From Nitrospirota bacterium (GTDB lineage Bacteria > Nitrospirota > Thermodesulfovibrionia > Thermodesulfovibrionales > Magnetobacteriaceae): a DNA stretch of 35,423 bases. Shown here one piece after another: positions 1-35,423 of the stretch; position 1 is the first letter of the stretch; the number at the start of each line of letters is the position of its first letter. Under the pieces are notes generated by a model. That model made no database searches. It worked only from the letters and a program-made list of their open reading frames with translations, and had not been told where the DNA came from. Where the stretch lies: positions 1 through 35,423 of the forward strand of contig JADFXO010000002.1 in the NCBI GenBank assembly GCA_015233485.1, given 5' to 3'. A program made the translations under genes and the position numbers.

Positions 1-53
1 ATCGCTTCTATTGCCACCTTTGCCTTAAATGCCGATGCATATTTCGTCTTCAT
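1..53 (-). CDS. IS3-family transposase OrfA, N-terminal fragment running off the left edge
   Basis: Reverse complement from 53 reads MKTKYASAFKAKVAIEA, typical of an IS3/IS2-group OrfA N-terminus. Confidence 0.7.
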   Translation of the reverse strand, partial: MKTKYASAFKAKVAIEA

Positions 54-101
54 ACTATCCTTCGACCTCCATCTTTCTGCTCTTACTGTAACTTAACATG
101 T

Positions 102-121
102 TGTCCAGTTTTTGGGGTCCA
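102..121 (-). repeat. Terminal inverted repeat of the IS3-family element
   Basis: TGTCCAGTTTTTGGGGTCCA (reverse complement TGGACCCCAAAAACTGGACA), about 50 bp upstream of the OrfA start. Confidence 0.7.
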
Positions 122-284
122 TTATACCGGACTGTTAACAGCCGTTTAGATTATAAACGCCCAAGCCGTGCCACTTGTCAACAATTCAATTTAAAATCAA
201 TCAGTTATAGCCTGGCATAAATAATGCACTGATCTAATATAAGAAGTTAAATAACTAAATCATGTAACCATTGGAGGAAGCATT

Positions 285-704
285 ATGAAAGGCTATAGAA
301 AGCTCTTAATAGCGGTGGGAAATTCCAAAGAGGTAATCAAGCAAGGGTTGGAGTTGGCGGCAAAGGAAAAATGTTGGGTGACGATTCTTAAGGTGCTGCC
401 GAACTACGAAGGCGACATCAACTTAACCGGCATTAAAAATCTTGAGGGTGCGTTAACCTATGACAGCGACAAGATACGCTCCGAGATGGAGGAGTTCTCA
501 GCCAACAAGCTCTCCCCGGTAAAGACGAGGCTTGAGTACGGCAGCCCGCACGAAAAAATCATTGAGGCCGCAGAAGAGGAACGTTGCGATTTAATAGTGA
601 TGGGCGTACATAAATCCAATCGCATAAAAAGGCTGATTCAAGGAAACACGGTTGAAAAAGTGATAGACAATGCCCCGTGCCCGGTACTGCTGGTGAGGAT
701 ATAA
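285..704 (+). CDS. Universal stress protein (UspA family)
   Basis: ORF with the C-terminal Usp motif DLIVMGVHKSNRIKRLIQGNTVEKVIDNAPCPVLLVR; RBS-like ggagg upstream. Confidence 0.9.
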   Translation: MKGYRKLLIAVGNSKEVIKQGLELAAKEKCWVTILKVLPNYEGDINLTGIKNLEGALTYDSDKIRSEMEEFSANKLSPVKTRLEYGSPHEKIIEAAEEERCDLIVMGVHKSNRIKRLIQGNTVEKVIDNAPCPVLLVRI

Positions 705-709
705 CGGCC

Positions 710-1657
710 ATGGAAAGAGGGAAGACATTTAAATTGCTGATATGCACGGACGGCTCCGCGGAGGCCATGAGGGGCATGCGCTACGGGGCAAAGTTAGGCA
801 AGGGGGTAGGGGCGGAGATAACAATCTTTCACGTGTGTAAGGGCGGCGAAGGCGACCCTGAAAGCCGGGACAGAGAGTTAGTTGCCGCCGGCGCTATTGG
901 GGAGAAATACGGCAGCCAGAGCTGGGGGATGTCTATACCCGAGGTACGTTATCTTGAGGAGGCGCGCCAGGGGTTGATAGCACACGGCTGGATGGCGGAT
1001 GACTGGGCAACCGAGCAGGGAGGCAACTTTGACGGAGATCTCTTTGGAGATTTCCAGATAACCCACCGCGGCCCTGGAGGTGAGGTAATAAACCTCAAGT
1101 TGAAACAGGGCAGAAACGCGGCCGGCGAAATCCTCGACGAAATAGAAAACGGCGCATACAATCTGGTTATCATTGGGGCATCGAAACGCAGCGGGCTAAG
1201 CAGGATATTCCTATCCTCAGAGGTACAGAAGGTAGTGGTGCACGCCCCTTGTTCGGTACTCGTTGCAAGGGAATTGGAGGCAGGCCACGGCCACCTCGTC
1301 GGATTGGACGGCTCTGAGGAGGCCTACGTGATGATGCACAAAGATGTAATGCTGGCCTCAAGGTGCAGCTGTCCGGTGTCTTTAATCTCGGTGGCAAAGC
1401 GCCCGCAAGGCGAATCAAAGGCCGTGCAAATAGTCGAAGAAGGACAGAGGATATTAAAGTCATTTGGCCTTGGTGCAGCCGAAATAAAAACTGCCATAGG
1501 GGACCCTGTTGAGGAACTCATAAAATATGGCAGAAATTATTCGGTCATCGTACTAAACGGTAAAGGGCAAAGCGGTCTTAAAAAACGCTTCTTTATGGGC
1601 GGGACCGTTTTTAATGTAGCTATAGCGGCAGAAAATTCAGTGATGGTGGTGAGATGA
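710..1657 (+). CDS. Tandem-domain universal stress protein
   Basis: Two Usp halves (LVIIGASKRSGLSRIFLSSEVQKVVVHAPCSVLVAR and VIVLNGKGQSGLKKRFFMGGTVFNVAIAAENSVMVVR). Start at MERGKTFK (710) preferred over 677, which overlaps the previous ORF. Confidence 0.85.
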   Translation: MERGKTFKLLICTDGSAEAMRGMRYGAKLGKGVGAEITIFHVCKGGEGDPESRDRELVAAGAIGEKYGSQSWGMSIPEVRYLEEARQGLIAHGWMADDWATEQGGNFDGDLFGDFQITHRGPGGEVINLKLKQGRNAAGEILDEIENGAYNLVIIGASKRSGLSRIFLSSEVQKVVVHAPCSVLVARELEAGHGHLVGLDGSEEAYVMMHKDVMLASRCSCPVSLISVAKRPQGESKAVQIVEEGQRILKSFGLGAAEIKTAIGDPVEELIKYGRNYSVIVLNGKGQSGLKKRFFMGGTVFNVAIAAENSVMVVR

Positions 1658-3024
1658 TGAAATCAGAAATGAAACAAACGTTAACATCAATATTCCCGTT
1701 TCTCAAGTGGATGCCGGGCGTAAAGAAAACATGGAAGGACGACCTGTTCGCGGGTTTGACCGGTGCCGTAGTGGTGCTGCCGCAGGGCGTCGCCTTTGCG
1801 ATGATAGCGGGGATGCCGCCCGAATACGGCCTTTACTCGGCAATGATACCGGCAGTGATAGCGGCGCTTTTCGGGTCGTCGAAGCACTTAATATCAGGCC
1901 CTACGACAGCCATTTCTTTGGTCATATTTGCAAGTATTTCTGCGATGGCCGAGCCTGGCTCAAACCATTACATCGAGCTTACCCTTCTGTTGACCCTTAT
2001 GACAGGGGTGTTTCAATTTATTTTGGGGGCGGCAAGGCTGGGAGGCCTGATAAACTTCGTCTCCCATTCCGTGGTTATTGGGTTTACCACAGGGGCAGCC
2101 ATATTAATCGCCTCAAGCCAGCTTAAACACCTCTTTGGGCTGCAATACAAAAACGCGGCTGAATTTACCGATAACATAGGGTTGCTGATAAAAAATATCC
2201 ACAATTTCAATATCTACTCGTTAGCAACGGCCGCCGTAACGCTGTTTATCGTTTTGTTCGTGCGCAAATTTCGTCCTAAGTGGCCGTCGATGCTCTTTGC
2301 GATGGTGGGCGGGGCTGTTCTGGCCGTTTCAATGGGCTGGCAGGAAAAGGGTGTTAAGGTAGTTGGGGCGCTCCCTTCGGCCATTCCTCATTTTGCGCTG
2401 CCGACCTTTTCGATGGACTCGATGCGGGTACTTTCCACGCCGGCTATGGCCATAGCAATGCTTGGACTTATGGAGGCAGTGTCAATAGCGCGCTCGGTTG
2501 CACTCAAGTCGGGTCAGAAGATCGACGGCAACCAGGAGTTCATAGGCCAGGGACTGTCAAACATCGTCGGGGCGTTTTTCTCCTCTTATGCAGCTTCCGG
2601 GTCATTTACCAGAAGCGGCGTAAACTACTCGGCCGGTGCAAAATCCCCTGCCGCGGCGATATTCGCGGCCGCGTGGCTTATGGCAATACTGATGTTTGTC
2701 GTATCATATGCCGCGTACCTGCCCATAGCCGCAATGGCTGCCGTAATACTTGTTGTGGCCTACAATCTCATTGACTTCCACCACATAAAGGCCACATTTC
2801 GCCTGTCCAAGCAGGACTCGGCAGTGATGGCAGTGACATTTTTATCCACGCTGTTTCTTGAGCTGGAATTTGCCATCTATGTCGGGGCGCTTCTATCCAT
2901 AGGCCTATACCTGAACAAGACAGCGCGGCCAAAGGTGCTTCCGAGAATACCGGAGATTCACAACCGCCAGTTAGTGACCGACCCGTTCCTGCCTCAGTGT
3001 CCTCAGAAGAAGAAAAAGACATGA
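1654..3024 (+). CDS. SulP-family inorganic anion transporter lacking the STAS domain
   Basis: DDLFAGLTGAVVVLPQGVAFAMIAGMPPEYGLYSAMIP and multiple TM helices are SulP hallmarks. Ends LPQCPQKKKKT, where a STAS domain would begin. Confidence 0.88.
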   Translation: MMKSEMKQTLTSIFPFLKWMPGVKKTWKDDLFAGLTGAVVVLPQGVAFAMIAGMPPEYGLYSAMIPAVIAALFGSSKHLISGPTTAISLVIFASISAMAEPGSNHYIELTLLLTLMTGVFQFILGAARLGGLINFVSHSVVIGFTTGAAILIASSQLKHLFGLQYKNAAEFTDNIGLLIKNIHNFNIYSLATAAVTLFIVLFVRKFRPKWPSMLFAMVGGAVLAVSMGWQEKGVKVVGALPSAIPHFALPTFSMDSMRVLSTPAMAIAMLGLMEAVSIARSVALKSGQKIDGNQEFIGQGLSNIVGAFFSSYAASGSFTRSGVNYSAGAKSPAAAIFAAAWLMAILMFVVSYAAYLPIAAMAAVILVVAYNLIDFHHIKATFRLSKQDSAVMAVTFLSTLFLELEFAIYVGALLSIGLYLNKTARPKVLPRIPEIHNRQLVTDPFLPQCPQKKKKT

Positions 3025-3088
3025 TAGAGACCATATTAAAACGCAACTGGTAAACGGTTTATTTCTCAACCACCTAAGGACTAAAGAC

Positions 3089-3109
3089 GAAGGGGGATAA
3101 TCCCCCTTC
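3089..3109. terminator. Perfect hairpin GAAGGGGGATAATCCCCCTTC, possible terminator
   Basis: 10-bp perfect inverted repeat shortly downstream of the SulP ORF. Confidence 0.45.
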
Positions 3110-3154
3110 ACCCCGTATTCTCGCACATGTTTTATTTATTTAATTTGGGCTGCC

Positions 3155-3190
3155 GCCGCCAAGACGGGGGATTATCCCCTCGTTGGCGGC
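3155..3190. repeat. Second hairpin with the same GGGGGATtATCCCC core
   Basis: GCCGCCAAGACGGGGGATTATCCCCTCGTTGGCGGC; outer arms GCCGCCAA/TTGGCGGC are perfect. Confidence 0.5.
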
Positions 3191-3306
3191 TTCGGTACTC
3201 CGGCTAAAGGCTGCGTCGCTGTCAATTATGTAAGCGGTGCATCCTTATATGACAGGCAGAAAAAGAATTGCATTACATATAGCTTTAATGTTAGTATAAT
3301 TACATA

Positions 3307-3648
3307 GTGACTCATCTATTGGTATCATGGTTAATCATGACAGCTTCGGTGTTAGTGGCCGCGTATCTGCTGCCCGGCGTGAGGGTGAGGAGTTTTGGGA
3401 GCGCCCTGGTAGTTGCTATGGCCATTGGGATTTTAAACGCCGTTGTCAGGCCGGTTCTGATTATTTTGACCTTGCCTCTGACGATTTTGACGTTAGGGCT
3501 TTTTCTCATGGTCATTAACGCGATAATTATCCTGATTGTGGGTAGCATCGTCAAGGGCTTTGAGGTAAGGGGTTTTTTTACGGCCATCTGGTTTAGTGTT
3601 ATACTTACAATCACCCACTGGATACTGCAAAGCGTCATTCATGCGTAG
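3307..3648 (+). CDS. Phage holin family IV / DUF360-like four-TM membrane protein
   Basis: GTG start; AAYLLPGVRVRSFGSALVVAMAIGILNAVVRPVLIILTLPLTILTLGLFLMVINA is typical of the family. Confidence 0.8.
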   Translation: MTHLLVSWLIMTASVLVAAYLLPGVRVRSFGSALVVAMAIGILNAVVRPVLIILTLPLTILTLGLFLMVINAIIILIVGSIVKGFEVRGFFTAIWFSVILTITHWILQSVIHA

Positions 3649-3738
3649 GCGCACATAGTTCCCCTGAATATTTTTAATTTCCAGGTATTGAAATCTTCTG
3701 TCCATATAGGTTATTATCTTGCATGAATTTGAAGAGAG

Positions 3739-5661
3739 GTGGAAAGTATCGAAATTAACATTGAAGGTGAAGTAATAGGCCGGGGCGGTGGCCATGGTGC
3801 AGACGACATCCTCAAAAGACTCAGGAAGGTGAATACTGTAGCCCTGAAAAGTGCGGAGGGGGATTTGTTCGACATTTCCTCGATGGCTAAATTGGCCGAA
3901 ATAGAAGACGCCGCAGAGTTCACGGCAGTCACCGTAGACTCGCCGGAAGGCCTCGCAGTCTGCCGCCACAGCGCGTCTCATATAATGGCCCATGCCGTGA
4001 AAGACCTCTACCCCTCCGTAAAGGTGACAATCGGGCCATCGATTGAGGATGGTTTTTACTATGATTTCGACATAGACACCCCATTTACCCCTGATGACCT
4101 TTCAAAGATAGAAAAGGCTATGCACAAGATAATTAAACGGAATAACCCGTTTGTGAGAAAGACCATGTCTAAGGACGACGCCATTAGATTGTTTGAAGCA
4201 ATGGGCGAGGACTATAAAGTGGAAATAATCGGGGCGATTGAGGCCGGCGAGGTCAGTCTGTACGAAGAGGGCGGCTTTATTGATCTGTGCCGCGGGCCGC
4301 ATGTGCCGAGTACGGCCTCAGTACGCGCCTTTAAACTGCTTAAGACCGCGGGGGCATACTGGCGCGGCGACGAAAGAAACAAGATGCTCCAGCGCATATA
4401 TGGAACCGCCTTTGCCACACAGGAACAGCTAAAACACCATCTTGAGTTTCTGGAAGAAGTCAAACGCCGCGACCACAGGAGGCTTGGCAAGGAGCTGGAT
4501 CTATTCAGCATACACGACGACATCGGGGCCGGCCTTATCCTTTGGCACCCTAACGGGGCGATGATACGAAAGACCATTGAGGACTTTTGGCGTGAAGAGC
4601 ACCTTAAAGCAGGCTATAAACTGCTCTACACCCCGCACATAGCAAAAATAGACCTCTGGAAAAAGAGCGGCCATCTCGATTTTTATAAAGAAAACATGTA
4701 CACCCCTATGGACATCGACGGCGCGGACTATGAGATTAAGCCGATGAACTGTCCGTTTCATATTGCGATTTACAAGAGCGCCCTGAGAAGTTATAGGGAT
4801 TTACCAATAAAATACGCGGAGCTTGGCACGGTTTACAGGTATGAACGCTCAGGTGTATTGCACGGGCTTTTACGCGTAAGGGGATTTACGCAGGACGACG
4901 CGCATATATTTTGCCGTGTTGACCAGATAGAAAGTGAGATATTGGACGTCCTGGACTTTACGCTCTATGTACTGAAAACGTTTGGTTTTGAGAAATATGA
5001 CGTATATCTCTCCACGAGGCCGGACAAATATGTGGGGACGCTTGATAACTGGGAGGTTGCCACTGAGGCGCTTAGAAAGGCTCTTGAGAAGAAGGGGCTT
5101 AAATATGAGACTGACCCGGGCGAGGGGGTCTTCTATGGCCCGAAGATCGACATAAAGGTGAAGGATTCCCTGAACAGGCAGTGGCAGTGCAGCACCATCC
5201 AGGTGGATTTTAACCTTCCTGAGCGTTTCGATGTCGCCTATCGGGCCTCAGACGACAAGGAGCATATGCCTATAATGATTCACAGGGCATTGATGGGTTC
5301 TCTGGAGAGGTTTTTTGGGATACTCATTGAGCATTACGCCGGGGCATTTCCTCTTTGGCTGTCGCCCGTGCAGGTCTCTGTCCTTACAATATCGGAAAGG
5401 CAGGCGTATTACGCGCAGGAGACCGCTGCCGCCCTCATGAAGGCCGGAGTCAGGGTTGAGGCTGATTTTGGAGATGAGAAAATAGGTTACAAGATCAGGC
5501 AATCGTCGCTGAAAAAAATTCCCTATGCCGTTTTGATAGGAGATAAAGAGATGGAGTTGCGGTCGCTGACGGTAAGGAAGAGAAATGGCGAGAACGTGGT
5601 TTTCGAGAATATCCATGATCTTCTTGATTTTTTACGGAAAGAGATAGAAAGCAGGAGGTAG
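3739..5661 (+). CDS. thrS: Threonine--tRNA ligase
   Basis: Class II aaRS motifs: HSASHIMAHAV, MNCPFHIAIYKS, RYERSGVLHGLLRVRGFTQDDAHIF, anticodon-binding C-terminus. GTG start after GAGAGG. Confidence 0.97.
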   Translation: MESIEINIEGEVIGRGGGHGADDILKRLRKVNTVALKSAEGDLFDISSMAKLAEIEDAAEFTAVTVDSPEGLAVCRHSASHIMAHAVKDLYPSVKVTIGPSIEDGFYYDFDIDTPFTPDDLSKIEKAMHKIIKRNNPFVRKTMSKDDAIRLFEAMGEDYKVEIIGAIEAGEVSLYEEGGFIDLCRGPHVPSTASVRAFKLLKTAGAYWRGDERNKMLQRIYGTAFATQEQLKHHLEFLEEVKRRDHRRLGKELDLFSIHDDIGAGLILWHPNGAMIRKTIEDFWREEHLKAGYKLLYTPHIAKIDLWKKSGHLDFYKENMYTPMDIDGADYEIKPMNCPFHIAIYKSALRSYRDLPIKYAELGTVYRYERSGVLHGLLRVRGFTQDDAHIFCRVDQIESEILDVLDFTLYVLKTFGFEKYDVYLSTRPDKYVGTLDNWEVATEALRKALEKKGLKYETDPGEGVFYGPKIDIKVKDSLNRQWQCSTIQVDFNLPERFDVAYRASDDKEHMPIMIHRALMGSLERFFGILIEHYAGAFPLWLSPVQVSVLTISERQAYYAQETAAALMKAGVRVEADFGDEKIGYKIRQSSLKKIPYAVLIGDKEMELRSLTVRKRNGENVVFENIHDLLDFLRKEIESRR

Positions 5662-5665
5662 GGCC

Positions 5666-6160
5666 ATAAATAAAAAAATCAGGATAAACGAACAAATCAA
5701 GGTCAACCAGATCAGGCTAATTGACGTAGAAGGCGCTCAGATGGGTATCGTAGCAGTCAGAGACGCCATAAAATCGGCCAAAGAGAAGGGGCTTGATTTG
5801 GTTGAAGTCGCTCCAGGGGCGAATCCACCCGTATGCAGGATTATGGATTTCGGCAAGTACAAGTACCAGATAAGCAAAAAGCACACGCACAAAAAGACGA
5901 TTGACGTAAAAGAAGTGAAGATCAGGCCTCGCATATCAGAACATGACCTCGAAAGGAAGATTGGCCAGGTGAAGGAGTTTGTTGCGGAAGGCAACAAGGC
6001 TAAGGTTTCGATGTTTTTCAGAGGGAGAGAAATAGTAAGGCCGGAACATGGAATGGTTGTGTTTGAAAAGATGATGGAACAGCTCGAAGGCCAATGTAAT
6101 TTTGAGTTGAAACCTAAATTGGATGGAAAAAGTATCATTATGGTCGTTGCCCCAAAATGA
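5666..6160 (+). CDS. infC: Translation initiation factor IF-3, apparent AUA start
   Basis: The IF-3 N-terminus NKKIRINEQIKVNQIRLIDVEGAQMGIVAVRDAI extends in frame upstream of ATG 5741. ATA at 5666 lies 7 nt after AGGAGG (5653-5658). PPVCRIMDFGKYKY is diagnostic. Confidence 0.93.
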   Translation: MNKKIRINEQIKVNQIRLIDVEGAQMGIVAVRDAIKSAKEKGLDLVEVAPGANPPVCRIMDFGKYKYQISKKHTHKKTIDVKEVKIRPRISEHDLERKIGQVKEFVAEGNKAKVSMFFRGREIVRPEHGMVVFEKMMEQLEGQCNFELKPKLDGKSIIMVVAPK

Positions 6161-6286
6161 ATCCCAAATGAACCCATGGTGAAATAGGCCCAACCGTTTT
6201 AAAAACGATGCCCTGAGTTAAGGAGACGCTATATTTTTGCCTTGACAACCTGAGGGCTATCACAATATTATATCTGCAGGAGTGTT

Positions 6287-6667
6287 ATGCGCGAAGAGAT
6301 AAGAGATGTGATTAAAGGCCGTGTGCCGCGGGTGTTCATAATGTTGTTTGTGTTGGCGGTTGTGTTCGTACCGGCCTTTGTGGCTGTGCCGTCCTTCGTA
6401 GTTGCGCCGGCCTTCGCTGTGCCCCCAGGTAAGGTGCTCGAATGGGAAAGCGAAGCGGGCAAGGTAGTCTTCGAAGGCACTAAACATGCCGGTAAGGGGA
6501 TTAAGTGTACGCAATGCCATCTGGAGGTATTCAGGATGAGGCACGGGGTGACAAAGATGACGATGAAAGAGATGGACGATGGGGCATTCTGCGGGGCATG
6601 CCACAACGGTAAGACTTCATTCAGCACGTCTGATGAGAGGCACTGCGCGAAGTGCCATGTTAAATAG
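6287..6667 (+). CDS. Secreted tri-heme c-type cytochrome (cytochrome c7 / c3-like)
   Basis: N-terminal hydrophobic signal and three CxxCH motifs: CTQCH, CGACH, CAKCH. Confidence 0.85.
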   Translation: MREEIRDVIKGRVPRVFIMLFVLAVVFVPAFVAVPSFVVAPAFAVPPGKVLEWESEAGKVVFEGTKHAGKGIKCTQCHLEVFRMRHGVTKMTMKEMDDGAFCGACHNGKTSFSTSDERHCAKCHVK

Positions 6668-6827
6668 ATGCCTATGAAGTTAACAATACAACACTTTATT
6701 TAATTATATATTTTTATTCAATTATCGCTCAATATAGTGTGCCTGAATTCCCCCCGTTAAATACGCGGAATTATTCCTTAAAAAATATGGTAATTTACTA
6801 AGATAATAAGGTACAATAAATGATACT

Positions 6828-7103
6828 ATGACTAATCGCGAAATTAATTTAAACAAAAATAAGACATACACATTTAAAGTCGTGGTAGAGCCGGACGATG
6901 ACCGCTGGTTTGCTTATTGTCCGGCCCTGCACACTAAAGGAGCTGCCACTTGGGGTTATACTCAGGAAGAAGCCCTTAAAAACATACGCGAAGTAGTGGA
7001 AATGACGGTTGAAACCATGCTTGAAGACAACGAGCCCATTCCTGTCATAGATCTGGTGAAACCTTCACCCCTCAGATACTTACTAAGGAGTACATATGTA
7101 TGA
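6828..7103 (+). CDS. HicB-like antitoxin-fold protein
   Basis: TFKVVVEPDDDRWFAYCPALHTKGAATWGYTQEEALKNIREVVEMTVETMLEDNEPIP matches the HicB fold pattern. Confidence 0.8.
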   Translation: MTNREINLNKNKTYTFKVVVEPDDDRWFAYCPALHTKGAATWGYTQEEALKNIREVVEMTVETMLEDNEPIPVIDLVKPSPLRYLLRSTYV

Positions 7104-7306
7104 AGACAACATTGCCATATAGATGCTTTAACCATGCGGCTTGGCAGTCTACTTACTAATGTACTTATTAGTAAATCTATGATAGAAATACAAGCCGCGT
7201 GGACGGAAGAAGATTTAAAAAGACTTAAAATTCTTAAATGAAATTCAGATTCCGTCAGCAGAATTAAGTATTGTGTTCCATTAAGTTTCAATCTTACCCT
7301 TATTCC

Positions 7307-7380
7307 GTCATTCCGGCTTGTCCGGAATCTTATTTGGCTTGTGGATGTGTAGAGACAGATTCTGGACAAGCCGGAATGAC
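7307..7380. repeat. Palindromic REP/MITE-like element
   Basis: gtcattccggcttgtccggaatct (7307-7330) and its near-exact inverse agattctggacaagccggaatgac (7357-7380) around a 26-nt spacer. Related copies at 26152 and 26887. Confidence 0.8.
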
Positions 7381-7617
7381 GACAAGGAAAGCCTGTGGAT
7401 ACAATTGTTTGTTGCGGAGTGAGCTGTGGATATTAAAGATATTGCTATATCAGGGAAGGATAAAGTGTTGGAGATAGCTGTTTGAAGGCCATAAGTGGGA
7501 AAGATTTTTTTTTGACATATTGAAAAATTATGGTGAGAACTGATACAATACATACCATAACTATAGATGAATTTTATCTTAAAACAATGAAACAAAGGCA
7601 ATTGATAAGAGGATGAT

Positions 7618-7827
7618 ATGACCGATCAAATACCAGTGCTTACTTCCGATACTGCGCTAACAATGCTATGTGATAAAGTGGCGGCTGACACCACCTTGTC
7701 TCAAGCAATTAAGACGGCTTTCCTTACAGATATGAAGGAACAAAATCCGGCTGCCTTGACCAATCTCAAGGCAGCGATGAAAGGGGAAGGACAATGCAAT
7801 GAAGCTGACTGCGCTCAAGGCAAGTAG
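7618..7827 (+). CDS. Small protein of unknown function, overlapping the start of the downstream ATPase
   Basis: 69-aa ORF; its 3' end overlaps the ATPase ATG by 29 nt, consistent with translational coupling. Confidence 0.6.
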   Translation: MTDQIPVLTSDTALTMLCDKVAADTTLSQAIKTAFLTDMKEQNPAALTNLKAAMKGEGQCNEADCAQGK

Positions 7828-10186
7828 CGTTCGTGGCATCCCTAAGGATTGGTCACCACTTCCCATAGGCGATAAGGGGCTGATAGTCTATGGTCCGAAC
7901 GGAGTTGGAAAAAGTTCGATCATTGACGCTATAGAGTTCGCATTGACTGGTCAATCTACACTCTTTGCAAAAGATGCCCAAGGATATAGCTGGGTCAACG
8001 CATCACCCCATGTTCAACATGGTCAGCCGACGATTGCCCTTTCACTGAACGACGGCGGTACAGTCCGTGACATCAAGGCAGGTAACGCGATTCCGCCATG
8101 GTTCAGTCAACAGGCGCGAGACTGGATTGACATAGCCAAGAAATCGAAATTTGTCCTGCGGCGTCATATGCTGTTACGTTTTATTAGCGAACAGCCAAAA
8201 CCTCGCTATGATCTTCTTGAACCGTTTTTCAACATGGAGTCGTTCACCAAGATAGAGGACGCTTTGCAGAAGCAAGAGACGGAAGACACCAATAGGAAAA
8301 GCGAGATTGATGCGAAGATAAAGACACTTGAAACGCAATTACGATCGCTTTTTGCGGCGCAGCCGAACGCTAACTTGTCAGAAGCAGCACTGTATGCTTT
8401 GTTGAATTCGACGCTCGACAAGCTGGGTTTAACCCGTTGCGTTGATTCTGCGCTGTTGACCGCACGCAAGGCCGAGATTGTCCGGCAACTTGGAGGGAAA
8501 GAGAAGACCGAGCGTATCGGCACATTGCAATCTCTGAAAACCTCCGCTCAAAAATTGGGATCACCAAGCGCGCTCGCACCTTTGCTTGATAACTTCCTTT
8601 CTGCATTGGTAGCTTACGAAAAAGAGGTGTCTCATCGAACCCAAGAGGTAATGACCGATTTTCTGATGCGGGGCCACGACATTATCGCTGCCACAAACTT
8701 AGAGGCCTGTCCGTTATGTGAAGAGACCATTAAGGATCGCGGCGTGCTCTTGCAGCGTCTCAATGAGCGGATCGCTGCCGATAAGCGGATTACTTCAGCG
8801 AAAGAGCAGATTGTAAGCGCAAAAAATCCATTTGTTTTAGCGCTGCGAGAACTTCAAGGCGCACTCAATGGCTTCATTACCCAATGGAAGGCAACGGTTG
8901 GAAACACTCTTGTAGTTGCCTATCCCGCCGCCCTCGATTTATTGACCAAACTTTTAGATAACGTGGATGATGAAGCTGTGACATATGAACAGCTTGCTCA
9001 TTATCCCGCCCTTGTTGGCGTGGTGGTGCTTGACCATGCAGCTGTCCTGAAAATCATCGAAGATCTAATGATCTCGGAAGGAGCAGGGGAAAAGTACACC
9101 CTGTTGAGCAAGGCCGACAGCATGATCGACGCCTTGTTGAAGGAGTGGGAGCAGCACAAACGATTTTCGGCTTCCAGCAAAGTTATATATCGACACATCA
9201 CAATCCTTAAACGCCTTCATGCCTACGCCGTTGAGTCCCGGAAAGAAACAATTCAAACGATTGTGGATTGCGTTTCTGCCATCGCAAACAAGTTTTATGA
9301 TATGATCCACCCCAACGAGGCAATTTCCACGTCGAAACTTGCCGTCCGGCAAGCTGCATCCGCATCAGTTGAGATTAAGGCTAGTTTTTATGGAGAAGAA
9401 TCTCATCCTATGCGTTATTTTAGCGAGTCGCATTTGGATACGCTTGGCCTTTGCTATTTTCTGGCGTTATGCAAACACCACACGGACACCACGCCCAGTT
9501 TCCGCCTTCTGATTCTTGATGACGTAATGCACTCCGTTGACGCACAGCATCGCAATCGAATAGCTGAGATTTTAAGTGACCACTTTAGCGATTTTCAAAT
9601 AATCATCACAACACACGATAAGCCATTTTATGACAAGTTGCACCAAAAGCTGGGCAGCAGTTGTTATGCCTATAAGACCATATCCGACTGGAATATCGAA
9701 CAAGGCCCAATACTTGGCGACCAAACAACCAATCTTGAAAATATCACCAACGTGGCGCTCCGAAACATTATGAGCCGCGAAAACTTAGCTGGGGCCGGAG
9801 GGATTTGCTTCGAATGGCTGTTGAAGGAATTGACCGAAGGCCTCAATATTGCCATACCAGCGCGCTTTAAGGGTAAGCACACACTTGGCACACTCTGGCC
9901 GCCGACTTCCAAGAAGATGAAAGACCATAAGGGTTTCTCAGCGGTACATCCCACGTTGGCGAGTGAGCTTGATGCAAATATCTGGGTTCGCAGCGAATGT
10001 GGCTGTCATGACAACGACACTGCCAGCGCAGCGGATTTGAAAGAGGTTCAGGAATTTGCCCGACTGCTGGCCGACCTTTATGCAGCTACTTGGTGCGGCG
10101 GATGCCGCCGTTTTATTACCAAACAGGCCGACGGCGGCTGGCGTTGTGTTTGTGCGAAGCTGAACTATCCAATGAAAATCATTTAA
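7799..10186 (+). CDS. AAA / Rad50-SMC-like ATPase with CxxC hook and C-terminal zinc-ribbon-like cysteines
   Basis: Walker A GPNGVGKSS, coiled coil, CPLC hook, Walker B LLILDDVMHSVDAQHRNR, H-loop IITTHDK, terminal WCGGC...WRCVC. Confidence 0.88.
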   Translation: MKLTALKASSVRGIPKDWSPLPIGDKGLIVYGPNGVGKSSIIDAIEFALTGQSTLFAKDAQGYSWVNASPHVQHGQPTIALSLNDGGTVRDIKAGNAIPPWFSQQARDWIDIAKKSKFVLRRHMLLRFISEQPKPRYDLLEPFFNMESFTKIEDALQKQETEDTNRKSEIDAKIKTLETQLRSLFAAQPNANLSEAALYALLNSTLDKLGLTRCVDSALLTARKAEIVRQLGGKEKTERIGTLQSLKTSAQKLGSPSALAPLLDNFLSALVAYEKEVSHRTQEVMTDFLMRGHDIIAATNLEACPLCEETIKDRGVLLQRLNERIAADKRITSAKEQIVSAKNPFVLALRELQGALNGFITQWKATVGNTLVVAYPAALDLLTKLLDNVDDEAVTYEQLAHYPALVGVVVLDHAAVLKIIEDLMISEGAGEKYTLLSKADSMIDALLKEWEQHKRFSASSKVIYRHITILKRLHAYAVESRKETIQTIVDCVSAIANKFYDMIHPNEAISTSKLAVRQAASASVEIKASFYGEESHPMRYFSESHLDTLGLCYFLALCKHHTDTTPSFRLLILDDVMHSVDAQHRNRIAEILSDHFSDFQIIITTHDKPFYDKLHQKLGSSCYAYKTISDWNIEQGPILGDQTTNLENITNVALRNIMSRENLAGAGGICFEWLLKELTEGLNIAIPARFKGKHTLGTLWPPTSKKMKDHKGFSAVHPTLASELDANIWVRSECGCHDNDTASAADLKEVQEFARLLADLYAATWCGGCRRFITKQADGGWRCVCAKLNYPMKII

Positions 10187-10194
10187 CAGTCGAA

Positions 10195-10230
10195 TGGAAG
10201 TAAACCTCTTATAACCGGGTTGCAAAAACT
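10195..10230 (+). repeat. Dispersed repeat copy A
   Basis: tggaagtaaacctcttataaccgggttgcaaaaact. Confidence 0.65.
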
Positions 10231-10252
10231 CCAGGGGTGTCAAATCTTGACA

Positions 10253-10274
10253 TGTGACATATAGCTGTGTCACA
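10253..10274. repeat. Inverted repeat TGTGACA-N8-TGTCACA
   Basis: 7-bp perfect arms within tgtgacatatagctgtgtcaca. Confidence 0.4.
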
Positions 10275-10322
10275 AACTAAGAATGGTAAGGACTGCCGGA
10301 CAATAGCGAACCTGCCCTCCCC

Positions 10323-10377
10323 CTTTTTTTCCAGTACATGGAAGTAAGTCTCTTAAAAAAACCGGGTTGCAAAAACC
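10323..10377 (+). repeat. Dispersed repeat copy B
   Basis: ctttttttccagtacatggaagtaagtctcttaaaaaaaccgggttgcaaaaacc; similarity with copy C extends upstream. Confidence 0.7.
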
Positions 10378-10438
10378 AATTATGGAAATCGCGAATTTAA
10401 GAAGACCTTTACCTCCCAAAGTAACACCATTCAGTGCA

Positions 10439-11289
10439 TTATCTATTCTTCCCCAAAAATCCCCTCAATTCATCCACCAAGCCGGTTTTCTTGATAAGAT
10501 TCTTGAATTCTTCCAGTTCATCTACAGTAGGCATAATACGTACCATGTTCATCAACTCAAGTCCGGCTGAACCGTATTTGAGTTCAAGCATTCCTTCTAT
10601 GCCTTCAAATAACCCTTCCCGTTTACCCTCAAGTAAGCCTTCCTGTTTACCTTCAACCACCCCTTCCTTAAAAATATCACTTTCTCTCAAATCAATTGTT
10701 ATAGGCATCTTACTTACCTCCATTTTAACTTTAGGATATAATTTCCTCAAATCAGAAAGATATAACAGTTTTCTGATATAACCTTCTCTTTCCTTTAGTG
10801 GCAGTACGGACAGTTTATCAAGGATTTTTCTTATGGTTGCATCCTCATCCCCTGTTTTACACAGTATTGCCAACACAATATCTTCAGGGGAATCACTTTC
10901 AAAAAGTTGACTGCAATCAATTCTCTTATATCAATCAATTTATATGAGTATTTAACTCCGTCACCTTACATATGACTTTCCATATTCATAAGTTCATTAC
11001 CAACATAAAGTACAATCTGTACAGGTAATTTGTTATGTTGATTAAAAATAAATCCAGCATATAGAAACATCCGACCCATCATATTATTCTCATTCGTTGA
11101 TTGAATTTCTACATGGACTAACTTTCCATCAGTTACTTCAAGCACCAAGTCCGCCTCTCTTAGTTGAATATCTGGAAACTGGACATCACCAAGACACCTG
11201 CCGATTTCATATCCGGTAATGAGTTTTAAGAATACTTTAGGTATATCTTTCAATATGTCTTTTAGCGTAACATCATATTTTTGACGCAT
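10439..11289 (-). pseudogene. Rpn-family (PD-(D/E)XK nuclease family transposase / recombination-promoting nuclease) gene, disrupted
   Basis: N-terminal part (10966-11289) has DVTLKDILKDIPKVFLKLITG..READLVLEVTDGKLVHVEIQSTNE. C-terminal part (10439-10876) has EGVVEGKQEGLLEGKREGLFEG repeats. They are separated by a stop after MESHM and a frameshift; the interval still reads GDGVKYSYKLIDIREL and DCSQLFESDSPEDIVLAILCK. Confidence 0.85.
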
Positions 11290-11703
11290 ATTCCCTCGTT
11301 TTTTCTAAGGTTTCTATAATTAACAAAGCCTCTCTGCCAACGAAAAAGCACCCATGACGTATTTTACCATAATTAGTGAGGTAAGATCGAATAGACCCTC
11401 AACAATATTGCGGCATTGAGCATGGTTTAATCCCTTGGATTAAACAAGTCTAATGACAATATCGGGGTTCGTTTTGTCTTGCCGGAGATATTGTCGGCAG
11501 TTGCCGGTAATTTGAGAGTGTTTGACAAAGGGTAAGGACTTTGGTAATATAGAGAAGGTGGATTTGATTATCAATATCAGGCATGGGAAACTTATAGACT
11601 GTAAAACGCCGCACGGAGTCACCGGCGGCAATTAATAATATAGTTGCATGGCGTAAAAATAAGACTGGTGTTGCGCTATGTGTGTGAGCGTGGGAGGTTT
11701 ACA

Positions 11704-12225
11704 ATGGCAAATCGTCTTTTTTTTCTGGTTGTATCGTGCGTGGTATTTTTATGCGTTTTCACACTTGCTTCAAAAGCCTGGACAGAGACTGGCAGGGCAA
11801 ATGTGGCAAAAGAGGGCACTGTCTCCGCCGATCGTCCGATTGTGGACTGCAACGTGCAACAAAAAAAGGCCAAAAACGGTGATTCCATCCCGCCTGAGTT
11901 GGCTAAACGGCTAATTCAATGTCTATGGGAAAAGCCCGCTGCCCCCGGCATGGATGGAGCGGAAACCGTGGACATAGACAGCATGGACATCGGCAAGTCG
12001 CGTAAATGGGTCTATCGGCAGGACATGGGACAAGGCATTGCCGACCTTGACACCCGCGTATGGCCTATTGATGTAAAGTGGACATGGAAGACATATTATC
12101 GCACACAAATCTATGTCAAGGTTAACGAAGACATCTTCAACTGTTATGTGGACGCCTTCAGCAAATGGAGTTGCGGATTGGGTCAGAATGTAAAAAAAAT
12201 ATCCACTCAATATATACCGAGGTGA
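11704..12225 (+). CDS. Secreted hypothetical protein
   Basis: RBS GGGAGG upstream of ATG 11704; N-terminal signal MANRLFFLVVSCVVFLCVFTLASKAWTE. Confidence 0.65.
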   Translation: MANRLFFLVVSCVVFLCVFTLASKAWTETGRANVAKEGTVSADRPIVDCNVQQKKAKNGDSIPPELAKRLIQCLWEKPAAPGMDGAETVDIDSMDIGKSRKWVYRQDMGQGIADLDTRVWPIDVKWTWKTYYRTQIYVKVNEDIFNCYVDAFSKWSCGLGQNVKKISTQYIPR

Positions 12226-12315
12226 AGTAGCGATAAGGAAGATGGCGATGTTTCATCTGTTTACAAGACAGTGCTAAAAACGGATAGACTTCGGTATCTT
12301 TTTCTCTGCGTCGAC

Positions 12316-12345
12316 AAAAGGGGGTAAATTTGTTTTCCCCCTTTT
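12316..12345. terminator. Hairpin AAAAGGGGG-N12-CCCCCTTTT
   Basis: 9-bp perfect inverted repeat ending in a T tract; overlaps the upstream edge of repeat copy C. Confidence 0.45.
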
Positions 12346-12386
12346 CCCAGCACATGGAAGTAAGCCTCTTAAAAGCAGGTTGCAAC
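12337..12386 (+). repeat. Dispersed repeat copy C
   Basis: cccccttttcccagcacatggaagtaagcctcttaaaagcaggttgcaac. Confidence 0.7.
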
Positions 12387-12508
12387 ACAGCATCGGACAG
12401 TATTGGGACACATCCTAATTATTGACCGTGGGTACATGGCACACTATACAAAAAGAATTCTTCTATCTAATTTTCGGTTAAAATACCCATTTGTCGGCAA
12501 CTTACGCA

Positions 12509-13156
12509 TCACAACCCACCCTTGATTCCTTGCCGCTTTATCATGTGAAAGTGCGCCCAGAGCAGGGCTGCCATTGTTACCGGAAGCCACAGGACGTGAA
12601 AGCTGTAGAACCTTATCAGCGTATCACCACCGACATCCATGCCGCCGCGTATGAGGTACATCAGGTGTCTGCCCATCATGGGTATTGTAGAGGCCATAGA
12701 TGTACCTACCGTGGTCGCCCAGTAGCTCTTTTGGTCCCACGGCAGGAGGTATCCGGTAAATCCTGACGCGAATACCGACACCAACGTCAGACACCCCACC
12801 ATCCAGTTCAACTCCTTCGGCGCCCTGTATGCCCTTGATATGAACACCCTAAGGGTATGGCATAGGATGAACACAATCAACAGCGTGGCAGACCACTTGT
12901 GAACACCGCGAATAAGCCACCCGAGATGGACGACCCTCTGGATTTTTAAGACGCTTTCATAGGCCTCCATCTCCGAGGGAACATAGTACAGGGAAAGCAT
13001 TGAACCGGTTATAAATAAAATCAGGTAAGACGTAAACGCGGCGCCTCCAAGGCAGTAGAAGTAACTAAGGCCGGGGGGCAGGCGTCTCCGCAGAAACCCC
13101 TTATGCGGCGCCTTAATCCTGAACTTTTTGTCCAACCAGTCAAATGTCTTGCCCAT
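12509..13156 (-). CDS. Cytochrome b6-type subunit of a bc/b6f-like complex
   Basis: VHLGWLIRGVHKWSATLLIVFILCHTLRVF, GFTGYLLPWDQKSYWATTVGTS and FHVLWLPVTMAALLWAHFHMIKRQG are b6-type heme-ligand regions. Confidence 0.93.
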   Translation of the reverse strand: MGKTFDWLDKKFRIKAPHKGFLRRRLPPGLSYFYCLGGAAFTSYLILFITGSMLSLYYVPSEMEAYESVLKIQRVVHLGWLIRGVHKWSATLLIVFILCHTLRVFISRAYRAPKELNWMVGCLTLVSVFASGFTGYLLPWDQKSYWATTVGTSMASTIPMMGRHLMYLIRGGMDVGGDTLIRFYSFHVLWLPVTMAALLWAHFHMIKRQGIKGGL

Positions 13157-13620
13157 TACGCCGCCGCCGTTGCCGGTAACATAATGCCTATGTATACCCT
13201 GCCGTTTTCTATCTTCAGAGGCAGCCTTGTCAGAGGCGCGGGAGGCGGCCCTGATATGACCTTTCCACTGACATCGTATTTCCCCCCGTGGCAGGGGCAG
13301 ATAAACTCGTTTTTGAGCCTGTTATAGTTTACCAGACACCCAAGATGGGTACACACAGGGGAAAGGGCATAGACACCCCGCTCGTCATTGACTATGAATA
13401 CGCTGTGCGCCATTTCGTTTCCTTTTAGCTTATAACGGTATTCGGCGCGCTTGACGCCCTTTTTGGGCAGTGCATCTTCGTCCATACAATCACAATACAC
13501 CATCGCCCTCGCCCTTAGTCCGGCCGGATACATAAAATACGCGGCCACCGCCATAACACCCGTAACAATTGCCGTGACAATCGCCTTGGCAGTTCCGGTA
13601 AGAAAGTTTCTCCTTGTCAT
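13156..13620 (-). CDS. Rieske 2Fe-2S protein
   Basis: CTHLGC...CPCHGGKYDVSGKVISGPPPAPL; N-terminal TRRNFLTGTAKA Tat/TM-like anchor. Confidence 0.93.
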   Translation of the reverse strand: MTRRNFLTGTAKAIVTAIVTGVMAVAAYFMYPAGLRARAMVYCDCMDEDALPKKGVKRAEYRYKLKGNEMAHSVFIVNDERGVYALSPVCTHLGCLVNYNRLKNEFICPCHGGKYDVSGKVISGPPPAPLTRLPLKIENGRVYIGIMLPATAAA

Positions 13621-13652
13621 CAACAGTTCCGGGCGGCCATAGCGCGGCGGGG

Positions 13653-13937
13653 TTACCGCTGCTTGTTTATCAGCTCTCTGAGTTCTTTGCCCATCTTGAA
13701 ATGGAGTACCTTTTTCGCGGGGACATCGACAATCTCCCCTGTCTTGGGATTTCGCGCCTTGCGCGGGCTTCTCTGAGTCAACCTGAAGTTTCCAAAACCC
13801 CTGACTTCAATCTTCTCGCCCCTGTTTAAGGCGTCTACGATGCTTTGGAAAAATGCCTCTACAATTATCTCTGTTTGCACGCGCGTCAGCCCAGGCGTCC
13901 TTTGCGTTACGAGTTCAATCAATTCTGATCTGGTCAT
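13653..13937 (-). CDS. HU/IHF family DNA-binding protein
   Basis: GEKIEVRGFGNFRLTQRSPRKARNPKTGEIVDVPAKKVLHFKMGKELRE. Confidence 0.93.
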   Translation of the reverse strand: MTRSELIELVTQRTPGLTRVQTEIIVEAFFQSIVDALNRGEKIEVRGFGNFRLTQRSPRKARNPKTGEIVDVPAKKVLHFKMGKELRELINKQR

Positions 13938-13946
13938 GCGCCCCCC

Positions 13947-14798
13947 TCAGTTCATCATTAAGTAGTTAAATTTATATAAAGGAAATACCTTCACAAAAAT
14001 ATCGCTCACAAGTTTATTTGACAACAGATCTGTAACTGAAAAATCATCCTTCTTTGTGACTACGTTAGGTTCGCCCTTTATGCCGGCAAGGGCTGCCGTC
14101 TCGTAGATTGCGTCTTGCAGGGTACCGAGCTTGTCCACAAGGCCGGCCTTAAGTGCCTGGCGGCCAGTGAATATCCTTCCATCGGCCAGGGCCTCCGCCT
14201 TCTCTATGGGCATCTTTCTGCCGCTTGCAACGGCCTCAACGAACTGACTGTGTATGTCGTTGAGCAAACCCTGAAACATTGCCCTCTCATCTGCCCCAAG
14301 CCCGTGGTATAGTGAGCCCATATCCTTGTATTTGGCACTTTTTACCACTTCCCTTGCTATGCCTATCTTATCCATCAGGGAGCTTATATTGACAGTTTCC
14401 ATATATGCCCCTATCGAGCCGGTAACAGTGGCGGCGTTGGCCATTATCTTTGTAGCGGGCGCGCTGATATAATATCCACCGGATGCGGCCACAGAGCCCA
14501 TTGATACTACCACCTTCTTATTAGCGCTTGTCTTTTTCACCTCTTCATATATCTCCTGTGAGGGCACTACCGCCCCTCCGGGGCTGTCAACGCTCAAGAC
14601 TATTGCCTTTATCGAGGGGTCTTCCCTGTATTTCTTCAACTCTTTTACCGTCTCTTTTGAGGACAGTATTATCCCCTCTACTTTTATCAGCGCTATTTTC
14701 TCACCGAGAGGGATGCGTTTTCCAATCATTGTCAGCACGAGACTTACAATCGCGAGCAGGACAAACAGGCCTATAAAAAAGAAGACTATCTTTTTCAT
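13947..14798 (-). CDS. sppA: Signal peptide peptidase SppA, short 36K type
   Basis: SVDSPGGAVVPSQEIYEEVKK, GSVAASGGYYISAPATKIMANAATVTGSIG, DGRIFTGRQALKAGLVDKLG. Confidence 0.94.
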   Translation of the reverse strand: MKKIVFFFIGLFVLLAIVSLVLTMIGKRIPLGEKIALIKVEGIILSSKETVKELKKYREDPSIKAIVLSVDSPGGAVVPSQEIYEEVKKTSANKKVVVSMGSVAASGGYYISAPATKIMANAATVTGSIGAYMETVNISSLMDKIGIAREVVKSAKYKDMGSLYHGLGADERAMFQGLLNDIHSQFVEAVASGRKMPIEKAEALADGRIFTGRQALKAGLVDKLGTLQDAIYETAALAGIKGEPNVVTKKDDFSVTDLLSNKLVSDIFVKVFPLYKFNYLMMN

Positions 14799-16417
14799 TA
14801 CTCGTCTTTCGTCTCTTCGTTTGTTATCTGCGGCGGCTCATCACGGCGCCTGGAATCAACAGAGACAACCATGCTCAGTCCTATTTTCCGCTGTTCAAAG
14901 TCCAGCTTGATTATCCTTGCCTGTACAAGAGAGCCTTCCACGTAGTCCTCATCAGAGTCCTTGATTATCTCTGAGGCATAGACCAGCCCTTCCACGCTGT
15001 CCTCTATCTCTACAAACAGGCCGTATTCGCTTACTCTGAGCACTTTGCAGCTGACGTCGCTGCCTATTTTAAATCTCTGCGGTATCTCGTTTACCCATGG
15101 ATCGGGCTTCAACTGCTTTACTCCAAGGAGCATTCGCTTTTTTTCAGGCTCAAGGCTCAACACGACGGCCTCCACCTTTTGTCGTAGTTTAAACACCTCA
15201 GACGGGTGCTTTATGTGCTTTGTCCAGAATATATCGGATATGTGAATCAGGGCGTCTATCCCCTCCGGCATCCCGACGAACACGCCAAAATCTGTTATCG
15301 TCCTGACTTTGCCCGTTACCTTTTGCCCTACCGCGTAGCGCTCGGCTACGAGTTCCCACGGCTTGGGCTTGAGCTGTTTAATGCCAAGGGATATCCGCCG
15401 TTGATTATTCTCTATTTTCAGGACGGCTACGTCAACGGAATCGCCGATTTCCAGATACTTCGACGGATGCCCCGGCCGGGCTGACCAATCAAGCTCGGAC
15501 ACATGCACAAGCCCCTCCACACCCTCCTCCAGCTCGATAAACGCGCCGTAGTCGGTTATGCCGACTACCTTGCCAGTGACCATACTTCCCTCTGTGTACC
15601 TGGTCTCTATATCAAGCCACGGGTCAGACTTCTTCTGCTTGTAGCCAAGTGTGACCTTTTCCGAGTCATGGTCATATTTCAGCACAAGAACTTCCACCTC
15701 GTCCCCAATGTTGAAGTAATCAGTCGGGTGGTTTATCCTGCCCCAGGATATGTCTGAAATGTGCAAGAGGCCGTCTATTTCGCCCAAATCTATAAAGACT
15801 CCATAGTCGGTTACGTTTTTCACCGCGCCTTTTACTATCACGCCCTCTTTGATATTTGACAGGGTCTGGGTTTTTTTCTTTTTCTTTTCCTCTTCTATTA
15901 CCGCGCGCCTTGACACTATTACGTTATTCAATTTATTGTTCAGCTTTAGCACCTTGAAGCGGCACTGCTGCCCTACGACATCGTCGGCTGCCCTCAGCGG
16001 CCTGACATCGTAGTGAGAGCCGGGCAGAAACGCCTTTACTCCCGCGACATCGACAAAGAATCCTCCCTTTGTCCTTTCCACTATCTTACCGTCTATGATT
16101 GCGCCCTCATCAAAAGACTGCTGCAACATTTTTTGTGTCTTGAGTATCTTGGCCCTGCTTTTAGACAGCGTTATTGTCCCTTCCGAGTCCCTTATTGAGG
16201 ACACGAGAACCTCTATGTCGCTGCCTTCTTTCAGTTCGTCGAGCTCTTCCTGCGTAAAATCGTCAATCGGAATAAATCCCTCCGATTTATAGCCTATGTC
16301 AACGACAATGGCGTCCGCCTTTTTTGATATTACCTTGCCGGTCATTATCATACCGGCCTCGATGCTTCTAAATGTTCCTGCGTACAGTTGTTCCAGATCG
16401 CTATTTTGAACTTCCAT
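14798..16417 (-). CDS. rpsA: 30S ribosomal protein S1
   Basis: Repeated S1 domains, e.g. VTDYGVFIDLGEIDGLLHISDISWGRINHPTDYFNIGDEVEVLVLKYD. Confidence 0.96.
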   Translation of the reverse strand: MEVQNSDLEQLYAGTFRSIEAGMIMTGKVISKKADAIVVDIGYKSEGFIPIDDFTQEELDELKEGSDIEVLVSSIRDSEGTITLSKSRAKILKTQKMLQQSFDEGAIIDGKIVERTKGGFFVDVAGVKAFLPGSHYDVRPLRAADDVVGQQCRFKVLKLNNKLNNVIVSRRAVIEEEKKKKKTQTLSNIKEGVIVKGAVKNVTDYGVFIDLGEIDGLLHISDISWGRINHPTDYFNIGDEVEVLVLKYDHDSEKVTLGYKQKKSDPWLDIETRYTEGSMVTGKVVGITDYGAFIELEEGVEGLVHVSELDWSARPGHPSKYLEIGDSVDVAVLKIENNQRRISLGIKQLKPKPWELVAERYAVGQKVTGKVRTITDFGVFVGMPEGIDALIHISDIFWTKHIKHPSEVFKLRQKVEAVVLSLEPEKKRMLLGVKQLKPDPWVNEIPQRFKIGSDVSCKVLRVSEYGLFVEIEDSVEGLVYASEIIKDSDEDYVEGSLVQARIIKLDFEQRKIGLSMVVSVDSRRRDEPPQITNEETKDE

Positions 16418-17252
16418 TACCTGTCTTGCCCCCTATATGATTAATTCTTTCTATTATCTCCTGTATTATCCAATCGGGCGTTGACGCGCCCGCGGTTATT
16501 CCGACATGAGCGACCCCGTCAAACCAATGCTGCTGCAGCTCCGGAGCCGTCTCTATGTGATACGTACATACCCCCAGCGACACGCAATGGTTGGCCAATT
16601 GCGTGGTATTGGCACTGTTCTTACCGCCGGCTATTATCATTATATCCACATCACCTGACATCTCATTCGTCTCTTTCAATCTCAATGCCGTTGAGTTACA
16701 TATAGTATTATACACTTTAATCTCTTTTATTTTATCTACTATGTTTGAAAGAAGTCTCTTCAGGGCATCCACAGGCTGTGTTGTCTGCACTACCACGCCG
16801 ACGCGGGGTTTTAGCCCTTCAGGGGTCTCTCCATCTTTTACCACGTAAACATCTGCCCCCGCGTAGCTCATTATGGATTTCACCTCAGGGTGGTGCTTGT
16901 CGCCAAGCACAATCACCTGATAGCCTTCCTCTCTTAACAGTTTAGCATATTGCTGTGCCTTTTTTACAAATGGACATGTTGCATCTATTATTTCTATCCC
17001 CATCGCCTTTATTTTTTCATAGGTCTCTACGGGGATGCCGTGCGTCCTTATTATTATGGCCTTCATGTCCTCGGACGGCTCCTCCACATCCTCTATGCCC
17101 CGTTCCTTTAATTTCGCCACTACCTGGGGGTTGTGGATTATCGGGCCTAACGTATAAACGCCGTTCTTGCTGGAGGCCATGTCAAACGCCATGTTTACCG
17201 CCCTCTTTACGCCGAAACAAAACCCGGCCATTTTCGCCACCGTTATTGTCAT
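16401..17252 (-). CDS. ispH: 4-hydroxy-3-methylbut-2-enyl diphosphate reductase
   Basis: AGFCFGVKRAVNMA, YTLGPIIHNPQVV, DATCPFVKKAQ, TAGASTPDWIIQEI; start MTITVAK at 17252 preferred. Confidence 0.95.
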   Translation of the reverse strand: MTITVAKMAGFCFGVKRAVNMAFDMASSKNGVYTLGPIIHNPQVVAKLKERGIEDVEEPSEDMKAIIIRTHGIPVETYEKIKAMGIEIIDATCPFVKKAQQYAKLLREEGYQVIVLGDKHHPEVKSIMSYAGADVYVVKDGETPEGLKPRVGVVVQTTQPVDALKRLLSNIVDKIKEIKVYNTICNSTALRLKETNEMSGDVDIMIIAGGKNSANTTQLANHCVSLGVCTYHIETAPELQQHWFDGVAHVGITAGASTPDWIIQEIIERINHIGGKTGNGSSK

Positions 17253-17290
17253 ATAATAATATTTCGCCAATTAAATTCGTTAATAAAGAA

Positions 17291-17374
17291 CTGGATTCCT
17301 GCTTTCGCAGGAATGACAGAAATAAAAAAATGCCCCGTAAAAAGCCTGTCATTCCTGCTAAAGCAGGAATCCAG
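17291..17374. repeat. Paired inverted palindromic repeat (REP/MITE-like)
   Basis: ctggattcctgctttcgcaggaatgacag (17291-17319) and its inverse ctgtcattcctgctaaagcaggaatccag (17346-17374). Confidence 0.8.
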
Positions 17375-17397
17375 AAAACTATGCACCGAGTTTAATC

Positions 17398-18072
17398 TCA
17401 TAGGCATTCTCTCATCATCTTCTCTAATGTCTCCTCTATGGAGAGATTCGTAGTGTCTATTTCTATGGCGCCGGGGGCCTTAGTAAGCGGCGCGATTGCC
17501 CTTTTCGTGTCGCGGTTGTCTCTTGATGCGACATCTAATTGGGCGGCTGACAGCGTTACGCCCGCGTTTTTTTCTCTTAACTGTGCATACCTTCTTTGGG
17601 CGCGCGCAGGCTCATCCGCGGTTATATAAAACTTCCTCCACGCATCAGGAAACACTACGGTTGCCATGTCCCTGCCTTCGGCAACTGTACCGCCGGAGCC
17701 ATTTGAGCTGTTTGAGTCACTGGCGTTCCTCTGTATCTCAAGGAGGAAGTCTCTCACGGGCTTCCTTGCTGAAAACACACTGGAGTAATGCCCTGCCTCA
17801 GGCGTCCTGATTTCCTCTGATACGTCTTTGCCGTCAAGATATACAATTCCATTTTTAAACTCTATTAATGTACCGCGCAAGACAGAGGACAGCAAGTCAT
17901 CGGCTGAGACCTCGTTGACTCCGGCGCGCGTCAGTTTAAGCGCCGCCGCCCTGTAAAGGGCGCCCGTGTCAAGATAATCAAACCCCATGCACGCAGCAAG
18001 CGCCCGCGCCACGGTACTCTTGCCTGAGCCTGCCGGGCCGTCTATCGCTATCACCTTGCGTGATGTTGTCAC
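17398..18072 (-). CDS. cmk: Cytidylate kinase
   Basis: IAIDGPAGSGKSTVARALA, YLDTGALYRA, GTVAEGRDMATVVFPDA. Confidence 0.95.
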   Translation of the reverse strand: MTTSRKVIAIDGPAGSGKSTVARALAACMGFDYLDTGALYRAAALKLTRAGVNEVSADDLLSSVLRGTLIEFKNGIVYLDGKDVSEEIRTPEAGHYSSVFSARKPVRDFLLEIQRNASDSNSSNGSGGTVAEGRDMATVVFPDAWRKFYITADEPARAQRRYAQLREKNAGVTLSAAQLDVASRDNRDTKRAIAPLTKAPGAIEIDTTNLSIEETLEKMMRECL

Positions 18073-19370
18073 TGCGTAAGCATCTCAAGTGTATCGTAAA
18101 ACTCAGGATATGAAATCCCAACGGCGTCAGTACCGTGAATGACCGACTCTCCTTCTGCTGAGATGGCGGCAATTGAAAGCGCCATCGCTATTCTATGGTC
18201 GCCGTAACTTTGCAGGCTGTTACAGCTGTTGAGGGCCACGGGGCCTTCAATTGCCACGCCGTCGTCGTACTCCTCTATCTTTGCGCCCATCTTCCTTAAT
18301 TCCGTGACAATTGAAGAGATCCTGTCCGATTCTTTTACCCTCAGCTCACGCGCACCCCTTATCTCTGTAACACCTGTGGCACGTGCCGCCAGTACACAGA
18401 GAATTGGAAACTCGTCTATCATGGACGGGATGTCTTCTTTTGTCAATTTTATGGCCTTGAGTTTATCAGAGTATTTGCACAATAAACTGCCGGTTGACTC
18501 TCCGGAGACCACTTTCTTGTCAAGGACTTTCACATCGGCACCCATTCTTTTTATCATTTCTATAAAACCATGTCGCGTAGGGTTCAGTCCAACATCTTTT
18601 ATCAATAGTTCGGAGCCTTCCACCATAAGCACCCCGGCAATGAAGAAGGCCGCAGAGGAAATGTCGCCTGGTATTGTAATGTCGCATGCGGTAAGCTCGC
18701 TTCCGCCTGTGACGGTTACCCTAAGTCCTTTTGTGTCTACATCAACTCCGTATGCGGTCAGCATTCTTTCAGTATGGTCACGGGACTTGAGGGGCTCTTC
18801 GATTACCGTATCACCTTCGGCAAAAAGCCCGGCCAGTATGATGGCCGATTTTACCTGTGCCGAGGCAACGGGCATTTTATATGTTATTGCTTTTAAGCCG
18901 CCTCCTTTTATTGACATTGGAAGATACCTTTTGCCGCTTCTGGCAGAAATCCTGGCACCCATTGCATCAAGCGGCTCTATTACTCTGTACATTGGCCTGC
19001 TTCTCAGGGATTGGTCGCCGGTCAAAACAGAAAAAAAACTATGGCCGGATAGCACCCCCGAAAGCAATCTCGCCGTAGTGCCGGAGTTGCCGCAGTCTAT
19101 CACGTCTTGCGGCTCTTTCAGTCGCATAAAGCCGGGACCGTCTATCAAGAGCGAATCGTCCGATATTTCCTTTATTTCTACTCCTAACATTCTAAAGGCG
19201 TTTATTGTGGAGTTAGTGTCCCCGGCCCTTAAAATATTACTTACCCTTGATTTCCCATAGGCCAGTGACGAAAAAAACACCGCCCTGTGTGATATGGACT
19301 TATCAGGCGGCGGTATTATCTGCCCCTTGAACTGCCCTGCTTTTTTCAATGTTACGCTACTTGTTTTCAT
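18069..19370 (-). CDS. aroA: 3-phosphoshikimate 1-carboxyvinyltransferase (EPSP synthase)
   Basis: PPDKSISHRAVFFSSLA, DCGNSGTTARLLSGVL, RVKESDRISSI, YGDHRIAMALSIAA. Confidence 0.96.
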   Translation of the reverse strand: MKTSSVTLKKAGQFKGQIIPPPDKSISHRAVFFSSLAYGKSRVSNILRAGDTNSTINAFRMLGVEIKEISDDSLLIDGPGFMRLKEPQDVIDCGNSGTTARLLSGVLSGHSFFSVLTGDQSLRSRPMYRVIEPLDAMGARISARSGKRYLPMSIKGGGLKAITYKMPVASAQVKSAIILAGLFAEGDTVIEEPLKSRDHTERMLTAYGVDVDTKGLRVTVTGGSELTACDITIPGDISSAAFFIAGVLMVEGSELLIKDVGLNPTRHGFIEMIKRMGADVKVLDKKVVSGESTGSLLCKYSDKLKAIKLTKEDIPSMIDEFPILCVLAARATGVTEIRGARELRVKESDRISSIVTELRKMGAKIEEYDDGVAIEGPVALNSCNSLQSYGDHRIAMALSIAAISAEGESVIHGTDAVGISYPEFYDTLEMLTQ

Positions 19371-20238
19371 TGCCCGGGTTGTTTCTCTCGTTTCTCAATT
19401 TTCTTCGCACTTCGCCCGATTTCTCGAACTCTTTTGTCAGCGATGCCTCGTTTGAATTCTTTATATCTTCTATCATTTGTTCAATCTGTTGTTTGTAGGC
19501 ATTTAAGTGCTTGAGTATGTTGTCCTTGTTTAATATGCAGATATCCCTCCATATCTCTGAGGAGCTCATGGCTATGCGAGTGGTATCCATAAAGCCCGGG
19601 CCTGAGTAACCGAAATACTCCGGGTTTATCTCCTGCACGGCATTGACGAGGGCATATGCCGCGATGTGCGGCAGGTGGCTGATGGAGGACAATATCTCGT
19701 CGTGCATTTCGGGTGTGAGTTCCTCTACCTTGCAGCCAAAGAGCTTCCACATGGAGGTTACTGTCTGGCAGGCCGCCTTATCTGTGCACAGGGTAGGGGT
19801 GATTATGCACTTAGCCCCTATGAAGATGTCAGGGTTGGCCGCGTCTATGCCGGACTTATCGTTGCCGGCTATGGGATGCGCGCCTACGAAGGCCACACCT
19901 TCGGGCATAGCGGCCTCCATTTCATAAACCAGCGCGCCTTTTACGCTTCCAACGTCCGTGACTATCGCACCGGCCTTCAGATACGGGGAAATCCCTCCAG
20001 CTATTGCCCTAAACGCACGAACAGGGGCGGCAAAGACAACGAGGTCGGCGCCCTCGGCCAGATCCTTCAGATTAAGCGCGTAATCGTCTATTATGCCCCT
20101 TGAGAGGGCATTTTTCAGATTCGCCTCATTCCTTCCGAAACCGCATATCCTCCTCGTTATTCCATGTCTTTTCATGGCGAGGGCCACCGTCGCCCCTAAC
20201 AGGCCGACGCCGATTATCGCCGTTTTTTCAAAAAACAA
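19357..20238 (-). CDS. tyrA: Prephenate dehydrogenase
   Basis: IIGVGLLGATVALAMKRHG, VTDVGSVKG, VGAHPIAGNDKSGIDAA. Confidence 0.92.
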   Translation of the reverse strand: MFFEKTAIIGVGLLGATVALAMKRHGITRRICGFGRNEANLKNALSRGIIDDYALNLKDLAEGADLVVFAAPVRAFRAIAGGISPYLKAGAIVTDVGSVKGALVYEMEAAMPEGVAFVGAHPIAGNDKSGIDAANPDIFIGAKCIITPTLCTDKAACQTVTSMWKLFGCKVEELTPEMHDEILSSISHLPHIAAYALVNAVQEINPEYFGYSGPGFMDTTRIAMSSSEIWRDICILNKDNILKHLNAYKQQIEQMIEDIKNSNEASLTKEFEKSGEVRRKLRNERNNPGNENK

Positions 20239-20257
20239 TCCTTCCTCACATATCTCT

Positions 20258-21283
20258 CTATATTTCCCTTCCTACGGCGGTAGCCACCAGCCGTAAACTC
20301 TTCACCAAATCGTTAAACACATTGGGTTTTAGCGACTGCTCTCCATCGGAGCACGCCTCATCGGGCTTCGTATGCACCTCAATTAAAAGACCGTCTGCGC
20401 CCGCCGCTACGGCGGCCAGCGACATCGGTTTCACTAAATCCCATCTGCCTACGGCATGTGACGGGTCTACTATTACAGGCAAGTGGGTCAGCTCTTTGAG
20501 TACGGGAACGGCGCTTAAATCAAGCGTGTTTCTCGTTGCCGTCTCAAACGTCCTTATCCCGCGTTCACAGAGTATTACCTTGTGGTTGCCCCTTGACATT
20601 ATGTATTCGGCGGCCATCAGCCACTCTTTTATCGTTGCCGCAAGGCCGCGCTTTAAAAGCACCGGTTTATCGACCATGCCGACTTCAAGCAGTAGCCTGA
20701 AGTTTTGCATATTGCGCGTCCCTATCTGGATTATGTCCGTGTATTTGAGCATCAGGGTCAAATCCCTTGGGTCCATCAGCTCGGTCACTATGGGCATTCC
20801 GGTTAATTTCTTTGCCTCAAGCAGTATCTGCAACCCCTCCTCACCCATGCCCTGAAACGTATAGGGAGACGTGCGCGGTTTAAACGCCCCGCCTCTGATA
20901 AAGGATGCCCCGCCTTCTTTGACTTTCTGCGCTATTAACAGCAGGATATCGCGGCCTTCTATCGCGCACGGCCCTGCTATTATGTGTATCTTGTTTCCCC
21001 CGATTTTCAGGCCATCTACGTCTATTACCGTGTTTTCCTTTTTGAAATCCCTGCTTGCCAGCTTATACGGCTTTACTATCCTCATCACCTCATCAACACC
21101 GGCCATTGCCCTTACAGAGTCAACTTCCTCTTCCGATATCTTCGACGTATCGCCGATTACACCGATTACAGTCCTTTCGGTACCCTTTGATATGTTGAGC
21201 GTAAGCCCTTTCGATTCGAGCCGCTTCTGTATGTTATCTATCTCGTCCTGAGTTGATGTTTTTTTTAACACTACTATGTCCAT
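20258..21283 (-). CDS. aroF: 3-deoxy-7-phosphoheptulonate (DAHP) synthase, AroA-beta type with N-terminal regulatory domain
   Basis: GPCAIEGRDILLLIAQKVKEGGASFIRGGAFKPRTSPYTFQG, VILCERGIRTFE, VIVDPSHAVGRWD. Confidence 0.93.
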   Translation of the reverse strand: MDIVVLKKTSTQDEIDNIQKRLESKGLTLNISKGTERTVIGVIGDTSKISEEEVDSVRAMAGVDEVMRIVKPYKLASRDFKKENTVIDVDGLKIGGNKIHIIAGPCAIEGRDILLLIAQKVKEGGASFIRGGAFKPRTSPYTFQGMGEEGLQILLEAKKLTGMPIVTELMDPRDLTLMLKYTDIIQIGTRNMQNFRLLLEVGMVDKPVLLKRGLAATIKEWLMAAEYIMSRGNHKVILCERGIRTFETATRNTLDLSAVPVLKELTHLPVIVDPSHAVGRWDLVKPMSLAAVAAGADGLLIEVHTKPDEACSDGEQSLKPNVFNDLVKSLRLVATAVGREI

Positions 21284-22366
21284 TTACAATACCTCCTTAA
21301 GTGTGCGGATGAACTGTTCATTTTCTGGCGGCAGACCAATGGTTACCCTGATAGTGGTAGTGTCTGCCAAACCCATAGGCCGTATAATCATGCCCAGCTT
21401 CAATAACCTATTATATATTTCCATTGCATTTTTTTTTAAGTCCATATATACAAAATTTGTTTGAGACGGGACAAAATCTATCCCCAGCGCCTTCAGCTCC
21501 TTGCAGATATACGCCATGCCCTGCGCGTTTATCTCAACGGCGCGCCGGAGATGTTGCACATCTTTGAGGGCCGCGATGGCGGCCATTTGCGCCAACGTCG
21601 AGGTATTAAACGGCTCGCGTATCTTGTTCATTGCCCCGGTTATCGTCTTATTCGCTATGCCATAGCCTATTCGAAGGCCGGCAAGCCCGTAGGCCTTGGA
21701 AAATGTCCTCAGAATAAGGATGTCCCTCCCTTCTCTGAAATGCTCCATAGAGTCTGGATATGTCTCACCGGCGGCATATTCATAATATGCCTCGTCCATT
21801 ATTACCAGGATATTATCCGGCAGCCCCGCAAAGAACTCCCTAAGCTCATCCTTCGTTACAATCGTCCCCGTAGGGTTGTTTGGATTGGCTATGCAGATTA
21901 TTTTTGTTTTGCTTGTGATTTTCTCCGCCATGCCCTTTAAGTCAAGCCGGTAGTCCTTTGTAAGCGGTACCTGCACGGGGACCCCGCCGGCCTTTGCCGA
22001 GGAGATATAGTAAACGGCAAACGAGGGAGACCCCATTATCGTCTCATCCCCGGGCGTCTGAAACGCCCTGACGGCAATATCAATAAGTTCGTTTGAGCCT
22101 TGTCCTACGATGACCTCTTCGATATCGACGCCGTGGGCCTTTGCCAGCGCAGACCGCAGCGCATAGGCCCCTCCGTCGGGGTACCTGTGAAGCGTGCCGG
22201 TATGTTTAGCAATCTCATCAATTGCAAGCGGCGACGGACCCAAGGGGTTTTCGTTCGATGCGAGCTTCACAGAGCGGCTTATACCAAGCTCCCTTTCCAG
22301 CTCTTCAATAGGCTTGCCCGTTACGTATGGCGTTATTTTATCAACATACTGCGGCACTTTAAGCAA
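21284..22366 (-). CDS. hisC: Histidinol-phosphate aminotransferase
   Basis: SVKLASNENPLGPSP, ANPNNPTGTIV, MDEAYYEYA, RTFSKAYGLAGLRIGY. Confidence 0.92.
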   Translation of the reverse strand: MLKVPQYVDKITPYVTGKPIEELERELGISRSVKLASNENPLGPSPLAIDEIAKHTGTLHRYPDGGAYALRSALAKAHGVDIEEVIVGQGSNELIDIAVRAFQTPGDETIMGSPSFAVYYISSAKAGGVPVQVPLTKDYRLDLKGMAEKITSKTKIICIANPNNPTGTIVTKDELREFFAGLPDNILVIMDEAYYEYAAGETYPDSMEHFREGRDILILRTFSKAYGLAGLRIGYGIANKTITGAMNKIREPFNTSTLAQMAAIAALKDVQHLRRAVEINAQGMAYICKELKALGIDFVPSQTNFVYMDLKKNAMEIYNRLLKLGMIIRPMGLADTTTIRVTIGLPPENEQFIRTLKEVL

Positions 22367-22446
22367 TGTCTTCTCTTACCTCCAAAGATATTTCCCGCCT
22401 CATTGAGGACGTTTCAGCTGATAGGATGCCCACCTTGACCCGGGTT

Positions 22447-23529
22447 CTACCTCTCAATGGTCCCCGTGTGGGGATACGAACCCAGAATTTTAAGATATAC
22501 GCTGTGTTTTCTAACCTCATCGAGGGCCTTTTTCACCTTCTTATCTTCTATATGGCCTTCCATATCGGCGAAGAATATATAATCCCACGCCTTTTTCTTC
22601 GACGGCCTGGATTCTATGCGCGTAAGGTTTATTTTTTGTTTCTTAAACGGCGTCAGTATCTCATAAAGGGAGCCGGGCTGGTCTTTTGCCGTAAACATAA
22701 TTAATGTCATGTCATTGCCGGTGCTGCCCTGGGCCTCTTTAGAGATTACCAAAAATCTTGTAACATTGTCTTTTACGTTTGTTATGCCTTTCTCAATGAT
22801 ATTCAAATCGTATATTCTGGCGGCCAGCTCGCTGCCAATTGCAGCGGCGTATTTTTCCTCCGCCGCTATTGCCGCGGCCTGGGCCGTGCTGCCTGACTCG
22901 AATATCGGTACGCCGAGCATATGTTTCTCAAGCCACTTGCGGCATTGCGCTATCGGCTGAGGATGGGAGTATATCTTTTTTATCTCTTCGCTGGTGGAAT
23001 TTGACAACAGATGGTGGTTTATGGACAGTAGTACCTCCGCGTACACCTTTAAATTATAGTCAACGAACATATCGAGCGTATAGTTAACGGCACCTTCGTT
23101 TGAGTTTTCGATTGGCACCACGCCAAAGCTGGCCTTGCCGGATTCCACCTCCTCAAAGACCTCCCTGATGCTGTCGGCGGAGATGTACTTGCACGTGGAG
23201 CTGAAGTATTTTAGGGCGGCCTGGTGGGTGTAGGTTGCCTGAGGCCCCAGATAGGCAACCGTCACGGGATGTTCCAGCGACAAGGTAGCGCAGAATATCT
23301 CTTTAAAAATCGTCTTTATCGCGTCGTTGGGGAAGGAACCGGTATTGAGTTTCTGCAGTCTCTCAATCAGTTCCATCTCTTTGCTGTGGCTGAACAGCAT
23401 GGCCTTAGTACCCTCGCCGGCATTGGTGGCGGCACTATTTATGAAAGTGACCGCCTCGACGCGCTTGTTGAGGAGCACGATTATCTGCTCGTCGATTTCA
23501 TCCAGCTTTACCCGATTGGGATCAGACAT
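22447..23529 (-). CDS. pheA: Chorismate mutase / prephenate dehydratase (P-protein)
   Basis: N-terminal chorismate mutase helix, AYLGPQATYTHQAALKYF, VPIENSNEGAVNYTLD, C-terminal ACT with ESRPSKKKAWDYIFFADMEGH. Start MSDPNRVKLDEID (23529) preferred over 23568. Confidence 0.93.
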   Translation of the reverse strand: MSDPNRVKLDEIDEQIIVLLNKRVEAVTFINSAATNAGEGTKAMLFSHSKEMELIERLQKLNTGSFPNDAIKTIFKEIFCATLSLEHPVTVAYLGPQATYTHQAALKYFSSTCKYISADSIREVFEEVESGKASFGVVPIENSNEGAVNYTLDMFVDYNLKVYAEVLLSINHHLLSNSTSEEIKKIYSHPQPIAQCRKWLEKHMLGVPIFESGSTAQAAAIAAEEKYAAAIGSELAARIYDLNIIEKGITNVKDNVTRFLVISKEAQGSTGNDMTLIMFTAKDQPGSLYEILTPFKKQKINLTRIESRPSKKKAWDYIFFADMEGHIEDKKVKKALDEVRKHSVYLKILGSYPHTGTIER

Positions 23530-23593
23530 GCCCTGTTCTTTATCAGTATCCGATTTAATTGGCCACATATTATTTTATCCTGATTTATCCATC

Positions 23594-23634
23594 CCACCTG
23601 ATTATTTTATGCCACCTAATTATTTTATGCCACC
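23594..23634. repeat. Short tandem repeat, 18-bp unit, about 2.3 copies
   Basis: CCACCTGATTATTTTATG / CCACCTAATTATTTTATG / CCACC. Confidence 0.6.
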
Positions 23635-23821
23635 GTGCAAATTATCTGAGTGCCGCAAATGTATCAATTCTATAAGCTAACAGATTAGGCGGCTTTTATT
23701 CAACCATTTTTTTTGTTACTGTCGTACCAAAGTAGAAATGTCCTATTCTTACCAAAATAGAAATGTCCTATTCAGTTAATAATCATAGCCCAAATCCAAG
23801 TGAGATGACAAGGCATTATTT

Positions 23822-23968
23822 TTAGGCCGTCGTCCTTTTCCATTGTTTAAACGCCTGTCTCTTTGTACCCAGTCTCTGGCCTTTGCTCCATCGCAGCGGT
23901 GTCTGCCAAGCTCGACCCAATATCCCATGCTTGGGTAGTCCGCCAACGAGCGGACGGGTCCAGTTCAA
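23822..23968 (-). CDS. Possible 48-aa small ORF inside the IS
   Basis: TTG start preceded by AAGGAGGTGAT; reads MNWTRPLVGGLPKHGILGRAWQTPLRWSKGQRLGTKRQAFKQWKRTTA. Not in the supplied ORF track. Confidence 0.3.
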   Translation of the reverse strand: MNWTRPLVGGLPKHGILGRAWQTPLRWSKGQRLGTKRQAFKQWKRTTA

Positions 23969-24067
23969 TATCACCTCCTTACAGTCTTATATCCACTGTT
24001 GATTAGTCCCTTATGCCTTACCCTAGCTGTCTCATCGCGGATGTAGCGTCTCTAAACTCCTCTCTTA

Positions 24068-25333
24068 TTATTTTAGGCTGGTCATGTGATCTTTACCTGG
24101 CGTTGCACATTTCTGTATGCCCTTTCTCCAAGGGTGGTCATGCGCTGGTTTATGAATCGTTTTCACCCTCGAACGCCGTGTGTTTTGTCTTATTGGCAGT
24201 ACCATTATTTCTTTATAATTAAATGCTTTACCCCTATAAGATATAACCAATCTGCCGTCAAGCCATTTTTCCATTATGACTTTAACGGCCTTTGTTTTAT
24301 CCAAAACCTGATAGAATTTGTTGTCATACACAATTGTGAAATCATTTCTCAAAACCCTCTCAATCTTCTTGCACAGAACTCTTCTAATGTCCATACCTTC
24401 CGGCAACGCCCTATGTAAATCGCTCTCATCCCTGGCCTTGACGCTAAACTTCCTGTTGAATTCAGGCAAGTACTCCTCTAAAAAATTATTCCCTTCCTCA
24501 TTGCTCTTTATTCCCCTTAACCTCATTTCCTTTACTACTCTGTCCTGAAACGTTCTAAATAGCCTCTCTACTCTTCCTTTGGCCTGTGGCGAGTACGCAT
24601 GAAGCAGCTCTACCCCAAGCTCCTTTAAGGCACGACCAAACTCGCTCAAAAACTCTTCTCCTGACTCATCCAACCCCTTGGCCGTTGACTTATATGTCGT
24701 GTGCCTATCCACGTACATACTCATCGGTACCCCGTTGATTTCTATGTACCTCATGAAACTATCCATTGCCGGCACTGTCCCCTCATAATCGTAAAACCTC
24801 CCGTATACCTCAGATGTCGCATCATCTATATATCCCATCAACACACTCTTCGGCCCTCTGCCTTCATACCAATCATGATGTGAGCCGTCCATCTGTATCA
24901 TTTCACCTTTATGCCCCTTCCTCTGCCTCCATTGCCGATGTGCTCTGCTCTTGCGTGTCTTTTCCCATTCCCCCATCTCTATTACCCAATGCCGTAACGT
25001 CTCATCGCTTATCTCTATTCCTTCTACTTCCTTAAACTTTTCTGCCGCTAAGGTCGGACCAAATCCTTTATACTTCTCCTGATATATTACCTTTACTCGC
25101 GCCTTTAGCTCAGCCGAATAGCTCCTCACTGATTCCACCCCTCTCAGCTTATGCGGAATCCCAGCCGCTCCCTCTTCCTTAAACCTCTTTGCTATCCTCC
25201 TTATCTGTCTCTCGCTTATCCGTAACAACTCCGCCGCCTCGCTTTGCTTCAGGCTCCCTTCTTCCACTTTTCTCATCACATGCAACTTCTTCAAATCCCT
25301 CGCGTTTACCATTAGCATGTCCTCTTTGGCCAT
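24068..25333 (-). CDS. ISNCY-family (IS1202-like) DDE transposase with HTH and integrase core
   Basis: HTH SQEA-like region (KQSEAAELLRISERQIRRIAKRFKEEG), MIQMDGSHHDWYEGRG, YIDDATSEVYGRF, HAYSPQAKGRVERLFRTFQDRVVKEMRL. Start MAKEDMLM near 25333 preferred. Confidence 0.9.
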   Translation of the reverse strand: MAKEDMLMVNARDLKKLHVMRKVEEGSLKQSEAAELLRISERQIRRIAKRFKEEGAAGIPHKLRGVESVRSYSAELKARVKVIYQEKYKGFGPTLAAEKFKEVEGIEISDETLRHWVIEMGEWEKTRKSRAHRQWRQRKGHKGEMIQMDGSHHDWYEGRGPKSVLMGYIDDATSEVYGRFYDYEGTVPAMDSFMRYIEINGVPMSMYVDRHTTYKSTAKGLDESGEEFLSEFGRALKELGVELLHAYSPQAKGRVERLFRTFQDRVVKEMRLRGIKSNEEGNNFLEEYLPEFNRKFSVKARDESDLHRALPEGMDIRRVLCKKIERVLRNDFTIVYDNKFYQVLDKTKAVKVIMEKWLDGRLVISYRGKAFNYKEIMVLPIRQNTRRSRVKTIHKPAHDHPWRKGIQKCATPGKDHMTSLK

Positions 25334-25474
25334 TGTACCCTCTTTCCTTCTATGGTACAAAACGCCTCGATCTTTAGGACATTTCTACTTTGGTAGAATA
25401 GGACATTTCTATTTTGGTATTACACACTCCCGTGGACAGGGCCTAAGGGAATGAAATCACTGGCGTAAGGACAT

Positions 25475-26044
25475 TTATTGATGTATATAGTAAATCCACA
25501 TCCTGGTATTTATCAGGCAGCCCAGCCTTAGTTGCCTGTTGTTAGAATATTTAGCGTCATATATAAACCTGAATGTCTTACCCTGTCCAATATCGCTTTT
25601 GGTTGGGGTTTCACCTTCTACAAATTTTATCGATTCTAATTTATTTTTGTCGGCAATTATCTCGTCGGCCTTCGATACGACATATAAACGCTTAATGCCG
25701 TCTTCACAGGCCTTGTTAAACCAATCGCTTATTTCTGATGAGCCTTTAGCCTCCTGAATCAACCCTTTAGCCTGCTGCAGATTACCAATTATTCCAGTGC
25801 CTCCACAATGCCACGAATCGCCTTTCAAGGCTTTTATATTATTCTCATGTATGCAAAAACGGCCATTTTTGTCACAGAAATAAGGGCCGTCAACGCGGCA
25901 TCCATCCAGGGCCTTCTCTTCGTTATTATTAAGAACCAATATCACCTTATCCGCATTACCGGTGTCCTCGTCCACGGCGCAGGCCGTCTCTCCATAAACG
26001 CACAGCGCGGTTAATATCAGCGTTATTACAATCTTCCAGTTCAT
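25475..26044 (-). CDS. Secreted hypothetical protein, Cys-rich N-terminal half
   Basis: Signal peptide MNWKIVITLILTALCVYGETACA; no family recognised. Confidence 0.6.
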   Translation of the reverse strand: MNWKIVITLILTALCVYGETACAVDEDTGNADKVILVLNNNEEKALDGCRVDGPYFCDKNGRFCIHENNIKALKGDSWHCGGTGIIGNLQQAKGLIQEAKGSSEISDWFNKACEDGIKRLYVVSKADEIIADKNKLESIKFVEGETPTKSDIGQGKTFRFIYDAKYSNNRQLRLGCLINTRMWIYYIHQ

Positions 26045-26151
26045 AGACCCATATTATATTTACATTAGGTTATATTGTCAATATTTTATTGCCAACAACC
26101 GCTGCCCCCTGATACCAAAGTGCAATCAAATAAGTAACGTCTTGCCTTGTC

Positions 26152-26202
26152 GTCATTCCGGCTTGTCCGGAATCCGCGTCTACACATTCTCATGCCAAAT
26201 AA
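26152..26202. repeat. Half copy of the 7307-7380 palindromic repeat
   Basis: gtcattccggcttgtccggaatcc plus spacer-like tctacacattctcatgccaaataa; truncated where the group II intron 3' end begins. Confidence 0.65.
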
Positions 26203-26238
26203 ATAGGGGTAGGGAAGGCTCTCACCTCCCCTCCCTCC

Positions 26239-26271
26239 GAACCGTACAGGCGGATTTCCCGCATACGGCTC
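26239..26271 (-). ncRNA. Group II intron domain V
   Basis: GAGC...GAAA...GTTC hairpin with the GAGCCGTAT/TGTACGGTTC consensus stem. Confidence 0.85.
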
Positions 26272-26276
26272 ACCAG

Positions 26277-26584
26277 TTAGTGGTTTCCACATCGGGATTG
26301 ACGAGCTGAGTCATAGGCTGCGGTTAGAGTGAACAGCCCAAGACCGCCAAAGTAAGCATTTGGCCATTTCAGATGGTCAAAGCCTCGGCCTCTTCCTCGG
26401 AGTAGACCTTGTCCATCAGACTATACCATTTGCCTCCTTTCACACCTTCTTCAAGTGCCGTTAACATGTGCTCCGTCCATATCGAAGTTTCCACCCATTT
26501 CCATCTTTCAGGAATCAGGGTCTCTCCAGCTTGCTTAGACTTTTCTGTCACTATCGCCCGTTGTTCCTTCGTTATGTCCTTCAC
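26277..26584 (-). pseudogene. Group II intron reverse transcriptase/maturase, central part deleted
   Basis: N-terminus ERWKWVETSIWTEHMLTALEEGVKGGKWYSLMDKVY and out-of-frame C-terminus WPNAYFGGLGLFTLTAAYDSARQSRCGNH* are both typical of the family; the RT core is missing. Confidence 0.85.
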
Positions 26585-26886
26585 TCATCCACCTTCCTGC
26601 CTCCCTTCGCTCCATCCCGTTTCCGGGGTTTCATCTCTATTATGGAGGCTCTGTACTCTGCTTGACAGGCTTCCTCTCTTTCCTATCGGTCTGGGTTTCG
26701 CCTTTGAATGGCAAGGCTCGCCGTTACATTAGGCAGAATCAAGTTCGTCATCTTACGTACTGGCTCTTCACCTCCAGTTGCTTCTCACCCCGCCTCGCGG
26801 CGACGCAGTTACGGTCGGTTACAGTCCGGAGAGCGTATACCTGAAAGAAACTTGTACCCTTCCGACTATGCTCACTCGCAGGCGCA

Positions 26887-26908
26887 GCATTCCGGTTTGC
26901 CCGGAATC
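26887..26908. repeat. Divergent REP-like palindrome
   Basis: gcattccggtttgcccggaatc. Confidence 0.5.
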
Positions 26909-26980
26909 TATTCCATGTTGTCTTACTAATGTATTCCTTAGTACTATTTAATATAGATTTTATATTATTTTATTTTTTAC

Positions 26981-27011
26981 TTGACAATTGGATATTCTTT
27001 TGCACTATAAT
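26981..27011 (+). promoter_or_regulatory. Candidate sigma70 promoter for the radical SAM cluster
   Basis: TTGACA (26981-26986), 19-nt spacer, TATAAT (27006-27011). The long spacer lowers confidence. Confidence 0.4.
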
Positions 27012-27017
27012 GATAAA

Positions 27018-27140
27018 ATGTTTATCTATAGATTAATAGCGAACCAGTGGAAGCATAGCAAGCGTGAGGACGTTTGTTACTATGGTCTCTGTTTCTTATT
27101 TATTGCAATGTTTATTATGTTACCTTGTTACATCTATAGG
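27018..27140 (+). CDS. Possible 40-aa leader or small membrane peptide ORF
   Basis: MFIYRLIANQWKHSKREDVCYYGLCFLFIAMFIMFTLLHL between the promoter and the first radical SAM gene; no clear RBS, below the ORF-track length. Confidence 0.2.
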
Positions 27141-27198
27141 ATAGTTCTATAAAACTTTTTTCAGATAAAGATTTATTATTAAAGAGGGGGGAACGTAA

Positions 27199-28545
27199 AT
27201 GGATTATGTAACTTCGCCGGTTAACAATATTCTAAGAAATCCGCTAAGAGTACTGAACCATTTGTATCTAATAAACAGAAAGTTGCAAATAGCAGGTAAA
27301 TGGTCGTTGATATGGAATGAAGATAGCTTAAATAAAGGTTCTAAACCTATAAAAGTTAGAGACATTGTTTTAGATTTGAAAGAAAATAAGATAGATGTAC
27401 AATCCGCCCTCAACGGAATCGAAAAAATTAACGATACAGAAGATAGTGATATATATCATGATTTGCTTGATTGTTATACTACCGGTTTACTTGAATTTCA
27501 TCCTACAGATAAGTGTGATTTATCTTGCATTGAGTGCCACTATAGAGGCAAAAAAGATGATACAATTCCGTTTTCTCAAGCAAGCAGGCTTTTAAAGGGC
27601 CTTTCACCGAAGGCTATAACCGTTACCGGTGGTGGAGAACCTAATGTTTACAGAAGCGAAACCAGGAATCTTAACGATCTCATTCTTGAGATAAAACAAG
27701 TTCTACCTGATACAAACATTGGTTTGATCAATAACAATACATATATTCCACCGGGAGACTGGACAAAACATATCGATTGGCAAAGATCATCAATAGATGC
27801 TTCTTCTCAAGATACATATTTAAAACTAAAAGGTGTGGATAAGTTTAATAATGTTATAGAGAACGTGAAAATACTTTTACATAATACAAATATTCCATTT
27901 GTCGGCATAGGGTTTCTTTACAGAAAAGAAAATGCACATGAGATTAGTCATTTTTTAGAATCCTGGTTTACACTGTTTAGAAATGAGCCGGAAGAGCTCA
28001 AGAGACGATTTAATATACAATTTAGACCTATACCACCATCTATCGAGAGTATAAAAAGTAAAGTCAAAGTAGATGATCTAACTAATAAATTACAAAATAT
28101 TTTAAATAGAGAAATAAATTATGTCATGGCTCTATCAGATAAGGATGTTAATTTCAAGGCATTTATTTTCAATAATACGAATTTCAGTTCACTTTTATCA
28201 AATCGAGACAACGTCAATATACCGTACTTACACGCCCCAAGTCAGTTTAAAAATTGTTATAATGCCCTGACGCACAGAGTACTAAGGGCGAATGGTGATG
28301 AGTACCCTGATTTTTTGTTATGTAATTCCCATGACTTATCTCTTGGAAATACGTTTAAAAACAATAGTGACGAAGAAAAGATAAAAATTTCATTAATGCA
28401 ATTTTATTTTTTTAATAGAGAGAGTATTTACTGCAACCCTGAAACATGTCGCCAGGGGTGGGTAAGTAAGACAGTCGAGGATTATTACAATGGTGTTTAT
28501 ACTATAGATACGATTGATAAAATCCCTCATAATTATTTTTTTTAA
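27199..28545 (+). CDS. Radical SAM protein 1
   Basis: CDLSCIEC (CX3CX2C), TVTGGGEPN; C-terminal Cys set (KNCYN, LLCNS, YCNPETC). Strong RBS gagggggg. Confidence 0.88.
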   Translation: MDYVTSPVNNILRNPLRVLNHLYLINRKLQIAGKWSLIWNEDSLNKGSKPIKVRDIVLDLKENKIDVQSALNGIEKINDTEDSDIYHDLLDCYTTGLLEFHPTDKCDLSCIECHYRGKKDDTIPFSQASRLLKGLSPKAITVTGGGEPNVYRSETRNLNDLILEIKQVLPDTNIGLINNNTYIPPGDWTKHIDWQRSSIDASSQDTYLKLKGVDKFNNVIENVKILLHNTNIPFVGIGFLYRKENAHEISHFLESWFTLFRNEPEELKRRFNIQFRPIPPSIESIKSKVKVDDLTNKLQNILNREINYVMALSDKDVNFKAFIFNNTNFSSLLSNRDNVNIPYLHAPSQFKNCYNALTHRVLRANGDEYPDFLLCNSHDLSLGNTFKNNSDEEKIKISLMQFYFFNRESIYCNPETCRQGWVSKTVEDYYNGVYTIDTIDKIPHNYFF

Positions 28546-28563
28546 TGATAATGGACAAATATT

Positions 28564-29976
28564 TTGAATAATTTAGATTACATCCACCTCGACAGCAAAG
28601 GTAATTTATATAAATCGTCATCCTTTGAGCTTATAAAATATTCACCCAACAAATCTACTGATGTTGATGCGCTTTTGAAGTCTTTCAGTAACAATCCATA
28701 TCAGGTTTTTTTTAAAACTCCATTCTCATTTATTTCATATTCATTTGACAATAAAATAATCAGCAGTTTTAAAGCACATCCAACAAGTTTCTATCCAGGC
28801 TCTCCATTCGACGTCTTTAATTCAGTAAAAAGCTATATTAAAGAACGGAAATTGGTTATCCCAAGGTTCTATTTATATCCCTCATCAAATTGCAATTCAA
28901 GATGTACTATATGCCAATTTAATTTTAGACGAAAAGCGCCTTCTTACATGAAGTTTGAGATCATAAAGAAAATAATAGACTATATGTCACGTCAAGAACC
29001 AAGGCCAATATTATTATCCTCTATTATTTCAGGTGACGGAGAACCCACACTTCATAATGATTTCAATAAAATAATCGAATATTATGCGGAGAATAACGTC
29101 AATATTTTTCTTACAAGTAACTGTATATTACCACATAACAAAAATGATATGATAATTGAAACAGTTGCACGCAATGTTTCCATGCTAACAATTTCTTTAA
29201 AAGGGTTAAATTCTCATGCATACCATCGTTACCAAGGCATAGATGAGAAAATGAAAACATTCGATCGTGTTATAAACAATATTGAAAGTTTACTGAAGAA
29301 GTTGGATAAATACAAGAGAAGAGACAAAATATTAATTGGAATTGCATCACTTATACTACCTGAGAATACCTATTTATATAGAATTATGATAGATTATTTT
29401 GTTTCACTTAAGTTAGATTATGTTTATCTTAACGTAGTAGAACCATCATATGAGAGATGGAGTATATATTTTACTGAGAAAGAAATTAGAGATACCTTGG
29501 AAAGTCTCCGCAGTATAAGTACTGATTATAAGAATTGCGGAACTTTAATAAGATTTCCTGCTAATCCTTTCAAAACAAGATATAATCACTCCGTATATTA
29601 CGATGCCGATATTAGAAAAGTTAAGAATACATGCGGGAGTGCTTTATGGAATCCAATAGCCATTCCAGGTAATAATAACAATGGCGTACTCCTTAGTTGC
29701 CGAAATAGTGAAAACTTTAACGATGAGAACTTTTGGTATTCATCCGATCTATACGGCGAAGAACTCTCTAATGTTATGGATAATAGCCGGATTGCTAAGG
29801 TGATGCAAGCTACGAGTAGTTGTCATCAATGCAGATTGGAAAGGCAGGTTAATCTCTTTGATAAAATTATAGATACAGAGTTAAGCAATAATTCAAGGGG
29901 CTCATTTATGTTAACCTTTGATGCAGGCATATTATCAAAACAAAATGGTGCAATTACTTTTGAAGAAACTTTATAA
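28564..29976 (+). CDS. Radical SAM protein 2
   Basis: TTG start; CNSRCTIC, ISGDGEPTLH; C-terminal NTCGSA, LLSCRN, SCHQCRLERQ. Confidence 0.88.
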   Translation: MNNLDYIHLDSKGNLYKSSSFELIKYSPNKSTDVDALLKSFSNNPYQVFFKTPFSFISYSFDNKIISSFKAHPTSFYPGSPFDVFNSVKSYIKERKLVIPRFYLYPSSNCNSRCTICQFNFRRKAPSYMKFEIIKKIIDYMSRQEPRPILLSSIISGDGEPTLHNDFNKIIEYYAENNVNIFLTSNCILPHNKNDMIIETVARNVSMLTISLKGLNSHAYHRYQGIDEKMKTFDRVINNIESLLKKLDKYKRRDKILIGIASLILPENTYLYRIMIDYFVSLKLDYVYLNVVEPSYERWSIYFTEKEIRDTLESLRSISTDYKNCGTLIRFPANPFKTRYNHSVYYDADIRKVKNTCGSALWNPIAIPGNNNNGVLLSCRNSENFNDENFWYSSDLYGEELSNVMDNSRIAKVMQATSSCHQCRLERQVNLFDKIIDTELSNNSRGSFMLTFDAGILSKQNGAITFEETL

Positions 29977-29990
29977 ATGAAACAACTAAA

Positions 29991-30854
29991 TTGAATAAAT
30001 CACAGAAAATAAAAAATCCTCTAATTATCTCTACCGGTATTTATAGACTTGCAAATGAAAAGGAGCCTAATTACGTTAATAATATATTGGAGTTTTATGC
30101 TGACCACGAGGCTTTAGTTGATATTATCGACGGAGTTGAACTAAATATAAGAACACCTGAAATTATGGAAACACTAATATTATCAGATAAATCAACAAAT
30201 TTTCTTCAATCATTGAATCATAACACTTTGCATTATTTTTATTTTTCTTTTTTTACTTTTAATCAAGACAACCAGCTTTCTCCAAAGGACTTTGAGTACA
30301 TCGACAAATTAAAATCCATCAATGATAAAATACATTTCAGATCCGTTGTAATACATCCATTTCCATACAACGAAAAGGAAGTACTGATGTTGTACAAAAT
30401 TTTTCATGATAAACTCGATATACCTGTCTTTAACTTTGAGAGCATGTTAAGAGATATTGATATTAATAATACAGATTTTGAAAGATTATTTGTCGATGAA
30501 AATATAGGACTCCTGTTGGATGCTTCTCATGCAGTTGCAGCACACACCAGCAACTCTTTATATACCTTTGAGTATTTAAAGCCTTTTTTTGATAGAATAT
30601 CTTACCTGCATATTAGTTCAACAAGAAGAGATCTGGCATATTACGATAATACTGGTTTCTTTTGCCCTTCAAAAGGCCACTCAATGTTTATTGAAACGAA
30701 TTCAGAAGACCTAATATTATTCGATAAAGTATTTGAATTTATAGAAAACAAACCGTTTCTCGGACTCATTTTGGAACAGTGCATAAAAGAAAAGGATATA
30801 GGTCCTCTCATAAAAGAAATTCATTTCATAAAGAAGCATTTTCTGCAGATATGA
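29991..30854 (+). CDS. TIM-barrel protein, sugar-phosphate isomerase / AP endonuclease-2-like
   Basis: TTG start. LLLDASHAVAA, YLHISSTRRD, SKGHSMF, LGLILEQ resemble metal-ligand strands of xylose-isomerase-like TIM barrels. Confidence 0.6.
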   Translation: MNKSQKIKNPLIISTGIYRLANEKEPNYVNNILEFYADHEALVDIIDGVELNIRTPEIMETLILSDKSTNFLQSLNHNTLHYFYFSFFTFNQDNQLSPKDFEYIDKLKSINDKIHFRSVVIHPFPYNEKEVLMLYKIFHDKLDIPVFNFESMLRDIDINNTDFERLFVDENIGLLLDASHAVAAHTSNSLYTFEYLKPFFDRISYLHISSTRRDLAYYDNTGFFCPSKGHSMFIETNSEDLILFDKVFEFIENKPFLGLILEQCIKEKDIGPLIKEIHFIKKHFLQI

Positions 30855-32257
30855 TGAATCAGAATAATTTAGTTGCTAATTTTAATTTTGGTGTCAGCGA
30901 ATCAAACAGATATTTTAGAATCTACAATGATTCTATTCAACAAATAACGTTTGACCAAATATCACCAATAGAAAAGAAAATACTAAATCCCTCAATAAGA
31001 AACAGATTCCTTAACACCTACAACAAACTCCTTTTCATCGATATTAACAGTAACGTCATACTCGGCTCGAAAGATACCGACTTTACAAGTTTTTATCCTT
31101 CTAGCCACTTTGATTTCATTAATGGCATAAATCAGTTCATTAATAATGAATTTCCATTACCCGCCAAGCTATTTATCAATCCAACCAATAAATGCAATTA
31201 TCGTTGCCAGGTCTGTTCCTTTAATCCTACCAGAGGTATAAAGGGTACAAACAGTATGCCTGTTTATATTATAGAAGAGATTATCGATATTTTTAAAAAA
31301 CGTTCACCAAACGCATCAATTAATATTTCAGGTGGTGGTGAACCAACCTTGCATAAAGATATTGAGTACATATTACAATTAATAAACGATTCGGATATAA
31401 AGATATTCATGACATCCAACGCAAGCAGATCAGATAAGAATTTCTGGAAGACTGCTGTCAGGGCGTGTTCAATGCTGGTTTTTTCCGTAAGAGGCCTTAC
31501 ATTAGATAACTATAAAGCTATCGATAACCCAGCAAATAAAGATACCGATATCAACAAAGTTATTTCTAATATAGAGATGATAATTGATTTAAGGGAAAAA
31601 AATCGAAGAACCGAAGATTTGATAATCGGCATCAATTCATTGGTACACCCCTTAAACGCCGGACATTTTTATAATTTTTCAAAAAAGATGGTTGAAATAG
31701 GAATAGATTTTCTGCATTTTACTCCTGTGGCTCCCAACTTGTCAAAATGGAATATTGACATAGATGAAAAGCAGAGGGATCTCACAGACCGTAATTTTAA
31801 TGAAATAAATGAAATTGTTTCTAAAAGTAAGATTAAAATAAGACTTCCTAAAATACCTTATAAAGATCTCTCAGGAGATAACTATTATTTAGATGTTACA
31901 AGCAGACATGGACAAAGAAATGGTTGTTATGTTGCACTTTTTTCACCCGCACTAGTACCTTCTGAAGTGGATCCTTTAAAAGCCAAGCTCTCACCATGCA
32001 GAGCATCCGAAGTACAGGATAACAATCTACTTTCGTATAGTAATGATATTGTAAAGGGTAGTTATGCCGGAATATGGAATTATGATAATTACCTCAGAGT
32101 CCAGTCTATGATTAAAGGGAAATGTTCTTATTGCTATATGGAGAGACAATATCTCGATCTTAAATTCATGGTAGATATTAAAAGTAAATATGGCTCAAAA
32201 GGCGAGTTTGTGTTATTATTTGATTTAATGGACAAAACAAGCGTACAATATTTTTAA
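30851..32257 (+). CDS. Radical SAM protein 3, paralogue of protein 2
   Basis: CNYRCQVC, ISGGGEPTLHKD; C-terminal NGCYVA, LSPCRA, CSYCYMERQ. ATGA overlap with the TIM-barrel stop; start 30851 preferred over 30779. Confidence 0.88.
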   Translation: MMNQNNLVANFNFGVSESNRYFRIYNDSIQQITFDQISPIEKKILNPSIRNRFLNTYNKLLFIDINSNVILGSKDTDFTSFYPSSHFDFINGINQFINNEFPLPAKLFINPTNKCNYRCQVCSFNPTRGIKGTNSMPVYIIEEIIDIFKKRSPNASINISGGGEPTLHKDIEYILQLINDSDIKIFMTSNASRSDKNFWKTAVRACSMLVFSVRGLTLDNYKAIDNPANKDTDINKVISNIEMIIDLREKNRRTEDLIIGINSLVHPLNAGHFYNFSKKMVEIGIDFLHFTPVAPNLSKWNIDIDEKQRDLTDRNFNEINEIVSKSKIKIRLPKIPYKDLSGDNYYLDVTSRHGQRNGCYVALFSPALVPSEVDPLKAKLSPCRASEVQDNNLLSYSNDIVKGSYAGIWNYDNYLRVQSMIKGKCSYCYMERQYLDLKFMVDIKSKYGSKGEFVLLFDLMDKTSVQYF

Positions 32258-32291
32258 ATGATATTAATTAAAATTCTTATAGGAGTCAATA

Positions 32292-34565
32292 TTGAGTACA
32301 GAATTAGAGCAATCTATACAACAAGAATTTATCAATAAGTATAAGATAACAAATAATAGAGATGCCAAGAATCTATTTTTTAAAGAACTTTTAACAACTT
32401 CACAAGACAATGGTTTGTCTAAAAAATATGAGAACTGTTTTAACGGATATATTAACTGGATAAATGGTGAAATTAACACTGCTAAAAAGCATTTTAAGGC
32501 ATCTCTTATTATTGACGAGAAATTCCCTCTTTCACTATACGGTTTAGGTGTAATATTTCACAAATTAAGAGATACTGAGCTTGCCTTGGAATTTTTTAAA
32601 AGACTGAAAGGCATAAGAGAGTTCTCATCGTATGCGTTTAATGCTTTAGGAAATATGTATCGAGATGCTAAAGCTTTTAATATTGCGATTTACTGTTATA
32701 AAGAATCTGTCAAACGTGACAATAACTTCTCATATCCACATAATGGATTAGGTATTGTTTATTATAAAATATTTAAGTATAACGAAGCTATAGATCATTC
32801 ACTTAAAAGCTTAGAGATAGATGATAACTTTGCATATCCATGGGACAACCTGGGTAATATTTTACGAGACACAGGCCATTATAAAGAAGCTGATAAATGT
32901 TATAGAATTGCCATTTCAAAGGATAACTGGCTTTCACCAGCAAATGCCCATTATGCAATGTCACAATTACATAATCCTAAAAAGATTGAGGAAGCTAAGA
33001 AAAAACTTGATAAGGCTATTGTATGTTGCAACGCAGAGGGTAATATTTACTATGCCGAAGAATATAAATCGTTGTTTATTAATTATGAAAAGAAAATAAA
33101 TATAACAAATAAACGTAAGTCATCATTTGAAACAGGTTCTATATCAACACTTGATGAAATATTGCACGAAACTTATAGCCAGCATATAGATGAGTATGCT
33201 GCGAGAAACATCGCTCTTTCTTCAGCGTTTCTTGACTATAAATATGATAATGAAGAAAGCGAATATAGTTTTGAAGTATTAAGGAGATGGAATTCTTATA
33301 CACCTATAATAGCAAATAATTATCATATAAGTAAAGGTGGCGGTTATTTCCTTAAAGTAGGTGGAAAAGGAATAGTTATCGATCCCGGCCTTAACTTTAT
33401 TGATAATTTTCAAGGATCCGGCCATAGTTTTTGTGAAATTGATTTTGTTTTAATCTCTCATGCCCACAACGATCATACTGCTGATTTTGAATCTATATTA
33501 ACTTTACTTTATAAATACAATGATAGAATTAAGGGTACTGACGATAAATTGAAAGAGCCTACTATGTTGCATAAAATAGCAAGAACAGAACAAAAGTCAT
33601 CTTATGATATAAATGAAAACGAAAGAAACGAGGAGTTTAAAAAGTCAGATAGAAGGAAAATTATAAATTTTTATATTACTGAAAGTGTATATAGAAAATA
33701 TGTTGGGATGTTAGAGTTAAAGTCATCGGTCGACTATAATATTCACGTTATAGAAAGGGGAGATGAATTTAACTTAAATATAAATAACAAAAACAACTCT
33801 AATTCAAACATTAAAGTTAAGGTTCTTGATGCAAATCATAACGATATAATATCTGATAGACATTCTGTAGGATATCTGTTAACCATTAATAATAAAATCA
33901 TTATTTATACGGGGGATACGAGTTGGACTCCAGAAATCGAACAACAGTATAAAGTTATACATGACCAATATAAAGAAAAACAAAGCATATCTAAAGATGA
34001 AACAATTTTATTAGTTGCTCATTTAGGAGGATTTCAAGATAGTGAAATAGATTACGATGGTAAATATGATAAAAATATTTTTTATAAAAACCATCTTGGA
34101 CGGTTAGGATTAGCGAAATTAATTGAAACATTAGAACCTGATATCTGTTTTATATCAGAATTTGGAGAAGAGTTTGCTGAGAAAAGGGAAGAAATTACAG
34201 ATATTTACCGGATAGCTTTCAGTAAAATAGACAATTTAAAAGAAACTATTTTTCTACCCGCCGATATTGGTCTCGAATTAGAGTTAACAAATAAAAAAAT
34301 TAAAGCCATTAATGATATCAATAACAATAATATAGAATATGATCATGTCGATCCGTCTAAAGTTAAAACAATCTTATTGATAAATGATTATTCTCTTCAT
34401 TATTATAATAGTGATACAATTACTAATGAACGGAAATTGAGTCAAGTTCTCACAAACGACTACGATTTTAAAAGAAAAAACTATTTAGACATAAACAATA
34501 GAAATATTGATATAAAAAAGATCAGATCACTTATAAGCAAGTACGAATCCAATATAGACACATAA
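32292..34565 (+). CDS. TPR-repeat / metallo-beta-lactamase-fold fusion protein
   Basis: TTG start with aggag RBS. TPR units (YGLGVIFHKLRDTELALEFFKRL, NALGNMYRDAKAFNIAIYCYKESVK, DNLGNILRDTGHYKEADKCYRIA) then ISHAHNDHTADF, DANHND, IIYTGDTSW. Confidence 0.85.
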   Translation: MSTELEQSIQQEFINKYKITNNRDAKNLFFKELLTTSQDNGLSKKYENCFNGYINWINGEINTAKKHFKASLIIDEKFPLSLYGLGVIFHKLRDTELALEFFKRLKGIREFSSYAFNALGNMYRDAKAFNIAIYCYKESVKRDNNFSYPHNGLGIVYYKIFKYNEAIDHSLKSLEIDDNFAYPWDNLGNILRDTGHYKEADKCYRIAISKDNWLSPANAHYAMSQLHNPKKIEEAKKKLDKAIVCCNAEGNIYYAEEYKSLFINYEKKINITNKRKSSFETGSISTLDEILHETYSQHIDEYAARNIALSSAFLDYKYDNEESEYSFEVLRRWNSYTPIIANNYHISKGGGYFLKVGGKGIVIDPGLNFIDNFQGSGHSFCEIDFVLISHAHNDHTADFESILTLLYKYNDRIKGTDDKLKEPTMLHKIARTEQKSSYDINENERNEEFKKSDRRKIINFYITESVYRKYVGMLELKSSVDYNIHVIERGDEFNLNINNKNNSNSNIKVKVLDANHNDIISDRHSVGYLLTINNKIIIYTGDTSWTPEIEQQYKVIHDQYKEKQSISKDETILLVAHLGGFQDSEIDYDGKYDKNIFYKNHLGRLGLAKLIETLEPDICFISEFGEEFAEKREEITDIYRIAFSKIDNLKETIFLPADIGLELELTNKKIKAINDINNNNIEYDHVDPSKVKTILLINDYSLHYYNSDTITNERKLSQVLTNDYDFKRKNYLDINNRNIDIKKIRSLISKYESNIDT

Positions 34566-34603
34566 TAATTTATTACGCCATCATAATAATAAAGGGATCT
34601 GAT

Positions 34604-35065
34604 ATGCCTGAAACAAGCAATAATATATTCAGAGGAACAATATACTCGGCAGGATGGTGCGATGAATTTAAGAAGGAATTTAATGATTATCTAAATTCCT
34701 CACTTGTTATACATCAGAATAATGCAAATCATACCGAGGATAGCAAAAGAGAAATTATTCATAAGGTCTTTGAATATATCAATGTCGTAAACAAACTAAA
34801 ACATCCAAATAATTTTCTTTTTTACTCAGATAAAAAGTTGCCTTCCGCTTTTACTTATGGTGTTGAAGCAAAATCGATTCTTTCTGATAAGTACTTGTAT
34901 TGCTCAAACATTTCCTTTCTCGTTCAATCTCTTCTCGCTGACTTCCAGATAACTACAGAGTTGATGGTTACACTCATTAATAATATTCACATAACCGAAA
35001 AAGGCGAGAAATTGTTCTATAACGATAGATATTGGGGAGAGAAAATAAGACATTTATATGTTTAA
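34604..35065 (+). CDS. Hypothetical protein, last gene of the cluster
   Basis: 153-aa ORF, ATG after agggatctg, same strand and composition as the cluster. Confidence 0.55.
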   Translation: MPETSNNIFRGTIYSAGWCDEFKKEFNDYLNSSLVIHQNNANHTEDSKREIIHKVFEYINVVNKLKHPNNFLFYSDKKLPSAFTYGVEAKSILSDKYLYCSNISFLVQSLLADFQITTELMVTLINNIHITEKGEKLFYNDRYWGEKIRHLYV

Positions 35066-35423
35066 AACCAAACCCTGCTTTATTGATAGTCACGACATCG
35101 GTTCCTTTATCGAACTTATTGTCCTTAAAAAAAATATCTCTGATCTTGTCCGCAGGCAGAATCGAAAGAAATTTACCGTTATATTTATCTCTTTTTAAAT
35201 AATTAAAATAGTATTTTAGAGATCTCGACGATTGCTCGTATTGATTTTTCTGAAAGATCATTAGCTCCTTTGTCCAGGATGATCTTTCTTTTGCTTCATT
35301 TTCTAATAAGGAAAGTTCTTTAAAAGATAAAGTATTTACAGGTATTCCACTACTATACCCAATATTTTGCAATGTATTATCGGACCATCTATTATAAGGT
35401 ATGCTTCTATCGATGACAAGCTC
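34977..35423 (-). CDS. Hypothetical protein, partial at right edge
   Basis: Open frame runs to the window edge (ELVIDRSIPYNRWSDNTLQNIGYSSGIPVNTLSF...). Overlaps the convergent 34604 ORF by 89 nt. Confidence 0.45.
   Translation of the reverse strand, partial: ELVIDRSIPYNRWSDNTLQNIGYSSGIPVNTLSFKELSLLENEAKERSSWTKELMIFQKNQYEQSSRSLKYYFNYLKRDKYNGKFLSILPADKIRDIFFKDNKFDKGTDVVTINKAGFGFKHINVLFSLPNIYRYRTISRLFRLCEYY

Follow-up and report, generated by a model that had tools for sequence, protein, structure and literature searches.

An unnamed family of TPR-metallo-beta-lactamase proteins with an apparently RNase Z-like catalytic layout, one member of which lies beside a radical SAM cassette

The window, the whole 35,423-nucleotide stretch of Nitrospirota DNA that was analysed, contains a gene whose product fuses a TPR array to a metallo-beta-lactamase (MBL) domain and which adjoins a run of radical SAM (rSAM) genes (Table 1). 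On the best explanation, over which our confidence is evenly divided, this TPR-MBL protein would be a mobile, self-contained, TPR-regulated and RNase Z-like phosphodiesterase, standing beside an rSAM cassette to which it has no conserved link. About 30 homologues define an unnamed MBL family with members in Nitrospirota, Desulfobacterota, Planctomycetota, Bacillota, Altarchaeota and other groups. As the original prediction had supposed, the fusion has no named family in Pfam, NCBIfam, PADLOC or the papers searched; the literature searched contains no description of TPR-MBL, of DGQHR with rSAM and MBL, or of DpdB with rSAM.

Table 1. Coordinates of the TPR-MBL gene, its features and its neighbours in the window (fractions give conservation among family members)
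Feature	Position	Strand	Remarks
Low-GC (0.30) island	26900..35423		GC drop at ~26900; contig ends at 35423, inside the island
rSAM1 (CX3CX2C)	27199..28545	+	Radical_SAM E 1.3e-3, below Pfam cut-off
rSAM2	28564..29976	+	Radical_SAM 1.7e-14
Xylose isomerase-like TIM barrel protein	29991..30854	+	Weak: Pfam AP_endonuc_2 0.011; 69% homologue in L059
rSAM3, rSAM2 paralogue (31%)	30779..32257	+	Radical_SAM match; ORF overlaps the preceding one
TPR-MBL protein	32292..34565	+	757 aa; TTG start, AGGAG a few bases upstream
TPR/TPR-like helical hairpins, residues 2-248	32295..33035	+	Pfam TPR_1 6e-19; AlphaFold2 secondary structure
Two long linker helices from TPR to MBL, residues 252-314	33045..33233	+	AlphaFold2, lower confidence there
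Signature RRWNSYTP, residues 331-338	33282..33305	+	Just before MBL core; R331 30/31, W333 30/31, S335 31/31
HAHNDH metal motif (H390, H392, D394, H395)	33459..33476	+	31/31 conserved
Lysine-rich insertion, residues 411-455	33522..33656	+	Clade-specific, poorly conserved
His516, motif III metal ligand	33837..33839	+	31/31
Asp542 of TGDT, bridging ligand position	33915..33917	+	31/31
His601 of NHLG, in the position of the proton-donor His of the HST motif in RNase Z	34092..34094	+	31/31; spacing as in L066
SEFGEE, with Glu623 in the position of the motif V metal His of RNase Z	34155..34172	+	E623 31/31
153-aa ORF 3′ of TPR-MBL	34604..35065	+	No family match

Architecture and catalytic residues of the TPR-MBL protein

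The protein is a member of the metallo-beta-lactamase superfamily and, by profile and helical hairpins, a TPR protein. Its C-terminal part matches Lactamase_B_2 (47.1 against a Pfam cut-off of 27, E 3e-12), Lactamase_B is also found (29.4 against 22.7), and TPR_1 scores 67.4 bits over four stretches (cut-off 27.8, E 6e-19), with Pfam-supported repeats at residues ~77-211. An AlphaFold2 model, for which the input alignment was 19 homologues (mean pLDDT 82.8, pTM 0.71), begins with six to seven helical hairpins, which two long helices connect to an MBL fold. Pfam and the model uphold the fusion that had been predicted, whereas the predicted count of four to five TPR units was slightly lower than that of the modelled hairpins. 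Also present are the expected HAHNDH (residues 390-395), ANHND histidine (His516) and YTGDTSW (Asp542), and the long lysine-rich insertion after the first metal motif is real (residues ~411-455).

The N-terminal arm varies widely, with TPR numbers among family members ranging from 0 to more than 10. Three homologues (L027, L032 and L060) carry arrays of at least 10 repeats, and in L029, L034, L061, L036 and L039 the N-terminal regions span ~45-85 residues in which TPR is not recognisable. One 1197-aa member (L062:6676-10269) appears to have a P-loop-like N-terminus instead; it adjoins an oppositely oriented group of putative rSAM, PqqD-like and asparagine synthase-like genes that reads as lasso-peptide-like. 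Only one clade (100/100 support), comprising the window, L017-L020, L032, L027 and L028, has the lysine-rich insertion, whose mean pairwise identity there is 0.26 versus 0.77 for the catalytic core that precedes it. Being clade-specific and poorly conserved, the insertion probably does not hold the key to function.

Eight putative metal or catalytic positions (H390, H392, D394, H395, H516, D542, H601 and E623) are invariant in all 31 members of the family alignment, some of which share just ~25% identity with the window's MBL domain; metal ligands are thus not lost among the homologues. H577 is conserved in 30 of the 31. The motifs common to the family are R-x-W-N-S-Y-T-P, GGGYF, DPG, HxHxDH, K469, H516, T-G-D-T, H577, NHLG and SEFGEE.

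Judged from sequence and model, the catalytic layout appears to be kept, with the last metal histidine (RNase Z motif V) swapped for Glu623. This residue lies 22 positions after His601, and the identical ungapped spacing is found in an RNase Z-like protein from the same genome (L066), which has NHL...ITH where the window protein has NHL...ISE. A PhnP-like protein aligned with the family has a histidine at the Glu623 column, and the AlphaFold2 model has a helix after H601 followed by a strand carrying E623, the order expected of RNase Z. From the spacing, the one PhnP-like alignment and the helix-strand order we infer that Glu623 is the motif V equivalent and, by extension, a putative metal ligand. 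MAFFT alignments against the RNase Z-like protein gave mixed and inconsistent partners for Glu623, and when the family was compared with one RNase Z-like protein by hhalign, the alignment covered the HxHxDH region alone, ending short of motif V. In RNase Z the histidine of the HST motif is described as the proton donor (PMC3161902).

The closest PDB folds are RNase Z/ELAC (1zkp, 1y44), AtsA-type arylsulfatase (8gyg), PhnP diphosphatase, YhfI and Apyc1, and a sequence profile search also yields 8gyg (E 1.4e-13) and Apyc1. With RNase Z/ELAC (tRNase Z) and the AtsA-type enzymes the protein shares the MBL fold, HxHxDH, the motif III His, the motif IV Asp and an HST-like His. Unlike RNase Z/ELAC, it has the RWNSYTP signature, a TPR array and, in all 31 members, Glu623 for the motif V His (an equivalence that we derive from the L066 spacing and the PhnP-like alignment); its NCBIfam RNase_Z score is 27.5 bits against a cut-off of 292.95. 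Apyc1, an anti-Pycsar cyclic nucleotide phosphodiesterase, has a related fold and a weak sequence match, but it lacks TPRs and the window protein scores 13.9 on Pfam Anti-Pycsar_Apyc1, against a cut-off of 50.

A further comparison is offered by HamM (Hachiman) and Avs1a (AVAST), MBL nuclease-protease pairs in which ComEC-type-like nucleases are gated by a neighbouring trypsin-like protease; these trypsin- and caspase-gated MBL nucleases are of another type than the TPR-MBL family (PMC12799240). The likeness lies in an MBL hydrolase found in mobile or defence settings, with insertions near the active site, whereas the TPR-MBL protein has no PADLOC match and a fold that fits RNase Z. No trypsin- or caspase-like protease gene lies beside the TPR-MBL gene, whose neighbours encode rSAM, TIM barrel-like and family-less products. 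Among 11 homologues PADLOC gave just single matches, to PDC-M48B and CARF. Every NCBIfam match of the window protein was far below cut-off, and PHROGs returned a general metal-dependent hydrolase only.

Distribution and genomic settings of the family

Eleven strong homologues, the window's own counted, were present among 101 genomes drawn from relatives and the window's phylum. A scan of genome contigs added members from Desulfobacterota, Planctomycetota including Brocadia, Bacillota, Candidatus Altarchaeum, Geobacteraceae and others, and a scan of viral contigs added one more, beside an integrase; no MBL homologue was found in plasmid and phage collections. Fragments and ordinary MBL proteins (L044-L049) were excluded from the family; one and the same gene is represented by L025 and L036. 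Occurrence is rare and patchy, since only 4 of 297 sampled genomes from the Desulfogranum phylum and 4 of 294 from the Brocadia phylum gave matches. Members from Nitrospirota, Desulfobacterales and Bacillota fall together in the window's own clade, which has 100/100 support.

The gene usually stands alone. At 26 of 32 loci it has a lower GC content than its flanks (mean difference -0.063, Wilcoxon p 1.6e-5), and neighbours across the loci include a phage integrase (L050), a transposase gene (L018), HigB (L019), ParE (L028), YafQ (L033) and DUF5615/PIN (L034). Taken together, phylogeny, composition and neighbours indicate a scattered family that moves horizontally as a mobile gene.

One branch has a more regular setting. 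In the TPR-less clade of L029, L034 and L061 (support 100/98), an operon recurs (L029:3564-11077, L034:4928-12470, L061:8338-14845) in which the MBL gene is accompanied by a DpdB/DndB-like gene and an rSAM gene. The DpdB/DndB-like proteins share 38-50% identity across the three loci, with PADLOC DpdB matches of ~1e-36 in L029 and L034, and the rSAM proteins appear to carry an N-terminal segment of B12-binding type. A GHKL ATPase gene is common to L029 and L061 (33%). Alongside the operon lie an Mrr endonuclease gene in L061, a HerA-like gene with a mads_8 match in L029, and a DpdE/ZorD-like SNF2 helicase gene with ParB-like genes in L034. The DpdB-like component and the SNF2 helicase recall the Dpd (7-deazapurine DNA) systems; unlike these, the window gene has neither DpdA nor DpdB among the neighbours scanned. 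In the stretches examined of this clade's operons, DpdA was not recognised, so that of the two L029 and L034 have just the DpdB-like gene. The operon is a candidate for an undescribed restriction, defence or DNA-modification locus.

The radical SAM neighbourhood

The GC content of the window falls from ~0.5 to 0.30 at ~26900 and stays low to the contig end, compared with ~0.48 for the rest. A transposase-like gene (24068-25360, minus strand), with HTH domains recognised by Pfam and a remainder judged DDE-like by eye, lies near the left edge of this island. At the other end, a reverse ORF (34977-35423) overlaps the end of the 153-aa ORF, and there the contig stops; no homologue of the 153-aa ORF adjoins the TPR-MBL genes of L017-L026.

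The predicted radical SAM gene context was confirmed: three genes with Radical_SAM matches (starting at 27199, 28564 and 30779) belong to a closely packed, co-directional run that includes the TPR-MBL gene, with gaps of 14-38 bases between most genes. Translation of rSAM3 probably begins at an ATG near 30851. Between rSAM3 and the TPR-MBL gene the gap is 34 bases, with no + strand terminator predicted, and a local operon or functional link with rSAM3 is possible.

The cassette of rSAM1, rSAM2 and the TIM barrel gene was in none of the other homologous MBL loci examined. It recurs in genome G010 (L059:7497-11251) at 75%, 70% and 69% identity, without rSAM3 and without an MBL gene. The cassette is low in GC and conserved in two genomes of the window's taxonomic family; in L059 it is flanked by a pair of similar DUF4062/NB-ARC-like/TPR genes, of which one is shortened. 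A distant rSAM1 relative (29-30%) in L071 (genome G379) belongs to another cluster type and likewise lacks MBL. Because the cassette is absent from the other MBL loci examined and both further rSAM1 loci lack MBL, the link between TPR-MBL and rSAM is not conserved, and on gene order the neighbourhood is a one-off in this genome that points to no conserved partnership.

For rSAM2, the plasmid collection gave just partial matches of 25-27%, on two plasmids, and the phage collection gave none. Assignment of rSAM2 and rSAM3 as viperins was rejected, the matches being weak (PADLOC 1.6e-16; NCBIfam viperin 50.2 against a cut-off of 180). An apparent enrichment of rSAM near MBL genes (9 of 145 near genes versus 1 of 173 far genes) was discarded, as the rSAM queries had been drawn from those neighbourhoods.

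Proposed function and competing explanations

The TPR-MBL protein could be a working part of the rSAM cluster, its TPRs holding a peptide or protein product that the MBL domain cleaves, releases or detoxifies. MBL proteins are found in some rSAM pathways. Co-direction, the mostly 14-38-base gaps, the equally low GC and the lack of a predicted terminator after rSAM3 speak for this role, as does the recurrence of the TPR-less clade with a different rSAM gene. However, those rSAM genes have no match to the window's at E 1e-4, no precursor peptide family was recognised beside the rSAM genes (short ORFs were screened shallowly), and the cassette occurs in no other homologous locus examined, with L059 and L071 lacking MBL. 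The original proposal that the MBL domain acts on an rSAM product therefore found no support in these loci; such a hydrolase role is less likely, and we rate this explanation as improbable. Fainter still is the case for a hydrolase with a housekeeping or signalling role in sporadic bacteria, acting for instance with two-component or cell-envelope proteins. In L025/L036 and L026 a TPR-less MBL gene lies directly 3′ of a response regulator gene (L025:1700-4549, L026:7579-10609); the two regulators are 49.6% identical to each other and appear to combine HD-GYP-like and TPR-like segments, and the L026 neighbours include MoxR-type AAA and vWA. Against this, the family differs from core genes in being rare, patchy and mostly GC-poor.

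The defence settings raise a different alternative, in which the protein would be a component of a DNA-modification or restriction-type defence system, or a stand-alone one, with the MBL domain as nuclease and the TPRs as sensor, following the logic of other TPR-sensor effectors. This is consistent with the TPR-less homologues in the DpdB-like/rSAM operon, variously accompanied by GHKL, HerA-like, SNF2 and Mrr partners (L029, L034, L061), and with the mobile-element neighbours, including the homologue next to an integrase in a viral contig. Yet such partners are absent from the window and most TPR-bearing members, and no known system matches, so that we consider this alternative rather unlikely. 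The broader proposal of a mobile immune or conflict effector family, pairing a TPR sensor with an RNase Z-like nuclease that carries Glu, and with one branch in a DpdB-like/rSAM/GHKL restriction-type operon, is doubtful but worth entertaining. As the window protein has no PADLOC match and its homologues are mostly solitary, it is genomic context that makes a defence role plausible, and the protein may act in this way.

The preferred explanation, of a mobile and self-contained phosphodiesterase, envisages an enzyme of two modules that was acquired by horizontal transfer. Its TPR solenoid would serve in recognition or regulation, and its C-terminal domain would be an MBL phosphodiesterase of the RNase Z/ELAC-like kind. 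HxHxDH, H516 and D542 would form a dinuclear metal site in which Glu623 replaces the usual last His, with H601 as the likely proton donor. A protein partner bound to the TPRs would position or activate hydrolysis of a phosphodiester substrate, which may be RNA, DNA or a nucleotide. The gene would most likely be mobile cargo of a stress or defence type, which in the window's genome would have been carried into the low-GC island next to the rSAM cassette, without a conserved link. We favour a phosphodiesterase because phosphodiesters or nucleotides are the substrates of several fold neighbours and phosphodiester chemistry would suit the invariant His601; the assignment is not certain, and the RNase Z-like fold group also includes sulfatases and other hydrolases.

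These results correct the idea that the TPR-MBL gene serves the adjacent radical SAM pathway. The DpdB-like/rSAM/MBL operon of its TPR-less relatives points to an undescribed locus of restriction or DNA-modification type. If the present reading is true, enzyme and regulator would lie in one chain and be easy to test. As a TPR-controlled nuclease or phosphodiesterase, the protein would represent an unnamed branch of MBL hydrolases with an altered metal site, spread across bacteria and archaea.
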